A DNA stretch of 64,000 nt from assembly GCA_026709025.1 (NCBI GenBank), contig JAPOTT010000008.1, positions 1 through 64,000 of the forward strand. Direction: 5' to 3'. The notes beneath the pieces are model-generated. The model was not told where the DNA came from, made no database searches, and saw only the letters and a list, made by a program, of their open reading frames with translations. This DNA is from a bacterium. GTDB lineage: Bacteria; Actinomycetota; Acidimicrobiia; Acidimicrobiales; Bin134. Positions 1-64,000 of the stretch are shown piece by piece (positions within the stretch are counted from its first letter, which is position 1; the number at the start of each line of letters is the position of its first letter). The translations under genes were made by a program, and so were the position numbers.

Positions 1-39
1 TGGCAAGTAACCCAAAACAACGATGGTCGCTACGACCTT

Positions 40-200
40 CGGCCCCCACCCACCCCCCATTCGGCAAACAAAACACCGCTAGGGGAACACCGCAAGCACC
101 AACTGCGGCCCCCACCCAAACCCCACACGGCCAACAGAACACCGCAGGATAAACACGGCAACCATCAACTCCGGCCCACAGCCAAACAACAAGTGGTGCT
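40..200. repeat. 66-bp imperfect tandem repeat, about 2.4 copies
   Basis: Units begin with CGGCCC at 40, 106 and 172, so the period is exactly 66 bp; the third unit is partial and decays after about 200. Each unit carries an ACACCGC box near its centre. No convincing reading frame crosses it on either strand. The rest of the 1-304 spacer shows only the Shine-Dalgarno of the next gene and two AGGGTTAAGC boxes (about 248-275). Function unknown. Confidence 0.7.
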
Positions 201-304
201 GCTCAACTGAATACCAACCGTGTGCGCGGAACTCCCAGGCTAAGGTTTAGGGTTAAGCACACAGGGTTAAGCGCATGAGCTGTCTCGCCCAGAGGAGGTA
301 GGCA

Positions 305-1429
305 ATGTATATCGGCATACCTAAGGAGATAAAGAGCGAAGAACATCGTGTGGCGCTAACCCCTAACGGTGCAGGTGATCTCATCGGTCAGGGACACCGT
401 GTGCTTGTTCAACAAGATGCTGGCATGGGAGCAGGCTTTAGCGATAGCGAATATCTAGCTTGCGGCGCAACCATCCTCAACAGCGCAGAGGCCATTTTTG
501 AGCAGGCCGAGATGATCGTAAAGGTCAAAGAACCGCTCGCAACAGAACGAGCACAACTGCGCTCGGGGCAGGTGCTTTTTGCCTTTTTACATCTGGCTGC
601 TGATCCTGCTCAAACCCAAGATCTAATGGAAAAACAGGTAACAGCCATTGCTTATGAGTCTGTGGTTGGGCCTAAAGGTGAACTGCCGCTTTTGGCCCCC
701 ATGTCGCAGGTTGCAGGGCGGATGTCTATCCAAGCTGGCGCTCACTGCTTAGAGTCCGCACAAGGTGGGCGTGGGGTGCTGTTGGGAGGTGTGCCCGGGG
801 TGGCACCTGCAAAGGTGGTGATTTTGGGTGGAGGCGTGGTGGGGCGAAACGCAGTACAAATGGCAGTTGGGTTGGGTGCCGATGTAACCGTTATCGACAG
901 AGATGCATCTGTGCTAGAAGCTCTCAGCTCAAAGTACCATTCTGCGCTGCATACCTTGCATTCCAGTGGCGGCACCCTAGAAGAAGCTGTGGTGAGCGCT
1001 GATTTGGTGGTAGGTGCTGTGCTGGTGCGTGGTGCCAAAGCACCCCATTTGGTTAGCGCTGAGTTGGTGGAGGCCATGCAACCCAAAGCCACAGTGGTAG
1101 ACGTGGCAATTGACCAGGGCGGCTGCATCCAAACCTCGCGAGCCACCACTCACAACAACCCCACTTTTGTGGAACATGAGGTAGTGCATTACTGCGTTGC
1201 AAACATGCCCGGGGCGGTGCCTCGCACTTCTACTTTTGCCCTAGAAAACGCAACCTTGCCGTATGTGGCCAAGCTGGCAGAACTAGGGGCAGCCGAGGCC
1301 ATGAAAGCCGACCCGGGCTTGCGCTCAGGCTTGTCAGTATGCCGCGGCGAGGTAACCGAACCGGCTGTGGCAAGCTCTTTGGGATTGCCCTTTACTGCAC
1401 CCGAAGAAATCCTCGGGCTAGCAGCCTAG
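305..1429 (+). CDS. ald: Alanine dehydrogenase
   Basis: NAD-dependent alanine dehydrogenase, interconverting L-alanine and pyruvate plus ammonia in the cytoplasm. The 374-aa length is normal for the family. The N-terminal HRVALTP signature is at residues 14-20, the substrate/catalytic Lys75 and His96 lie in VKVKEP and FLHLAAD, the Rossmann loop GGGVVG is at about 175-180 and the NAD-ribose acid at about D198. Start ATG 305 is fixed by AGGAGGT at 293-299. The gene is monocistronic, convergent with katG, and only 31 nt separate the two stop codons. No regulator gene is adjacent. Confidence 0.96.
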
Positions 1430-1441
1430 TTCTTAGCCGCC

Positions 1442-3680
<2,239 letters not shown>

Positions 3681-3867
3681 CTATTCAGCTCTTGCTATCA
3701 AGCTCTGGCTGTAGCTGTTTGTAGCTGCTTGTAGTCTAGCGTGCCCCGTACCGTATCTTGCCTGCTGTCGGGGGTGTTAATCGCTGGGTTTTTATCCAAT
3801 AGCTGGCCCGCTCAAGCCCTCTGGCTGCTAGAGCTGTCTAGCCTCTAGAACTGCATAAACCCTAGAA

Positions 3868-4659
3868 TTATCTAGCTGCTAGAGCCTCAATCAGGATTGG
3901 CACGCCTACGGCCAACGACTGCTGCGCGATGGATGCTGTGAGGATCAAGGTTTCAACAATGTCTTGGGGAGTCGCCCCAGCATCCAAGGCTCGGCGAATG
4001 TGGTTGGCTGCCCCATAAGCAAGCATGTGAGTGCATGAGCTGTCGTAGGCAACGATGATGAGTTCCCTCATCCGATTGCTCAAGGCTCCGTTGTGAGAAA
4101 GTTCAACATATCTACGCAAGGTTTCAAGACAAAACTCTGGATCCATTCGCAAAACAGCTTCCATGGGTGCTCGGGTAGGGCTGTCCTTCGGCATAAAGGT
4201 ATCCACGTGAGCTTCAAAAGCTGCTTCCGTATCGGGATCCAACAGATTGCGCTCGGCGCAGATTTGCATTAGGTGCGGTGCCACCTCTGTGTAGGTGTGA
4301 ATGCCCATACCAGAAGCAATGTGCAGAACCGTCAGAATCTCTTCTTTGGTTGCACCCAAATCCAGCGCACGAGGAATGTGAATACGTAACCCCTCCACAG
4401 ATTGCGTAGAGACCGCCGCGTTCACGCCAATGCAGATGAACTCCTTTTCCTTTGGTGAAAGCGAGCCCTTCTCCCATGGGTAGGAATGGCTGAACAAGAT
4501 GTAGGAGAAGAACTCGGGAGCGAACTCCAGCACGGTTCTCCAAACCTCTGGCAACGGCAACCCACCCGTGCCCTTCACATAAGCCTTCTCTAGGGCCTCG
4601 ATATCGTGTACAGCCTCGGTGTTCAACACATCGGTATTGCTAGCAGATGGCTCGTTCAT
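3868..4659 (-). CDS. Carboxymuconolactone decarboxylase (AhpD-like) family protein, two-domain
   Basis: All-helical CMD/AhpD-fold protein of 263 aa with two tandem domains: roughly residues 75-145 (IGVNAA...IPRALDLGATKEEI) and 185-255 (VAYDSSC...IRRALDAGATPQDI). The AhpD redox pair CxxC is not present; the second domain has C-T-H-M where it would sit, so alkylhydroperoxide reductase activity is unlikely and a decarboxylase or gamma-carboxymuconolactone-like role is only a family guess. The frame stays open to 4767, but that extension is encoded by a tandem repeat and reads as low-complexity, so ATG 4659 (MNEPSAS) is chosen; its Shine-Dalgarno is weak. It lies downstream of the tRNA on the same strand. 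Confidence 0.75.
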   Translation of the reverse strand: MNEPSASNTDVLNTEAVHDIEALEKAYVKGTGGLPLPEVWRTVLEFAPEFFSYILFSHSYPWEKGSLSPKEKEFICIGVNAAVSTQSVEGLRIHIPRALDLGATKEEILTVLHIASGMGIHTYTEVAPHLMQICAERNLLDPDTEAAFEAHVDTFMPKDSPTRAPMEAVLRMDPEFCLETLRRYVELSHNGALSNRMRELIIVAYDSSCTHMLAYGAANHIRRALDAGATPQDIVETLILTASIAQQSLAVGVPILIEALAAR

Positions 4660-4693
4660 AGACCGTTCCGTTCTCGTGTTCCGTTCTGGCAGT

Positions 4694-4768
4694 GCAGATC
4701 TGACAGGGTAGGGCAGATCTGGCAGTGCAGATCTGGCAGTGCAGATTTGGCAGTGCAGGTATGGCAAT
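4694..4768. repeat. 14-bp tandem repeat, about 5 copies
   Basis: Units of GCAGATCTGGCAGT: 4694-4706 (degenerate), 4713-4726, 4727-4740, 4741-4754 (one change) and 4755-4768 (degenerate). They fill the spacer between the CMD-family gene and tRNA-Leu and create a false N-terminal coding extension of the former. Confidence 0.9.
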
Positions 4769-4783
4769 TTCAGTAGATGTCAG

Positions 4784-4868
4784 TGTCGGAGGGGGGACTT
4801 GAACCCCCACGCCCGTAACGGGCACTAGCCCCTCAAGCTAGCGCGTCTGCCTATTCCGCCACTCCGAC
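4784..4868 (-). tRNA. tRNA-Leu (anticodon GAG)
   Basis: Read on the minus strand. The acceptor stem GTCGGAG pairs with CTCCGAC, with discriminator A at 4784 as expected for leucine. The anticodon stem CTAGC/GCTAG closes the loop TTGAGGG, giving anticodon GAG (codon CUC). A long variable arm (GTGCCCGTTACGGGC) marks a class II tRNA, and the T arm is GGGGGTTCAAGTCCCCC. CCA is not encoded. Length is about 85 nt. Confidence 0.95.
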
Positions 4869-4947
4869 GCAAAAACACATGTCCACATCTGAGCTTAGAG
4901 CTGTGATGAGTACCAATGTTCAGCCCCTACCCTAGCCGGTACGGGGG

Positions 4948-5181
4948 CTAGCTTGCATCCAATAAAAGGGCCAAAGCCAGAGTGCAAAAGGCAAAGATGA
5001 GTGCGGTCACGATGGTAAGACGGTCTAAGTTCTTTTCGATCACGGTGGATCCAGCAGCTTGGGTGCCCAAGCCACCGCCAAACATGTCCGACAATCCTCC
5101 GCCTCGACCGCTGTGTAACAACACCAAGAACAAGAGCCCGAGGGCAGCAATCACATCTATCACCACTAATGCAACGGTCAC
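4948..5181 (-). CDS. secG: Preprotein translocase subunit SecG
   Basis: Small membrane subunit of the SecYEG channel, 77 aa. Two hydrophobic helices (about 3-22 and 55-74) flank the conserved cytosolic loop with LLHSGRGGGLSDMFGGG. It follows gapA-pgk-tpiA in orientation, the usual actinobacterial order, but here an opposite-strand M23 lipoprotein gene sits between tpiA and secG. Confidence 0.95.
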   Translation of the reverse strand: MTVALVVIDVIAALGLLFLVLLHSGRGGGLSDMFGGGLGTQAAGSTVIEKNLDRLTIVTALIFAFCTLALALLLDAS

Positions 5182-5272
5182 GACACGAAAGGCTACCCGA
5201 TACGAAACTGCTTTTGCTATACCTCAACACAGAACCCCAACACAGGTGCGCCAGACGGCTACATTTCCACCT

Positions 5273-6205
5273 GTGAAGTTTTCCCGTGTGATGTTTTTGC
5301 TGTTTGTGGCTGGGCTTGGCCTGTTGCTGGCAGCTTGCTCGCAATCTAACTCTACACAGAGCAACGCTGCTACCCCAGCTAGCTCTCAAACAGTCACAGA
5401 ATCACCGGGCCCCAGCACTCCTAGCTCCACGCCCACAGTTACACCCACAGCTCAAGCCACAGCTAAACCCACAAACATACCCACCGCAATACCCGCCGCC
5501 ACGCCCACAGTTACACCTGAAGGTGGCACGTCTGAAGCTGGCACATCTGAAGGTGGCACACCTGAAGCTGCTGTGCTGGTGCTGAATGAAGAGCCTCTGG
5601 GCTATGCCGATGCGCTAGCAGTAGCTCGGTTACTAGCCCCAAACATGGTGTTGCCCAGCGACTGTGACAACCCCCTACCCAGACCAGATCTGCTACCAAA
5701 CGCTCCGCGGCCCTACCGATCTGGCATCCACCAAGGAGTGGACTTTATGTGCCCATCCTTAGGGCACTTTGCATCAGCAGTGCTGGATGGACGTGTGGTG
5801 CAAATGGTTAACAACTACATAGACCCAACCCCTACCCACAGACAACAAATGCTGGACATTGCCAAAGAGCTAGGAACTACTCCCCCCTTCACCTTGTTGT
5901 CGTTATATGGGAACTACGTGGTGATTGATCATGGAGTGTTGCCGGTGATTGGCCATCTGGTGTCCGTCTATGCCCACCTACATGAGGTGGATCACGATCT
6001 GAGCGTTGGGCAGTCCATCAGCGCTGGCGACAGGGTGGGTGAGATCGGCAACAAAGGAACCTCTGCGGCTGCCCGCGGCGACTATTCCGAGGGCGCGCAC
6101 CTTCACTGGGAAATACACCTCAACAACCAGTATTTGGGCGCGGGCCTATCTACCACACAAACCCGCCGGGTGTACACAGAACTCTTTTCCGAGGCAATGG
6201 GCTAA
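5273..6205 (+). CDS. M23-family (LytM) peptidase-like lipoprotein
   Basis: Predicted secreted lipoprotein of about 310 aa. The signal peptide runs to the lipobox LLAAC (Cys about residue 22), followed by a Pro/Thr/Ala-rich spacer (about 30-95) and a C-terminal M23 zinc endopeptidase domain with GIHQGVDF and the second metal motif HLHWE. Both metal motifs are intact, so peptidoglycan hydrolysis outside the membrane is plausible. The frame extends upstream to 4982, antisense to secG, but that part does not look coding; GTG 5273 gives a basic n-region (KFSR), and ATG 5291 is an alternative. No strong Shine-Dalgarno is present at either. Confidence 0.85.
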   Translation: MKFSRVMFLLFVAGLGLLLAACSQSNSTQSNAATPASSQTVTESPGPSTPSSTPTVTPTAQATAKPTNIPTAIPAATPTVTPEGGTSEAGTSEGGTPEAAVLVLNEEPLGYADALAVARLLAPNMVLPSDCDNPLPRPDLLPNAPRPYRSGIHQGVDFMCPSLGHFASAVLDGRVVQMVNNYIDPTPTHRQQMLDIAKELGTTPPFTLLSLYGNYVVIDHGVLPVIGHLVSVYAHLHEVDHDLSVGQSISAGDRVGEIGNKGTSAAARGDYSEGAHLHWEIHLNNQYLGAGLSTTQTRRVYTELFSEAMG

Positions 6206-6217
6206 AATGCTTGCCTA

Positions 6218-6308
6218 ATTTCCCCGATGGCTTATTTCCCCGATGGCTTTAGCTTTGCTGTTACATATAACTACATACAGCCTTGCTGTTACATACAGCT
6301 TTGCTGTA
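6218..6308. repeat. 16-bp tandem duplication plus degenerate AGCTTTGCTGTTACATA repeats
   Basis: ATTTCCCCGATGGCTT occurs twice head to tail (6218-6233, 6234-6249). It is followed by three related words AGC(T/C)TTGCTGT at about 6251, 6279 and 6297. The array fills the convergent spacer between the M23 gene and tpiA. Confidence 0.85.
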
Positions 6309-6316
6309 ATGCAGTC

Positions 6317-7096
6317 TTACTGCAGACGGAAACGCACTATGCGCGCGAAGCTTTCGGCATCTAGGGATGCACCGCCCACTAAAGCACCGTCTATGTCCTG
6401 CTGAGCCATGAGTTCGGCGATGTTCACTGGCTTTACCGACCCTCCATACTGAATCCGCACTCCATCAGCCGCGGCGTCTCCCACAACCTCCCTAACCTGA
6501 TTGCGAATAACCAAACAGCCAGCTTGTGCATCTTCTGGAGTAGCAGTTTGACCGGTGCCTATAGCCCAAACAGGTTCGTAGGCAATCACCATGGCCCCCA
6601 CTAGTTCTGGTTGCATGCCCGCCAAGCCTGCTGCAACCTGCGCGGCGATACGCTCAGCGGCCTGATCCTGCTCACGCTCTTCTAGGGTCTCCCCACAACA
6701 CAAGATGGGGGTCATGCCCGCCGCGCTAATCGCCCTAACCCGCCGGTTCACATCTTGGTCTGTCTCGCCAAAAAGCTGCCGACGCTCAGAGTGGCCCGCA
6801 ATCACATAGCTCACCGCTAACTTGGCCAGCATCGTTGGCGCAACCTCACCGGTATAGGCCCCCTGTTCTTCCCAATGACAGTGCTGAGCGCCGAGCGCGA
6901 TGGGTATCTTGTCGGCATCTAGCACCGTTTGCGCCGACCGCAGGTTGGTAAAGGGTGGATGAATGGACACATCCGCAGAGGCGTAGTCGCCAGAATCTAG
7001 GGCGTAGGACAGCTTCTGGATGAGCGAAATCGCCTCTAGATGGTTCATCTGCATCTTCCAGTTGCCGCTAATTAGGGGCTTGCGTGTAGCTGCCAT
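6317..7096 (-). CDS. tpiA: Triosephosphate isomerase
   Basis: Interconverts dihydroxyacetone phosphate and glyceraldehyde 3-phosphate. 259-aa TIM barrel with N12 and K14 in GNWKM, catalytic His102 in VIAGHSERR and Glu174 in AYEPVWAIGTG. Start ATG 7096 is set by AGGAG four nucleotides upstream; that Shine-Dalgarno overlaps the TAG stop of pgk (7104-7106), so translation is probably coupled. Alternative in-frame starts at 7111 and 7123 lack this signal. Confidence 0.97.
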   Translation of the reverse strand: MAATRKPLISGNWKMQMNHLEAISLIQKLSYALDSGDYASADVSIHPPFTNLRSAQTVLDADKIPIALGAQHCHWEEQGAYTGEVAPTMLAKLAVSYVIAGHSERRQLFGETDQDVNRRVRAISAAGMTPILCCGETLEEREQDQAAERIAAQVAAGLAGMQPELVGAMVIAYEPVWAIGTGQTATPEDAQAGCLVIRNQVREVVGDAAADGVRIQYGGSVKPVNIAELMAQQDIDGALVGGASLDAESFARIVRFRLQ

Positions 7097-7103
7097 GTTA
7101 CTC

Positions 7104-8231
7104 CTAGCCATGTTGGCCTGCACCAGTGTGGGTGGACTCCCTCAACGCCTGAATGCCAACCAAGTCGCCATGTTGGAGCAGCTCAAGCGAAGCTCCTCCC
7201 CCGGTAGAAACATGATCCATGTCGGCCACCAACCCAAACTCTCGGGCCGCAGCAGCACTATCACCGCCACCCACCACAGTGTAGGCCCGACTTTTGGACA
7301 AAGCCTGTGCTACCACCTTTGTTCCCGCCGCAAAACGAGCATCCTCAAACAGCCCCATGGGGCCGTTCCACAACACAGTACGTGCCTGTGAGATGAGGTC
7401 GCCAAACTCCGCTGCTGTGCCGGGGCCGATGTCTAAGCCCCGCCAGTCGGGCTCAAGGTTCAACCCAGCCTGTATTACAGTTTCAGATGGCGTGAGGGCC
7501 ACAATGTCTGAGGGCAGCCGAATGGGCGCACCTGCATCTAACAGCTTGGCACAGGCATCAATTTGATCTGCCTGTAGCAGCGATTCGCCTACGCTGTGTC
7601 CTTGTGCTGCCAAGAACGTAAAGCACATACCTCCGCCAATCAGTACCTCATCAGCTATCTCTACTAGCGCCTCAATCACCCCTAACTTGTCGCTCACCTT
7701 GGCCCCGCCCAACACCGCCACAAAAGGGCGCTTGGGCTGCTGACGCAACGCAGATAGCACCTCAACCTCTTTGGCCAACAGCCGACCTGCAGCACTAGGC
7801 AGCAATGCTGGCGGGCCTACCACAGAGGCATGGGCACGATGCGATGCCCCAAAAGCATCGTTCACATAGCCATCGCACCCCTCAACTAGCCGCCCAACAA
7901 AATGCGCATCGTTGGCCACCTCGCCTGGGTCAAAGCGCAGGTTCTCCAGCAACTCCACACCTTCAGCTAGCTGTGTCAGCCGCTCACGCACTGCTGTCAT
8001 GCTGTAGCGGTGATCTGCTTGGCCTTTGGGGCGACCCAAATGGCTGCAAGCCACCACGCTTGCAGATCGCCCGGTTAGCCACCTGATGGTTGGCAGGGCA
8101 GCGCGAATGCGAAAGTCGTCTGTGATTTGGCCGTTATCGTCTAAGGGCACGTTGAAGTCTGCACGCAGCAATATCCTGCGCCCCTCAAGGCCGCCAAGGG
8201 CCTCCTCTAGGGTTTCAAGGGTGGGAAGCAC
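7104..8231 (-). CDS. pgk: Phosphoglycerate kinase
   Basis: Transfers phosphate from 1,3-bisphosphoglycerate to ADP. At 375 aa it is slightly shorter than the usual 390-415. Seen: LLRADFNVP near residue 22, SHLGRPKG near 60, the hinge/nucleotide region WNGPMGLFE and the C-terminal GGGDSAAAA and STGGGASLELL loops. Starts with GTG. Middle gene of gapA-pgk-tpiA; a 60-nt spacer separates it from gapA. Confidence 0.97.
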   Translation of the reverse strand: MLPTLETLEEALGGLEGRRILLRADFNVPLDDNGQITDDFRIRAALPTIRWLTGRSASVVACSHLGRPKGQADHRYSMTAVRERLTQLAEGVELLENLRFDPGEVANDAHFVGRLVEGCDGYVNDAFGASHRAHASVVGPPALLPSAAGRLLAKEVEVLSALRQQPKRPFVAVLGGAKVSDKLGVIEALVEIADEVLIGGGMCFTFLAAQGHSVGESLLQADQIDACAKLLDAGAPIRLPSDIVALTPSETVIQAGLNLEPDWRGLDIGPGTAAEFGDLISQARTVLWNGPMGLFEDARFAAGTKVVAQALSKSRAYTVVGGGDSAAAAREFGLVADMDHVSTGGGASLELLQHGDLVGIQALRESTHTGAGQHG

Positions 8232-8291
8232 TTTGTGGTTCAGCTAACTAGAACTAATTGGTACTAATTGTCAGCTCAGCTAATCGCCAGC

Positions 8292-9305
8292 TCAGCTGCT
8301 AGCCGCAGCACCCATGATGCCCACTAGGTCTACCAAGCGGTTGGAATATCCCCACTCGTTGTCATACCAGCCCGACACCTTCACAAGGTTCCCCATTGCT
8401 AAGGTAAGCCCCGAATCAAACGTGCAAGAGGCCGCCGAACCGCAAATGTCGGCAGACACCAGCGGAGCCTCGCTGTAATCCAACACACCAACCATCGGGC
8501 CAGCACTAGCAGCCTCGGCAAACGCTGCGTTGATTTCGGCCACTGTGGGCTCAGCGCGCAAAACAGCCGTGAAATCGGTAAGCGACCCCACAGGGATGGG
8601 CACTCTCAGAGCAATGCCGTCTAGGAGCCCGTTCATGGCTTGCAACACCAAGCCAGTAGCACGAGCAGCCCCGGTGGAAGTAGGCACGATATTGATGCCA
8701 GCAGCCCTAGCCCTTCGTAAATCTGAGTGCGGTCCGTCTACCAGAGCCTGATCTCCAGTGTAAGCATGCACGGTGGTCATAAGCCCCCGCTCCACCCCAA
8801 AGGCATCATCTAACACCTTTACCATGGGCACAAAGCAGTTGGTGGTGCAAGAAGCATTGGATACAACCAAATGGTTCTTGGGGTCAAAATCATTGTCGTT
8901 CACGCCCACCACAAAGGTGGCATCGGCCCCCGAAGCTGGTGCAGAAACAATCACGCGCGGCGCACCGGCATCTAGATGCGCGGCGGCTTTTTCCCTCGCA
9001 GTGAAAAACCCTGTGGATTCCACTACCACATCCACACCCAAATCGCCCCACGGCAGATTGGCAGGATCACGCTCCGACAGCACGCGTAACAAGCTGCCGC
9101 CCACCTCCAAGCCGTTCTCTGCCACCGCCACAGGTTCTTGGAACTGGCCCATTACCGAGTCGTATTGCAACAAATGAGCCATAGTTTCACGGCTCCCGAG
9201 GTCGTTCACGGCCACAAACTCCAAATCGGCACCAGCTTGGCGTGCCGCCCTGAAAAAATTGCGACCTATGCGGCCAAACCCATTAATTCCTACACGAATG
9301 CTCAT
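8292..9305 (-). CDS. gapA: Glyceraldehyde-3-phosphate dehydrogenase
   Basis: Phosphorylating GAPDH of 337 aa. The NAD-binding GINGFGRIGR is at residues 6-15, catalytic Cys153 in SNASCTTNC, catalytic His in TTVHAYTGDQ and the C-terminal WYDNEWGYSNR signature. ATG 9305 (MSIRVGING) fits the family N-terminus; an upstream in-frame start at 9344 would add an unconserved tail. First gene of the glycolytic run. The whiA and yvcK genes usually found upstream in actinobacteria are absent here. Confidence 0.97.
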   Translation of the reverse strand: MSIRVGINGFGRIGRNFFRAARQAGADLEFVAVNDLGSRETMAHLLQYDSVMGQFQEPVAVAENGLEVGGSLLRVLSERDPANLPWGDLGVDVVVESTGFFTAREKAAAHLDAGAPRVIVSAPASGADATFVVGVNDNDFDPKNHLVVSNASCTTNCFVPMVKVLDDAFGVERGLMTTVHAYTGDQALVDGPHSDLRRARAAGINIVPTSTGAARATGLVLQAMNGLLDGIALRVPIPVGSLTDFTAVLRAEPTVAEINAAFAEAASAGPMVGVLDYSEAPLVSADICGSAASCTFDSGLTLAMGNLVKVSGWYDNEWGYSNRLVDLVGIMGAAASS

Positions 9306-9354
9306 GTTCTTGAGGCTAAAGTGACTAGGTGGCCGAACCAACATCGGCCCGAGA

Positions 9355-9380
9355 ATTGTTGACCTAAATTGTTGACCTAA
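9355..9380. repeat. 13-bp tandem duplication before the acyl-CoA ligase start
   Basis: ATTGTTGACCTAA occurs twice head to tail (9355-9367, 9368-9380), and a third related word, ATTATTGACCTG, lies inside the first codons of the downstream gene. The duplication ends exactly at the ATG at 9381. Confidence 0.9.
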
Positions 9381-10949
9381 ATGCGAATTATTGACCTGCT
9401 AGAGCGCAACGCATCCCTTTACGGAACAAAGAGCGCGGCGGTAATCACCAGCGAAGATGGCACCGACTCCACAGAGGGCGGTGCGGTTAGTTTCGCCGAG
9501 TTGCGCCACAGGGTGCTCAGCTTGGCCGCTGGCTTGCGGGCCATGGGCGTAGAGCACGGTGACAGGCTGGCGCTATTGGCCGACAACGGTTTGGTTTACT
9601 TCGACATCTATCTAGCAGGCTGCTACCTCGGCGCGCCCATCGTACCCCTTAGCATTCACTGGACTTCCCTAGAGCTAGAATCGGTGCTAAATGATGCCGA
9701 TCCCGCCCTCGTGATTGCCGATGAAACCTACATCGCTAACCTGCCAGCTCCAGATGGCCGCACCCCGGTAATCTCAACCCAAAGCAATGCCTACTTTGAT
9801 TTGCTTGCGGGCGCGCCACCTCAGGATCCAAATAGCATCACCCAAGTTGCAGAAGATGCAGTTACAGAAGATGCAACCGCGCTAATCGTTTACACCAGCG
9901 GCACTACCGGTAATCCCAAAGGCGTGTGCCTATCGCAGCGAGCCTTAGCCTTTAGTGGCTTCACCACAGCACTGGTGCAGCGCTTTGTGCCAGAAGATGT
10001 GTTCCTGTCTACCACCCCGCTTTTTCACACCGCGGCTGGTACCAGAGTGTTATCCATGCTCGCCGATGGGCAGACCCATGTAGTGCTGCGCCGTTTTTCA
10101 CCCGAAACCTTCTTTGCGGCGGTAGCTACCCACCGCCCAAGCGTGACCATCTTGGTTCCCACACAGCTGCGCCGCATACTAGAACACCCAGCGCTGTCCC
10201 AAGCCGATCTGTCTAGCCTGCGGTTGATCGTGTACGGGGGTGAACCCGCCACAGCAGCTTTGATTCGCCAAGCTCACACACAACTGGGGTGCGATTTGTA
10301 TCAGGCCTACGGCCTCACCGAGTGTGTGGGCAACGTAGCTGGCCTGTTGCCCCAAGACCACAACCAAGCACTGGCACAACACCCTGAGCGGCTTACATCG
10401 GCTGGGCGGGCGGTGCCCGGTGTTCGCATTGAGATTCGCAACCCCGAGGGTATAGCAGTTACCGCAGGCGAGGTTGGTGAAATATGGGTACGCACTGCCA
10501 AAGCCATGTCGGGGTACTGGAAGCGCCCACAACTCACCGCCCAAACTCTGGTAAACGGCTGGGTCTGTACAGGCGACCTCGGCCGCTTAGACGACCACGG
10601 CTATTTGTATCTTGTGGGACGAGCCACAGACATGCTGATCAGCGGTGGGGTGAACGTCTACCCCAGCCAGATTGAGGCCGTGCTGTGTGAACATCCCCAC
10701 ATAGCTGCTGTAGCGGTGGTGGGGCGCAGCGATAGCGACTGGGGGGAGCGTCCGGTGGCTTTCGTGGAGCTAGAGCCAACCCCAACCGCTCTCCATAACC
10801 CAACAGCAATACCCCAAGAGCTCTCTTTGTGGTGTGCCAGCCGTCTGTCCAAACCCCAAATACCAGACGAGTTCATTGTTGTCCCCAAGTTGGAGCGCAC
10901 CAGCACAGGCAAGGTACGCAAAGCTGAACTCAAGAAGCGTTTAACCTAA
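9381..10949 (+). CDS. AMP-forming acyl-CoA synthetase / AMP-dependent ligase
   Basis: ANL-superfamily enzyme of 522 aa that activates a carboxylic acid to acyl-AMP and then acyl-CoA; substrate unknown. The P-loop YTSGTTGNPKGV lies near residue 172, the YGLTE motif near 312, STGDLG-type CTGDLGRLDDHGYLYLVG near 395 and the C-terminal catalytic Lys in TSTGKVRK near 513. Single gene between divergent gapA and convergent rapZ; it occupies the position where whiA/yvcK would be expected. No clear Shine-Dalgarno is visible before ATG 9381. Confidence 0.9.
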   Translation: MRIIDLLERNASLYGTKSAAVITSEDGTDSTEGGAVSFAELRHRVLSLAAGLRAMGVEHGDRLALLADNGLVYFDIYLAGCYLGAPIVPLSIHWTSLELESVLNDADPALVIADETYIANLPAPDGRTPVISTQSNAYFDLLAGAPPQDPNSITQVAEDAVTEDATALIVYTSGTTGNPKGVCLSQRALAFSGFTTALVQRFVPEDVFLSTTPLFHTAAGTRVLSMLADGQTHVVLRRFSPETFFAAVATHRPSVTILVPTQLRRILEHPALSQADLSSLRLIVYGGEPATAALIRQAHTQLGCDLYQAYGLTECVGNVAGLLPQDHNQALAQHPERLTSAGRAVPGVRIEIRNPEGIAVTAGEVGEIWVRTAKAMSGYWKRPQLTAQTLVNGWVCTGDLGRLDDHGYLYLVGRATDMLISGGVNVYPSQIEAVLCEHPHIAAVAVVGRSDSDWGERPVAFVELEPTPTALHNPTAIPQELSLWCASRLSKPQIPDEFIVVPKLERTSTGKVRKAELKKRLT

Positions 10950-10956
10950 ACCTTGA

Positions 10957-11844
10957 CTAGCCTGAATCTTGGCCCAAATCCCGATGCGAGATGAACGGAC
11001 GCGAACCTAACTCTTTGGCAGCAGCCAAACGACCGTGTATGTGCTCGGCCACGAACACCGACCGATGCCTACCTCCAGTGCAGCCAAAAGCAATGGTCAA
11101 ATACGATTTGCCCTCTCGGGCATAGGCAGGCACAAGCGTGGTCAAAAGGTCTTCGGTTTGGGATAGGAAGGTTTGGGTCATGGGCTGGCCGTTCATCAAA
11201 AAGTCCTGCACTGCTGCGTCTTTGCCACACAAGCCTCGTAGCTCCTCTTCCCAATAAGGATTGGGCAAAAACCGACAGTCCAACACCAGATCCGCATCCA
11301 AAGGGATGCCGTACTTGAACCCAAACGACAACACCCTTGTGGTAACCGACTCAGGGCCAGCTTCCAGCCCAAACACCTCATCTAGCAGGTGGTGGAGTTG
11401 GTAGATGCTGTACTCGGAGGTGTCTATCACCACATCAGCCTCGCCCCGCAAAAACCCCAGGGCCTCCCGCTCAGCATCAATGGCATCTGACACCCCCATA
11501 GAGGCTGAGCCCACAAAGGGGTGACGCCGCTTGGTGCTCTCAAAACGCTTCACCAACACCGGCGTGGAAGCATCCAAAAACAAGATACGCACTGGCCCTG
11601 CCGCCGAAGCTCGCAGACGAGCCAAAGCAGGTGCCACCTCAGCGTGAAACAAGTTCAAGCCCAACACCAGCCCTACTTGGCAGATGTGACTGTTCGGGGC
11701 ATCTGCAAACTCCCGCACTCTGGGCAGCAACGCAGGCGGCAGATTATCCACCACATACCAGCCCTTGTCTTCAAAGTGGTTGGCAGCCTGACTGCGTCCC
11801 GCTCCAGACATGCCGGTGATTACCACGTATTCAGCCACCACCAC
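10957..11844 (-). CDS. rapZ: RapZ-family nucleotide-binding protein
   Basis: RapZ/YvcJ family P-loop ATPase/GTPase, 295 aa. The P-loop near residue 11 is GMSGAGRS, with Arg in place of the usual Lys, as is common in actinobacterial members. The C-terminal domain carries the conserved FGCTGGRHRSV. In E. coli RapZ controls GlmS through small RNAs; the actinobacterial role is unclear. Starts with GTG, downstream of uvrC in the usual uvrC-rapZ order. Confidence 0.93.
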   Translation of the reverse strand: MVVAEYVVITGMSGAGRSQAANHFEDKGWYVVDNLPPALLPRVREFADAPNSHICQVGLVLGLNLFHAEVAPALARLRASAAGPVRILFLDASTPVLVKRFESTKRRHPFVGSASMGVSDAIDAEREALGFLRGEADVVIDTSEYSIYQLHHLLDEVFGLEAGPESVTTRVLSFGFKYGIPLDADLVLDCRFLPNPYWEEELRGLCGKDAAVQDFLMNGQPMTQTFLSQTEDLLTTLVPAYAREGKSYLTIAFGCTGGRHRSVFVAEHIHGRLAAAKELGSRPFISHRDLGQDSG

Positions 11845-11918
11845 ACACTAACGGCTCGGCGCTACCCCAAAGGAGGTTTCGAATGCGCCACAGGAGATTG
11901 AGGCACCCCGGAGGTGGT

Positions 11919-13790
11919 TTAGGTGGGGCGATGGAGCTTGTCGAAAACCGCTTGGGCCACCTTATCTGGTAACCAGCTAAGCGCTTGTAGGTCTTCTAAG
12001 CAGGCCCGCTGCACCGCCCGCACTCCCCCAAGTTCTTTGACCAAGCGGGCTCGGCGTGTGGGGCCGAGGCCCACAACATCATCCAAAAACGACCTGGTCA
12101 TCGCTTTGTTGCGAAGGTTGCGGTGATAGTCGTTAGCAAAGCGGTGGCTCTCATCGCGGATGCGTTGCAAAAGATACAAGCTCTCTGAAGGCCGAGGGAT
12201 TTCCACCGGTGCGGCCCGCCCAGACACGTAAACCTGTTCAAACTCCTTGGCCAAGCCCGCCACGAATATCTCGCCTTGTAGCCCCAGATTGTTTACTACC
12301 CGTTCAGCCACGCCAAGCTGGCCTTTGCCCCCATCCACCACCAAAAGCTGCGGCGGGTAAGCAAACCTGCCCTTTTGATCGGGCGGCAGCTCCCGTTCTT
12401 CCAGATAGTTACGCAGGCGGCGGGTAAGCACCTCTTCCATGGCTGCGTAATCGTCGTTACCATCCACCGAACGCACCTTGAACCTGCGGTATTCGGATTT
12501 GCGCGGCAACCCGTCCTCCATCACCACCATGGAACCCACGTAATCTGTACCCTGCAGGTGGCTCATGTCGTAGCACTCAATGCGAAGCGGTGCCTGCGCC
12601 ATACCTAAGCAGGCTTGCAGGTGATTCAGCGCTTGAGCCCGGGTGTTGTGATCCGAAGCGCGCTTTAAGCGGTGCCTAGCCAACGCATCGGCTGCGTTGC
12701 GGGTAACCGTTTCTTGGAGCTTGCGCTTCGCACCGCGCTGAGGCACCAAAATAGCCACCTTTGAGCCACGCTGCTGACACAACCAATCCTCATACAGCTC
12801 TTGGTTGTCGGGTAGTTGAGGCACCAGAACCTGCTTAGGGCTGCCCAGAGGATTCTCCTCAAAATACAGGCGCTCCAAAACCCGGCTCACCAACTCGGCG
12901 CTTTGCAGGTCTGCGGCCTTGTCTACCGTGAAGCCACGACGGCCCAGCACCCTGCCCTTGCGCACATAGAACACCTGACAAGCGGCCTCTAGCTCATCTT
13001 CTACCAGCCCAACCACATCGTAATCTTCTGAACGAGTGCCCACCATCTGCTGCGATTCAATGGCACGATGCACGCTAGCTAGCCGATCTCTGTAGCGAGC
13101 CGCCTGCTCAAACTCCATCGCTGCAGATGCTTGGGCCATGTCTTTTTGCAGCTGTGCAACCACCTCGGCGGTGTCGCCCCCCAAAAAGCCCAGCAACTTT
13201 TCCAACATCTGTGCATAATCGGCAGCTGAAACCTCCCCCACACACGGCCCAGCACACTTCTCTATATGAAAAAGCAGGCAAGGTCTACCGAGACGCTCAT
13301 GGTGCTTGAACTTGTTATCGCTACAAGTACGAATGGGAAATGTTCGCAGCAACAAATCCAAGGTGTCCCTAATGGCATAAGCATGACCAAAGGGGCCGAA
13401 ATAGCGGTTGCCTTTGCGTTTACGCCCCCGCACAACCATCGCCCGAGGCCACTCATCCACCATCGTTACACACAAAAACGGGTAGCTCTTGTCGTCACGG
13501 TAGCGAACGTTGAAACGAGGTTGGTGACGCTGAATAAGGCTGTACTCCAGCATCAACGCCTCCACCTCGTTGGCTACCTGAATCCATTCCACAGATTCTG
13601 CCTCAGCCACCATCTGAGCAGTACGCAGCGGCAAATGCGCCGGGTTTTGAAAGTAGTTGCCTAAACGTGAGCGCAGGTTCTTGGCCTTGCCCACGTAAAT
13701 AACCCGCCCGTGGCGATCTTTGAACTGATAGGAGCCAGCAGCTTCGGGGATGGTGCCGCTGGGAGGACGTTGCAACATCGTGGTGGACAT
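11919..13790 (-). CDS. uvrC: Excinuclease ABC subunit C
   Basis: UvrC makes the two incisions in nucleotide excision repair. Domains in order: GIY-YIG nuclease (about 15-95, with VIYVGKAKNLRSR), UVR motif that binds UvrB (MEFEQAARYRDRL, about 205), RNase H-like 3' domain (CYDMSHLQGTDYVGSMVV, about 420-520) and C-terminal helix-hairpin-helix (about 565-620). The frame opens at 13835, but ATG 13790 (MSTTMLQ) puts GTIP at the family's normal distance from the start. 623 aa. Confidence 0.95.
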   Translation of the reverse strand: MSTTMLQRPPSGTIPEAAGSYQFKDRHGRVIYVGKAKNLRSRLGNYFQNPAHLPLRTAQMVAEAESVEWIQVANEVEALMLEYSLIQRHQPRFNVRYRDDKSYPFLCVTMVDEWPRAMVVRGRKRKGNRYFGPFGHAYAIRDTLDLLLRTFPIRTCSDNKFKHHERLGRPCLLFHIEKCAGPCVGEVSAADYAQMLEKLLGFLGGDTAEVVAQLQKDMAQASAAMEFEQAARYRDRLASVHRAIESQQMVGTRSEDYDVVGLVEDELEAACQVFYVRKGRVLGRRGFTVDKAADLQSAELVSRVLERLYFEENPLGSPKQVLVPQLPDNQELYEDWLCQQRGSKVAILVPQRGAKRKLQETVTRNAADALARHRLKRASDHNTRAQALNHLQACLGMAQAPLRIECYDMSHLQGTDYVGSMVVMEDGLPRKSEYRRFKVRSVDGNDDYAAMEEVLTRRLRNYLEERELPPDQKGRFAYPPQLLVVDGGKGQLGVAERVVNNLGLQGEIFVAGLAKEFEQVYVSGRAAPVEIPRPSESLYLLQRIRDESHRFANDYHRNLRNKAMTRSFLDDVVGLGPTRRARLVKELGGVRAVQRACLEDLQALSWLPDKVAQAVFDKLHRPT

Positions 13791-13863
13791 CTTATTGACA
13801 CCCATCCCATAGGTACGCATATCAACAGCGCGCATGTCTGTTGGTTGACGTTCTTTGGCAGCA

Positions 13864-13910
13864 TTATTTGTGTACTTGATTATTTGTGTACTTGATTATT
13901 TGTGTACTTC
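13864..13910. repeat. 16-bp tandem repeat, three copies
   Basis: TTATTTGTGTACTTGA at 13864-13879 and 13880-13895, with a third copy at 13896-13910 ending in TTC. It sits between divergent uvrC and nadA and may overlap their promoters; a GTATAC word follows at 13915-13920. Confidence 0.92.
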
Positions 13911-13926
13911 GCATGTATACCGCTTT

Positions 13927-14080
13927 GAACGCTGAGCAGCGTGCGGGTAAAATACCAACGCTGGCCGGGTATCCAGCGACATATCGAACACCGAGGCCGA
14001 CAACCCCGTGGCGAGGCGACCCGGCTGTCCCCACCGGCTGCTAATCGGAGTTCCCGTACCTCACGGAGGTTCTTACAATC
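13927..14080 (+). promoter_or_regulatory. Structured 5' leader of nadA, possible riboswitch
   Basis: About 155 nt of non-coding leader with several strong hairpins: ACGCT/AGCGT with a GAGC loop (about 13929-13942), CGCTGG/CCAGCG (about 13959-13978) and a multibranched element around 13990-14046. In the last, GCCG/CGGC and GTGG/CCAC helices flank a single-stranded ACAACCCC. The string ACAACCCCGT also occurs in my recollection of the NAD+-I (nadA-motif) riboswitch, which controls nadA in Acidobacteria, but its CAACC/GGUUG helix is not reproduced here, so the class assignment is tentative. GGAGGT at 14065-14070 is the ribosome binding site. Confidence 0.35.
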
Positions 14081-15175
14081 ATGTTGCGTGTTCAGCGACC
14101 GCTTCCAGAGCGGTACACTTCGGCTTCGCCTGAGCAACTCGCGCGTTTCATCGGCGATGCCAAAACAGCCCTGGGAGACAAGCTCTTCATTTTGGGGCAC
14201 CACTACCAGCGCGATGAGGTTATGACGTGGGCCGATGCTAGGGGCGACTCGTTTCGACTATCGGTGTTAGCTCAACAGCACCCTGAAGCTGCCTACATCG
14301 TGTTCTGCGGCGTACATTTCATGGCTGAATCTGCCGATATCTTAACCGGCGATCACCAACAGGTGCTGTTACCCGACCTCAATGCTGGTTGTTCTATGGC
14401 CGACATGGCCGACATTGAACAAGTAGAAGATGCCTGGGAGGAACTAGCCCGGGTTACCGATATTGAACAAGTTGTGCCCATTACCTACATGAACTCAGCC
14501 GCCAACCTGAAGGCTTTCACCGCACGACACGGTGGCGCGGTTTGCACTTCTTCAAATGCCCAAGCTGTGCTCAGCTGGGCACTAAGCCGAGGCCAGCAGG
14601 TGCTGTTCTTCCCAGACCAACACCTCGGGCGCAACACCGGCTTTGCTATGGGCTATGACGAAGAACAGATGGGGGTATGGAATCCCCGCTTAGAACTAGG
14701 TGGCATAAGCGAAGCACAATGCAAAGAATCGGTGCTGTTGTTGTGGAAGGGGCATTGCTCGGTGCATCAACGCTTTCAGCCTGAGCACCTAGCGGCGTTT
14801 CGGGCTAAGCATCCCAATGGCATCGTGCTGGTACACCCCGAATGCAGCCGCGCTGTGTGTGCTGCGGCCGATCAGGTGGGCTCAACCGACTACATAATCA
14901 GTGCTGTAGATGCTGCTCCAGCGGGTTCGGTGATCGGTGTTGGCACCGAGATCCATCTTGTAAACCGTCTCAACGCAGAAACCCCCGACAAAACGGTGGT
15001 TTCGCTTGACCCGCTGGTGTGCCCTTGCTCCACGATGTTTAGAATTGACGCTGCTCACCTAGCTTGGGTGCTAGAAGGGCTGGTGCAGGGCGAGATACAC
15101 AATCGCATCACTGTGGCACCTGAGGTTGCAGCCGAAGCCAAAGTAGCGCTAGATCGAATGCTGCAAATTACCTAA
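14081..15175 (+). CDS. nadA: Quinolinate synthase
   Basis: Condenses iminoaspartate and dihydroxyacetone phosphate to quinolinate for NAD synthesis using a [4Fe-4S] cluster. 364 aa with the three cluster cysteines: Cys76 in FCGVHFMAE, one in HPECS near residue 237 and one in CPCSTM near 315. GHHYQRDEV is at 39-47. nadB and nadC are not next to it; folD follows on the same strand 65 nt downstream. Confidence 0.96.
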   Translation: MLRVQRPLPERYTSASPEQLARFIGDAKTALGDKLFILGHHYQRDEVMTWADARGDSFRLSVLAQQHPEAAYIVFCGVHFMAESADILTGDHQQVLLPDLNAGCSMADMADIEQVEDAWEELARVTDIEQVVPITYMNSAANLKAFTARHGGAVCTSSNAQAVLSWALSRGQQVLFFPDQHLGRNTGFAMGYDEEQMGVWNPRLELGGISEAQCKESVLLLWKGHCSVHQRFQPEHLAAFRAKHPNGIVLVHPECSRAVCAAADQVGSTDYIISAVDAAPAGSVIGVGTEIHLVNRLNAETPDKTVVSLDPLVCPCSTMFRIDAAHLAWVLEGLVQGEIHNRITVAPEVAAEAKVALDRMLQIT

Positions 15176-15240
15176 CGCTGAACTCATTCTTGTGGGTTGC
15201 TTGTTGTGTCTGGGGCTCACACAAGTGAGAATAGGTGCTG

Positions 15241-16101
15241 ATGACTGCAATCAAGTTGGACGGTGAGATGCTGTCCGCCGAAATCAAAACTAGCCTGTCC
15301 ACGAGGATTGCCGCTTTGATAGAGCGAGGGATAACCCCAACTTTGGGCACCTTGTTGGTGGGTGACGATGGGCCCTCAGCCAACTATGTTGCCATGAAGC
15401 ACCGTGACAGCGCCGAACTACAGATGGGCTCGCGGGAGGTTCATCTGCCTGCTACCGCTACTCAAGCCGATGTGGATGCCGTGGTGGACGACTTCAACTC
15501 CGACCCCTCGGTGGATGCCTACATCATGCAGTACCCGTTTCCCGCTCACCTGAACTATGAAGCAGCGCTGATGCGGGTGTTACCCGAAAAGGATGCCGAC
15601 GGACTGCACCCGGTGAACCTCGGCAAGCTGGTACAAGGTGTTGATGCACCCTTGGCATGCACCCCCAAAGGCATACAACTTCTGCTAGAACACTACGACG
15701 TTCCCATTGAGGGTCGCCATGTGGTAATCATCGGAAGAGGGCTCACCATTGGTCGCCCCTTGGCCAACCTATTATCGCTCAAGCGTAAGGAGGCCAACGC
15801 TGCTGTTACGGTGGTGCATACTGGTGTTGGAGATATCTCTAAGTACACCCGCAATGCCGACATCCTGATCGCAGCAGCAGGATCACCATCTATCGTCACA
15901 CCTCAGATGGTTAAACCCAACGCAGCGGTGGTTGCTGCCGGGGTTAGCTTTGTAAACAACAAGTTGGTATCAGATGTAGACGCTACGGTAGCAGAAGTAG
16001 CAGGTTGGCTTTCACCTAGAATTGGCGGGGTTGGCCCCATGACCCGCGTTGTGCTTATGTCCAACACCGTGGCCGCAGCCGAACGCACCGCAGCGTTCTA
16101 G
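15241..16101 (+). CDS. folD: Bifunctional methylenetetrahydrofolate dehydrogenase/cyclohydrolase
   Basis: One-carbon folate enzyme of 286 aa, connecting 5,10-methylene-THF and 10-formyl-THF. Catalytic Lys lies in NYVAMKHRDS (about 54); EKDADGLHPVN and GGVGPMTRVVLMSNT are conserved. The first signature reads IMQYPFP where most enzymes have VQLPLP, and the nucleotide loop is GRGLTIGRP, so it is a somewhat divergent member. Start may be ATG 15241 or GTG 15235. It could supply folate to the glycine cleavage genes present in this window. Confidence 0.93.
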   Translation: MTAIKLDGEMLSAEIKTSLSTRIAALIERGITPTLGTLLVGDDGPSANYVAMKHRDSAELQMGSREVHLPATATQADVDAVVDDFNSDPSVDAYIMQYPFPAHLNYEAALMRVLPEKDADGLHPVNLGKLVQGVDAPLACTPKGIQLLLEHYDVPIEGRHVVIIGRGLTIGRPLANLLSLKRKEANAAVTVVHTGVGDISKYTRNADILIAAAGSPSIVTPQMVKPNAAVVAAGVSFVNNKLVSDVDATVAEVAGWLSPRIGGVGPMTRVVLMSNTVAAAERTAAF

Positions 16102-16115
16102 CCGCAGCGTTCTAG
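16088..16115. repeat. 14-bp tandem duplication containing the folD stop codon
   Basis: CCGCAGCGTTCTAG at 16088-16101 is the last codons and TAG stop of folD. It is repeated exactly at 16102-16115, leaving a second stop-bearing copy in the convergent spacer. Confidence 0.95.
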
Positions 16116-19093
16116 CCAAGCACCCGCACAAGCTGAATATGTCGCTCTGGATTGAGCAACAACGCTGCCAACTCTTGCACATCAGCTAAGGTCATCTCGG
16201 CTAACGCATCCACCAAACGCTGGTGCGTGATCGCACCTTCGCCGCCAAACAGAGCCCATGTGTTGAGCACATACAAGAGGTCATCGTTGGTAGCCACCTC
16301 TAGGTTGTCGCTCATCACAGACCTAGCTCTTTCGAACTCCTCAACAGCAATTTGCCCAGCGTGCAGTTCGCCCACAATGCGAACCATTTCAGCTTCAATG
16401 TTGTCCATCTGTTCAGGTGGACCGGTTACCAACACCGTGGCAGTAATGTCGCCGTATGGATAGAGGCTCAAATCCACCCCAGCGGTTGCCACGTAGGTAT
16501 CGCCCAAGAGCTCACGAACGTTCTCAACAAGCTTGGCATCCAAGATGGTGTTCAAGAGCCTGCCTGCAACTAGTTGGATCAAGGTGGGGTTAACGTCCAA
16601 TTCGTAAATGTAGGTGGCTCGTGTGGAACTGTTGTCTGGCCCTAGCACTATCTCTTCGCGTACCACACCTTCTGGTAGCGGGCCGCGGCGATCCACGTAG
16701 GTGTCGGCAGCTTTGGTTGGGAGGGTACCCACATAGGTTTGGGCTAGCCGTGCCACCTCTGCACGTTCCACATCTCCTATTACGATCACAGTAAAGTCAT
16801 CTACACCGCCCAAACGCTGGCGGTAAATATCTAGCAACTCTTGGGCTGTAAGCGACTCTAAGCGCTCTGGGGATGGGATCGGGTTGTACCAGCCATAGGC
16901 ATCCCCGTGACGTGCTTGACGTAGCGCCAAAATCTCCTGCACATCAGGATCAGAAGCTGCTAGAGCAATCAAAATGTTGCCGTAGTCTTGTGCCTCTCTA
17001 AATGCTTGCTCGTCCACCCGCGGCGCAGTGATGTACAAGTACATCAGCTCAAACAAGTTGGCCGTTCCAGCAGTGTCGGAGGCACCGCTCACCCCTTCAG
17101 AGGTCTCCCCCACATAAGCACTAGCCGTAACCACGCTCTCTGCCAAAGCAGCAGTCAGCTCGCTTCTGCTGTAGCTGCCAAGCCCGCTTGAGTTGATAGC
17201 CCTGTTGCCTAAAAGCTGAGCTATAGCAAGTTCGCCTTCTGGGAACAAAGACCAACCTCCTACCCCACTGGCCTCTAAGATCACCTCGTTTTCAGAGATG
17301 TCTGAGTAGGCATAAATTACGCGGGTGCCGTTTGCAAATGTCCACTGATATGGATCATCTAGCTCATCTGCCAAAAACTCAATCGGCCCCTCACTAATTG
17401 GCTCAACCGGATCGGGAGACTCCAATGCAAACGCAACATTTGCTAGCTGGGTTGGAAGCTCACCGGGGGCGGCTGCATCTAGAGCAGCTTGCAGCTCATC
17501 TGAGCTGGGAAACTCTGCTGAATCTGAGCCCACCCCAACAATGATCGGTTCGCTAACTGCCAAAATCTCGCGATACCTAGCGCTGAGATCATCTACCGTT
17601 AGCTCATCTAACAACGATGCCACCCGGCTCAGCCTGTCTTGAGGAGTGGATATATCTTGGCCCTCCAAAAAGTGCGACACATAGTCATCAGCCAAATCAG
17701 CATCTTGGCGAGTAGCTGCCGCACCAACGCTGGACTGCAAGCTGGACAGGATTGTTCTAACTGCGATCTGCCGGTCTACTTCGCTAAAGCCCTGTTCTGC
17801 AAGGCTCAACAGCAAAGACCAATAGTCGGTGAGGGCCACAGAAAAATCTTCTGCCCGCAAGTTTGTTCCGCTAAAGCGCAACCCGCGGGTGTAAGGAAAA
17901 GATTCCCAAAATGCCCTGTCTATCTGCGACAACAGGCCCTGTTCGTAGGCATCACCTAGTCGGCTGTTAACGATGTTGGATACGACCCATTCAATCCAAA
18001 GCTGCCGGTTGCCTTCTACGGTGTTGCGATCCCAAGAGGGCAAGCGGATGTCTAAAGAAAGGTAGGGGTAGGTTTGTTCTGCAGATGTGGCATTAGCAAA
18101 CATAATCTCATGGTCTATTGCTGAGTAGCTGTCTACCTCACCAGGGGACTCTCCAGCTGCAATGTCGGCAAAATGTTGCTCAACCAAACCCACCAGTTCT
18201 TCAACCGGCAGATCTCCCACCGCTACCACAGCCATGTTGGAGGGCACATACCATGTTTCGTAGAAATCTCTTAGGTCTTGTGCTGTCGTAGCCAAGATGC
18301 TCTCTACGGTACCAATGGGATTACGACCCTCATAGGGAGTGTTTTGGGTGTAGAGGTCGTTAAAGACATTAGAGATGATGCCGTCTCCGGTTTCCTCCCG
18401 CAGACGGTACTCGTCGCGGATTATGCCACGCTCTTGATCTACATCATCTTCGGTGATGGTGGCTGCATGCGCCCACTCTGCTAGCACCTCAAAGGCCGTG
18501 CCAACCGAGTTCTCTTCTTCATCAATTATCAGATCCAGCATGTACACGGTTTCATCAAAGGATGTGTAGGCGTTGATATCTGGGCCGAACTCCACACCTA
18601 TTCTTTGCAAAGCCTCGGTGATCTCATTGCCCGGATACTTTTCGGTACCGTTAAACAACATGTGTTCTAGGTAATGGGCATACCCTGCTCCTGCAAAGGG
18701 CTCGTTCAACGAGCCCGCATTCACAGCCAACCGCAACGATAGCGACCCACCCGGCGAACTGTTGGAACGCACATAGTAGGTTAGGCCGTTCTCTAAGGTG
18801 CCTATCTGAACCGCAGGATCAATGGGCAATAGGTCGCCTGTTGTAGGTGTTCGTTGGCCAGATACCCCGGTATCGTCAGGCATCTGTTGGCCGTTTTGGG
18901 TATCTGTTTGGGCATCGCCAACTTGGACTGTTTCGCCGCTGGCCTCTGCTATAAGGGCTGCGCCTGCGCCACCATCTGCAGCCATCGTGTTGTGTGGAGG
19001 TAGCTGGCCTGTTACCAACACATCCCCATCGCTGCTAGCGCAGGCGCTCAGACATAACGCAGCACACACCACCAGCGCAAGTGTTCTTTTCAT
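16112..19093 (-). CDS. M16-family zinc metallopeptidase lipoprotein
   Basis: Insulinase-family (PqqL/pitrilysin-like) peptidase of about 993 aa. It carries a lipoprotein signal peptide (LCLSAC) and is probably anchored outside the membrane. The inverted zinc motif HxxEH is HYLEHMLFNG in the N-terminal half, with the distal Glu in the EEENS region about 75 residues on. The C-terminal M16 domain has no HxxEH and is the usual inactive partner half. ATG 19093 is chosen because it starts the signal peptide; the frame runs on to 19156. Divergent from gcvP. Confidence 0.9.
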   Translation of the reverse strand: MKRTLALVVCAALCLSACASSDGDVLVTGQLPPHNTMAADGGAGAALIAEASGETVQVGDAQTDTQNGQQMPDDTGVSGQRTPTTGDLLPIDPAVQIGTLENGLTYYVRSNSSPGGSLSLRLAVNAGSLNEPFAGAGYAHYLEHMLFNGTEKYPGNEITEALQRIGVEFGPDINAYTSFDETVYMLDLIIDEEENSVGTAFEVLAEWAHAATITEDDVDQERGIIRDEYRLREETGDGIISNVFNDLYTQNTPYEGRNPIGTVESILATTAQDLRDFYETWYVPSNMAVVAVGDLPVEELVGLVEQHFADIAAGESPGEVDSYSAIDHEIMFANATSAEQTYPYLSLDIRLPSWDRNTVEGNRQLWIEWVVSNIVNSRLGDAYEQGLLSQIDRAFWESFPYTRGLRFSGTNLRAEDFSVALTDYWSLLLSLAEQGFSEVDRQIAVRTILSSLQSSVGAAATRQDADLADDYVSHFLEGQDISTPQDRLSRVASLLDELTVDDLSARYREILAVSEPIIVGVGSDSAEFPSSDELQAALDAAAPGELPTQLANVAFALESPDPVEPISEGPIEFLADELDDPYQWTFANGTRVIYAYSDISENEVILEASGVGGWSLFPEGELAIAQLLGNRAINSSGLGSYSRSELTAALAESVVTASAYVGETSEGVSGASDTAGTANLFELMYLYITAPRVDEQAFREAQDYGNILIALAASDPDVQEILALRQARHGDAYGWYNPIPSPERLESLTAQELLDIYRQRLGGVDDFTVIVIGDVERAEVARLAQTYVGTLPTKAADTYVDRRGPLPEGVVREEIVLGPDNSSTRATYIYELDVNPTLIQLVAGRLLNTILDAKLVENVRELLGDTYVATAGVDLSLYPYGDITATVLVTGPPEQMDNIEAEMVRIVGELHAGQIAVEEFERARSVMSDNLEVATNDDLLYVLNTWALFGGEGAITHQRLVDALAEMTLADVQELAALLLNPERHIQLVRVLG

Positions 19094-19190
19094 AATCCTG
19101 TACCTGTCATCTAGGCTCTTTTCGTTGCGCCAATAGTGCCACACAGCCTGTGACACATAGATAGTTGAGCTACCATCAACTCAGCCCACC

Positions 19191-22178
19191 ATGATAGCCA
19201 TAGCGCAAGGTAGAGTTACAGATGTGTCATCTCAGATTACGTCTGCGTGTCCAAACACTCCTCTGGCCCAACTAGAAAACCCAACCGAGTTTCAAGCCCG
19301 ACACATCGGCCCCTCCCCACAAGAACAAAAAGCGATGCTGTTGGAGTTGGGTTTCGACAGCCTCAATGAGCTCATAGATGCCATTGTGCCGTCCACAATT
19401 CGCTCTCAAGAACCGCTCAATCTCTCCCCACCCAAAACCGAAGCAGCCACCACCGCAGCGCTGCGGGAGCTAGCAAATCGCAACACCGTTGTAACCTCCC
19501 TCATTGGCATGGGTTACTACAACACCATTACCCCTGCTGTAATCCGGCGCAATGTGCTAGAGAACCCCGCCTGGTACACGGCCTACACTCCCTACCAACC
19601 AGAAATATCGCAAGGCCGCCTAGAAGCCTTGATCAACTTCCAAACCATGGTTACAGACCTCACCGCAATGGGTATGGCCAACGCCTCGCTGTTAGATGAA
19701 GGCACAGCCGCTGCCGAAGCCATGACCTTGCTGCGTCGCCTCAACCGCAAGTGCCCCGAGAATCGCTTTGTGGTGGATGCCGATACCCACCCTCAAACCA
19801 TTGATGTGATTCGCACCCGAGCCGCACCCTTAGGCATTGCAATAGAAGTGGCAGAGTTAGACGAAACCAACATCGCGCAACTAGCCCAAGATGCCTTTGG
19901 CCTGTTGGTGTCTTATCCTGCAAGCTCTGGGAGAATCTGCGATCTCAGCACCATCATCGCTGAAGCCCACAACGCCAACGCACTAGTAGCAGTGGCTAGC
20001 GATCTGCTAGCTCTGTGCCTTTTGACACCACCCGGCGAGTTAGGTGCCGATGCGGTAGTGGGGTCTTCGCAAAGGTTTGGGGTGCCGTTAGGCTTTGGAG
20101 GGCCGCACGCCGGTTTCATTGCCGTGCCTGAATCGGCCATGCGCTCTTTGCCCGGCAGGTTGGCTGGCGTATCGGTGGACGATACCGGCAAGGTGGCCTA
20201 CCGGCTCACCCTACAAACCCGCGAACAACACATCCGCCGCGAGCGCGCTACTAGCAACATCTGCACAGCCCAAGTGCTGCTTGCAGTAATGGCCGCCATG
20301 TATGCCACCTATCATGGGCCCGAAGGACTCAAAAGAATCGCCCAACGTGTTCATCGTCTCACCGCTCTTGCCGCTGCGCGCCTGCGCTCAGCAGGCTACG
20401 AGCTAGCTGCAGATCATTTCTTCGATACCGTCACCGTCAAAACCCCTCAAATGGCCAGCCAGATCATGTCTGCGGCCCTAGATGAAGGGCTGAACCTACG
20501 TAAGGTAAACGAGCACGCGGTGGCCTTTTCGCTAGATGAAACAACCACACAAAACACCTTGTTTGCTCTGTGGCGCGCATTTGGGATCGATGCAGACACC
20601 GCCAACACAGACACCACCAACGCAAAGATCATCTACCAACTAGATGCAAGCACACCCGACGCACTCTTAGACACGCAGCGCCGCACTAGCAGTTTTTTGA
20701 CGCATCCAACCTTCAACCGATACCACAGCGAAACCGAGATGCTGCGTTATCTGCAGCAGCTGTCTGCTAAAGACCTAGCCCTAGATCGCACCATGATCCC
20801 GCTTGGGTCTTGCACCATGAAGCTCAACGCCACCACCCAAATGGAACCGGTGAGCTGGCCTGAGTTCGCTCAAATCCACCCCTTTGCGCCTGATAGCCAA
20901 ACTAACGGTTACCGTGCCCTGATCGCCGAGTTGGAACAAGCTCTGGTGTCCATCACCGGTTATGCAGCTGTCTCGCTCCAACCAAACGCTGGCGCGCAAG
21001 GGGAACTAGCAGGGCTTTTAGCCATTCGCGCATATCACGCAGCCCAAGGCCAACCCCAGCGCACGGTGTGTTTAATTCCCGCTTCAGCTCACGGTACCAA
21101 CGCGGCCAGCGCAGTTATGGCTGGTATGCAGGTGGAGGTGGTTGCCTGCGACGAACACGGCAACGTAGACATGGCCGACCTGAAATCTAAGGTTGTACGC
21201 AACAACTCCAAGCTCAGCGCTTTGATGATTACCTACCCCTCAACCCACGGTGTGTTTGAAGACCACATAACCGATGTGTGCCACCTGATTCACCTACATG
21301 GCGGCCAAGTGTACTTAGATGGGGCCAACCTCAACGCTCTGGTGGGCATCGCTCAGCCAGGCAAATTTGGTGCTGATGTGTCTCACCTGAACTTACACAA
21401 AACCTTTTGCATTCCCCATGGTGGCGGTGGGCCGGGTGTGGGCCCTGTAGCAGTAGGGGCACATCTAGCCCCCTATCTGCCCAACCATCCGATTGTTGAC
21501 GATGCTGGCCCTGTGAGCGGAGTGGGTGCAGTTTCATCTGCACCATGGGGCTCTGCGGGTATCCTGCCGATTTCTTGGGCCTACATTTATGCCATGGGTG
21601 CCCAAGGGCTCACCCACGCCACCGAGGTGGCCTTGCTCAGCGCTAACTATCTAGCTGCCCGTCTCAAAGAGCTGTTTCCCCTGCTCTACACAGGTGCCAA
21701 CGGGTTGGTGGCCCACGAGTGCATTATAGATCTACGCCCCCTACATGAGCGCACCGGTGTCACTGTGGACGATGTAGCCAAACGACTCATAGATTTCGGC
21801 TTCCACGCTCCCACCGTTTCGTTTCCTGTAGCTGGCACGCTCATGGTGGAACCAACAGAGTCGGAGTCTAAAGCTGAATTGGATCGCTTCGTGGCTGCCA
21901 TGGCTGCTATTCGTGCCGAAATTGCACAAGTAGAATCGGGCGAAGTGGCTATAGAACAAAGTCCACTACGTCGGGCACCGCACACGGCCGCGGCCGTCAC
22001 GGTGCAGAATTGGAATCGCCCCTACTCTCGCGAGCAAGCTATACATGGTCTGCAACAGCCCACAGATCGCAAGTATTGGCCACCGGTGGGGCGCATTGAT
22101 GGCCCCCACGGTGACAAGAACGTGTTCTGTGCCTGTCCACCCATAGATGATCTAATAGCTGACATAACTGGAGATTGA
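19191..22178 (+). CDS. gcvP: Glycine dehydrogenase (decarboxylating), P protein
   Basis: PLP-dependent P protein of the glycine cleavage system, here one 995-aa chain rather than split subunits. The PLP lysine is in [16 protein letters not shown] (about residue 737); the N-terminal FQARHIGPS is typical. It passes aminomethyl to lipoyl-GcvH (38546-38941) and GcvT (34018-35085), both elsewhere in the window. Its last codons carry GGAG that serves the acyl-CoA dehydrogenase starting 4 nt later. No glycine riboswitch is visible in the 97-nt 5' spacer. Confidence 0.96.
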
Positions 22179-22182
22179 GCTG

Positions 22183-23415
22183 ATGTCTGAAGTCGCCAAC
22201 ACATCTGAAACGTCTACCCCATCTTTAGAAGATTTCCGATACAAGGTCCGGAGCTTTCTAAACACCCACGCTGTACCTACAAGCGAACCCGCTGTGGAGT
22301 GGTCTGAAGATGAAATGGTTGCTGGGTGTCGGCGCTTTTTCTCAGACCTCAGCAAGGCTGGCTTAGGCGGCATTACCTACCCTGTGGAATATGGTGGTCA
22401 AAATCTAGACGACCGCTACCACGACGTGTTCAACGAAGAGTTGGCCAAGTATCAAGCTCCCCTAGTGCCCGCAGTGATCTCACACGGAATGTGCTTGCCG
22501 GTTATCAACAACTTTGGTACCACCGAACAACGCGAACGCTTTCAGGCCCGTAACATTCGCTGCGACGACCTCTGGTGCCAGATGTTCTCAGAACCCGGCG
22601 CTGGCTCCGATGTGGCATCTCTAGCTACCCGGGCAGTTCGAGATGGTGACGAGTGGGTGCTAAACGGTCAAAAGGTTTGGACTTCTGGCGCTCAATACTG
22701 TGATTACGGCCTCTGCATTGCCCGCACCGACCCATCACAACCTAAGCACCGTGGCTTGTCCATGTTCATCATCGATTTGTCTTTGCCCGGCGTAGACGTA
22801 CGTCCGCTTCGTCAGAACACCGGCGGTGCCCACTTCAACGAGATATACCTTACCGATGTGCGTCTCAGCAGCGACTGCCTTGTTGGCGCAGAGGGCGACG
22901 GCTGGAACGTGGTGGTGGCCATGCTCATGTACGAGCGCAAAGAAATCGGGGCTAGCGGTAATCCAGTAATGTCGGCCCGCTCTTCTAGCGCGCAGCTCAT
23001 TGCCCAAGCGCAACAACGCGGCTGCAACAACGATCCGGTGGTGCGGGATTCGCTGGCCGACTTCTACATCCGCGAGCGCATTCAAGATTTCATTGGCATG
23101 CGAATACGCCAATCTATGGAAGCAGGCCAAACACCCGGCCCAGAGAGTTCTATTGCCAAGCTCAACACTGCCTTGTTGACGGTGCAATCTGCCGATATAG
23201 CCATCGCCATAGCTGGTGCTCAAGGCCAAGCATGGGATTCAGATGATGATGCTGGCGGCGATTATTCCCGCTCTGTTGTGGGTGCGCCGGGCATGGGCAT
23301 CGCTGGTGGCACCAACGAAGTACAGCGCAACGTAATCGGCGAGCGGGTGTTGGGGCTCCCCAAAGAACCAGACCCCTACAAGGGCAAGCCCTGGGAGTCG
23401 GTGCCCCGCTCCTAA
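22183..23415 (+). CDS. Acyl-CoA dehydrogenase
   Basis: FAD-dependent acyl-CoA dehydrogenase of 410 aa. Seen: the flavin region MFSEPGAGSDVASL (about 127-140), VWTSGAQYCDYGL, and near the C terminus GIAGGTNEVQRNVIGERVLG. The position of the catalytic base and the substrate chain length cannot be set by eye. Starts 4 nt after gcvP and is probably translationally coupled. Electrons would go to an ETF such as the fused one at 45562-47619. Its stop overlaps coaE by 4 nt on the opposite strand. Confidence 0.92.
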   Translation: MSEVANTSETSTPSLEDFRYKVRSFLNTHAVPTSEPAVEWSEDEMVAGCRRFFSDLSKAGLGGITYPVEYGGQNLDDRYHDVFNEELAKYQAPLVPAVISHGMCLPVINNFGTTEQRERFQARNIRCDDLWCQMFSEPGAGSDVASLATRAVRDGDEWVLNGQKVWTSGAQYCDYGLCIARTDPSQPKHRGLSMFIIDLSLPGVDVRPLRQNTGGAHFNEIYLTDVRLSSDCLVGAEGDGWNVVVAMLMYERKEIGASGNPVMSARSSSAQLIAQAQQRGCNNDPVVRDSLADFYIRERIQDFIGMRIRQSMEAGQTPGPESSIAKLNTALLTVQSADIAIAIAGAQGQAWDSDDDAGGDYSRSVVGAPGMGIAGGTNEVQRNVIGERVLGLPKEPDPYKGKPWESVPRS

Positions 23416-24029
23416 GCAGGCTTACCGGTGAGCTTTTCCCACACCCTGTCTACAGCCGCATTTAAATCTTGAGGCGTACCATCGTTGCTAATCAGATGAT
23501 CTGCTAAGGCACGGCGCTGGGCGTTGCTGGCCTGTGCTGCCATGCGTGCTCGGGCTTGAGCCTCATCTAGGCCACGCTCGGCAAGCCTGGCAATCCGCAG
23601 ATCTTCAGAGGCTTCCACTACCACCACTTGGGTGTAGCCCCGCCCCGATTCAAGCTGCCCTAAACGGCTCTCGGTTAGCACCGCCATATCCAACACCACC
23701 ATCTCAACTTCCATAGATCTCCCTAACGCCTCGAGCTGCTCATCTAGTTCGGCATTGATGGCAGGATGACTGATGGCCTCTAAAGCTTTGAGGCGTTCGG
23801 GTTGCCCAAACACCTCCGCTGCCAACTTGGCTCGGTGGATGTGGCCGTTTTCGTCCAATATTTGAGGCCCAAAAGCCTCCTGTACCTGTTGGGCTGCGCG
23901 GCCTTGGGGTTGAAGCACCTCCCGGCCTATGGCATCCACATCAATCACCACAGCGCCCAACTCGCCAAAGCGCTTTGCGGCAGTGGACTTACCCACACCA
24001 ATACCCCCTGTGAGGCCAACAACTAGCAC
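23412..24029 (-). CDS. coaE: Dephospho-CoA kinase
   Basis: Last step of coenzyme A synthesis, phosphorylating the 3'-OH of dephospho-CoA. 205 aa with P-loop GLTGGIGVGKST at residues 5-16 and IDVDAIGREV. It lacks the C-terminal GrpB-like extension of the mycobacterial enzyme. Starts with GTG. Confidence 0.95.
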   Translation of the reverse strand: MLVVGLTGGIGVGKSTAAKRFGELGAVVIDVDAIGREVLQPQGRAAQQVQEAFGPQILDENGHIHRAKLAAEVFGQPERLKALEAISHPAINAELDEQLEALGRSMEVEMVVLDMAVLTESRLGQLESGRGYTQVVVVEASEDLRIARLAERGLDEAQARARMAAQASNAQRRALADHLISNDGTPQDLNAAVDRVWEKLTGKPA

Positions 24030-24070
24030 GCTGTGAGACTACCCACCTCTAAGCGCTAGCGTCAGGTGCA

Positions 24071-25456
24071 ATGAAAGAACCGATACAAACCTTTGATTTG
24101 GTGGTGGTGGGTGCTGGCTCTGGCAACAGCGTGCTGACCGCCGACTTTTCTGACTGGAAAGTTGCCATCGTGGAACGAGATACCTTTGGTGGCACCTGCT
24201 TAAACAGAGGCTGCATCCCCTCCAAGATGCTGGTTTACGCAGCCGATATGGCACATCAAGCTGGCCGCACTGCTCATCTCGGCATAGACACCTCGCTAGA
24301 CAACGTGCGCTGGGCCGACATCGTAGGTCGTGTCTTCGGACGCATAGACCCCATCGCTCACAGCGGCGAAGACTACCGCCAAAGCTTGGACAACGTAACC
24401 GTCTTCAAAGCCAACGCGCGCTTTGTGGGTCACCAAACCCTAGAGCTTGTCAGCCCATCACACAACCAAAGCAATGTGCGTGAACAAATTACAGGACGAC
24501 ACATCGTGCTTGCCGCGGGTGCTCGCCCCTTTGTGCCCCCTATTGCTGGCTTGGACAGCGTTACCTACCACACCTCCGACTCCATCATGCGTATAGAAGA
24601 TGTGCCCGAACGCCTTGTGATCATAGGCGGGGGCTACATTGCTAGCGAACTAGGACACGTGTTTGAAGCACTGGGCAGCCATGTGTGTATCGTGCATCGT
24701 TCAGATAGGTTGTTGCGGGCCGCAGATGCCGGTGTGTCCACAACCTTTACTGAGATCATGGCCGAACGGATGGACTGTGCGTTGGGCTCAGACATCTTGG
24801 GGGTGTCTCAGGCGGGATCTGAGATCACCGTTACCACCGAGGCCCGAACAATTAGCGGCGATGCGCTGCTGGTTGCCACAGGTCGAGTACCTAACGGAGA
24901 CCAACTAGAGCTAGCCCAAACCGGAGTGCAGCTAAACAGCCACGGCTATGTGGTAACGGACGAGTTCCTGCAAACCCACACCGAGGGCATCTGGGCATTG
25001 GGCGATATATGCCACAGCGCTCAGCTTAAGCACACCGCCAATGAGGACACCCGTGTGGTAGCCCACAACATCGCCAACCCGCAGCACCTTCGCAGCCCAA
25101 ATTATTCACACATCCCTTATGCGGTGTTCGGTCACCCTCAAGTGGCTGCGGTTGGTGCTACAGAACAGCATCTTCAGGCCACCCGTACGCCTTTCGTGCG
25201 GGCCATACGCCGCTATGGCGACACTGCCTATGGCTGGGCAATGGAGGATACCCGTAGCTTTGTGAAGCTGTTGGCCCACCCGCAAACACGGCTGCTGTTA
25301 GGGGCGCACATCCTCGGCCCACAAGCCCCAACGCTCATTCAACAGCTCATTCAGGGGATGCAGTTCGGGCTAACCGTAGATCAGATGGCTCACGGACAGC
25401 TCTACATTCACCCTGCCCTAACCGAGGTTGTAGAACAAGCCCTGCTAGAACTCTGA
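24071..25456 (+). CDS. mtr: Mycothione reductase
   Basis: NADPH-dependent flavoprotein disulfide reductase that keeps mycothiol reduced. 461 aa: FAD loop GAGSGN at 14-19, redox cysteines Cys43/Cys48 in GGTCLNRGCIP, NAD loop GGGYIASELGHV, second FAD motif ALGDIC and C-terminal IHPALTEVVEQ with the catalytic His. RVFGRIDPIAHSGEDYR and YGDTAYGWAMEDT match mycothione reductase rather than lipoamide dehydrogenase or mercuric reductase. It places the organism among mycothiol-producing actinobacteria. It starts 41 nt from divergent coaE. Confidence 0.93.
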   Translation: MKEPIQTFDLVVVGAGSGNSVLTADFSDWKVAIVERDTFGGTCLNRGCIPSKMLVYAADMAHQAGRTAHLGIDTSLDNVRWADIVGRVFGRIDPIAHSGEDYRQSLDNVTVFKANARFVGHQTLELVSPSHNQSNVREQITGRHIVLAAGARPFVPPIAGLDSVTYHTSDSIMRIEDVPERLVIIGGGYIASELGHVFEALGSHVCIVHRSDRLLRAADAGVSTTFTEIMAERMDCALGSDILGVSQAGSEITVTTEARTISGDALLVATGRVPNGDQLELAQTGVQLNSHGYVVTDEFLQTHTEGIWALGDICHSAQLKHTANEDTRVVAHNIANPQHLRSPNYSHIPYAVFGHPQVAAVGATEQHLQATRTPFVRAIRRYGDTAYGWAMEDTRSFVKLLAHPQTRLLLGAHILGPQAPTLIQQLIQGMQFGLTVDQMAHGQLYIHPALTEVVEQALLEL

Positions 25457-25464
25457 GCCCAACG

Positions 25465-27105
25465 CTAGTTGCTGCGGCCCAAAGCCTCGGTGGCAACTTG
25501 TTTGGCCCAAACGTAGTTGGGCTTGCCGTTAGCACCGCGTTGCACCGCAGGGGTGCGCACGATGGATTTGGGCAGCTTGTAGGAGGCCAAACGGCTACGA
25601 GCCATGGCAAGTATCTCCGCATCGGTAGCCTCTCCGCTCAACTCAACCACTGCGGTCACAGCCTCTCCCCATTTGGGATCTGGTATGCCCACCACCAAGC
25701 AATCCGTCACACTCTGGTGAGCCTTGAGCGCCTCCTCCACCTCTTCGGGGTAGATCTTCTCCCCCGCACTGTTGATGCAAGCCGAACCGCGCCCCAACAA
25801 GGTGATGGTGCCATCTGCTTCCACGGTGGCCCAGTCCCCAGGAATCGACCAACGCTGCCCTGAGATGATGCGAAAGGTAGCTTTAGTTTTCTCTGGATCG
25901 TTGTAGTAGCCAACGGGTATGGGACCTCCCACCGCCAACAAACCTTGTGTGCCAGAGCCTGGCTCTACTGGTTGGTCGTTTTCGTCAAACACAGCAGAGT
26001 GTCTGCCTAGCTGAAAGCGGCCCGTAGCCGAGCGGTTTTCACGGTCGCTCACCTTAATGGCCGTGCCAGTGCCCTCGCTAGAACCCAGCGTGTCCACCAA
26101 CTTCATGTTCTTGTGAGCCAACAGCGCCTCTTTTACTGGCTGGCTCCAAATCACCCCCGAAGACATGATCATAAAAACCGAGGATATGTCATACGGCTTG
26201 TTCTGGGCTGCTGCGGCATCTAGAGCCTCGGCCATAGGCTTGGCAAAGGCATCTCCCACGATGGTGAGAACCGTTGCGCGATGCTGTTGCACACAACGCC
26301 ACACTGCGTCAGCATCAAAGCTGCGCTGCGGCATGGTTATAAGAGCGCCGCCTTGAGCAAAAGTAGCCAAAGAGATGATGCTAGCGGTGCCATGCATAAG
26401 GGGCGATGCCGCTAGCTGCCGGGTGACACGGTTGGTGTCGCAGATTGTCTGCACGTTTGCTTGAACTTCTAGGAGGTTTCGTGGAGTGGGTAACCGCAAC
26501 GCCCCAAATGTGGGCTCCATGGTGCCCATGAGCGAGCTGTGGGGCCACATAACGCCTTTGGGATGCCCGGTTGTACCACCGGTGTAGAGTATCCACAGGT
26601 CATCGGGGCTGCGGCCAATAGGTGGGGCTGGAGCGCTGCGGGAGATGAGCGCCTCGTAATCCAGCGCCCAGTCGGGCACCTCATCTGTGGGATTTGTGGG
26701 ATCTGTGGGCTCACCTACGCAGATACAAGCCCGCAAAAGCGGCAAGTCGGCTCGAGCCTGTTCCACCTGTGAGGCTAGTTCGGCAGAAAAAAACAGCACT
26801 TTGGCCTCAGCATCTTGAAGCAAGTAGCGCAGTTCCCCTGCGGTGTAGCGGTAGTTCACGTTGCAGGGAGCGGCCCTTGCCTTAAACGCTCCAAACGTGG
26901 CCTCGCTGTAAGCGTTGCCGTTGTACAAATACAAGCCCACATTGTCACCAGCGCCAATGCCCAAGTTACCTAACACCGCAGCTAAACGAGCCGACCTGTC
27001 TTCAAACTCTCGCCATGTGCGCGTAACAGGCCCACAAACCAGCGCATCTGCCTCAGGCACCACCTTAGCTACAGCTTCCCAAACATCAGCCAAATTCAAA
27101 GACAT
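25465..27105 (-). CDS. AMP-forming acyl-CoA synthetase (FadD-like)
   Basis: ANL-family ligase of 546 aa, not closely similar to the one at 9381. P-loop YTGGTTGHPKGV near residue 185, GSSEGTG in place of YGxTE, a REGD-like RGSACINSAGEKIYPEEVEE hinge and catalytic Lys in RGANGKPNY near the end. This pattern resembles mycobacterial FadD enzymes acting on sterol side chains or fatty acids, but the substrate is not shown by sequence. ATG 27105 (MSLNLADVWE) follows GGGGG; the frame continues to 27174 without similarity. Confidence 0.88.
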   Translation of the reverse strand: MSLNLADVWEAVAKVVPEADALVCGPVTRTWREFEDRSARLAAVLGNLGIGAGDNVGLYLYNGNAYSEATFGAFKARAAPCNVNYRYTAGELRYLLQDAEAKVLFFSAELASQVEQARADLPLLRACICVGEPTDPTNPTDEVPDWALDYEALISRSAPAPPIGRSPDDLWILYTGGTTGHPKGVMWPHSSLMGTMEPTFGALRLPTPRNLLEVQANVQTICDTNRVTRQLAASPLMHGTASIISLATFAQGGALITMPQRSFDADAVWRCVQQHRATVLTIVGDAFAKPMAEALDAAAAQNKPYDISSVFMIMSSGVIWSQPVKEALLAHKNMKLVDTLGSSEGTGTAIKVSDRENRSATGRFQLGRHSAVFDENDQPVEPGSGTQGLLAVGGPIPVGYYNDPEKTKATFRIISGQRWSIPGDWATVEADGTITLLGRGSACINSAGEKIYPEEVEEALKAHQSVTDCLVVGIPDPKWGEAVTAVVELSGEATDAEILAMARSRLASYKLPKSIVRTPAVQRGANGKPNYVWAKQVATEALGRSN

Positions 27106-27272
27106 ACCCCCGCACCCTACTACCCCCACCCCACACCCGTAAGCACTAGAGTCCACAGCAGCAACATTAAGCATTCAGAATGCGGGCATCTAAGGGTTGC
27201 GGGGATGATAGAACGCCGTAATACAGAAGAACCCTACCGCAAACTGTCATACCCCCTTTGTAAGGTGTAGGC

Positions 27273-28412
27273 ATGGTTAAATTCATTCATACCGCCGACT
27301 GGCAGTTAGGCATGACTCGGCATTTTCTAGCCGGTGAGGCCCAAGCCCGTTTTGACGGTTCCCGCATAGACGTAATCAAAACCATCGGCAAGCTAGCTAC
27401 AGAGCAGGATTGCAGCTTCGTGGTGGTTTGCGGTGATGTGTTCGAGCACAACCAGGTGTCTTGGGAAGTGGTGGGCCGGGCTCTCGATGCTATGGCAGCC
27501 ACCCCGCAGGTTGTCTTCTACCTGCTAGCTGGCAATCACGACCCTCTTGATGCATCCTCTCTCTACACTTCGGGAACCTTTCTGGCACACAAACCAGACA
27601 ATGTTGTTGTGCTAGATAGCTCTGTTCCCGTGGAGGTAACCCCTGGGGTTGAGTTGATAGCAGCCCCCTGGTACACCAAGCGCCCGCTAACAGATTTAGT
27701 TGCCGAAGCTTGCGCCCACCTGCAACCTAATGGCACGGTTCGCATCGCAGTGGGCCATGGCGCTGTCGACTCATTATCGCCCGATGACGCTAACCCGGCC
27801 CTTATCGGTCTTGGCCCCATAGAAGCAGCCATAGCTGATGAGCGCGTTCACTATGTAGCATTGGGCGACCGCCATTCCACAACTAATGCAGGAAACACTG
27901 GCCGGGTGTGGTACTCGGGCGCCCCTGAACCCACCGACTACCGCGAAACCGACCCAGGCAAGGCCCTGGTGGTAACTCTGGACACACACGAATGTGCAGT
28001 TGAACAGCACTCAGTTGGCACATGGCGTTTTGTCAGCCACGATCAGGAGCTAACAAGCGCTGACGATGTAGACACTCTAGAGGGTTGGCTTAACAGTCTG
28101 GAGCGTAAGGATCGCACAATCGTGAAGCTCTCTTTGGTAGGACAGCTATCCCTGTCCCAAAAAACCCGTCTAGAGGAGATGCTCAACCTACAAGGTCTGG
28201 TGCTTGCGTCTTTGAACACGTGGGAGCGTCATAGCCATCTTGTGGTGAAACCCACCGATGCTGATCTCGAAAACCTGTGTTTGTCGGGTGCCGCCCAACA
28301 AACGCTCCACACGCTGATGGACATGTCTAATTCTACGGGTACAGCAGCAGAAGATGCCCAAGAGGCCCTGGCGCTGTTGTACAGACTAACTCAACAAGGA
28401 GAACAACGATGA
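27273..28412 (+). CDS. SbcD/Mre11-like metallophosphoesterase
   Basis: Calcineurin-like phosphoesterase of 379 aa, probably the nuclease partner of the following ATPase. Metal-ligand motifs in order: HTADWQLG (6-13), VCGDVFE (about 51-57), AGNHDP (about 89-94), GHGAVD (about 160) and ALGDRHS (about 195), where SbcD has GHxH. Shine-Dalgarno AAGGTG precedes ATG 27273. Its stop overlaps the next start as ATGA (28409-28412). Confidence 0.88.
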   Translation: MVKFIHTADWQLGMTRHFLAGEAQARFDGSRIDVIKTIGKLATEQDCSFVVVCGDVFEHNQVSWEVVGRALDAMAATPQVVFYLLAGNHDPLDASSLYTSGTFLAHKPDNVVVLDSSVPVEVTPGVELIAAPWYTKRPLTDLVAEACAHLQPNGTVRIAVGHGAVDSLSPDDANPALIGLGPIEAAIADERVHYVALGDRHSTTNAGNTGRVWYSGAPEPTDYRETDPGKALVVTLDTHECAVEQHSVGTWRFVSHDQELTSADDVDTLEGWLNSLERKDRTIVKLSLVGQLSLSQKTRLEEMLNLQGLVLASLNTWERHSHLVVKPTDADLENLCLSGAAQQTLHTLMDMSNSTGTAAEDAQEALALLYRLTQQGEQR

Positions 28413-31069
28413 GGCTACACAAGATTCAACTCAAGAACTACCGAGGGGTTGCTGACTGCACGGTGGAGTTCCCCGAACACGGCGTAACCGTGATTGAGGG
28501 TGACAACGAGGTTGGTAAAACCTGTATCCCTGAGGCACTGAGCTTAATCTTGAATTATCGGGACGACTCAGAGCACAGATCAATCAAGGCAATAAAGCCC
28601 GTGGGCCGCGATAGCAGTCCCGAGGTAACGGTGGAGTTTTCAAGTGGCAGCTATCGCCTCAAGTACTTCAAGCGTTGGCACCGCAAGAACGAGACAGCCT
28701 TAGAAGTCTTTGCACCGCAACGCCAACAACTGAGCGGCCGCCAAGCCCACGAGAAGGTGGAAGCCATCTTAGATAAAACCCTAGATAGAAACCTTTGGGA
28801 TGCCCTCATCATTAAACAAGGCTCAGGTGTGGGGCTACCACAATTTGGTTGCTCAACTTTAGGTGCAGCCTTAGATCAAGCTGCGGGAGGTGAAGCTTTT
28901 GGCGGCGACGGCGAGGACGATCTGTGGCAGCGAGTTGAAGGTGAACGCGCCAAGTACTTCACACCTACAGGACAACCGAATAAAGACCGTAAAGACCAGT
29001 CCAAAGACTTAGCCGAACTCCAAGCCAACACAAGCAGCCTCTCCAACAGTCTAAACCAAATACAGGCCAACGCAGACGAAGCCAACAGCCTGCAACTAGC
29101 AGAGGCCAAACTTGAAGAACGCTATAAGCAAGCTAGCCAAGATGTAACTGATCTTTCCGAGCGTTGGCAGGCCACTGAGGAGCTTCGTAATCAAGCCAAG
29201 CACCTAAAATCAGATCATGGCACTGCTCAGGCCAAGCTCAAAATGGCTGAAGATGCCCACAGCCGTCGCCAAGAGCTTATTCAACAAGTGCAGTCCCATG
29301 AACAGAACCAAACCCAACTGCAAGCTGAAGCGCAAAGGTCGGCTCCTAAGCTAGCTAGAGTTATGCAACGCAATCAAGAAGCTAAGCAAGCTCTTGAAGC
29401 CACTCAAACTTCTCTAACCAAAGCACAGGATGCTTTGCGGGAAGCTAACGAAGATCGGGATTACCTGCGGAACGTGATTGAATACCAGCAGCTTGCCGAA
29501 CGACAAAACAAGCTGGTTACAGCCGAGCGCACTCTGGGCGAAGCCGAAGCCCTTTTGGATGCCTCACAAGTAGACGAAGAATGGCTAGAACAAGTTGAGC
29601 AGGCCAAGCTACAGGTGGTAAGCCACCAAGCGGGACTTCAAGCTTCGGCTGTAGCTGTTGAGGTTACCGCTTTAGCTGCCACCGCAGCCTTGCTAGATGG
29701 TAAGCAGGTTACCTTAGCAAGCGGAGAGGTTACCCAAACAGATGTTACCGACACGTGGGATTTTCAGATTCCCGACACAGTACACATCAAAGTACAACCC
29801 GGTAACAGCTATCAAGAACTAGCTGCTGCGGTGCGTTCATCAGAAAACGACTATGAACGTCTGTGCCAAATAGGCGAGGTGTCCACTGTTGAGCAGGCTC
29901 GCCGCAAGATAGCAGAACAACAGGAGGCAGAAATCCGCCGTAAAACCGCGCAAGCTGAAATCAAAGAAAGCCTACGAGATCTCACCCCAGAGGTCTTAGC
30001 CCAAAAAGCACAGAACTTGGAAAAACGGGTAACCGAGTACCCCTCTAGGCGATCTAGCCTCACGCCCCTGCCCGATGACTTTGAACAAGCCAAACAAATC
30101 GCAGCAGTTGCTGAAGAAGCCGAGAAGAAATGTCGGGTTGCGTTTGAAAGCGCCCAAGCATCAGCTAGCCAAGCTAACAATGAAATCATAGAAGCACAGA
30201 TAACCGAAGCTACAGATGCCCAGAAGCTGAAATTGGCTGGCGATGCCCTCGAACTTGCTCAACAAAAGCTAAAAACAAAACGGGCATCACAGCCTGACGA
30301 CGAACTCCAAGCTGCCCAAGATGCTGCTACCGTCAACTTGCAGGCTGCTACTAGCGCACTCCAACAGGTGAACACGGAGCTTCAAGCCCTAGACATAAGC
30401 ACTCTTGAAGCCAAGCTAGAAAACGCCAACAACGTGCAAGCCAAAGCAGAAAAAGAGCTGCAAACTAATCAGAACCGCCAAGTAGAGTTGCGCGGTTGGT
30501 TGGAGGCACAAGGCGAGGCGGGACTACATTCCGAACTCAACCAAGCCGCAAGCAAACTTGAACACACTACCCGGCAACAAAACCAGACTGAGAAGCGAGC
30601 CCGGGCTGCTGCGTTGCTCTATCAGGTCTTTCACCAAGAGCGCCAACAAGCCCGACAACGCTATTTGGCCCCCTTCAAAAGCCGTATCGATCAGCTAGGG
30701 CGCATTGTGTTTGGGCCCAGCTTTGAGGTGGAACTAAATGAGGATCTCAAACCAGTCAAAAGAACTTTAAACGGCACTACGCTTGATGTTGAACAGCTCA
30801 GCGTGGGTGCCCAAGAACAACTCAGCGTGATCTCTCGGTTGGCCTGTGCAGCTATCGTCAGCCCTTCGGGTGGCGGTGTGCCTGTAGTTATAGACGATGC
30901 CTTAGGCTGGAGCGATCCCTCTAGGCTTGCGGCAATGGGCACAGCCATAGCTACCGCTAGCACGCAGTCGCAGGTGATATTGCTCACCTGCACACCAGAT
31001 CGCTACAGCCATGTGGGTAACGCCAGCGTTGTACGTTTGCCTATTGCAGATAGTGTTAGCAACCCATGA
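28409..31069 (+). CDS. SbcC/Rad50-like coiled-coil ATPase
   Basis: SMC-like DNA repair ATPase of 886 aa. Walker A GDNEVGKT is at 31-38. Long Gln/Glu/Ala-rich coiled coils (about 190-400 and 470-770) flank a beta-rich insert near 405-460. The ABC signature [12 protein letters not shown] and Walker [13 protein letters not shown] are near the C terminus. No CxxC zinc hook is seen between the coiled coils, unlike classical Rad50/SbcC. It overlaps the SbcD-like gene by 4 nt and aroC by 4 nt (ATGA at 31066-31069), so it is part of one operon. The same pairing is, to my knowledge, found in other actinobacteria. Confidence 0.85.
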
Positions 31070-32163
31070 GCAGTTCTGTAGGACGATTGTTTCGAGTAAC
31101 CACCTTTGGCGAATCACACGGTGGTGGCATTGGTGCTGTGGTGGATGGCTGCCCGCCCAGGCTGGCGTTGAGCACCGAGATGATTCAACAAGACCTAGAC
31201 CGTCGCCGCCCCGGTCAAAGCAAGCTCACCACACAGCGTCAAGAAGCCGACCAGGTAGAGATCCTCTCTGGTGTGTTTGAGGGTCTAACCTTGGGCTCAC
31301 CCATAGCGTTGTTGGTACGCAATAGCGATGCCCGCCCTAGTGCCTATGACCACCTCAAAGATGTTTATCGACCCTCCCACGCCGACTACACCACCGATGC
31401 CAAATACGGCATTCGCAACTGGCAAGGTGGCGGACGCGCCAGTGCCCGCGAAACCATCGGCAGAGTAGGCGCTGGCGCCATTGCCCGTCAGTTGCTCATA
31501 GCCGTGGCCGACATAGAGGTTGTGGCGTGGGTGAGCCAGATTGGAGATGTCTCTGCACACATAGACCCTGCGTTGGTCACGCTAGATGCAGTAGAAGCTC
31601 ACCCCACGCGCTGCCCGTTACCAGAATCAGCAGAAGCTATGGCCCAAGCCATTGATGCCGCCCGCCGAGATGGAGACTCTTTGGGTGGAATAGTGGAGTG
31701 TGTAGCCCGAAACGTACCCGCCGGTTTGGGTGAACCGGTGTTTGACAAGCTTGAGGCCGATTTAGCCAAGGCCGCCCTGTCTTTGCCTGCCACCAAGGGC
31801 TTTGAGATCGGTTCGGGCTTTGCAGCCACAACGATGACCGGCAAAAGCCATAACGACCCTTTCATCGCTGGCTCTAGCGGAAAACCCCGTACCGCCTCCA
31901 ACCGTTCTGGAGGCGTGCAGGGAGGGATTAGCAACGGTGAAGACATCCTGCTGAGGGTGGCCTTCAAACCAACCGCCACCATCGCTGCTGCTCAGCAAAC
32001 GGTGGACACCAAAAATAATCCAGTTTCTCTGCAAGCCAAAGGCCGCCACGACCCCTGTGTGCTGCCTCGGGCTGTGCCCATCGTAGAAGCGGGGGTGCTG
32101 TTGGTGCTAGCCGATCACTGGTTGCGCCAACAAGCCACCGATGTGCTCCACCAACCTCGCTGA
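31066..32163 (+). CDS. aroC: Chorismate synthase
   Basis: Converts EPSP to chorismate using reduced FMN. 365 aa with TTFGESHG (12-19), the [20 protein letters not shown] region with its signature His, [13 protein letters not shown] and the C-terminal [11 protein letters not shown]. The middle motif resembles cyanobacterial/proteobacterial enzymes ([14 protein letters not shown]) rather than the usual actinobacterial form (IKYGFDDLRNVLERASARET). Translation is coupled to the ATPase gene upstream. Confidence 0.96.
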
Positions 32164-32204
32164 TGCCCGGCGATTTCACGTGCTAACACACCGCCACACC
32201 CACC

Positions 32205-32942
32205 ATGTCCCTACACACTAAGCCAACCGAACGCTCAAAGCCGCTAGGTCGCTTCAAGCAGGCCCTGATAGCCAGCAACAAGCTGTCGATCATTGCCGAA
32301 GTCAAGCGTCGCTCGCCTTCTCGGGGCAACCTAAACACTGCTTTAGACCCAGCTCAGCTAGCTGTGGCCTATCGCGACGGCGGGGCAGTTTGTTTGTCGG
32401 TGCTCACCAACCAAGCTATGTTTGGCGGCAACAGCAACGATCTACGCACAGCAGCTACGGCTTCTGGGCTGCCGGTGCTAAGAAAAGACTTCATCACGAC
32501 TACCCAAGATGTTTACGAATCCCAAGAGATGGGTGCCGATGCCATCTTGTTGATTGTGGCAGACCTTGCCAACCCCGCCCCCTCAGACCCAGACCTCAAA
32601 GAACTACACAGCCTCGCCTTGTCGTTGGGAATGGATGTATTGGTGGAAGTAAAATCGCCCGATGAGCTAGATCTAGCTCTGGCAGCTAATGCTGAGATCA
32701 TAGGTGTAAACCAAAGGGCTAAGCCCAAAAGCCAGGCATACACGATGGACTTCCAACGGGCCCAACAAATGGCACCACTGCTACCCAACAATGTGGTGAA
32801 GGTGGCTGAGTCTGGTATCGGCGTTGCTGGCGGAACTACCATAGACGCGGTTCGCCAAGCTGGATACGATGCCGCGTTGATCGGCGAGGCTCTGGTAACT
32901 GCCGATAATCCAGTTCTGCTACTCCAAGAGTTCTTGGCATAG
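32205..32942 (+). CDS. trpC: Indole-3-glycerol phosphate synthase
   Basis: TIM-barrel enzyme forming indole-3-glycerol phosphate in tryptophan synthesis, 245 aa. Seen: IIAEVKRRSPSRG (catalytic Lys), VLRKDFI (second Lys), VEVKSPDE, IGVNQRA (usually GVNNRDL) and KVAESGI. A trpB2-type gene lies far away at 54798-56168; other trp genes are not in the window. It follows aroC by 41 nt and precedes the selenoprotein gene by 38 nt. Confidence 0.94.
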   Translation: MSLHTKPTERSKPLGRFKQALIASNKLSIIAEVKRRSPSRGNLNTALDPAQLAVAYRDGGAVCLSVLTNQAMFGGNSNDLRTAATASGLPVLRKDFITTTQDVYESQEMGADAILLIVADLANPAPSDPDLKELHSLALSLGMDVLVEVKSPDELDLALAANAEIIGVNQRAKPKSQAYTMDFQRAQQMAPLLPNNVVKVAESGIGVAGGTTIDAVRQAGYDAALIGEALVTADNPVLLLQEFLA

Positions 32943-32980
32943 ACTTTTGGCTTAGACTGGAAACGATGAGGTTGTCGCCC

Positions 32981-33961
32981 ATGAAACACCGCACCATCAC
33001 CTCGCTGTTGGCTTGTGCGTTGATTATGGCCTTGATTGGTGCAGCCTGCGGCTCGGACAGCTCCAGCACCGCCAACGACTCTGCAACACCCGCTAGCCCT
33101 AGCGCAACGGGAGTACCCGCCACAGCCGCCAACACAGCAACTCCGAACTCAACAAACCAGCCAAACCCATCCAATCCAACCGCTGCACCCGCATCTACCA
33201 ATACCACAACAGCCCCAACGCAGGCCCCCGCTTCCCAACAAGAACAATCGGCCAATCTCACAGCTACCCAAGCCCCTGCGGCTGCTTCCACCACCTCGCC
33301 CGCCCCGCAACAGCCCGCGCCCACTGCTACCCAACAACCTGCACAAACAACCGCCCCCCAACCCAACCAAACCCAAGCCCCTCCACCACAAACACCTCAA
33401 CCACAAGCAACAACTAGGCCAACCCAACAACCTGCACCAGCACCCACCCGGCCACCCGCACCCACCTCTCCAGAACCCACAAGGGCACCAACACCCACCC
33501 AAACACCAGCACCCACCCGGCTACCAACTCCCCCGCCAACCCCCATTCCCGCATCCGATCTTCCTTCGGTGCAGGTGACCAACGTTGCCACCGGCAACAC
33601 CGTCAACCTGGCCAGCTACGCCCCCAGCAAGAAACCCATCGTTTTATGGGCTTGGGCACCACATTGATCAACCTGTCGCCGGGAAGCCCCCGGCATCGAG
33701 CAGTTGGCTCGAGAACACAGCGATAAGTTCACCATCATCGGGTTGGGCACCCAAGACAGCCTGTCCTACGCCGAGAACTTTGTAAGCTCCACCGGCACAA
33801 CCTTTACCATGCTGTGGGACTCTTCAGGTGCATCGTGGCGAGCGCTAGGCATCTTCGGTCAGCCCAGCGTAATTGTGATGGATCGTTACGGCCGTGAAAC
33901 CAACAGGCGCGGTAGGGTATCAGAAAGCTGGCTGCTAGACGCGGTGGCTGATATCAGCTAA
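32981..33961 (+). CDS. Thioredoxin-like (TlpA/ResA-type) lipoprotein, selenoprotein with UGA-encoded Sec229
   Basis: One reading frame interrupted only by TGA at 33665-33667. The predicted product has 326 aa: signal peptide with lipobox IGAAC (about residues 1-20), a long Thr/Pro/Gln/Ala linker (about 25-190) and a thioredoxin fold (about 195-326). The active site reads W-A-P-H-U-S-T-C-R, so UGA falls on the first cysteine of the expected CxxC. Downstream the same frame continues as REAPGIEQLAREH and includes the cis-Pro loop GQPSVIVMDRYGR. A hairpin follows the UGA (see 33678-33694). The likely role is thiol-disulfide exchange outside the membrane. ATG 32966 is an alternative start. A nonsense mutation is the main alternative; the exact Cys position and the second selenoprotein here argue against it. 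Confidence 0.85.
33678..33694 (+). promoter_or_regulatory. Candidate bacterial SECIS hairpin after UGA 33665-33667
   Basis: GCCGGG (33678-33683) pairs perfectly with CCCGGC (33689-33694) around the loop AAGCC. The loop begins 16 nt after the UGA, within the spacing reported for bacterial SECIS elements, and contains a G. It lies in coding sequence, as bacterial SECIS elements do. Not folded by program. Confidence 0.6.
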
Positions 33962-34017
33962 AGCCACACACAAAACTAGCGGCTAGCCAGCTACCGGCTC
34001 TTAGCAACACCCTCTAG

Positions 34018-35085
34018 CTAAAAGCTTACAAACGGCAGCTTCACTACTGTTGCTGCCACCTCGCTGCTCCGCATCTGCACAGCCAACACATCGCCAACCT
34101 GAACATCGGGGGGCACAAAAGCAAGCGCTATGCCAGCTTCCAAACCAACCGAGAAGTTGCCAGAGGTAATCTCTCCTACCGCTTGGCCGTCGCGCAAAAC
34201 TGCTTGGCCCTGCCGAGGCGGACGCCGGCTTTGCAACACCAAGCCTCGCAAGCGGCGAGCCACACCGCGTTCTTTCTCAGCCAAAAGGGCCTCCCGGCCA
34301 ACAAACGTTGCCTTATCCCAGCTCACAACCCAACCTAAACCTGCCTGCAAAGGCGTGATGCCTTGTCCTAGTTCATGGCCGTGCAGGGGAAACCCCGCCT
34401 CTAAACGCAAGGTGTCGCGCGCTCCCAACCCCGCCGGTGCAATATCTGCTGCAAGCAAAGCATTCCAAAACGCCACAGCAGCTTCAGCAGGTACTGCAAT
34501 CTCCACACCGTCTTCGCCGGTGTAGCCGGTGCCAGCCACGGTTAGATTGACCCCTTCCCAGCCAACTGTGGCTACGCAGTTGCGCTCCACGCTGGCCGCA
34601 TCTGCGCTAACCTCCGCTAGGCGTTTCCTAGCATTAGGCCCTTGCACAGCCAACAGCGCCCGAGTGTGGGTTACATCGGCAATCTCCACATCGACACCGC
34701 CTAAGGCATCGCTTACCCGCAAGGTGTTAGAAGCATTGGGCATCACCTCAAAGGCTTGGTCGTCTACCCACCACACGATGATGTCGTCTAGAACCGAAGC
34801 ATCATCTGCCAACAAGTGAGTGTACTGAGTGCGCCTAGGCCCTATCTTGGTTAAATCGTTGGTTAGCGTCTCCTGCAAGCGCTCTAGGGCTTTGGGGCCA
34901 CGCACTCGCAAAGTCCCCAGATGACTCACGTCAAACACCACAGCATCGCTGCGACAAGCCTTGTGTTCAGCAAGGGTGCCATGAGGATACGACAAGGGCA
35001 TCTCCCAACCACCAAAGGGCACCATCTTGGCCTCAAGCGCGCGATGACTACCATCTAGCAACGACTGCTGCAACGAATCTGTCAT
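34018..35085 (-). CDS. gcvT: Aminomethyltransferase, glycine cleavage T protein
   Basis: Transfers the methylene group from lipoyl-GcvH to tetrahydrofolate, releasing ammonia. 355 aa with VPFGGWEMPLSY, VFDVSHLGTLRVRG, the folate-site Asp region TGYTGEDGVEI and GLGARDTLRLEAGFPLHGHE. Convergent with the selenoprotein gene (56-nt gap). A 57-nt spacer separates it from the gene upstream, too short for a glycine riboswitch. Confidence 0.96.
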   Translation of the reverse strand: MTDSLQQSLLDGSHRALEAKMVPFGGWEMPLSYPHGTLAEHKACRSDAVVFDVSHLGTLRVRGPKALERLQETLTNDLTKIGPRRTQYTHLLADDASVLDDIIVWWVDDQAFEVMPNASNTLRVSDALGGVDVEIADVTHTRALLAVQGPNARKRLAEVSADAASVERNCVATVGWEGVNLTVAGTGYTGEDGVEIAVPAEAAVAFWNALLAADIAPAGLGARDTLRLEAGFPLHGHELGQGITPLQAGLGWVVSWDKATFVGREALLAEKERGVARRLRGLVLQSRRPPRQGQAVLRDGQAVGEITSGNFSVGLEAGIALAFVPPDVQVGDVLAVQMRSSEVAATVVKLPFVSF

Positions 35086-35142
35086 CGCTGATCTCTCATT
35101 GGCAATCTTGCATCAACCTAGCTGCTCCCCACCCTAGTTACC

Positions 35143-35541
35143 CTAGTTGCGCCCGACTCTGGTCAAGTCGCCTTGAATGCCAGAGGTGTCTTCAAACCCA
35201 TACTTTGTTAACAAACTGTTGTAGTCACGCTGGCACAGCACCACCAGATCTACATCGGGATACACATCACGCAGCTGTCTTACCTTGGCGTTCTTGCGGG
35301 TTATGTACTTTTGGCGGACGGTGGTGATTTCCACATAGCGATTGAATGCAGGCAGATAAAAGTCGGGCGTAAAAGCCTCGGTAATATCGCCTGCTTCATT
35401 GCGAGACAACACAAATGTTGTGGGCTCATAGCTCCACTCAATGCCGTAAAAATCTAACAAATCGGCAAACTGACGCTCAGAATGGTGAGCAAACACGCCA
35501 GAGACTTTTGCCGTGGCTGTTGCGGAGCTGATGGGGCTCAC
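35143..35541 (-). CDS. PD-(D/E)XK nuclease-like small protein
   Basis: 132-aa protein with the layout of a restriction-endonuclease-like fold: HHSERQFADLLDFYGI helix with an acidic residue, W-S-Y-E-P-T-T-F, F-T-P-D-F-Y-L-P and Y-V-E-I-T-T, i.e. the E...D...ExT pattern of the family. Function unknown; I recognise it only as a conserved small protein type. GTG start, 15 nt downstream of the MerR gene and upstream of gcvT on the same strand. Confidence 0.6.
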   Translation of the reverse strand: MSPISSATATAKVSGVFAHHSERQFADLLDFYGIEWSYEPTTFVLSRNEAGDITEAFTPDFYLPAFNRYVEITTVRQKYITRKNAKVRQLRDVYPDVDLVVLCQRDYNSLLTKYGFEDTSGIQGDLTRVGRN

Positions 35542-35556
35542 CCAACCTGCGGTTGC

Positions 35557-36081
35557 TTAGCTGCCTGTCTGGCTGATTGGGTGTTCAACCACCGCCTCAG
35601 GCTGCTCTAGTGCCGGGCCCGCATACCTGCGTTGCTGCTGAGCATCGGTTTCAACAGGCAACTCGCGAACCGCCGCTTGTACCTGCTGCACCAGTTCGTC
35701 CATGGGCAGATAAAAAGCACCCTGACCTTGACGCAACGCATCCAAAAGCTGCTCTTCGGTGCGTACCAACAAAGATTTGTTGCCCTGAATCACCAAATCA
35801 GCGCTAGCTAGGTCTTCGCCAAGCTCATCTCGCACAAAGTTGAACACCTTACGAATCTTCTGTAGCACGATGCCCTCATCCAAGAGCCGCTTGATCAGCT
35901 TGAGCTCTAGCAAGTCTCGATAGGAATAGCGGCGCCGACTACCACTGCCCGTTGCTTGCTGAGCAGTTGCTGTCACCAAACCCATTCTGGTCCAGTGGTC
36001 AAGCTGCCGATAGGTGATACCAACAATCTCTTTTGTTTGCTCTGAGCTGAAGTCGCTAGCGATTTGTCCTTGAACGGTCAT
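35557..36081 (-). CDS. MerR-family regulator (Rv1830-like)
   Basis: 174-aa MerR-type DNA-binding protein. The winged helix is at about 15-85 with EIVGITYRQLDHWTRMGLV and SRRRYSYRDLLELKLIKRLLDEG. The C-terminal effector part is short, with no metal-binding cysteines. By position and sequence it corresponds to the second MerR of the garA-ftsR region (Rv1830 of M. tuberculosis). GGAGAG precedes ATG 36081. Confidence 0.88.
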   Translation of the reverse strand: MTVQGQIASDFSSEQTKEIVGITYRQLDHWTRMGLVTATAQQATGSGSRRRYSYRDLLELKLIKRLLDEGIVLQKIRKVFNFVRDELGEDLASADLVIQGNKSLLVRTEEQLLDALRQGQGAFYLPMDELVQQVQAAVRELPVETDAQQQRRYAGPALEQPEAVVEHPISQTGS

Positions 36082-36211
36082 TTACACTCTCCGAAGCTAA
36101 GGCAAGCCCCCTAATGTTCTTGGCTACATCAAGGTAACTACGCCGATGGACTTCCACAGGCTAAAGCCCAACCTGTGGATTGTCAAGCCCAGATTTTCAA
36201 AAAGCTACCGC

Positions 36212-36712
36212 TCAACCGTTGAAGTCTTCAGGGTTGACCTGATCCAAGAACTCCCGAAACTCATCTAGCACCTCTTCGGGGGGTTTATCGTCCGACCCCG
36301 TGGTTTCCACATCTGGAGTGTGCCCTGCAGCAGCTAGCACTTCTTCAGAGGCAAAAATCGGTGCTCCCAACCGAACCGCCAACGCAAATGCATCAGAAGG
36401 ACGACTAGATACACGCCGTTGCCCGTTGCGATCGGCAAACTCCAACTCAGCAAAAAAAGTGCTGTCCCGCAACTCGGTTACGATGATGCGCTCCAAACGT
36501 ACTCCTAGCTGATCCAACACGTTTTTGAACAGATCGTGGGTCATGGGACGAGGTGGTTCAACCTCGTCTAGAGCCAAGGCGATGGCTTGAGCTTCAGTGC
36601 CTCCGATGAAGATCGGCAACAATCGTTTGCCTCCGTTAGCCTCACGCAACAAAACAATCGGCGCGTTGGTTGGCATCTCCACACGCACCCCGATCAACTC
36701 CATCTCAATCAT
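36212..36712 (-). CDS. Bifunctional nuclease (BFN/DUF151) family protein
   Basis: 166-aa DUF151 protein (Rv1829-like), with VLLREANGGKRLLPIFIGGTEAQAIALAL and the C-terminal SSRPSDAFALAVRLGAPIF core, followed by an acidic tail. Plant and Thermotoga relatives have RNase/DNase activity; the actinobacterial role is not settled. ATG 36712 (MIEMEL) or 36703 (MELIGV) are both possible; the longer frame to 36748 would overlap hpt. Conserved neighbour of ftsR. Confidence 0.88.
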   Translation of the reverse strand: MIEMELIGVRVEMPTNAPIVLLREANGGKRLLPIFIGGTEAQAIALALDEVEPPRPMTHDLFKNVLDQLGVRLERIIVTELRDSTFFAELEFADRNGQRRVSSRPSDAFALAVRLGAPIFASEEVLAAAGHTPDVETTGSDDKPPEEVLDEFREFLDQVNPEDFNG

Positions 36713-36722
36713 CGCTATCAGG

Positions 36723-37280
36723 TTAGTAGAGCAGAGGCACAAAGGCATCAGGTTCTAGCGTCAAACTCTTCGGATCACAGATGAAGAGGTCTTGCAGGTT
36801 CCGATAGCGGCCCGACCAATCCAACCCATAACCCAAGAAAAACTCGTCTGGTGCTTCAAAAGCCACATAGTCGGGCTTTATCGGCAGGATGCGACGCGCC
36901 CGGCGATCCAACAAGGTAGCAACCGACACTGAAGCGGCCGAGCGACGAAACATCTCCCCCATCAAGTAGTTCAAGCTTAAACCGGTGTCCACAATGCCCT
37001 CCACTAGCACCACATCTTTGTCTGCCACCTCATGTTCCAGATCCTTTAGAAGGCGCACCCGCCCCGAATCTGGCGCAAAACGACTCAATGCCAAAAAATC
37101 GATCTCCACATCAATGTCAAGGCACCTAACCAAATCAGCTACAAACAACAAGCTGCCCTTCAGCACAGCCACCAAGACAGTACCATCTGCACGTTCCGCC
37201 GAAATCTGGCGCGCCACCCGCTGCACAGCATGGGCTATCTCGGCTCTACCAGCGAAGCGCTCTAATGGCTTTGCAGGCAC
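36723..37280 (-). CDS. hpt: Hypoxanthine-guanine phosphoribosyltransferase
   Basis: Purine salvage enzyme of 185 aa, adding ribose 5-phosphate from PRPP to hypoxanthine or guanine. LKGSLLFVADL is the first PRPP/Mg loop and DEFFLGYGLDWSGRYRNL the purine-site C-terminal motif. The PRPP signature reads VVLVEGIVDTG: the acidic pair normally seen as E-D is E-G here, an unusual change. GTG start. The gene is inserted between ftsR and the BFN gene, which are adjacent in mycobacteria. Confidence 0.88.
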   Translation of the reverse strand: MPAKPLERFAGRAEIAHAVQRVARQISAERADGTVLVAVLKGSLLFVADLVRCLDIDVEIDFLALSRFAPDSGRVRLLKDLEHEVADKDVVLVEGIVDTGLSLNYLMGEMFRRSAASVSVATLLDRRARRILPIKPDYVAFEAPDEFFLGYGLDWSGRYRNLQDLFICDPKSLTLEPDAFVPLLY

Positions 37281-37287
37281 GAACTAA

Positions 37288-38061
37288 CTACGACCCTTGC
37301 AGGTGGTTAGCCAAAGCCATGCGTAACAACGCAAGTCGTAGCTCCGAGCCCAAATTCACCAACTCGCCCAGCGCATCTTGAGATGCTTGACGAGCCGACG
37401 GGGTGCGCTGCATCACCAACGGCATGATGCGTTGCTCCAACAAACCAACCTCTCGCTCCACTGCCGACTTATACGCACGCAGGTGCCTGGGTTCAACCCC
37501 ATGCCCCAAAAAACCCGCCGCTACAGTAGCCACCACCACCGCTTCATGACTGTAGTGGGATTGGGTGCCATCAGCTACGCACTGGATGAGACCAAAGCGT
37601 TCCAAGTCGGCAATATGTGCAAAGCTCAAACCGCTCTTCTCTGCCACCTCAGCAGCGGTCAGCGATCCTGAGTTGGTTTGTGCTTGCAGCAGGTTGTGCT
37701 GTTGCGAGCGCTGGTTGTTCCCCCCCGACAAGTTCTTTGCAGACGACGGGCTCTTAGCGTCCTCGCTCTTGCCTGTTGTATCTGCTGTATCTGCTAGATC
37801 TGCTATTAGCTCTGCTACGTCTGCGGAATCTATGCGTTCTTTGATTACCTTGAGCGGCAGAAAATGGTCGCGTTGTTGCTCTAGTATCCAGCGCAGTCGC
37901 TGCACATCTGCTTCGGTGAACTTGCGATAGCCAGATCGACTGCGCTCTGGGTCTATTAATCCCTGGCTCTCCAAAAACCGAATTTTGGAGATGGTGATAT
38001 CGCTGAACTCATCCTTGAGCAAATCCAGCACCTGCCCAATGGAACGATTGGTGCTGCTCAC
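37288..38061 (-). CDS. ftsR: MerR-family cell-division regulator FtsR
   Basis: 257-aa protein with an N-terminal MerR helix-turn-helix (IGQVLDLLKDEFSDITISKIRFLESQGL..RSGYRKF, about 7-75), a Ser/Asn/Gln-rich linker and a second helical domain (about 130-257). It matches Rv1828/FtsR, which activates ftsZ in corynebacteria. Its GTG start overlaps the stop of the FHA gene as GTGA (38058-38061), so it is translationally coupled to garA. Confidence 0.9.
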   Translation of the reverse strand: MSSTNRSIGQVLDLLKDEFSDITISKIRFLESQGLIDPERSRSGYRKFTEADVQRLRWILEQQRDHFLPLKVIKERIDSADVAELIADLADTADTTGKSEDAKSPSSAKNLSGGNNQRSQQHNLLQAQTNSGSLTAAEVAEKSGLSFAHIADLERFGLIQCVADGTQSHYSHEAVVVATVAAGFLGHGVEPRHLRAYKSAVEREVGLLEQRIMPLVMQRTPSARQASQDALGELVNLGSELRLALLRMALANHLQGS

Positions 38062-38549
38062 CTGCCGCTCCCATCGTGAAATACCAACTTGAAACGACCC
38101 ACCTGTAGTACATCACCGTTTTTGAGGCCAGTATCTTCCACCCGCCTGCCGTTCAGGTAAGTGCCGTTTAGCGATCCCATATCCTTCACCCGCCACACCA
38201 AGCCGTCTCTGTAAAACTCGGCGTGACGACGCGACACGGTGATGTCATCCAAGAAAACGTTGGAATCACCATGTCGGCCAGCCGTTACCAAATCCTGCGA
38301 CAACTCAAAGCGGCTGCCCGCAGCTGAACCAGCCGTCACGATCAACACTGCCGGATGACGGAACAAATCCACAGAAAGCTCAAGTTCTGTTGTGGGTTCC
38401 CCTGCGGCGGCTCGCAAGGCTTCATCTGAGCTGGCTTCCTTGAGGTTCGCGCCACACTCACTGCAAAAGTTGGCTCCCGGTTCATTCTGATAACCGCAAG
38501 CCGGGCAAACAACTTTGCTTGCCTCCCCTAGTGGCAAGTCGGATGTCAA
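38058..38549 (-). CDS. garA: FHA-domain protein GarA-like with N-terminal zinc ribbon
   Basis: 163 aa. A zinc ribbon with Cys15, Cys18, Cys29 and Cys32 precedes an FHA domain (about 70-160) with AGRHGDSNVFLDD, TVSRRHAEF and GSLNGTYLNGRRV. The FHA part is very close to mycobacterial GarA, which binds and regulates 2-oxoglutarate dehydrogenase and glutamate metabolism enzymes. EPTTEL (T53/T54) may correspond to GarA's phosphorylated ETT motif. GarA of mycobacteria lacks the zinc ribbon. TTG start overlaps the gcvH stop (TTGA, 38546-38549). Confidence 0.88.
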   Translation of the reverse strand: MTSDLPLGEASKVVCPACGYQNEPGANFCSECGANLKEASSDEALRAAAGEPTTELELSVDLFRHPAVLIVTAGSAAGSRFELSQDLVTAGRHGDSNVFLDDITVSRRHAEFYRDGLVWRVKDMGSLNGTYLNGRRVEDTGLKNGDVLQVGRFKLVFHDGSGR

Positions 38550-38941
38550 TCCGCACTCTCCGTTAGCTGGGTGTACGCAACACCATCCATCAGCTGTTCT
38601 GCTTCAGCTAAGTCGCTAGCCTCAATCACACAGATCCAACCCTCACCATAAGGATCCTCGTTGAGGCGCTCTGGGTGGTCGGCCAAATCGGCGTTAATCT
38701 CCGCTACCACTCCCGAAACCGGAGCGTATATCTCCGATACCGATTTGGTGGACTCCACCTCGCTAAAGGCCTCGCCCTGATTCACCGCTGAGCCCACTTC
38801 AGGCAGATCAACATAGACCACATCGCCGAGGGCATCTTGGGCGTAGTCGGTGATGCCTAGCAAAACACGATTGCCCTCAATCTTGGTCCATTCATGATCT
38901 TGCGAATAACGAAGCTGACCGGGAACATTGAACCTCTGCAT
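38546..38941 (-). CDS. gcvH: Glycine cleavage system H protein
   Basis: 131-aa lipoyl carrier that shuttles the aminomethyl group between P and T proteins. The lipoylated Lys is in VESTKSVSE (about residue 66); YSQDHEWTKIEG, LGDVVYVDLPEVG and NEDPYGEGWICVIE are conserved. Coupled with garA and ftsR by 4-nt overlaps. A 13-bp repeat array sits in its 5' region. Confidence 0.96.
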   Translation of the reverse strand: MQRFNVPGQLRYSQDHEWTKIEGNRVLLGITDYAQDALGDVVYVDLPEVGSAVNQGEAFSEVESTKSVSEIYAPVSGVVAEINADLADHPERLNEDPYGEGWICVIEASDLAEAEQLMDGVAYTQLTESAD

Positions 38942-39010
38942 GGTCTACACAATACCGCCTACAGCTGGAAGTCTCAACCACAACTTGAGACATAATGTGC
39001 GGAATGCTAA

Positions 39011-39089
39011 GTGGGCTCGCTGCGTGGGCTTGCTGCGTGTGACTCACTGCGTGAGGTCGCTGCGTGGACTCGCTGCGTGGCGATGATGC
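39011..39089. repeat. 13-bp tandem repeat, six copies
   Basis: Units resembling GTGGGCTCGCTGC at 39011-39023, 39024-39036, 39037-39050 (14 bp), 39051-39063, 39064-39076 and a degenerate sixth at 39077-39089. The array lies in the pgsA-gcvH spacer, about 70-150 nt upstream of gcvH in its transcription direction. Confidence 0.9.
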
Positions 39090-39102
39090 GAGGAGGAGCA
39101 CC

Positions 39103-39705
39103 CTACGGGGTTGCGCGGTCTGCTCTTCCTGCGGCTAGAGCTTGGCGGGCTCTAGGGATGTACTCAACGGTGGCGTAATAGCTGAGTGCCAAAGATGGGA
39201 TGCCGATACTCCAGCCCACCGCACGCAGCGCTGTACCACCACCTACGCTAGAGTCGCCCAACAACAACAGGGGCAATGCAAACATCAAGCCGAAGGTGGC
39301 TGTCTTACCTGTCCACGTAACGTCTATACGCCGAGCACCCATTGCACCTAGAACTAGGACAGCAACAGACACTGCAGATTCTCGGGCCAACATGGCAATG
39401 CCAAAGCCAATGTGCAGCGAGCCGTCTACCATCATCGTTAGCACTGCGGCCAGAAACATCAGCCTGTCGGCCGTGGGATCCAATATCTTGCCCACCTCTG
39501 ATACTTGGTTGTAGCGCCTAGCAATGTAGCCATCCACCCAATCTGTTGCCCCAAGCGTGCCCAACAAAATGGCAGCGCCCGCCCGATTGCCCATACCCAA
39601 CAACATCACGCAAAACAGGGGCACACATCCCAACCGGAGCACCGATATAAGGTTAGGCACCGTCCATATCTGCCCTCGCAATATCTGTCTTCGGCCATCG
39701 CTCAT
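39103..39705 (-). CDS. pgsA: CDP-alcohol phosphatidyltransferase, PgsA-like
   Basis: Integral membrane enzyme of 200 aa that probably makes phosphatidylglycerophosphate from CDP-diacylglycerol and glycerol 3-phosphate. The complete CDP-alcohol motif D-G-x2-A-R-x8-G-x3-D-x3-D is in VDGYIARRYNQVSEVGKILD (about 58-77), with several hydrophobic helices. Its position upstream of gcvH-garA-ftsR matches the mycobacterial order (pgsA2, Rv1822). The substrate could be another alcohol. Confidence 0.9.
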   Translation of the reverse strand: MSDGRRQILRGQIWTVPNLISVLRLGCVPLFCVMLLGMGNRAGAAILLGTLGATDWVDGYIARRYNQVSEVGKILDPTADRLMFLAAVLTMMVDGSLHIGFGIAMLARESAVSVAVLVLGAMGARRIDVTWTGKTATFGLMFALPLLLLGDSSVGGGTALRAVGWSIGIPSLALSYYATVEYIPRARQALAAGRADRATP

Positions 39706-39795
39706 CTTTACAACCCTAGTGGCACCGCCCCCGCTAACACCGCCTCATTGACACCTCTAGCGAGCCTGCGTGTGATCAACCTAAACTGGCTAAGG

Positions 39796-39827
39796 GCCAG
39801 ATCACCTAAAAGCCAGATAACCTAAAA
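39796..39827. repeat. 16-bp tandem duplication upstream of the HIT gene
   Basis: GCCAGATCACCTAAAA (39796-39811) is repeated with one change at 39812-39827 and ends 3 nt before the HIT-protein ATG. No Shine-Dalgarno remains between the repeat and the start. Confidence 0.88.
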
Positions 39828-39830
39828 TAA

Positions 39831-40226
39831 ATGTCAAGCGTCTTTACCAAGATTATGAACGAAGAACTCCCAGGCCATTTCGTGTGGGAGGACGAAGATT
39901 GCATCGCCATCTTGAGCATCAACCCCATCCAAACAGGACACACCCTAGTAATCCCCCGAGAAGAGATCGACCACTGGCTAGATGTGCCCCCAGATCTAGC
40001 GGCACAGCTGTTTTTGGTAGCCCAAAACATCGGTCATGCACAAAAGGCGGTCTTCAACCCACCTCGGGTTGGGCTAATCATTGCTGGCGAAGAGGTGCCC
40101 CACACTCATCTACATGTAATCCCCATGTTCAGCATCGACGACCTAAACTTTGCCAATGCTCAAGCCTCAGTTCCCCCCGAACAACTAGCCGCCACCGCCC
40201 AACAACTAAATACCGAACTGCTCTAG
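39831..40226 (+). CDS. HIT-family nucleotide-binding protein
   Basis: 131-aa histidine-triad hydrolase, probably acting on adenylated or dinucleoside polyphosphate substrates. The triad is HTHLHVIPMF (about residues 87-96); IPREEID and NIGHAQKAVF are typical. Divergent from pgsA. The start lacks a Shine-Dalgarno, so a leaderless or short-leader transcript is possible. Confidence 0.92.
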   Translation: MSSVFTKIMNEELPGHFVWEDEDCIAILSINPIQTGHTLVIPREEIDHWLDVPPDLAAQLFLVAQNIGHAQKAVFNPPRVGLIIAGEEVPHTHLHVIPMFSIDDLNFANAQASVPPEQLAATAQQLNTELL

Positions 40227-40234
40227 GGCCGCTG

Positions 40235-40927
40235 CTACTCCATCAACTCGTTGCCAGCAAAGTGAGTGGCCTTGAACTTGTCTAAGGTTGTGGTTCCCTC
40301 ACTCCATGCCAGAGCAAGGTTGCTCAGATCCTCAAAACCGCCTATCAGCCGACCTGAAGCAACATCCTCAATCAGAAAACCCTCGGTATAGGGGGCCAAC
40401 ACAGGCGCACCTGCTGGAATAGACGGGGCCTGCTCCACTACGGGGAAGGCTCTCAGACCTGCTGTGTAGTCATCTAGAAACAGCAAGAGTCTCTGGTTCT
40501 TGGGTATGGCATCTTGGAACGACTTAACCGAATGGGCTTTGGTTCGTGGGATCTCTACGTAGACACGCCCATCCCGCACAAGCGATTGATCACCCTCAAC
40601 CACGCTCTCCACTTTCACCGTATATGTGAGGTTCAAAAATGCTGGCTCAGTTTTGCGCGATTCACCAACACCAAAAACCCTACCATCAGCCACATCTACA
40701 ACAGTCCCAATCACAGTTATCGATGCGCTATTACCAAGGACGGCAGGCGAACTATGCGGCTGATAGTCAAAACCCTGCCCGATATCACGCATCAAAGAAA
40801 TAAGTCCATCCGAATCAGCAGCAACAGGCGAATACACACCCACCGATTCATCCTGCCCACCCCCACAAGCAGTAGTCGCCACAATTACAGCAATCATAAG
40901 GACAACACACTTCCAGAAATAGTACAT
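40235..40927 (-). CDS. Putative lipoprotein of unknown function
   Basis: About 230 aa with a lipoprotein signal peptide (hydrophobic stretch CVVLMIAVIVATTACGGG). The mature part has no recognisable family: it is rich in beta-type segments (ASITVIGTVVDV, LTYTVKVESVVEGD, GRVYVEIPR, RLLLFLDDY). I chose ATG 40927, which begins the signal peptide; the frame continues to 40984 and would then overlap the upstream gene. It starts 7 nt after the metzincin stop codon, so the two are probably co-expressed. Confidence 0.75.
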   Translation of the reverse strand: MYYFWKCVVLMIAVIVATTACGGGQDESVGVYSPVAADSDGLISLMRDIGQGFDYQPHSSPAVLGNSASITVIGTVVDVADGRVFGVGESRKTEPAFLNLTYTVKVESVVEGDQSLVRDGRVYVEIPRTKAHSVKSFQDAIPKNQRLLLFLDDYTAGLRAFPVVEQAPSIPAGAPVLAPYTEGFLIEDVASGRLIGGFEDLSNLALAWSEGTTTLDKFKATHFAGNELME

Positions 40928-40934
40928 AAAGCAT

Positions 40935-41540
40935 CTAGAACCAAGCATCAATATGACCCTTGTGGTGACCAGAGTATCGTTCATATTGACTATGCAAACT
41001 AGGTCTTTCGCCTGAAATCATGCAGTCGTCTGCCCCTCCATCACCTCCACCCGGCCCATGGCTGAGACCTACGGTATGACCAAGTTCGTGGCAGATAGTC
41101 TTATCAGTGTCTGCATCATCATTAGGGCCAACATTAATTGCAGTAGGGTCTATAGTTACATAGAATTGGTCGCAGTGGCCATGGTCGTAGTCTTCACAGA
41201 ATATTTGACCGCGAACTAACCCTGGAAGATCAGCATCCATCCAAACTACATCGGTTTCACCTGAGCCAGAATACTTGCACTTGGATTTGAACTCAGCGGT
41301 TGCATCAGTTGGGGTATCAAGAGCATCCTCAAACATCTCGTCTACGTTGTCGCGCAGGTTTACATCAAATCCAGCACCCCAACAATAATTATGAGTAGAA
41401 CCATCTGGATGTGCTCCAGTACTTGAACTTGCTGAGCCCCACACGTCAGCACCTACTGGCAAAGCAAGAAACGATATCACAATAACCCCTAACCCAAAGA
41501 TACATGCACAATAGCAACAAACTGCAATCCCTGCTCGCAC
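40935..41540 (-). CDS. Secreted metzincin-type zinc protease
   Basis: 201-aa predicted exported protein. The signal peptide or N-terminal anchor is at about 1-31. The extended zinc motif HExxHxxGxxH is HELGHTVGLSHG (about 150), followed by CMIS, which fits the Met-turn. Several cysteines (NYCWG, KCKYS, IFCEDYDHGHCD, DDCMIS) suggest disulfides. It resembles small matrixin-like proteases. GTG start. Its 5' region is the 222-bp divergent spacer shared with the methyltransferase gene, in which I see no other gene. Confidence 0.8.
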   Translation of the reverse strand: MRAGIAVCCYCACIFGLGVIVISFLALPVGADVWGSASSSTGAHPDGSTHNYCWGAGFDVNLRDNVDEMFEDALDTPTDATAEFKSKCKYSGSGETDVVWMDADLPGLVRGQIFCEDYDHGHCDQFYVTIDPTAINVGPNDDADTDKTICHELGHTVGLSHGPGGGDGGADDCMISGERPSLHSQYERYSGHHKGHIDAWF

Positions 41541-41762
41541 CCTGTCAGAAGCAAATTTACAGTCATCTTATACAGGAATTGATTCGGGCGTTAGCTAAAT
41601 AATCTCACACATCTGATCTCAACGCAAGCGAGATTCCTTGTTTGTGGAGACACCATGGGTTATATTGAGGAGGCAACAGATCATCAATGATGACGGAACG
41701 CATAGTGATAGTGTAAGGTGACATTCCCTACTAAAATATCACATCCAGGCTGAGGAGTAACC

Positions 41763-43303
41763 ATGAGCCGAGAGAGAGAGAGAGAGAGAACGGGATTCCC
41801 AACTGGGAAAACCGCACTCTGTTCCACGGTGACAACCTCAAGTTCTTGAGGGGAATGAACTCTGGCACCGTCCACCTAATCGCCACCGATCCGCCATTCA
41901 ATAAAAATCGCGATTTCCATGCTACACCCGACAGCATCTCAAAGGGAGCCAAGTTCAAAGACAGGTGGAGATGGGAGGAGGACATCCACGAGGAGTGGGT
42001 AGACCAAATCCAAGACGACTGGCCTGCAACTTGGGCAGTGATAGAAGCATCTAAACAAGCATTCGGCAGTGACATGGCAGCGTTCTTGTGCTGGCTAGGT
42101 GTTCGCCTAATGGAGATGCACCGAGTACTCAGAGACGACGGCAGTATCTACCTTCATATCGATCACACCGCCCACGCTTACGTCAAAACCTTAATGGACT
42201 CCATCTTCGGGCGCGAGAACTTTCGCAATGAGATTGTCTGGCACTATGGAAAAATGAGCAACACAAGTCGCAACTTTCCTTCTAACCATGACACCATACT
42301 CCGATACACAAAATCAGATACATACACTTTTCATCCATTAAAGGGTGGCGAATCTGAATACAGAGAACGGTTCAAGCGGTACTTGAAAAATAATAAAATT
42401 CTATATGGTGCAGTTAAGAACTCTAGAGATAAACTTATTTTAGGACGAGCCAAAAAAGTGTCCAAGGAACTTGGCAGACAGCTAGTAGATTCAGATGTGT
42501 TATTCGATTTTGACAAAGAATACAAGATTCAGTCTGATGTCATCTATGTATCAATTATTAAAGGAAACTCATCCGAAAACATGAACTACCCCACGCAAAA
42601 ACCGGTGACACTGTACAATAAACTTGTTACCGCGTCTAGCAATCCAAGAGATATTGTCTTAGACCCTTTCTGTGGATGCGCTACCACTCCTGTCGTAGCT
42701 GAAACCTTAGGAAGACAATGGGTAGGTATGGATATTTGGGAAGGGGCACACAAAATGGTCATGCAACGTCTGGTGCAAGAAGGATTAGCTACAAACGCAG
42801 TTGCATCTGATCGATTAATAACTTTTGGTGACGTTACATTACGTTCAGATATTCCGACCCGAACGGACGATAACGAAGTGGCCGCCCCTAAGTTTGAGTT
42901 GAGAACTCAGAGAGCTGCTGACCCTTGGCAGCGCTTAGCAAACAAAACTATCAAGAATATTTTGGCAGAAGCTCAGAAAGCCCCTAATGGAAAGATATGG
43001 TGCGCTGGATGCGGTCGCAGTTTAGAGATTGAATTCATGCACCTCGATCACATTCTCCCTAAATCTGATAGAGGTGATAATTTCATCACCAACCGCGTTT
43101 TGTTGTGCGGCCCCTGCAATATGAGGAAAGGTGATAAGCTTACAATGCGAGGACTACATGGCGACAATAAAAAGCAAAAATGGATGGCTAACGAAACGAG
43201 AGCAAAGGACGCTGGAAATAATGCGCGCGATCTAGCGTATAAAGTGAAAGATGAATGGGGTTCAATGGAGATTGAACTGCTAAAACATCGAGCTGTAGAG
43301 TAG
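41763..43303 (+). CDS. DNA N-6/N-4 methyltransferase fused to HNH endonuclease domain; phase-variable, out of frame as sequenced
   Basis: The catalytic frame (open from 41735) encodes a beta-class, Mod-like methyltransferase: LFHGDNLKFLRGMNSG, motif IV ATDPPFNKNRD, YPTQKPVTLYNKL and motif I LDPFCGCATT. It is followed by an HNH/zinc domain (about the last 130 aa: WCAGCG, HLDHILPKSDRGDNF, LLCGPCNMRKG). The strong Shine-Dalgarno GAGGAGT (41752-41758) and ATG 41763 begin MSRERERE, then a (GA)10 tract. In this sequence that ATG runs into a TGA after about 28 codons, while the catalytic frame has no ATG, GTG or TTG until an internal TTG at 41846. One repeat fewer, or two more, joins them. The second half is visibly AT-richer than neighbouring genes, suggesting transfer. 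An assembly error in the tract is the main alternative. Confidence 0.85.
41770..41789. repeat. (GA)10 dinucleotide tract in the methyltransferase 5' coding region
   Basis: Ten uninterrupted GA units directly after ATG-AGC-C. From ATG 41763 to the catalytic-frame codon at 41846 is 83 nt, which is 2 more than a multiple of 3, so 9 or 12 repeats would restore the frame. Confidence 0.95.
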
Positions 43304-43337
43304 GGCTTTTGTGTTACTTGGTTGCTTAGGTGCAGCG

Positions 43338-43377
43338 CTATATTTCTAAGATTTTTGAAAAAATCTTAGAAATATAG
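43338..43377. terminator. Near-perfect 40-bp AT-rich palindrome
   Basis: A 19-bp arm (43338-43356, starting CTATATTTCTAAGATTTTT) is exactly complementary to 43359-43377, with only 2 nt between. It lies 35 nt after the methyltransferase stop and is followed by GTTGTTTTT, so it could terminate that transcript. The AT-rich stem is unlike normal terminators of a GC-rich host, and a protein-binding palindrome or a mobile-element end is also possible. Confidence 0.6.
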
Positions 43378-43405
43378 TTGTTTTTGGGTGGATATGTCAC
43401 AGGGT

Positions 43406-43423
43406 GCTTGTATACTTACAAGC
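43406..43423 (+). promoter_or_regulatory. Hairpin with embedded -10 box; likely leaderless promoter of the DUF222 gene
   Basis: GCTTGTA and TACAAGC form a 7-bp inverted repeat around TACT, ending immediately before ATG 43424. The TATACT at 43411-43416 is a good -10 hexamer 7 nt before that ATG, the spacing of actinobacterial leaderless promoters, and no Shine-Dalgarno is present. Confidence 0.5.
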
Positions 43424-44848
43424 ATGGATTTTCGGGATAGTTCAACTGTTAAAACTGAGCCAACCACTACAGAGTGCTTGAACGATCAAACCCAAACATT
43501 TGCGGGTTTTGATTTTATTGATTTTGCTGGTTGTGGTGCTGGTGATCTTGTGATGTTGGCTGTGCGGGCTAATGCTTTTCGCCAGCAGGTTGAGAGTTAT
43601 TTGAGTGCTGTGTTGGTGCGGTTGGGTGAGTTGGAGGGTGAAGACGCTGTGATTTCTGTGTGTAAGCAGTTTGATTTGCCTGCGTATAAGGCTCGTCGTC
43701 AAGCGCGTACTGCTAAAGGGCTTAGGGTGCTGCCTGATGTGATGCGGGCCGCTAAGGATGGTTGGATCACCATGGATCATGCCGAGTTGATGGCTGCGTC
43801 GCATGGTCGGGCTCCCATGAACACTGATGAGCAGTTAGACCTGCTAGCTATAGGTGTGCAACAAGGCCCTGATGTGTTCAAAGATACATTGGCTAAGTAT
43901 GAGGTGAAACGCTTAGCAGATACAGGGCTGAACCCCACAGAACAACAACGCGCCCGGCGTACCGCCAAAATATTCAACGGCGATAACGACATGGTTATCC
44001 TGCACGCTGAACTAGACCATGTTGCTGGTGAGCGGGTGAAAACCGCTATGGACGCGTTAACCACGCGCATGCTCAAACGCGATTTCCAAACCGGTGTAGA
44101 ACGCTCCTTTGAACAACGCAACGCCGACGCTTTAGTGCAACTCATCACAACCCACACCACACCAGCGGAATACGGTTCTGGGATTGGCAAGGCAAGCAGC
44201 ACCGATAGACGCAACACAGGTGACACCAACAACACAAGAAACAGCCATGCTCACCGATCGCAACAAACCGCAAAACACCAAAACACCTCTGACAAAACCA
44301 ACAGAGCATCAGACAGTGATCGCCCCAACCAAATTGCCGAAGACGACAGACATGCAGGCAATAGTTGCTACGAAGGCTGTACCGACACAAACACCGGCTG
44401 CGAGCCAGCCCCAGAACCAACCCCGCAGGCAACCACCATCATCCTTACGGCTGATTATGATACCATCACCGGTCAACTAACAGCCGCAGGGCTTATAGAC
44501 GGCACACCCATCGGGATAGACGAAATCCGCCGCCTAGCCTGCGAAGCGGAGATAATACCGATGATCTTCAACAGCGAGGCCCAACCCCTCTACTTGGGTC
44601 GCACACGCCGCAAACACACCAAAGCCCAAAAACTCGCCCTCTACAAACGAGACAAACGCTGCACCTCATGCGGAATACGCGCCAGCAGCTGCGACGTACA
44701 CCACATCGTACCCTGGGAACACGGCGGCACAACCGACATCTCCAACCTCACCCTGCTATGCCCCACCTGCCACCGCCAAACCCACAAACACCCGTCACAC
44801 TCCCCCCCCTCCCCCACAACCAAACAGACTCTAGAGCCCCATAGCTAA
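43424..44848 (+). CDS. DUF222 / 13E12-family HNH endonuclease-domain protein
   Basis: 475-aa protein of the family repeated in many actinobacterial genomes. The N-terminal DUF222 helical domain is at about 30-230, followed by a hydrophilic, Asn/Thr-rich variable linker (about 240-330). The C-terminal HNH domain has RDKRCTSCGIRASSCDVHHIVPWEHGGTTD followed by LTLLCPTCHRQTHKHP, with zinc CxxC pairs and the catalytic HH. Cellular role unknown; an intein/group II-like homing activity has not been shown. ATG 43424 is preferred from the -10 box just upstream; GTG 43388 and ATG 43394 are in frame. Codon use at the 5' end (many TTG/GTT) differs from the 3' half. Confidence 0.88.
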   Translation: MDFRDSSTVKTEPTTTECLNDQTQTFAGFDFIDFAGCGAGDLVMLAVRANAFRQQVESYLSAVLVRLGELEGEDAVISVCKQFDLPAYKARRQARTAKGLRVLPDVMRAAKDGWITMDHAELMAASHGRAPMNTDEQLDLLAIGVQQGPDVFKDTLAKYEVKRLADTGLNPTEQQRARRTAKIFNGDNDMVILHAELDHVAGERVKTAMDALTTRMLKRDFQTGVERSFEQRNADALVQLITTHTTPAEYGSGIGKASSTDRRNTGDTNNTRNSHAHRSQQTAKHQNTSDKTNRASDSDRPNQIAEDDRHAGNSCYEGCTDTNTGCEPAPEPTPQATTIILTADYDTITGQLTAAGLIDGTPIGIDEIRRLACEAEIIPMIFNSEAQPLYLGRTRRKHTKAQKLALYKRDKRCTSCGIRASSCDVHHIVPWEHGGTTDISNLTLLCPTCHRQTHKHPSHSPPSPTTKQTLEPHS

Positions 44849-44970
44849 CTAAACACCACCCAACCCCTCCACGCTTATGGGGAACCTCAGCGAGTTCAAG
44901 AACAGCAGGTATACCAGCGCTCCAGACGTAACTGCTCTGCCTCAACGTATAACGTTATCGGCAATTATTG

Positions 44971-45468
44971 CTAGCGCTGGGTGAAGGCTGTGGCTAGCCA
45001 GCGCTCCTTGATGGCAAAGTTCACTAGTTGCGACATAGCATCCAACAAAAACAGCAGCACATCTTTTGGTTCTTGGCCTTCGGGCAGGTCGTACACAAGC
45101 CCTCGTTTGATGTGGTCTTGCTTGCGAACCCAGCCCTGCGGCTCAACCACACCCCGTTCGGCTAACAATGCTGCGGCTTTACCCCCTGCCCCGTGCTGCA
45201 AACCCACCGAGGCAGCTTGCCACTTATCTCGTTTATGGTGAGCGGGCACCCACGTCCCCAATGGCACAGCCGGGCCTTTAGCCGTGAACAGCTTGAAAAG
45301 AGGCGACTCCACAGGGCGATTTTCATCAGCCACCATCGGCTGTAGGTTCAGCCAACCCGACCCATCGCCACGAGCGGCAAGGGTCATCATTTTATGCACA
45401 ACCTGATCCAATTCTGTGCGCTCAAACCGGATTTGGTTCTTATCTAATGCCACTTTTACCCCCAACAA
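44971..45468 (-). CDS. Conserved-looking protein of unknown function
   Basis: 165 aa, soluble, with no motif I recognise. It contains a tract rich in charged residues (ALDKNQIRFERTELDQVV) and a C-terminal amphipathic segment (PKDVLLFLLDAMSQLVNFAIKERW). It has normal codon use for the window and a Pro/Trp-containing middle (GTWVPAHHKRDKWQAASVGLQHG), so it is probably real. It is divergent from the ETF gene and lies at the edge of the accessory stretch. Confidence 0.6.
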   Translation of the reverse strand: MLGVKVALDKNQIRFERTELDQVVHKMMTLAARGDGSGWLNLQPMVADENRPVESPLFKLFTAKGPAVPLGTWVPAHHKRDKWQAASVGLQHGAGGKAAALLAERGVVEPQGWVRKQDHIKRGLVYDLPEGQEPKDVLLFLLDAMSQLVNFAIKERWLATAFTQR

Positions 45469-45561
45469 ACCGCACGGCTCAACCGGTTATTTTAAGCGCC
45501 ACCATGCTCATTGCTGTAATTGCCACACAGCCAACGCCAAATCTGTCTCACTTGGCCGGTA

Positions 45562-47619
45562 ATGTCAACACTCATGGTAAACCAACCAGAACTAGCCCCA
45601 CAACCTGCCATTGCAGAACCCAGCAGTACAGAACCTGCCAATGTGATCGCACCTGATCGGCCTCTGCGAGTAGCGGTGTTGGCCAAGCAGATCCCGGTGG
45701 TTGAGAACATGCAGTTAGGCCCCGACGGTCGCTTGGTGCGTGACGGCCTAGAGATGCACATGAACGACTACTGTCGCCGTGCTGTAGCCAAAGGCACTGA
45801 AATCGCCCATGCCAGCGGCGGCACGGTTACCATCTTCACCCTCGGCCCCCCGCTCGCTGAAAACGTGTGCCGCGAGGCAATCTTGTATGGGGTAAACAAC
45901 GGCATTCATATTTGCGATCCTGCCTTCGCTGGTTCCGACACTTGGGCCACCGCCAAAGCCCTAGCCGCCGCCCTAAAGCGTTTCGGCCCTTACGACTTGG
46001 TGCTGATGGGCCGTAATTCGGTGGATGCCGATACCGGTCAGGTGCCGCCGCAGGTAGCGGAGATGCTGGACTTACCGTTTGCTACCGGTGTGCGCTACTT
46101 CTCACTGCAAGGCGACCAAGCCCAACTACGCCTCGAACATGACGATCAATGGGTGGATGTATCGGTGCAACTGCCAGCGGTGCTGTCTTGTGCCGAACGA
46201 CTGTGCGACCCCTGCAAAATCAAAGACCCAACAGCTTGGGCCACCGTTGATACTGCTCTAATTCAAACCGTGAGCGCTGCCGAACTCGGCGATGGACCTT
46301 GGGGTCAAGCTGCTAGCCCCACCTCAGTTGGCCCGGTACACACCATACAGGTGCAACGCCAGCGCCAAATGCTCACTGGCACCCTGGAAGAACAAGCAGA
46401 CCAAGCAGTAACACTGTTAACTCAGATGGGTGCCTTAGATGACACTCCCACCCACACCGCTGACACTGTGGTGGATTCACGCAGGGTGGATACACACGGG
46501 AACGCAATTCCATCACAGCCAACAAACCCAACCCAACCAAACAGCACCCTGAGCGGCCCAGCAGTTGGCCCAGCAGTTACGGTGCTAATAGAACCCGGGC
46601 GAGACCGCATCAACAAAGAGCTTTTGGGCACAGCCGCGGCACTAGCAGCCAAGATTGACGGATGGGTGGCGGCGATAGGCCCAAACCTAGATGAAACCAA
46701 CTCAGATTTAGGCCAATGGGGTGCAGATCAACAAATCAGCATCAATGCAAGCGCAACTGGCAACATCACCGACACCGTCACTGCCAACGCACCTAGCAAC
46801 ATGGTTAACAAAAACCCAGCTACACAACCCACACCACAAGACATAGCCTCTGTAATTAGCACTTGGGCTAACAACACGCAGCCGTGGGCAGTGCTGGCAG
46901 CTGGTACTGCTTGGGGCCGAGAGGTGGCAGCGCGCATGTCTGCCACCCTCAACGCCGGGCTAACCGGCGATGCTGTAGAGCTAAAAACAAACACCGAGGG
47001 CAGGCTGATTGCTCTAAAACCCGCATTTGGAGGCCAGATGGTGGCCGAAATCCTGTGCTCCTCGCCCATTCAGATGGCCACGGTGCGCCCGGGAGTGCTG
47101 CCGCTGCTTGCCCCAAACCCAAACCGTCCCAAAACACACCGTGCCTCGCTAACCTCACCGCAAAACAGCCGACTCAAGGTGATTGCTACACATCAAGAAG
47201 ACGACAGCAACGAGCTAGCCAACGCTGCGGTGGTGATCGGCGTGGGTCAAGGGGTTGACCCAAACGATTACCCCATCCTAGAAACACACCGAGTGGCTAT
47301 CGGAGCTGCTATTTGTGCTACCCGCAAGGTAACCGATTACGGCTGGATGCCTCGTGCCCGTCAAGTGGGCATTACCGGTCATAGCATCAGCCCGCAGCTA
47401 TATTTGGCCATCGGCACCAGCGGCAAGTTCAACCACACCGTAGGGGTGCGTAATGCAGGAACTATCCTGGGTATCAACCCCGATCCCCAAGCCCCGTTGT
47501 GGGATGTTGCAGATATCGGCATTGTGGGCGACTGGGCCCAAGTGTTTGCTGTGTTGATACCTCGTTTAGCAAAAGCTCAATCCTCCAATACCCTCAATCC
47601 TCCAATACCACTGTCATAA
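45562..47619 (+). CDS. Electron transfer flavoprotein, beta and alpha subunits fused
   Basis: A single 685-aa chain carries an EtfB-like half (about 35-300: VAVLAKQIPVVENMQLGPDGRLVRD, LMGRNSVDADTGQVPPQVAEML) and an EtfA-like half (about 335-685). The FAD-domain signature is PRARQVGITGHSISPQLYLA followed by IGTSGKFNHTVG and DIGIVGDWAQV. The halves are normally separate genes. The beta half carries CAERLCDPCKIK where most EtfB proteins lack cysteines. It would take electrons from acyl-CoA dehydrogenases such as 22183-23415. ATG 45562 or 45574 could be the start. It heads the run etf-nudix-lipoprotein-ctpE. Confidence 0.9.
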   Translation: MSTLMVNQPELAPQPAIAEPSSTEPANVIAPDRPLRVAVLAKQIPVVENMQLGPDGRLVRDGLEMHMNDYCRRAVAKGTEIAHASGGTVTIFTLGPPLAENVCREAILYGVNNGIHICDPAFAGSDTWATAKALAAALKRFGPYDLVLMGRNSVDADTGQVPPQVAEMLDLPFATGVRYFSLQGDQAQLRLEHDDQWVDVSVQLPAVLSCAERLCDPCKIKDPTAWATVDTALIQTVSAAELGDGPWGQAASPTSVGPVHTIQVQRQRQMLTGTLEEQADQAVTLLTQMGALDDTPTHTADTVVDSRRVDTHGNAIPSQPTNPTQPNSTLSGPAVGPAVTVLIEPGRDRINKELLGTAAALAAKIDGWVAAIGPNLDETNSDLGQWGADQQISINASATGNITDTVTANAPSNMVNKNPATQPTPQDIASVISTWANNTQPWAVLAAGTAWGREVAARMSATLNAGLTGDAVELKTNTEGRLIALKPAFGGQMVAEILCSSPIQMATVRPGVLPLLAPNPNRPKTHRASLTSPQNSRLKVIATHQEDDSNELANAAVVIGVGQGVDPNDYPILETHRVAIGAAICATRKVTDYGWMPRARQVGITGHSISPQLYLAIGTSGKFNHTVGVRNAGTILGINPDPQAPLWDVADIGIVGDWAQVFAVLIPRLAKAQSSNTLNPPIPLS

Positions 47620-47623
47620 CCAA

Positions 47624-48397
47624 ATGACCACCACCGACACACCAGCCGATCAACCAGATCACCCGAATCAACCAGATCAACCAGATCAACCAGATCAAGC
47701 CAATCAAGCCGATCACCCAGATCAAGTAGCAGCATTGGTGCCCGCAGCCACTGTGGTGTTGTTGCGCGACGGCACTAACGGTTTGGAAACCCTTATGATG
47801 AGGCGCAACTCCAAGCTGAGCTTCGTGGGCGGTATGTGGGTGTTTCCAGGTGGTCGAGTAGACGATGCCGACTATCCCCCTAACAACCCCAGCGACGTAT
47901 ACACAGCTAGCCTCAACGCAGCAGTGCGTGAAGCAGCCGAAGAAGCCAACCTAACCATCCCCCCTGAACACCTAGTGCCCTACGCCCATTGGACACCACC
48001 TTTAGATTACCCCAAGCGCTTTGCCACTTGGTTCTTTTTGGCACCAGCACCACCGGGCGATGTCACCGTAGATGGAGGCGAGATACACGAACACGCTTGG
48101 TGGGCACCCAAAGAAACGCTAGCCCTTCATGCTGCTGGCGAAATTGAGATGTTGGCACCCACCTACATAACCCTTATGGAGCTTGCTCAACAACCCGACA
48201 CAAAAACCGCCCTAGCTTCGGCTCGCAACCGGGCCGACAACATTCCCCACTACGCCACCCACACAGCACATGCCGCCGATCATCCCGTAGCGCTGTGGCA
48301 ACAAGATGCGGGCTACGACTCTTACGATGCAGATGCTGTAGGGCCGCGACATCGCCTAGCCATGAAACCTGGTGGCTGGCGGTTTGAACAAACATGA
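47624..48397 (+). CDS. Nudix hydrolase
   Basis: 257-aa Nudix-fold pyrophosphatase, substrate unknown. The Nudix box is stretched by an insertion: GGRVDDADY, then a loop, then REAAEEANL, which still supplies the G...REUxEE ligands; this resembles the NUDT19/RppH-like eukaryote-type arrangement. The N terminus (about 8-34) is a Gln/Asp/Pro repeat encoded by a 9-bp tandem array. It starts 4 nt after the ETF stop. Confidence 0.9.
   Translation: MTTTDTPADQPDHPNQPDQPDQPDQANQADHPDQVAALVPAATVVLLRDGTNGLETLMMRRNSKLSFVGGMWVFPGGRVDDADYPPNNPSDVYTASLNAAVREAAEEANLTIPPEHLVPYAHWTPPLDYPKRFATWFFLAPAPPGDVTVDGGEIHEHAWWAPKETLALHAAGEIEMLAPTYITLMELAQQPDTKTALASARNRADNIPHYATHTAHAADHPVALWQQDAGYDSYDADAVGPRHRLAMKPGGWRFEQT
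47644..47724. repeat. 9-bp in-frame tandem repeat, nine copies
   Basis: Units of ACCAGATCA or one- or two-base variants run continuously from 47644 to 47724; three consecutive copies (47671-47697) are identical. They encode a (D/N)QP/DQA repeat at the N terminus of the Nudix protein and can change length without breaking the frame. Confidence 0.92.
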
Positions 48398-48401
48398 GCA
48401 C

Positions 48402-49769
48402 ATGAACCGCCAACGGCTAGCTACTTTAGCCTTGCTGGTTATCCTCAGCACGACAGTTGTGGCTTGTGGGTCTGAATCCACCAGCGTTGCCCCACCAACC
48501 CGTATCACCAGCACAGCTGCGCCCGTCCCTGCGCCAACACTAAACCTAACCCCAACCTCAGCCCCACCGCTGCCTGCTAGCTCTAGTACGTTTGCATATC
48601 CAGTATTTCAGCCCACTGGAAACCGCCTGGCCCCAGGGTCGGGATTGGCAACGGGCTTCATAGAGGAGATCACCACCAAAGATATAGAACTAGGCGGCAC
48701 CCCCACATGGATAACCGGTGCTAGCACCCCAGAAGGCGATGTGTGGGTTGTGGCTCTAGACGATGGCTCAACCAAAAGCTACCTGATACCAATCGGCGCT
48801 CAACCCATTCCCCTAGATATCCAAAGTGCTTACTTAAAACCAGACCAACCTCCGGTGTTAGCCATTACGGGAAACACGGTTAGCTTGGCCACCACGCCCG
48901 CAAACGCATCGCCCAACAGCGTGCCGGTGCATCTAGCCGGACAGCGCACCGCCTACATAGACAACCTACAGCGCCTCACCGTGCTAGAACCCGATGGCAG
49001 CTTATGGCAACCCGATGTGAAGGTGCTGCCCGACAGCAGACTAGTGCAGCTAAACGACAACCAAATTCTGGCGCTGGCTGACCCAAGCAGTCGACATCCC
49101 TACTCCACTCTAGGCGATGAGCTAGAAGCCACAACCGTGGTGGTGCTAACCGTTGGGGTGAACGAGGTAAGCACCATCTACAACTCCGATGAAGCCGTAA
49201 TTGAATCTATTGCCCCATTGCTAGCCGACGTTGATGGCGATCAGACAACCGATGTGGCTCTCACCATAAGCAACGATACGCACACTTGGTCGGTGGTTGT
49301 GTCTACCTCTGGCCAAGGAGTATTAGCGCAAAGCGAACCAACAGATCGATTGCTGGGCTGGCGCCAAATCATCGCAGTAGGGCCCCTCGGCCCCAACAAT
49401 GAAACCCAACTCGCAGAGGTACTGCATCCCGACGGACAAGGCTCGTTGTTGTTCATGCAACAACAAGACAACCAACTGCGCGTGGCGGCATCGCTAGAGG
49501 GGTACCGTTCCCACGAGTTTGGCTCTCGCAACCTTGAACAAGCTGTAGCTGCCGATATAGACAGAGATGGTCACACCGAGGTGATACTACCCACCTTAGA
49601 TCGCCAAAACATTGCCGGGGTGCGCCACAGCCCCCAAGGTGCGGTTGAGGTATGGAGGCGCTCGATGGGTGGAACCTTGGCCACCAACATCGCTGTGCTG
49701 CAACGCCCCGACGGCACCTTATCTTTAGCAGCAGCCAACAAACAGGGCTCGCTTAGGATATGGCAGTGA
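48402..49769 (+). CDS. FG-GAP/VCBS-repeat-like lipoprotein
   Basis: 455-aa predicted lipoprotein (signal peptide with STTVVAC). After a Pro/Thr linker the mature part is beta-rich and contains Ca-binding-loop-like motifs typical of FG-GAP propeller repeats: LLADVDGDQTTDVAL (about 280) and VAADIDRDGHTEVILP (about 385). Function unknown, possibly adhesion or cell-surface sensing. It starts 4 nt after the Nudix stop and overlaps the P-type ATPase start by 10 nt. Confidence 0.8.
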   Translation: MNRQRLATLALLVILSTTVVACGSESTSVAPPTRITSTAAPVPAPTLNLTPTSAPPLPASSSTFAYPVFQPTGNRLAPGSGLATGFIEEITTKDIELGGTPTWITGASTPEGDVWVVALDDGSTKSYLIPIGAQPIPLDIQSAYLKPDQPPVLAITGNTVSLATTPANASPNSVPVHLAGQRTAYIDNLQRLTVLEPDGSLWQPDVKVLPDSRLVQLNDNQILALADPSSRHPYSTLGDELEATTVVVLTVGVNEVSTIYNSDEAVIESIAPLLADVDGDQTTDVALTISNDTHTWSVVVSTSGQGVLAQSEPTDRLLGWRQIIAVGPLGPNNETQLAEVLHPDGQGSLLFMQQQDNQLRVAASLEGYRSHEFGSRNLEQAVAADIDRDGHTEVILPTLDRQNIAGVRHSPQGAVEVWRRSMGGTLATNIAVLQRPDGTLSLAAANKQGSLRIWQ

Positions 49770-52159
49770 CCACGAATAGCCCTGACAACCCTACAAGCCT
49801 CGACCCACATCAGGGTCTCACGCAACAACAGGTGGCCGAACGACAAGCTAGCGGTCAAACCAACCAAGTACCCGATGCCCCAGTTCGTAGCCTGTCGCAG
49901 ATACTGCGAGCCAACGTATTTTCCCCAGTAAACGGCATCATGTTGGTTTTGTTTGCCGCCATCTTAATTGCAGGCCACCCCCGAGACAGCCTCTTTGTGG
50001 GGGTTGTGCTATCCAACGCCATTATTGGAGTAGCTCAAGAAATAAGAGCGAAACGAGAACTAGATCGTTTGGCTGTGCTGAGTGCTCCTAAGGCGAAGGT
50101 GGTGCGAGATGGCAAAGTCTTAGAACTCAACATAAGCGAGGTGGTGGCCGATGAGGTGCTAGAGCTTGCCCCCGGAGATCAGGTAGTGGTGGATGGCCGT
50201 GTGCTCATATCATCAGGCTTGGAGGCCGACGAATCGCTGCTCACCGGTGAGGCCGACCCCATCGATAAACTACCGGGCGATGAGGTGCTTTCTGGCAGCT
50301 TCGTGGCCGCAGGCAGTGGCCGTTTCCAAGCAACCCGTATAGGAACAGCTTCCTACGCTACCTCGCTTGCAGAAGAAGCCCGACGCTTCACTCTGGTGAA
50401 CAGCGAACTGCGTCGCGGCATCAACACCGTGCTGCGTTGGCTCATCATAATAATTCCGCCTGCTTCGGCATTGTTGATCTTGGTTTTGCTAGATATAGAA
50501 GACCGTTGGCAAGAGGCACTGCAAGGCACCGTAGCTGCGGCGGTGGCCATGGTGCCAGATGGCTTGGTGCTGCTCACCAGCTTGTCTTTTGTAGCAGGTG
50601 TGGTGGCTCTGGCCCGCCGCAAAGCCCTAGCCAAAGAACTAGCCACCGTAGAACTATTGGCCCGAACCGATGTGCTGTGTCTAGACAAAACAGGCACCAT
50701 CACCACCGGACAAATCAGCTTTGGATCTCTAGAGGTTCTAGGTTCAACAGACACAGACATAACCACAGACGCAGGCACCGCTTCTTTCGCCTTATCTGCT
50801 ATGGCTCACGCCGACCAAGCCCCCAACGCCACAATGCTGGCTGTGCGCGATGCCTACCCCGCCCCTGAGTTGCTGCCCGCATCTAGCGAGCAATGGCAGG
50901 CAACCAACGCCGTTGCTTTTTCTAGTGCTCGCAAATGGTCTGCTATGGAGTTTGCAGAGCACGGCACCTATTACTTCGGCGCACCAGATGTGCTGGCCCA
51001 AAACCAGCCTGCGGTTATGCAAAGCGTGGCCGAACATGCATCTTTGGGTCGGCGAACCTTGCTGTTGGCCCACAGCACCGAGCCCCTCACAGATGAAAAG
51101 CTATCTCCGCGCTGTGAACCCATTGCCCTTGTATGCCTAGAAGACACCATCCGCCACGATGCTCCCGAGATACTGTCTTACTTTGAGCGCCAAGGTGTGA
51201 GCCTCAAGGTAATCTCAGGCGACCACACAGAAACAGTGGCCGCGGTAGCCCAACGTGCTGGCATCCCCAACGCACAAGCCAGCATGGATGCACGAGAACT
51301 CCCAGAAGACCTCACACAGATGGCCGATGCTTTGGCTGCACACTCAGTATTTGGCAGGGTCACCCCCCGTCAAAAGCAATCTATGGTGAAAGCGCTGCAA
51401 TCTAAGGGTCACACCGTTGCTATGACCGGCGATGGTGTGAACGATGTGCTTGCCCTCAAAAATGCCGACATGGGCATCGCTATGGGCAGCGGCTCAGCTT
51501 CCACGCGGGCGGTGGCACAGCTTGTGCTGCTAGACAACTCCTTTGCCACCTTGCCCGAGGTGCTAGCTCAGGGTCGCAAGGTGATCAACAACGTGGAACG
51601 GGTGGCAAACCTGTTTGTTACCAAAGCCTGCTATGCGGTGCTGCTTAGCATCATGGTGGGCCTTTTCACGGTGGAGTATCCCTTCTTGCCACGTCATTTA
51701 ACCTTGGTGGGAACTTTCTCCATCGGCCTGCCTGGGCTGTTCTTGGCGCTTGCACCTAGCACCGAGCTAATCCGTGCAGGGTTCTTGCGGCGGGTGCTTC
51801 AGTTCTCGGTTCCTGCGGGTATGTTGGCCGCATCAGCAGCCTTTTTTGCCTACGAGATAGCCCGTCGTCACCAAGAGGTCACCTTGGCCGAGGCTCGTAC
51901 TGTGGCAACGCTCACCTTGTTGAGTGTGGGGCTGGTAATTCTGGTGGTTGTGAGCCGACCGTTGCGCCCGTGGAAAATCGGCTTGGCTACAGGCATGGCT
52001 GGCTCCTACTTGTTGGTGATGGTGTGGCCGTTTGCCCGCAACTTCTTTGAACTTGACGCTCCCCCAGCGTGGATGTGGGGCCCAACCGCAGCTGTGGTTG
52101 CCATAGCCGCTGCCGGGGTGATCACAATTCCTCGGGCTCTACGGCGTTACCAAACATAA
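49760..52159 (+). CDS. P-type cation-transporting ATPase, CtpE-like
   Basis: 799-aa P-type ATPase. Actuator motif LLTGEADPID (about 159-168, with TGEA for the usual TGES/TGEP), phosphorylation site CLDKTGTIT (Asp about 310), hinge MTGDGVNDVLALKNADMGIAMGSG (about 555-578), TM4 with MVPDGL and six C-terminal hydrophobic helices. It resembles mycobacterial CtpE, implicated in Ca2+ uptake. There is no N-terminal metal-binding CxxC domain, arguing against Cu/Zn transport. The ion is inferred, not shown. Confidence 0.87.
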   Translation: MAVTTNSPDNPTSLDPHQGLTQQQVAERQASGQTNQVPDAPVRSLSQILRANVFSPVNGIMLVLFAAILIAGHPRDSLFVGVVLSNAIIGVAQEIRAKRELDRLAVLSAPKAKVVRDGKVLELNISEVVADEVLELAPGDQVVVDGRVLISSGLEADESLLTGEADPIDKLPGDEVLSGSFVAAGSGRFQATRIGTASYATSLAEEARRFTLVNSELRRGINTVLRWLIIIIPPASALLILVLLDIEDRWQEALQGTVAAAVAMVPDGLVLLTSLSFVAGVVALARRKALAKELATVELLARTDVLCLDKTGTITTGQISFGSLEVLGSTDTDITTDAGTASFALSAMAHADQAPNATMLAVRDAYPAPELLPASSEQWQATNAVAFSSARKWSAMEFAEHGTYYFGAPDVLAQNQPAVMQSVAEHASLGRRTLLLAHSTEPLTDEKLSPRCEPIALVCLEDTIRHDAPEILSYFERQGVSLKVISGDHTETVAAVAQRAGIPNAQASMDARELPEDLTQMADALAAHSVFGRVTPRQKQSMVKALQSKGHTVAMTGDGVNDVLALKNADMGIAMGSGSASTRAVAQLVLLDNSFATLPEVLAQGRKVINNVERVANLFVTKACYAVLLSIMVGLFTVEYPFLPRHLTLVGTFSIGLPGLFLALAPSTELIRAGFLRRVLQFSVPAGMLAASAAFFAYEIARRHQEVTLAEARTVATLTLLSVGLVILVVVSRPLRPWKIGLATGMAGSYLLVMVWPFARNFFELDAPPAWMWGPTAAVVAIAAAGVITIPRALRRYQT

Positions 52160-52167
52160 GCTCCCCA

Positions 52168-52195
52168 AGCCACACACGTTCAGCCACACACGTTC
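52168..52195. repeat. 14-bp tandem duplication
   Basis: AGCCACACACGTTC twice head to tail (52168-52181, 52182-52195), in the spacer between the P-type ATPase and the oxidoreductase gene. Confidence 0.92.
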
Positions 52196-52230
52196 AGCTA
52201 ACCACTGTGCCAGCCACTACAGTACAAAGC

Positions 52231-53172
52231 ATGAAAGCAGTAGGCGTAAACAACTTTGGCGGCCCGGAAGCCCTAGAGGTAGTGGAATTGCCCACCCCAA
52301 CACCTGGGCCCGGTGAGCTGCTAATGAGGGTACACGCTGCGGCGGTCAACCCTGCCGATACCCACTTGCGTTCGGGTTCCAACACAAGAAGGCGAACACA
52401 AGATAGCTCGCCGCCTTACGTACCTGGCATGGATGCGGCTGGAGTGGTAAACCAAATCGGCGAGAACACCCAAACCGATTTGCAGGTTGGAGATCAGGTG
52501 ATGGCTATCGTGGTTCCCCTAAACCAACACGGGGCCTACTCTGAGTACCTCGCCTTACCTGCAGAGTCGGTCACCAAGATACCTCAAGGTGTCTCTTTCG
52601 CAGAGGCCAGCACCCTGCCAATGAACGGGCTAACCGCTAGGTTAAGTTTGGATCAGCTAGCGCTAGAGCCCGGCCAAACACTAGCTGTTACTGGTGCAGC
52701 AGGCTGCTACGGGGGTTACGTGGTGGAGCTAGCCAAAGCCGAAGGTTTGCAAGTAATTGCCGATGCTTCGGAGGCCGACGAGGGTTTGGTGGCCTCTTTT
52801 GGTGCCGATGTGATTGTGCGCCGTGGCCCCGATGTGGCCGAGCGAATCCGCCAACACGCCCCAGATGGGGTAGACGGCTTAGCCGACGGGTCGGTGCAAA
52901 TGGAACCCCTTGTTGCGGCGGTAAGAGACGGCGGAGGTTTTGCTTCGGTGCGTGGCTGGAAAGGCAACGCAGAGCGCAACATCGTATTCCATGAAACTTG
53001 GGTGGCTCAGTACCAAAAAGAACAAGCCAAGCTAGACCGGCTGCGTCAACAAGCCGAAGACGGGCAAATAACCCTGCGAGTGGCAGGCATAGTGCCAAAA
53101 GAAAACGCAGCCGAAGCCCACGCCCGCCTAGAAGCAGGCGGCACCCGCGGCCGCTGGATAATCCAACTCTAA
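52231..53172 (+). CDS. Zinc-independent quinone oxidoreductase / MDR-family alcohol dehydrogenase
   Basis: 313-aa medium-chain dehydrogenase/reductase. The N terminus MKAVGVNNFGGPEALEVVELP and AAAVNPADTHLRSG are typical of the quinone oxidoreductase branch; the NADPH-binding loop appears as VTGAAGCYGGYVVELAKAEG. Structural zinc cysteines are absent. ATG 52231 matches the family start; the frame extends upstream into the ATPase gene without similarity. Substrate unknown. Confidence 0.88.
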   Translation: MKAVGVNNFGGPEALEVVELPTPTPGPGELLMRVHAAAVNPADTHLRSGSNTRRRTQDSSPPYVPGMDAAGVVNQIGENTQTDLQVGDQVMAIVVPLNQHGAYSEYLALPAESVTKIPQGVSFAEASTLPMNGLTARLSLDQLALEPGQTLAVTGAAGCYGGYVVELAKAEGLQVIADASEADEGLVASFGADVIVRRGPDVAERIRQHAPDGVDGLADGSVQMEPLVAAVRDGGGFASVRGWKGNAERNIVFHETWVAQYQKEQAKLDRLRQQAEDGQITLRVAGIVPKENAAEAHARLEAGGTRGRWIIQL

Positions 53173-53205
53173 CCCCCAGCACTCCCCTGCTAGAACTGCT
53201 AGAGA

Positions 53206-54369
53206 TCAAGAAGCCAGCTGCCATCGGTTTCTGCGGCTGCGGGGATTCGACTCTGTGGCACGCACTAAGCCGCTGTCAGACATAATCCGTAACCATCGCA
53301 ATACAGCTTGCTGAGAAATGCCCATACCCAAAGCCAGTTCGCTGGAACGATGCGGGCCATCCGTTAGAAACTGAAGTATTTGTTGCTCGCGCTCAGATAA
53401 ATCATCAGACACCGAAACCGAAGTAGTACCAGCCCTACGCGATGCTGTGGCCTGCTCGTTGTCCAGTAGATCACCGCGGTTCATAACAACACGCATCTCC
53501 GAAATGTTGTCGAACACTTCCAAAGCAGGCATGTTTGCTTGACGCAAAGCTGCTACTGCGGCGCGTAGACCAGACCCCCTGTTCTCACATACCGGGCGAC
53601 CAGAGCCGGGGATTACAACATCTTCTAGCAGCTTCGCAAGTCGAGTATTGCGCGTCGCTGTGACACCTCGCCTAATAAGTTCATCTACGTCGATCTGCCC
53701 AGCGTTCGGGCCATGTAAACCACCGATATTGGCAACCTCTAGTCGATCTGGATAGAGGGTAATACGAACATGGCTACCATGAGCTGTCGGATGATAGTCA
53801 CGATGAGTTAAGGCGTTAGCCACAATCTCCCGAACCGCTTCTGTTGGATAATCCCAAATATCAGACCGTCCTGCCCCAATGATAATGGAACGTCTTCGCA
53901 TATTATGGCGCAGGGCATCAAGCGCACCCGACACTATGGCAGGAATCGGCCCGTCCAAAGGCCGATTGTCAAGAAACCGTGTTCCATCTGCGGTTGGCTC
54001 TCCGCTAATGGTGGGCAACGCCACAAAAGAAGCACTTAGTTGAGGGAAGAACTGCTGAGGGTAACGCCCAAGACCAAGCAAGCCAGCCAACGTAACCGGA
54101 GCATCATCCTTCGGCGCAGTCAACACTCCAAGCATGTGAAGAACCTCGCTGTCTGTAGCATGCTGAAAGACAGGGCCACGGCGCTCCCGCAGCCTGTGGA
54201 GCAATGCCGCTGTCAACTCTGAGTTGAGGTCGCCGAGACGAGCATCCTCTACTGTAGCCATATCGTCCTCGGGCTGTCCTCTGCCCGACACCATGATCCG
54301 CAAACGCGCCACAGTAGAATCCAGAACCTCTTGCAATGGGCAGGCAGCCAACGCTGATGTCTTTTCCAT
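53206..54369 (-). CDS. RecG-like ATP-binding / HTH protein, N-terminally truncated
   Basis: 387 aa. The C-terminal two thirds match the AlbA_2/HATPase_c_4 (RecG-like transcriptional regulator) family: YPTEAVREIVANALTHRDYH, VRITLYPDRLEVANIGGL, RNTRLAKLLED and ENRGSGLRAAV. A winged helix-turn-helix follows (LSEREQQILQFLTDGPHRSSELA). The N-terminal AlbA_2 (Schlafen-like) domain present in most relatives is missing; only about 60 poorly conserved residues precede the core. It may be a decayed gene or a regulator with a different partner. It adjoins another gene remnant on the same strand. Confidence 0.75.
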   Translation of the reverse strand: MEKTSALAACPLQEVLDSTVARLRIMVSGRGQPEDDMATVEDARLGDLNSELTAALLHRLRERRGPVFQHATDSEVLHMLGVLTAPKDDAPVTLAGLLGLGRYPQQFFPQLSASFVALPTISGEPTADGTRFLDNRPLDGPIPAIVSGALDALRHNMRRRSIIIGAGRSDIWDYPTEAVREIVANALTHRDYHPTAHGSHVRITLYPDRLEVANIGGLHGPNAGQIDVDELIRRGVTATRNTRLAKLLEDVVIPGSGRPVCENRGSGLRAAVAALRQANMPALEVFDNISEMRVVMNRGDLLDNEQATASRRAGTTSVSVSDDLSEREQQILQFLTDGPHRSSELALGMGISQQAVLRWLRIMSDSGLVRATESNPRSRRNRWQLAS

Positions 54370-54408
54370 AAGACAAATGCTACAACTTACTTACAACTTT
54401 GCTGCAAC

Positions 54409-54679
54409 CTACTTGCACTCTAAGAACTCCACCGCCACAGGAAAACGCCCACTCACGATTACCTCTAGGTAGTCATTGCGAGCCCACGAAGACTGTCCAA
54501 ACTTTGTCTCGGTGAGATTGAACATCACATCAACAGGGTTATACCGCTCGTTGTGCTCCATCTCTGCTCTGGTCAAACCGTGCATCCAAACTCGAATCAA
54601 GCGCCCTGTACCTGGCCAAGTAGCTGCCTGTTGAGCCGCCCGAACCGACCCTGTGACGATAAACCGCCCAGGTAAATCC
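54409..54679 (-). pseudogene. Remnant of an AAA_14/DUF4143-type ATPase gene
   Basis: An open stretch without a good start codon reads LPGRFIVTGSVRAA, then GTGRLIRVWMHGLTRAEME, then FPVAVEFLECK and stop. This matches the sensor-1 strand and following segment of DUF4143-associated ATPases (RFxLTGS ... GRxxRxxLxPLSxxE), but the P-loop and C-terminal DUF4143 domain are absent. TAG at 54680-54682 closes it upstream. The rest of the 54370-54797 spacer has two similar words TTAATCCCAT(G/A)ATT (about 54697 and 54741) and no further gene. Confidence 0.55.
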
Positions 54680-54797
54680 TATATCTGCCGGCTTCTTAAT
54701 CCCATGATTACGGGAGTTTTATTCCTGAAATTGACGTGGGTTTAATCCCATAATTGCCGAGCTGTGTGTCGAGGGGTAATCGCCCTACAGCAGGCTG

Positions 54798-56168
54798 CTA
54801 GACGGTGGCGAGGGTGGGCACTTGGGATAAGGCCGCGGCCAAAGCCTCCTCGCTGAGGTCTAGATCCACCATTGCACCTGAGAGGTAGCTCTCATAAGCG
54901 GCTAAATCTAGGTGGCCATGACCGCACATAGCGGTGAGGATCACCTTGGATTCGCCAGATTCCTTACAGGCCAGAGCTTCCCGCACCGCGGCGGCGATGG
55001 CGTGGGTGGGTTCTGGTGCAGGCACAATACCCTCGGTGCGAGCAAACTGAAGACCCGCCGCAAAGCACTCCGACTGCGAGATGGACACCGCCTCCACCAA
55101 ACCCAAATCGTAGATGTGCGACACCAACGGCGACATGCCGTGATAGCGCAAACCACCAGCATGAATGGGGTCGGGAATGAAGCTGTGACCTAAGGTGTGC
55201 ATCTTCAACAAGGGGGTCATCTGAGCAGTGTCGCCAAAATCGTAGCGGTACTCACCCTTTGTCAACGTGGGACAAGCTGCCGGTTCCACGCAACGAACCG
55301 TTGGGTTCATGCGCCCCGCTAGCTTCTCCCGCAAAAAGGGAAACGACAGCCCCCCAAAGTTAGAACCACCACCGGTACATCCCACCAACACATCAGGGGT
55401 TTCACCTACCAAAGCTAGCTGCTTGAGGGCCTCTTCGCCGATGATGGTTTGGTGCAACAACACGTGGTTCAAAACGCTGCCTAAGGCATAGCGCGTGTTG
55501 GGGTCTGCGCCAGCAACAGCCACCGCCTCGCTAATAGCAATGCCCAGCGAACCATCGTGATCTGGGTTCTCGGCACGCAGCTTACGCCCGTAATCTGTTA
55601 CATCCGACGGGCTGGAATGCACCTTAGCGCCCCATATCTCCATCATGGTTTTACGGTAAGGCTTTTGACGATAAGACGCTGCCACCTGCCACACCTCACA
55701 AGCCATGTTGTACTGAGCACAGGCAAACGCCAGAGCACTCCCCCACTGTCCGGCTCCAGTTTCAGTGGTAAGGCGAGATACCCCCTCTTGGTGGTTGTAG
55801 TAAGCCTGAGGCACCGCTGTGTTGGGCTTGTGAGACCCTGCGGGGCTGACACCTTCATACTTGTAGAAGATCTTGGCTGGGGTGTCTAAGGCTTTTTCTA
55901 ACCTTCTAGCCCGAAATAATGGGCTGGGTCTCCACAAACGCAGCACATCCAACACGCCACCGGGAATATCCACATAAGACTCACCGGTAACCTCCTGCAT
56001 GATTAGCTCCATCGGGAACAACGGAGCCAGATCGTCTGGCCCGGCAGGCTCTAGGGTTCCCGGATGTAGCGGCGGAGGGGGCGGCGATGGCAGGTCGGGA
56101 ATGATGTTGTACCACTGCGTGGGCAACTCAGAATCTGCCAAACTCACCCGATAATAATCTTCAGCCAT
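54798..56168 (-). CDS. trpB: Tryptophan synthase beta-like protein, TrpB2 type
   Basis: 456-aa PLP enzyme of the TrpB2 subfamily, condensing indole with serine; TrpB2 proteins often act without TrpA. The PLP lysine is in [11 protein letters not shown] (about 113); the phosphate-binding loop is [12 protein letters not shown] and [12 protein letters not shown] is conserved. The N-terminal extension [20 protein letters not shown] is typical of TrpB2. It follows the SelW-like gene by 77 nt, a spacer holding a 15-bp repeat array and the Shine-Dalgarno AAGGAGAAAG. Confidence 0.92.
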
Positions 56169-56184
56169 GCGCTTTCTCCTTACA

Positions 56185-56245
56185 AGATATGGTCAGAACA
56201 GATATGGTCAGAACAGTTATGTTCAGAACAAATTGTGGTCAGAGC
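56185..56245. repeat. 15-bp tandem repeat, about four copies
   Basis: AGATATGGTCAGAAC at 56185-56199 and 56200-56214 (exact), 56215-56229 and about 56230-56245 (degenerate). It fills the spacer between the SelW-like gene and trpB2 and abuts the SelW stop codon. Confidence 0.9.
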
Positions 56246-56518
56246 TTACGTGCCATAAGGGGAGACTCCTTGAGCGTACTTGGCCCCAAAGAGTTCTAGC
56301 ACCTCGCCTGGATGGGCATGCCTGCCGGTGACACCTTTGGAATAGAGCAAATCCCCGTTTACCGTCACATCAAAGATGCCCGAACCACCCGTTGTGAGGA
56401 TTAGGGATTCAATGATGTGCTGATAGGTTTTCAACAAATCCGTAGCAGCGCTCACGGCGTGCTCTGAATAGTCTCAAGGGACACAGTAGGTTATAGAGAT
56501 AGTGTGTTTTTGAGTCAT
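56246..56518 (-). CDS. SelW/Rdx-family selenoprotein with C-V-P-U motif (Sec15 encoded by UGA)
   Basis: 90-aa thioredoxin-like Rdx protein. From ATG 56518 the frame reads ITYCVPUDYSEHAV, with TGA at 56474-56476 as Sec15 and Cys12 as partner. It then continues with LLKTYQHIIESLILTTGGSG, FDVTVNGDLLYSK and GRHAHPGEVLELF, which is the full SelW-like pattern. Without recoding only a fragment from an internal GTG at 56455 would be predicted, lacking the redox motif. The ATG overlaps the stop of the alpha/beta hydrolase as ATGA, supporting this start. Rdx proteins are thought to act in thiol redox control. A candidate SECIS hairpin follows the UGA. Confidence 0.93.
56446..56466 (-). promoter_or_regulatory. 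Candidate bacterial SECIS hairpin after UGA 56474-56476
   Basis: On the minus strand CAGAGCAC pairs with GT-GA-GCGCTG (one A·G mismatch and a 2-nt bulge) around the apical loop GCC at 56458-56456. The loop starts 15 nt after the UGA and begins with G, as expected for bacterial SECIS. Stem quality is moderate. Confidence 0.5.
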
Positions 56519-57468
56519 GACAGCAGCGTAGCGCCAAGTCGTTCAAATTGACGACGCAGCCAGTCTTTCTGATCGGCGTTGTAGCGTTTGGCAGCGTCTA
56601 GATGGCTAAACAGGTTCATACCATGTGGCACCCCAGAGTACACATGCAACTCGGTTGGCACGCCTGCGCCATAAAGCCGCATGGCGTACTCGGTAGCCTC
56701 GTCACGAAACCCATCTGCACCCCCCACACACACATAAGCCTCTGGCAACCCACTCAAATCTTCGGCCCTAGCTACAGCCGCAGTACCAGCGATGTTGTCG
56801 GTGCCATACAGATCGCCTAAGTAGTATTTCCACCCAAAGGTGTTAGAGGTTTTGGGCCAGATAAGCAGATCGTCTAGTTGGCTAGACGGGGTAATCTGAC
56901 GGTCGTCCAGCATTGGGCTGTCTAGTAGCTGAAACTGCACTGACACCTCGCCCCTATCGCGTGCCAACAACGCTAGGGCCGCACACAAACCACCTCCTGC
57001 GCTCACTCCAGTTATGCCAATTTTGTTTGGGTCGATGCCTAACTCCACAGCGTTGTCGTAAGTCCACTTCAAACCGGCATAGCAGTCTTCCAGCGCACCG
57101 GGATACGGGGTTTCTGGGGCGAGACGGTATTCCACAGATACCGCTGCTATCTGAAACCGCGCACACCACCTTTCCAACTTGAGGTTGTCCATATCGCAAC
57201 TTCCCAACACATAGCCACCACCATGTATGGAGTACACACATGCCAACCCCTCAGACTCCAGCGTCGAGCCCACCGGGCGATGCACCCTAACGAACACGCC
57301 GTTGGCCTCATCCACCGTGTAATCCGTGCGTTCCACCGCATCGCTGAGCGCTGGTTGCTGCACTGAAATCAAGTTGCGTAGCTTGGGTAGAGCTTCAACG
57401 CTGAGCGGGAGCAAGGGGGCAGTGTGCTTGAGCGCTTCAATTTCGGGAAGCAAACCTACCGTTGCCAT
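56515..57468 (-). CDS. Alpha/beta hydrolase (hormone-sensitive-lipase-like esterase)
   Basis: 317-aa carboxylesterase-type hydrolase. The oxyanion HGGGYVLGS is near residue 88, the nucleophile elbow TGVSAGGG near 163, the acid in GADGFRDEA near 262 and His in GVPHGMNLF near 292: a complete HSL-type triad. Substrate unknown. ATG 57468 is 5 nt after AGGAG; a GTG at 57474 is inside that signal's spacing. Its stop overlaps the SelW start, so the two are probably translationally coupled. Confidence 0.9.
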   Translation of the reverse strand: MATVGLLPEIEALKHTAPLLPLSVEALPKLRNLISVQQPALSDAVERTDYTVDEANGVFVRVHRPVGSTLESEGLACVYSIHGGGYVLGSCDMDNLKLERWCARFQIAAVSVEYRLAPETPYPGALEDCYAGLKWTYDNAVELGIDPNKIGITGVSAGGGLCAALALLARDRGEVSVQFQLLDSPMLDDRQITPSSQLDDLLIWPKTSNTFGWKYYLGDLYGTDNIAGTAAVARAEDLSGLPEAYVCVGGADGFRDEATEYAMRLYGAGVPTELHVYSGVPHGMNLFSHLDAAKRYNADQKDWLRRQFERLGATLLS

Positions 57469-57538
57469 ATCCACTCCTGTACAACAAATCCGCTACAACC
57501 AGCGCACACCAAACATAGCGCAGCAGTGTAATTGAGCT

Positions 57539-59143
57539 TTAGTTGACGCTAAGCCCGGCCACATTTAGGCCCAAGGTGGCCGATTCTGTTAGCTCAACCA
57601 AATTATCTGACTCACAATCCATGGTGCCAGCGGTGGCAGGGTGACGGCGGATCCAACCGCTTGTGGTGGGCGTAACCAACATAAAACAAGACGAAGGCAA
57701 ACCCTCTGCGGGGTTGGTAAGGCCGTGAAGCCCCTGCCCATCCCACTCGGTAATGGTGTTAGCAGCCTCAATCACCAACTCTCGGGTTAAACCTCCGCCG
57801 CTAAGGAACCTGGCGCGGTTCACCGCCTCTTCAAACAAAAGCGCTGAAGCCCAACTAGACAGGCCCACCAAGTTCAACTCGGCATCTGGGTTTGCTAACT
57901 CCCGTAGCGACAGCACATAGCGAACCAACTCCACATTGTGGCCCGCTTCTTCAAACGGCAACATGTTGATGCTCACCCAAACATCTTCGCTTAGCTGCCC
58001 GGCTGGTTCGGCCCAATCTTGGGAATAACAGTCGGCACCGCACTGAAACAACACACCCGAGTTACCTGGCTCATTCTGCCTATCATCATCACCGGTAGCA
58101 TCACCTGTAGAATCACCGGTAGCATCACCTGCAGCGCCCGCACTGCTAGAACCTGCATCAACAGAGCCTGCATCAACAGAGCCTGCATCATCTGCAACAC
58201 CATTGTTCAAAACACTGTCCACAACATTGTCTAGGCGCACCCAAGCATCCAAAAGCTGCAACATCCGCTGGCCGTCTGCAGTCCAAGACACGGCCTGCGC
58301 GCCGCTGCTTTGCAACTCTAGGGCAAGGTCGTCGTAATCTTGATCCACCACATCGGCGGTAGCCTGATGTACATAGACGTAACCAGCGCTAGTGGCTGCT
58401 TCAATCTCACGCTGAGCCTGATAGAAGGCCACCGGCAAATCCAATATCACCGTTGCCACGGCGTTTGTGGCTTGCCCAAATCGCTGTTGCAGGTACTGGG
58501 CAGGTCCGGCATTCCAGATCAGGTTGGAGGTGGGGTTAGACACGAAGGTCACCTCTGATTCCCGCCGGTCGGGACTAAGGGCTGCTGCTGGAAAATCCGG
58601 CAGACGACAAGACGGAGCGTTCAACAAATCCACCCCGTTGCCGTCTCCCAACGCGTAAGAACCTACCAAAGCAAAAATATCGCTCGCACAAGCCTCACGC
58701 ACAGCGCCCCGGTGGTCAAACACGTTGGCATCAAACAACACCACCTCCACATTGCGCCCGGCTAGTCCACCCCGCTCGTTTACCGACACCTCCCAAGCCT
58801 TCATGGCTAACCAAGCAGCCTCGCTACCGCTCGTAACGGCGTTGTCTTCGTTGAGACCAGCAATGTCAGCCACAACACCTAAACGAATCAACTCATCGCT
58901 AAGCCCAGGGGTGGTTGGTTCTAAAGAACCACCACCCAACCCGTTTACACCATCGGCCGACAAAGGCGTGGGAGTAGGCACCGCAGGCGCAGACACTACC
59001 GGGCCCTCCAAATTGGGTTTGTCACAAGCAACGGCCAACAGCGCCAACGCCACAAATAACGCCAGCGCTCGCTGCCCCGACTGCCCCAGCCATCCAGGCT
59101 GCCCCGACTGCCTCAAACGCCACAGCCGATCACCTGCCGACAT
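57539..59143 (-). CDS. Periplasmic-type substrate-binding lipoprotein (Leu/Ile/Val-binding-like)
   Basis: 534-aa lipoprotein (lipobox LLAVAC) with a type I periplasmic binding fold: LIRLGVVADIAG near 85, MKAWEVSVNERGGLAGRNVEVVLFDA, and GLTRELVIEAANTI near the C terminus. A low-complexity Asp/Gly/Ala/Ser insert at about 315-350, encoded by short repeats (about 58080-58200), interrupts the domain. No ABC permease or ATPase genes are adjacent, so the ligand and transport role are unknown. Confidence 0.82.
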   Translation of the reverse strand: MSAGDRLWRLRQSGQPGWLGQSGQRALALFVALALLAVACDKPNLEGPVVSAPAVPTPTPLSADGVNGLGGGSLEPTTPGLSDELIRLGVVADIAGLNEDNAVTSGSEAAWLAMKAWEVSVNERGGLAGRNVEVVLFDANVFDHRGAVREACASDIFALVGSYALGDGNGVDLLNAPSCRLPDFPAAALSPDRRESEVTFVSNPTSNLIWNAGPAQYLQQRFGQATNAVATVILDLPVAFYQAQREIEAATSAGYVYVHQATADVVDQDYDDLALELQSSGAQAVSWTADGQRMLQLLDAWVRLDNVVDSVLNNGVADDAGSVDAGSVDAGSSSAGAAGDATGDSTGDATGDDDRQNEPGNSGVLFQCGADCYSQDWAEPAGQLSEDVWVSINMLPFEEAGHNVELVRYVLSLRELANPDAELNLVGLSSWASALLFEEAVNRARFLSGGGLTRELVIEAANTITEWDGQGLHGLTNPAEGLPSSCFMLVTPTTSGWIRRHPATAGTMDCESDNLVELTESATLGLNVAGLSVN

Positions 59144-59194
59144 CTAAAGGCCCAGTAGGTACAAACTTATGAGTGCAAAGTTACGGGTGCAGGG

Positions 59195-60508
59195 TTAAGC
59201 CTTAGCTGCGGCGAAACCCAACTCTAAGTCGGCGATGATATCGTCTAGCGTTTCCAACCCAACCGACAGCCGCACAAGGCCAGGGTAAACCCCGGTACTG
59301 CTCTGTTCTTGTTCGGTAAGCTGCGAGTGCGTGGTAGAAGCGGGATGAATCACCAAGCTTCGCACATCACCAATGTTGGCAACGTGGCTGTGCAAGCTCA
59401 GCGCGTTCACAAACTTCTCGCCAGCCTCACGCCCACCAGAGATATGGAATGCTGGCACCGAACCGTAACCCTTATTAGCGGTGTAATGGCTCATGCGCTC
59501 ATGCCACGGGCTGCTAGCAAGACCACCATACTGTACCGCCTCCACCTGATCGTGGGCATCTAGGTACTCGGCCACTGCTTGAGCGTTAGCGCAGTGCCGC
59601 TCCATGCGCATGCTCAGCGTTTCCACTCCTTGCAGGAAATAGAACGCATTTTGCGGAGATATGGCTGCGCCAATATCTCGCAAAAGCTGCACCCGAGCCT
59701 TGATTATGTAAGAGCCGTGGCCCAACGCAGGCCAATAGCTCAAGCCGTGGTAGCTAGGGTCGGGTTCTGTGAAGTTAGCGAAACGACCGCTAGCCCCAAA
59801 GTCAAAGCTTCCACCGTCCACAATCACCCCGCCGATGGAGTTGCCGTGACCTCCGATGAACTTGGTCATGGAATGCACCACAATGTCAGCCCCATAAGCA
59901 AGCGGTTGAATCAAGTACGGCGAAGGCACTGTGTTATCCACCATCAAGGGAATGCCCTCGGCGTGAGCCACTTCAGCCACCCCTGCGATATCTAAGCAAT
60001 CGTTTTTGGGATTGCCGATGGTCTCAGAATAGAACACCTTGGTATTGGCACGAACCGCGTTTTTCCAAGCATCCAAATCGTCGGGATCTTCAATGAACGA
60101 CACCTCAATACCCATCTTTGGCAAGGTGTAATGGAACAGGTTATAGGTTCCCCCATACAACGAGGCAGACGACACCACGTGATCGCCAGATTCTGCCAAG
60201 TTCAAGATGGCTGTCATCTCGGCTGCTTGCCCAGATGCCAGCGCCAAAGCCCCCGGAATGCCGATAGCCGTTGCGGTGCCGCCTTCTAGGGCAGCAATGC
60301 GAGCCTCCAGCACCATTTGAGTGGGGTTCATAATGCGGGTGTAGATGTTGCCCACCTCAGTTAGCCCGAACAACGCTGCAGCATGCTCAGTGTCGCGGAA
60401 CACATAAGAGGTTGTCTGATGAATGGGCACCGCGCGCGACCCTGTAGTGGGATCGGGTTCTTGCCCTGCATGGATTTGCTTGGTTTCAAATCCCCAGTTT
60501 TCGCTCAC
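59195..60508 (-). CDS. metY: O-acetylhomoserine sulfhydrylase
   Basis: 437-aa PLP enzyme of the Cys/Met metabolism family, making homocysteine from O-acetylhomoserine and sulfide. The PLP lysine is in HSMTKFIGGHG (about 210); FETKQIHAGQEPDPTTG and SRAVPIHQTTSYVF are the long-form MetY N terminus. The 52-nt spacer to ilvC leaves no room for a SAM riboswitch. A possible cysteine or cystathionine substrate cannot be excluded, but length and N terminus fit MetY. Confidence 0.92.
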   Translation of the reverse strand: MSENWGFETKQIHAGQEPDPTTGSRAVPIHQTTSYVFRDTEHAAALFGLTEVGNIYTRIMNPTQMVLEARIAALEGGTATAIGIPGALALASGQAAEMTAILNLAESGDHVVSSASLYGGTYNLFHYTLPKMGIEVSFIEDPDDLDAWKNAVRANTKVFYSETIGNPKNDCLDIAGVAEVAHAEGIPLMVDNTVPSPYLIQPLAYGADIVVHSMTKFIGGHGNSIGGVIVDGGSFDFGASGRFANFTEPDPSYHGLSYWPALGHGSYIIKARVQLLRDIGAAISPQNAFYFLQGVETLSMRMERHCANAQAVAEYLDAHDQVEAVQYGGLASSPWHERMSHYTANKGYGSVPAFHISGGREAGEKFVNALSLHSHVANIGDVRSLVIHPASTTHSQLTEQEQSSTGVYPGLVRLSVGLETLDDIIADLELGFAAAKA

Positions 60509-60560
60509 TTGCGCTACCTACTTTCAATAATCAAGCTGTGAACAATGCAGTCGGGTTAGT

Positions 60561-61592
60561 CTACCCCTGTCCACCAGATGTTGCCTGTACGCTCTGGCGA
60601 CCTTGCGATATCCACGGCATCATAGAACGCAACTCAGCGCCCACCTTTTCGATGGGATGGTTTTGCCCGTCGGCTTCCATCGCCAAGAACCTGCCTCGGC
60701 CACTGCGACTCTCTGCCATCCACTCTGAGGCAAACGCCCCACTTTGAATCTCGGCCAGAATATTTTTCATCTCAGCGCGGGTATCTGCGTTGATGATGCG
60801 ATCCCCACGGCTCAAATCGCCGTATTCGGCAGTGTCGGAGATGGAATAGCGCATGCCACCAATACCCTCTTCATACATAAGGTCTACTATCAGCTTGAGT
60901 TCGTGCAGGCACTCAAAATAGGCCACTTCGGGCTGGTACCCCGCCTCGCACAGCGTTTCAAACCCGGCTGTTACCAGCGAGGTAAGCCCTCCACAGAGCA
61001 CAACTTGTTCGCCAAACAGGTCTGTTTCGGTCTCCTCGGCAAAGGTGGTTTGGATAACCCCCGCACGAGCCCCACCGATGGCATCGGCATAAGCCAGTGC
61101 CAAATCCCCCGCATGGCCTGTTGCATCTTGACCCACAGCTATCAAACACGGCACCCCGCCACCTTCAACATACGTACGCCGCACTAGGTGGCCGGGGCCT
61201 TTAGGGGCCACCATTGCCACATCTACCTCTGCTGGAGCCGAGATCAAGTTGAAGCGGACGTTGAAACCGTGTGCAAAAAACAGCGCATCGCCAGCTTGCA
61301 GATGTGGTGCCACATAAGCCGCATAAACGTCTGCCTGTTCAGTGTCGGGCAACAACATCATGATCAGATCTGCTTCAGCACAAGCATCGCCCAAAGACAG
61401 CACCCTCAGGCCAGCTTCTGTTGCTTTGGTGGCTGAGGAGGAGCCCTCGCGCAAGCCCACCCGCACATCAATGCCCGACTCTTTAAGGTTCAGCGCATGG
61501 GCATGACCCTGCGAACCGTACCCCAAGATTGCCACCTTGCGGTTAGCTATCTGAGCGCGATCGGCATCTTTTTCATATAAAACAGTTGCCAC
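60561..61592 (-). CDS. ilvC: Ketol-acid reductoisomerase
   Basis: Class I KARI of 343 aa, second step of valine/isoleucine synthesis. The NADPH loop [13 protein letters not shown] is at about 24-36 and the Mg-binding acidic residues are in [10 protein letters not shown] and the C-terminal [20 protein letters not shown] start at 61592 with AGGAG 6 nt upstream. Fourth gene of the ilv run. Confidence 0.96.
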
Positions 61593-61622
61593 CTGTTCTC
61601 CTTTTTAGTTCTGGGTGTTTTT

Positions 61623-62162
61623 TTAATTGCTGATAAGCGGATCGGGGGTTGTCTTAGACAACTTGGGTAACGCCACCTTGCCAGTGCGCTGCACATCTAC
61701 GATGCCGTACGGTCTCAAAAGGTCTTCAAAGTCATCCACACGATTCAGCGAACCGGTTAAAGACACCATTATCTCGTCTTGGCCCACGTTCAACACGGTG
61801 GCTTGAAATATCCGCACCAAATCCAAGATTTGGCCCCTAATCTCAGGCTCAGCGCGCACCGTGGCCATCATCAACTCCCGCTCGATACTAGATGCAGGGT
61901 TCAACTCTTGAATCTCCACTACGTTCACCAGCTTGTCTAGCTGCTTAACCACCTGCTCCATAGGCGCAGAGCTAACCCCCACCACGATGGTTAAGCGACT
62001 AAAGCGCTCATCGTCTGTGGGAGCTACAGCCAAAGATTCAATGTTGAACCCCCGCCGGGCAAACAACCCGGCCACACGGGCCAACACCCCTGCTTTGTTC
62101 TCCACATGCACCACCAGCGTGGTGGTATCGGCACCCCTATGTCTGCTCACCCGACTGCTCAT
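61623..62162 (-). CDS. ilvN: Acetolactate synthase regulatory small subunit
   Basis: 179-aa ACT-domain subunit that gives valine feedback control to IlvB. The ACT domain with VVHVENKAGVLARVAGLFARRGFNIESLAV is at about 17-46, followed by the C-terminal activating domain. It overlaps ilvB by 4 nt. Confidence 0.95.
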   Translation of the reverse strand: MSSRVSRHRGADTTTLVVHVENKAGVLARVAGLFARRGFNIESLAVAPTDDERFSRLTIVVGVSSAPMEQVVKQLDKLVNVVEIQELNPASSIERELMMATVRAEPEIRGQILDLVRIFQATVLNVGQDEIMVSLTGSLNRVDDFEDLLRPYGIVDVQRTGKVALPKLSKTTPDPLISN

Positions 62163-63898
62163 CTGGGCCGATCCTGTTGGGAAGGATCTACCACAACCTC
62201 GCTGTTTGTCTTACCCGAAGGCACCATAGGAAACACGTTCTCTTCAGCCTCACATCGGAACTCCACAACAACCGGCCTGTCGTCCACCTCGTTGGCTTTA
62301 TCGATGGCAGGCTGCACCTCCTCAGGCGATTCCACTCGGATGCCAACGCAGCCCAGCGCTTCAGCCCACTTCTTGTAGTCTGGCACATCTCTATCCAGAT
62401 AAACCTCTGAGTAGCGCTCCTCATAAAACATCTCTTGCCACTGGCGCACCATGCCCAAATAGGCATTGTTCATAAGCGCCACCTTGATGGGAAAGCCCTC
62501 GGTAGTAGCTGTGACGAGTTCCTGAGCGGTCATCTGGAAGCAGCCATCGCCATCTACGGCCCACACCATGCGATCTGGTCGACCAGCTTTGGCCCCGATA
62601 GCAGCAGGAATGGCAAAACCCATGGTGCCTAACCCACCAGAGTTCACCCAAGTGTAAGGGTGGTTGAACTTCCAGTACTGGCTAGTCCACATCTGATGCT
62701 GACCCACACCCGATGCCACGATGGTGTCATCTGGAGTGGAATCTCGCAACTGCTCTAACACATACTGCATCTTGAGCAACTCATCGGGCTTAGATTGTTT
62801 GTATGTAAGCGGGAAACGTTCTTGCCACCCGCTAATGCGCGTGCGCCACTGCGAGCGATCTGGCTGAGTATCTACGCCACCGTCAGCCCGCAGCACCTGT
62901 AGGAGATCTTCTATTACCAAACGACAGTCTCCTTGGATGGCCACATCTGGGCGACGCACCTTACCCAACTCGGCGCTGTCAATGTCTACGTGGATCACCT
63001 TTGCCTGTGGGGCAAAGCCGTCCACCTTGCCGGTTACCCGATCGTCAAAGCGAGCACCTAGGGCAATCAGCAAATCGGCTTCTTGCATGGCAGTAACAGC
63101 AGTGTAGTTGCCGTGCATGCCGGGCATTCCCAAACACAACGGGTGCTCATCGGGAAAGCCACCACGATTCATAAGGGTTGTAACCACAAAGATGCCTGTG
63201 AGTTCGGCTAGTTCCCGCAGTGCTTCTGCGGCACGGGCCTTCAAAATACCACCACCGGTGTAGAGCACCGGGCGCTCAGCCGCACATATCAGCTTGGCTG
63301 CTTGGCGTATCTGCTCTGGGTCTCCACTCAAGTTGGGGTTGTAGCCCGGCAAATCGTGGCCTTGTGGCGTGTACCAATCTAAGGCTGAACGGGGGTTGTT
63401 TGGATCTACAATGTCTTTGGGGATGTCCACTAATACGGGGCCCGGCCTTCCGGTGGTGGCTATGTGAAAGGCATCGTGAATCACCTGGGGGATGTCTGCG
63501 GCCTCCGAAACCAGGTAGTTGTGCTTGGTCACCGCCATGGTGATACCCGTGGTGTCGCACTCTTGAAATGCATCGGTGCCGATAGCGGCATAGGGCACCT
63601 GTCCTGTCACCACCACCATCGGAATGGAATCCATGTAAGCATCACAAAGAGGAGTAACGATGTTTGTGGCCGCCGGGCCCGAGGTAACCATGGCCACCCC
63701 AGGTTGTCCGGTGGCGTGAGCATAACCTTCGGCCATGTGACCTGCGCCCTGTTCATGGCGCACCAGCACATGGCGGATGGAGGAGTCCAGCAATGGGTCG
63801 TACACCGGCAATATGGCACCACCGGGTAGCCCAAACAAGATGTCTACCCCTTCATTTTCAAGGGCCTTCATCAGGGCCTGCCCGCCGTTCATCTTCAT
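62159..63898 (-). CDS. ilvB: Acetolactate synthase catalytic subunit
   Basis: 579-aa ThDP-dependent enzyme, first common step of branched-chain amino acid synthesis. LFGLPGGAILPVYD is near the start, catalytic Glu in LVRHEQGAGHMAEGYA, FAD-binding middle domain (ARFDDRVTG) and the ThDP/Mg motif GDGCFQMTAQEL to NNAYLGMVRQWQ near 455-485. It starts 17 nt after the ilvD stop and overlaps ilvN. Confidence 0.97.
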   Translation of the reverse strand: MKMNGGQALMKALENEGVDILFGLPGGAILPVYDPLLDSSIRHVLVRHEQGAGHMAEGYAHATGQPGVAMVTSGPAATNIVTPLCDAYMDSIPMVVVTGQVPYAAIGTDAFQECDTTGITMAVTKHNYLVSEAADIPQVIHDAFHIATTGRPGPVLVDIPKDIVDPNNPRSALDWYTPQGHDLPGYNPNLSGDPEQIRQAAKLICAAERPVLYTGGGILKARAAEALRELAELTGIFVVTTLMNRGGFPDEHPLCLGMPGMHGNYTAVTAMQEADLLIALGARFDDRVTGKVDGFAPQAKVIHVDIDSAELGKVRRPDVAIQGDCRLVIEDLLQVLRADGGVDTQPDRSQWRTRISGWQERFPLTYKQSKPDELLKMQYVLEQLRDSTPDDTIVASGVGQHQMWTSQYWKFNHPYTWVNSGGLGTMGFAIPAAIGAKAGRPDRMVWAVDGDGCFQMTAQELVTATTEGFPIKVALMNNAYLGMVRQWQEMFYEERYSEVYLDRDVPDYKKWAEALGCVGIRVESPEEVQPAIDKANEVDDRPVVVEFRCEAEENVFPMVPSGKTNSEVVVDPSQQDRPR

Positions 63899-63915
63899 GT
63901 TGAATCGACCTTCAC

Positions 63916-64000
63916 TAAGCCTCGGTTACGGCACCCTTATCGGCACCTTGAGCTAATCGAGCGTACTTGGCCAACACGCCCTTGGTATAACGGGGCAAAG
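63916..64000 (-). CDS. ilvD: Dihydroxy-acid dehydratase, C-terminal end (partial)
   Basis: The last 27 codons on the minus strand read LPRYTKGVLAKYARLAQGAD, then KGAVTEA and TAG (63916-63918). This is the typical IlvD C terminus (GVLAKYA..V.SA..GAVT). The rest lies beyond the window. It is the upstream gene of ilvD-ilvB-ilvN-ilvC. Confidence 0.9.

Follow-up and report, generated by a model that had tools for sequence, protein, structure and literature searches.

In the window (the whole stretch of DNA that was analysed, 64,000 nucleotides), a TGA codon lies in frame near the start of a short gene. Is this TGA a stop, or does it encode selenocysteine (Sec)? The initial annotation had proposed that the gene begins at an ATG at position 56518, runs through the TGA, and encodes a SelW/Rdx-type selenoprotein with a C-V-P-U redox motif. 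Our analysis of the reading frame, of the Pfam match across the TGA, of the conservation of the TGA, and of the host's Sec machinery upheld that proposal. We are confident that this is a genuine bacterial SelW-like (Rdx, pfam10262) selenoprotein with a C-V-P-U redox motif, and the TGA is almost certainly read as selenocysteine. The SelW-like reading rests on the frame, the protein family, conservation, the Sec machinery, a covarying hairpin, and the predicted fold; the insertion of Sec, the redox cycle, and the substrate are inferred.

A reading frame that continues through TGA

The relevant features, all on the minus strand, are:

56515..57474 (-): alpha/beta hydrolase (Abhydrolase_3 or hormone-sensitive-lipase type esterase), upstream of selW and overlapping its ATG by 4 nt
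56246..56518 (-): SelW-like (Rdx family) selenoprotein gene, 90 amino acids, C12-V-P-U15, TAA stop
56483..56485 (-): TGT, Cys12 of the CxxU motif; 16 genomes of the genus have TGA (Sec) at this codon
56474..56476 (-): in-frame TGA, predicted Sec codon 15; invariant across the aligned homologues, with Cys in a homologue from Caldilineaceae (L030)
56444..56463 (-): predicted bacterial SECIS hairpin, AGCACGC-CGUGA-GCGcUGCU, with one bulged C; supported by covariation
56246..56455 (-): 69-amino-acid fragment with a GTG start, from standard ORF calling, without the redox site
54798..56168 (-): TrpB2-type PLP enzyme, downstream of selW after a 77-nt gap

If TGA is translated as U, then 56246-56518 on the minus strand encodes MTQKHTISITYCVPUDYSEHAVSAATDLLKTYQHIIESLILTTGGSGIFDVTVNGDLLYSKGVTGRHAHPGEVLELFGAKYAQGVSPYGT, followed by TAA. 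As initially annotated, this longer frame contains exactly one in-frame TGA (56474-56476), and its ATG (56518-56516) shares 4 nt with the stop codon of the esterase (ATGA, 56515-56518). It had also been expected that standard annotation would report just the 69-amino-acid fragment from an internal GTG, and indeed, the ordinary list of reading frames has only 56246-56455.

Family and predicted fold

An alignment with the Rdx and SelW families had been suggested as a check. The match to Pfam Rdx (PF10262) covers residues 6-76, so it spans the TGA, and it scores 55.2 bits (E = 8.4e-15; the curated cut-off is 22.6 bits). The 90-amino-acid protein is also above the cut-off for TIGR02174 (41.3 vs. 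34.2). It scores below the curated cut-off for NF041051 (SelTWH_Campy, a narrower equivalog from Campylobacter; 60.8 vs. 88 bits), so we do not assign it to that equivalog.

We predicted the structure with AlphaFold2, using 32 homologues and with Sec written as Cys. In the model (mean pLDDT of 95.5), C12-V-P-U15 comes directly after the first strand (residues 5-12) and is followed by a helix (residues 18-35). The best Foldseek matches are SelW-related proteins from bacteria (2oka, 2fa8, 2obk, 3dex, and 2p0g), and mouse SelW (2npb) is a weaker match. A sequence search returns the same SelW-related structure entries. These solved bacterial proteins are like the window's protein in fold (TM of 0.7-0.8) but unlike it in sequence (21-29% identity).

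By analogy to the family, the window's protein is most likely a small thiol/selenol oxidoreductase. Its predicted fold is thioredoxin-like, and the motif sits in the loop that joins the first strand to the first helix. The protein would cycle via a selenenylsulfide between Cys12 and Sec15: Sec15 would provide the attacking selenol, and its partner, Cys12, would resolve the intermediate by forming the selenenylsulfide.

Conservation of the TGA and the selenocysteine machinery

Across the Acidimicrobiia, 153 of 395 genomes have matches to the SelW-like gene. Every homologue among the matches listed (about 150, with the five weakest matches outside of this tally) has the in-frame TGA, and there are conserved residues both before and after it. 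Forms with Cys are rare; for example, the Caldilineaceae homologue has CASC, with Cys where the window has Sec. More broadly, standard ORF calling loses the redox site of this gene, which more than a third of the sampled Acidimicrobiia genomes carry, and reading through the TGA rescues the annotation.

The gene tends to occur together with selA. We found a strong match to selA in 141 of the 153 genomes that have the gene and in 118 of the 242 genomes that do not (P = 1e-20, Fisher exact test, which ignores phylogeny). The 12 gene-bearing genomes that lack a strong match are mostly incomplete MAGs.

Genomes of the f34 family (around 1 Mb; e.g., G029 and G112; loci L089 and L085) are reduced and keep the SelW-like gene, and the motif is CIVU in the two members that we read directly. 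Many f34 genomes show two matches to selA.

The host genome encodes the machinery that had been listed as a check, and whose absence would have counted against a selenoprotein. selA and selB are adjacent, on contig C13. The same contig carries tRNA-Sec (66.9 bits; ARAGORN calls it as tRNA-SeC with anticodon tca). SelD (G000:C49:65241-66197; in locus L032 at about 2400-2440, minus strand) has its own in-frame TGA, in the N-terminal glycine-rich motif, which reads G-A-G-U-A-G-K-L-G-P. This is the usual place of Sec in SelD.

A covarying hairpin after the TGA

SECIS prediction was another suggested check. In the window, a hairpin follows the TGA; its loop (CGUGA) has 5 nt, includes G, and starts 17 nt after the TGA. 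The folding energy of this hairpin is unexceptional (z of -0.5), and the evidence for it is comparative. Nearly all homologues can form a short stem with a five-base loop (e.g., CGUGA or CGUGC), again starting at a distance of 17 bases from the TGA, and in the window's genus, the stem has a one-base bulge.

We analyzed the 6-bp stem in 53 distinct sequences. Overall, 88.4% of the pair cells are paired. Double-sided changes are found in 27 cells, vs. 9.6 in shuffles, and none of 500 shuffles reached the observed covariation score. When the partner strand is slid, the signal is lost (the scores are far lower). The fourth pair from the outside is CG in 38 sequences, UA in 15, and unpaired in none. 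When we permuted codons that share a column and an amino acid class, the pairing dropped in all 2,000 trials and never reached what was observed, so constraint on the protein alone does not explain how well the stem is preserved.

A guanosine in a small apical loop, shortly downstream of the UGA, is how bacterial SECIS elements have been described (PMC1088965). Judging from the covariation, the hairpin is a predicted bacterial SECIS. In the mechanism that we propose, SelB with Sec-tRNA-Sec would decode the UGA at 56474-56476 as selenocysteine under the direction of the hairpin that follows 17 nt later. Together, the conserved TGA, the co-occurrence with selA, and the covarying hairpin identify the gene's product as a genuine SelW-like selenoprotein.

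A predicted double-selenocysteine form in the same genus

The gene is present in 20 of the 22 genomes from the window's genus. Four of these have CVPU (the window's genome, G181, G396, and G407). The other 16 (including L018, L020, and L021) have two in-frame TGAs in the motif, which would give U-V-P-U, and coding is intact on both sides. On the tree, the UVPU sequences form one group (support 93/78; 92% of bootstrap trees) inside the CVPU sequences, and its sister is the window's sequence together with G181. The tree thus places the change from Cys to Sec at a single origin. The change takes one base, from TGT in the CVPU sisters to TGA. The regions that flank the two UGAs are under purifying selection (pN/pS of 0.37 before and 0.29 after). 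tRNA-Sec scores above the cut-off in 17 of the 22 genomes, including the single-contig UVPU genomes G320 and G410, and selA was found in all four of the UVPU genomes in the class sample.

Each of the 15 distinct UVPU proteins carries a Cys at residue 64 or 66 (in three of them, at 64 and 65), and just 1 of the 64 other proteins (L072) has Cys in this loop. Because the UVPU proteins are close relatives, this should be counted as one or two events, not 15. In thioredoxin folds, the loop past the last strand is near the active site.

The UVPU genes have one evident hairpin, and the first UGA is 12 nt further out, with 29 nt to the loop. We tentatively suggest that this one hairpin might serve two UGAs that are 12 nt apart, that U-V-P-U might form a diselenide, and that the loop Cys (at 64 or 66, and gained or moved within the clade) might take over as the resolving thiol. 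These would make up a three-residue Se-Se-S redox center. A diselenide could form within the motif, and the Cys at residues 64-66, after the last strand, might be either a replacement or a further resolving thiol.

We also considered if an extended lower stem (GUUC...GAAC) that is specific to UVPU genes makes the first UGA readable. The same letters are found in CVPU genes too, such as L026, and we set the idea aside.

The genus offers a system for testing if a single bacterial SECIS is able to direct two UGAs that lie close together. Also, the CVPU and UVPU sisters, which have the same hairpin, are a natural before-and-after comparison for why a bacterium pays for a second Sec.

Neighboring genes

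The initial annotation placed selW in an operon with the esterase and trpB2. Both are real neighbors and are encoded on the strand of selW, but relatives do not share this arrangement. trpB2 had no match among the 42 relatives' loci that we searched. In G396, an esterase-like C-terminus lies directly upstream of the SelW-like gene, and in the other relatives we examined, the esterase is not adjacent. In G181 (L017), the genes upstream are orthologues of the window's genes at 57539-59143 and 59195-60508, and the esterase and trpB2 are absent. The UVPU congeners have different neighbors from the window's: presumably, an enoyl-CoA-hydratase-like gene precedes the SelW-like gene, and a P450-like gene follows it.

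Within the gap between selW and trpB2 (56169-56245) are several near-repeats of TTCTGACCATATCTG. The gene at 57539-59143 encodes a putative substrate-binding-like protein, with low-complexity repeats around 57991-58203 (minus strand; SVDAGSVDAGS..GDATGDSTGDATGD).

Alternative explanations

If the TGA were a true stop, then the locus would be a pseudogene, or it would encode the 69-amino-acid protein from the internal GTG, which is what standard ORF calling gives. We consider this to be extremely unlikely. The 69-amino-acid form would be without the first strand and the motif, yet in every homologue from the class among the matches listed, the TGA is kept and its flanking residues are conserved. 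The co-occurrence with selA also argues against a stop, as do the covarying hairpin and the purifying selection that acts before and after the TGAs in the sister (UVPU) clade, and we rejected the pseudogene because of those last two observations. Or, UGA might be reassigned to another amino acid, such as Trp, in this host, which would have undercut the initial annotation. Reassignment would also account for an in-frame TGA that is followed by conserved protein sequence. But of the window's 33 long reading frames, 10 end in TGA, the overlapping esterase among them, so UGA is not generally reassigned in this host. Given that the host also has the complete Sec machinery, and that the Caldilineaceae homologue has Cys at this position, the probability of reassignment is close to nil.

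Within the selenoprotein reading, it could be that the UVPU genomes decode the second UGA efficiently but not the first, which would instead act as a leaky stop or have a regulatory role. The spacing between a SECIS and its UGA matters, and there is a single evident hairpin, from which the first UGA is 12 nt more distant than the second (29 nt to the loop), so we count this in favor of a leaky first UGA. Still, we think that this is unlikely: both TGAs are retained in 16 genomes from a single clade, where the frame is intact and selection is purifying before and after them; every UVPU protein has the additional Cys in the loop; and UxxU is accepted in other families of bacterial selenoproteins (PMC9312934, PMC13188914). 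As for the neighboring genes, the shared strand, the 4-nt overlap, and the esterase-like C-terminus in G396 would fit a functional operon of the esterase, selW, and trpB2 for one pathway. This is very unlikely, as the upstream genes in G181 match those further along in the window without the esterase or trpB2, the UVPU congeners have other neighbors, and a conserved linkage was not seen in the loci that we examined. Because the linkage is not conserved, we rejected the operon as a guide, and it says little about the function of selW.

Comparison to known selenoproteins

The window's gene itself belongs to a known type, the SelW-like selenoproteins. SelW-like proteins with CxxU are among the most abundant selenoproteins of marine bacteria; they were described from the Sargasso Sea, from GOS, and in surveys of complete genomes (PMC1088965, PMC2398784, PMC1794560). 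The window's gene shares CxxU with them, as well as the small Rdx domain, the SECIS just past the UGA, and the rarity of Cys forms in organisms that use Sec. It differs in belonging to a particular subfamily from Acidimicrobiia, with CVPU-[DN]-Y, whose congeneric members have UVPU and a Cys in the loop.

In tables of prokaryotic selenoproteins, SELENOW-like proteins have CxxU only, with one Sec, and UxxU is given for other families (PMC9312934, PMC13188914). These include Prx-like proteins, mercuric-reductase/metal-binding proteins, and FmdB (PMC2398784, PMC13188914). Like the UVPU proteins, they have two Sec in one bacterial UxxU motif, but they are not from the Rdx family. A literature search that was limited to open-licence papers did not find a bacterial SelW with UxxU. 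As far as the searched literature goes, SelW with UVPU is a new bacterial variant.

Among eukaryotes, SELENOW with UxxU is reported from amphioxus and from Ostreococcus lucimarinus (PMC7539508). Those proteins and the UVPU congeners have the same change from Cys to Sec in the CxxU motif of SelW. In the eukaryotes, the SECIS is in the 3' UTR (PMC1088965), while in the bacterial UVPU genes, one hairpin in the coding region would need to serve two UGAs. We infer that the bacterial UVPU form arose independently of the eukaryotic SELENOW proteins with UxxU.
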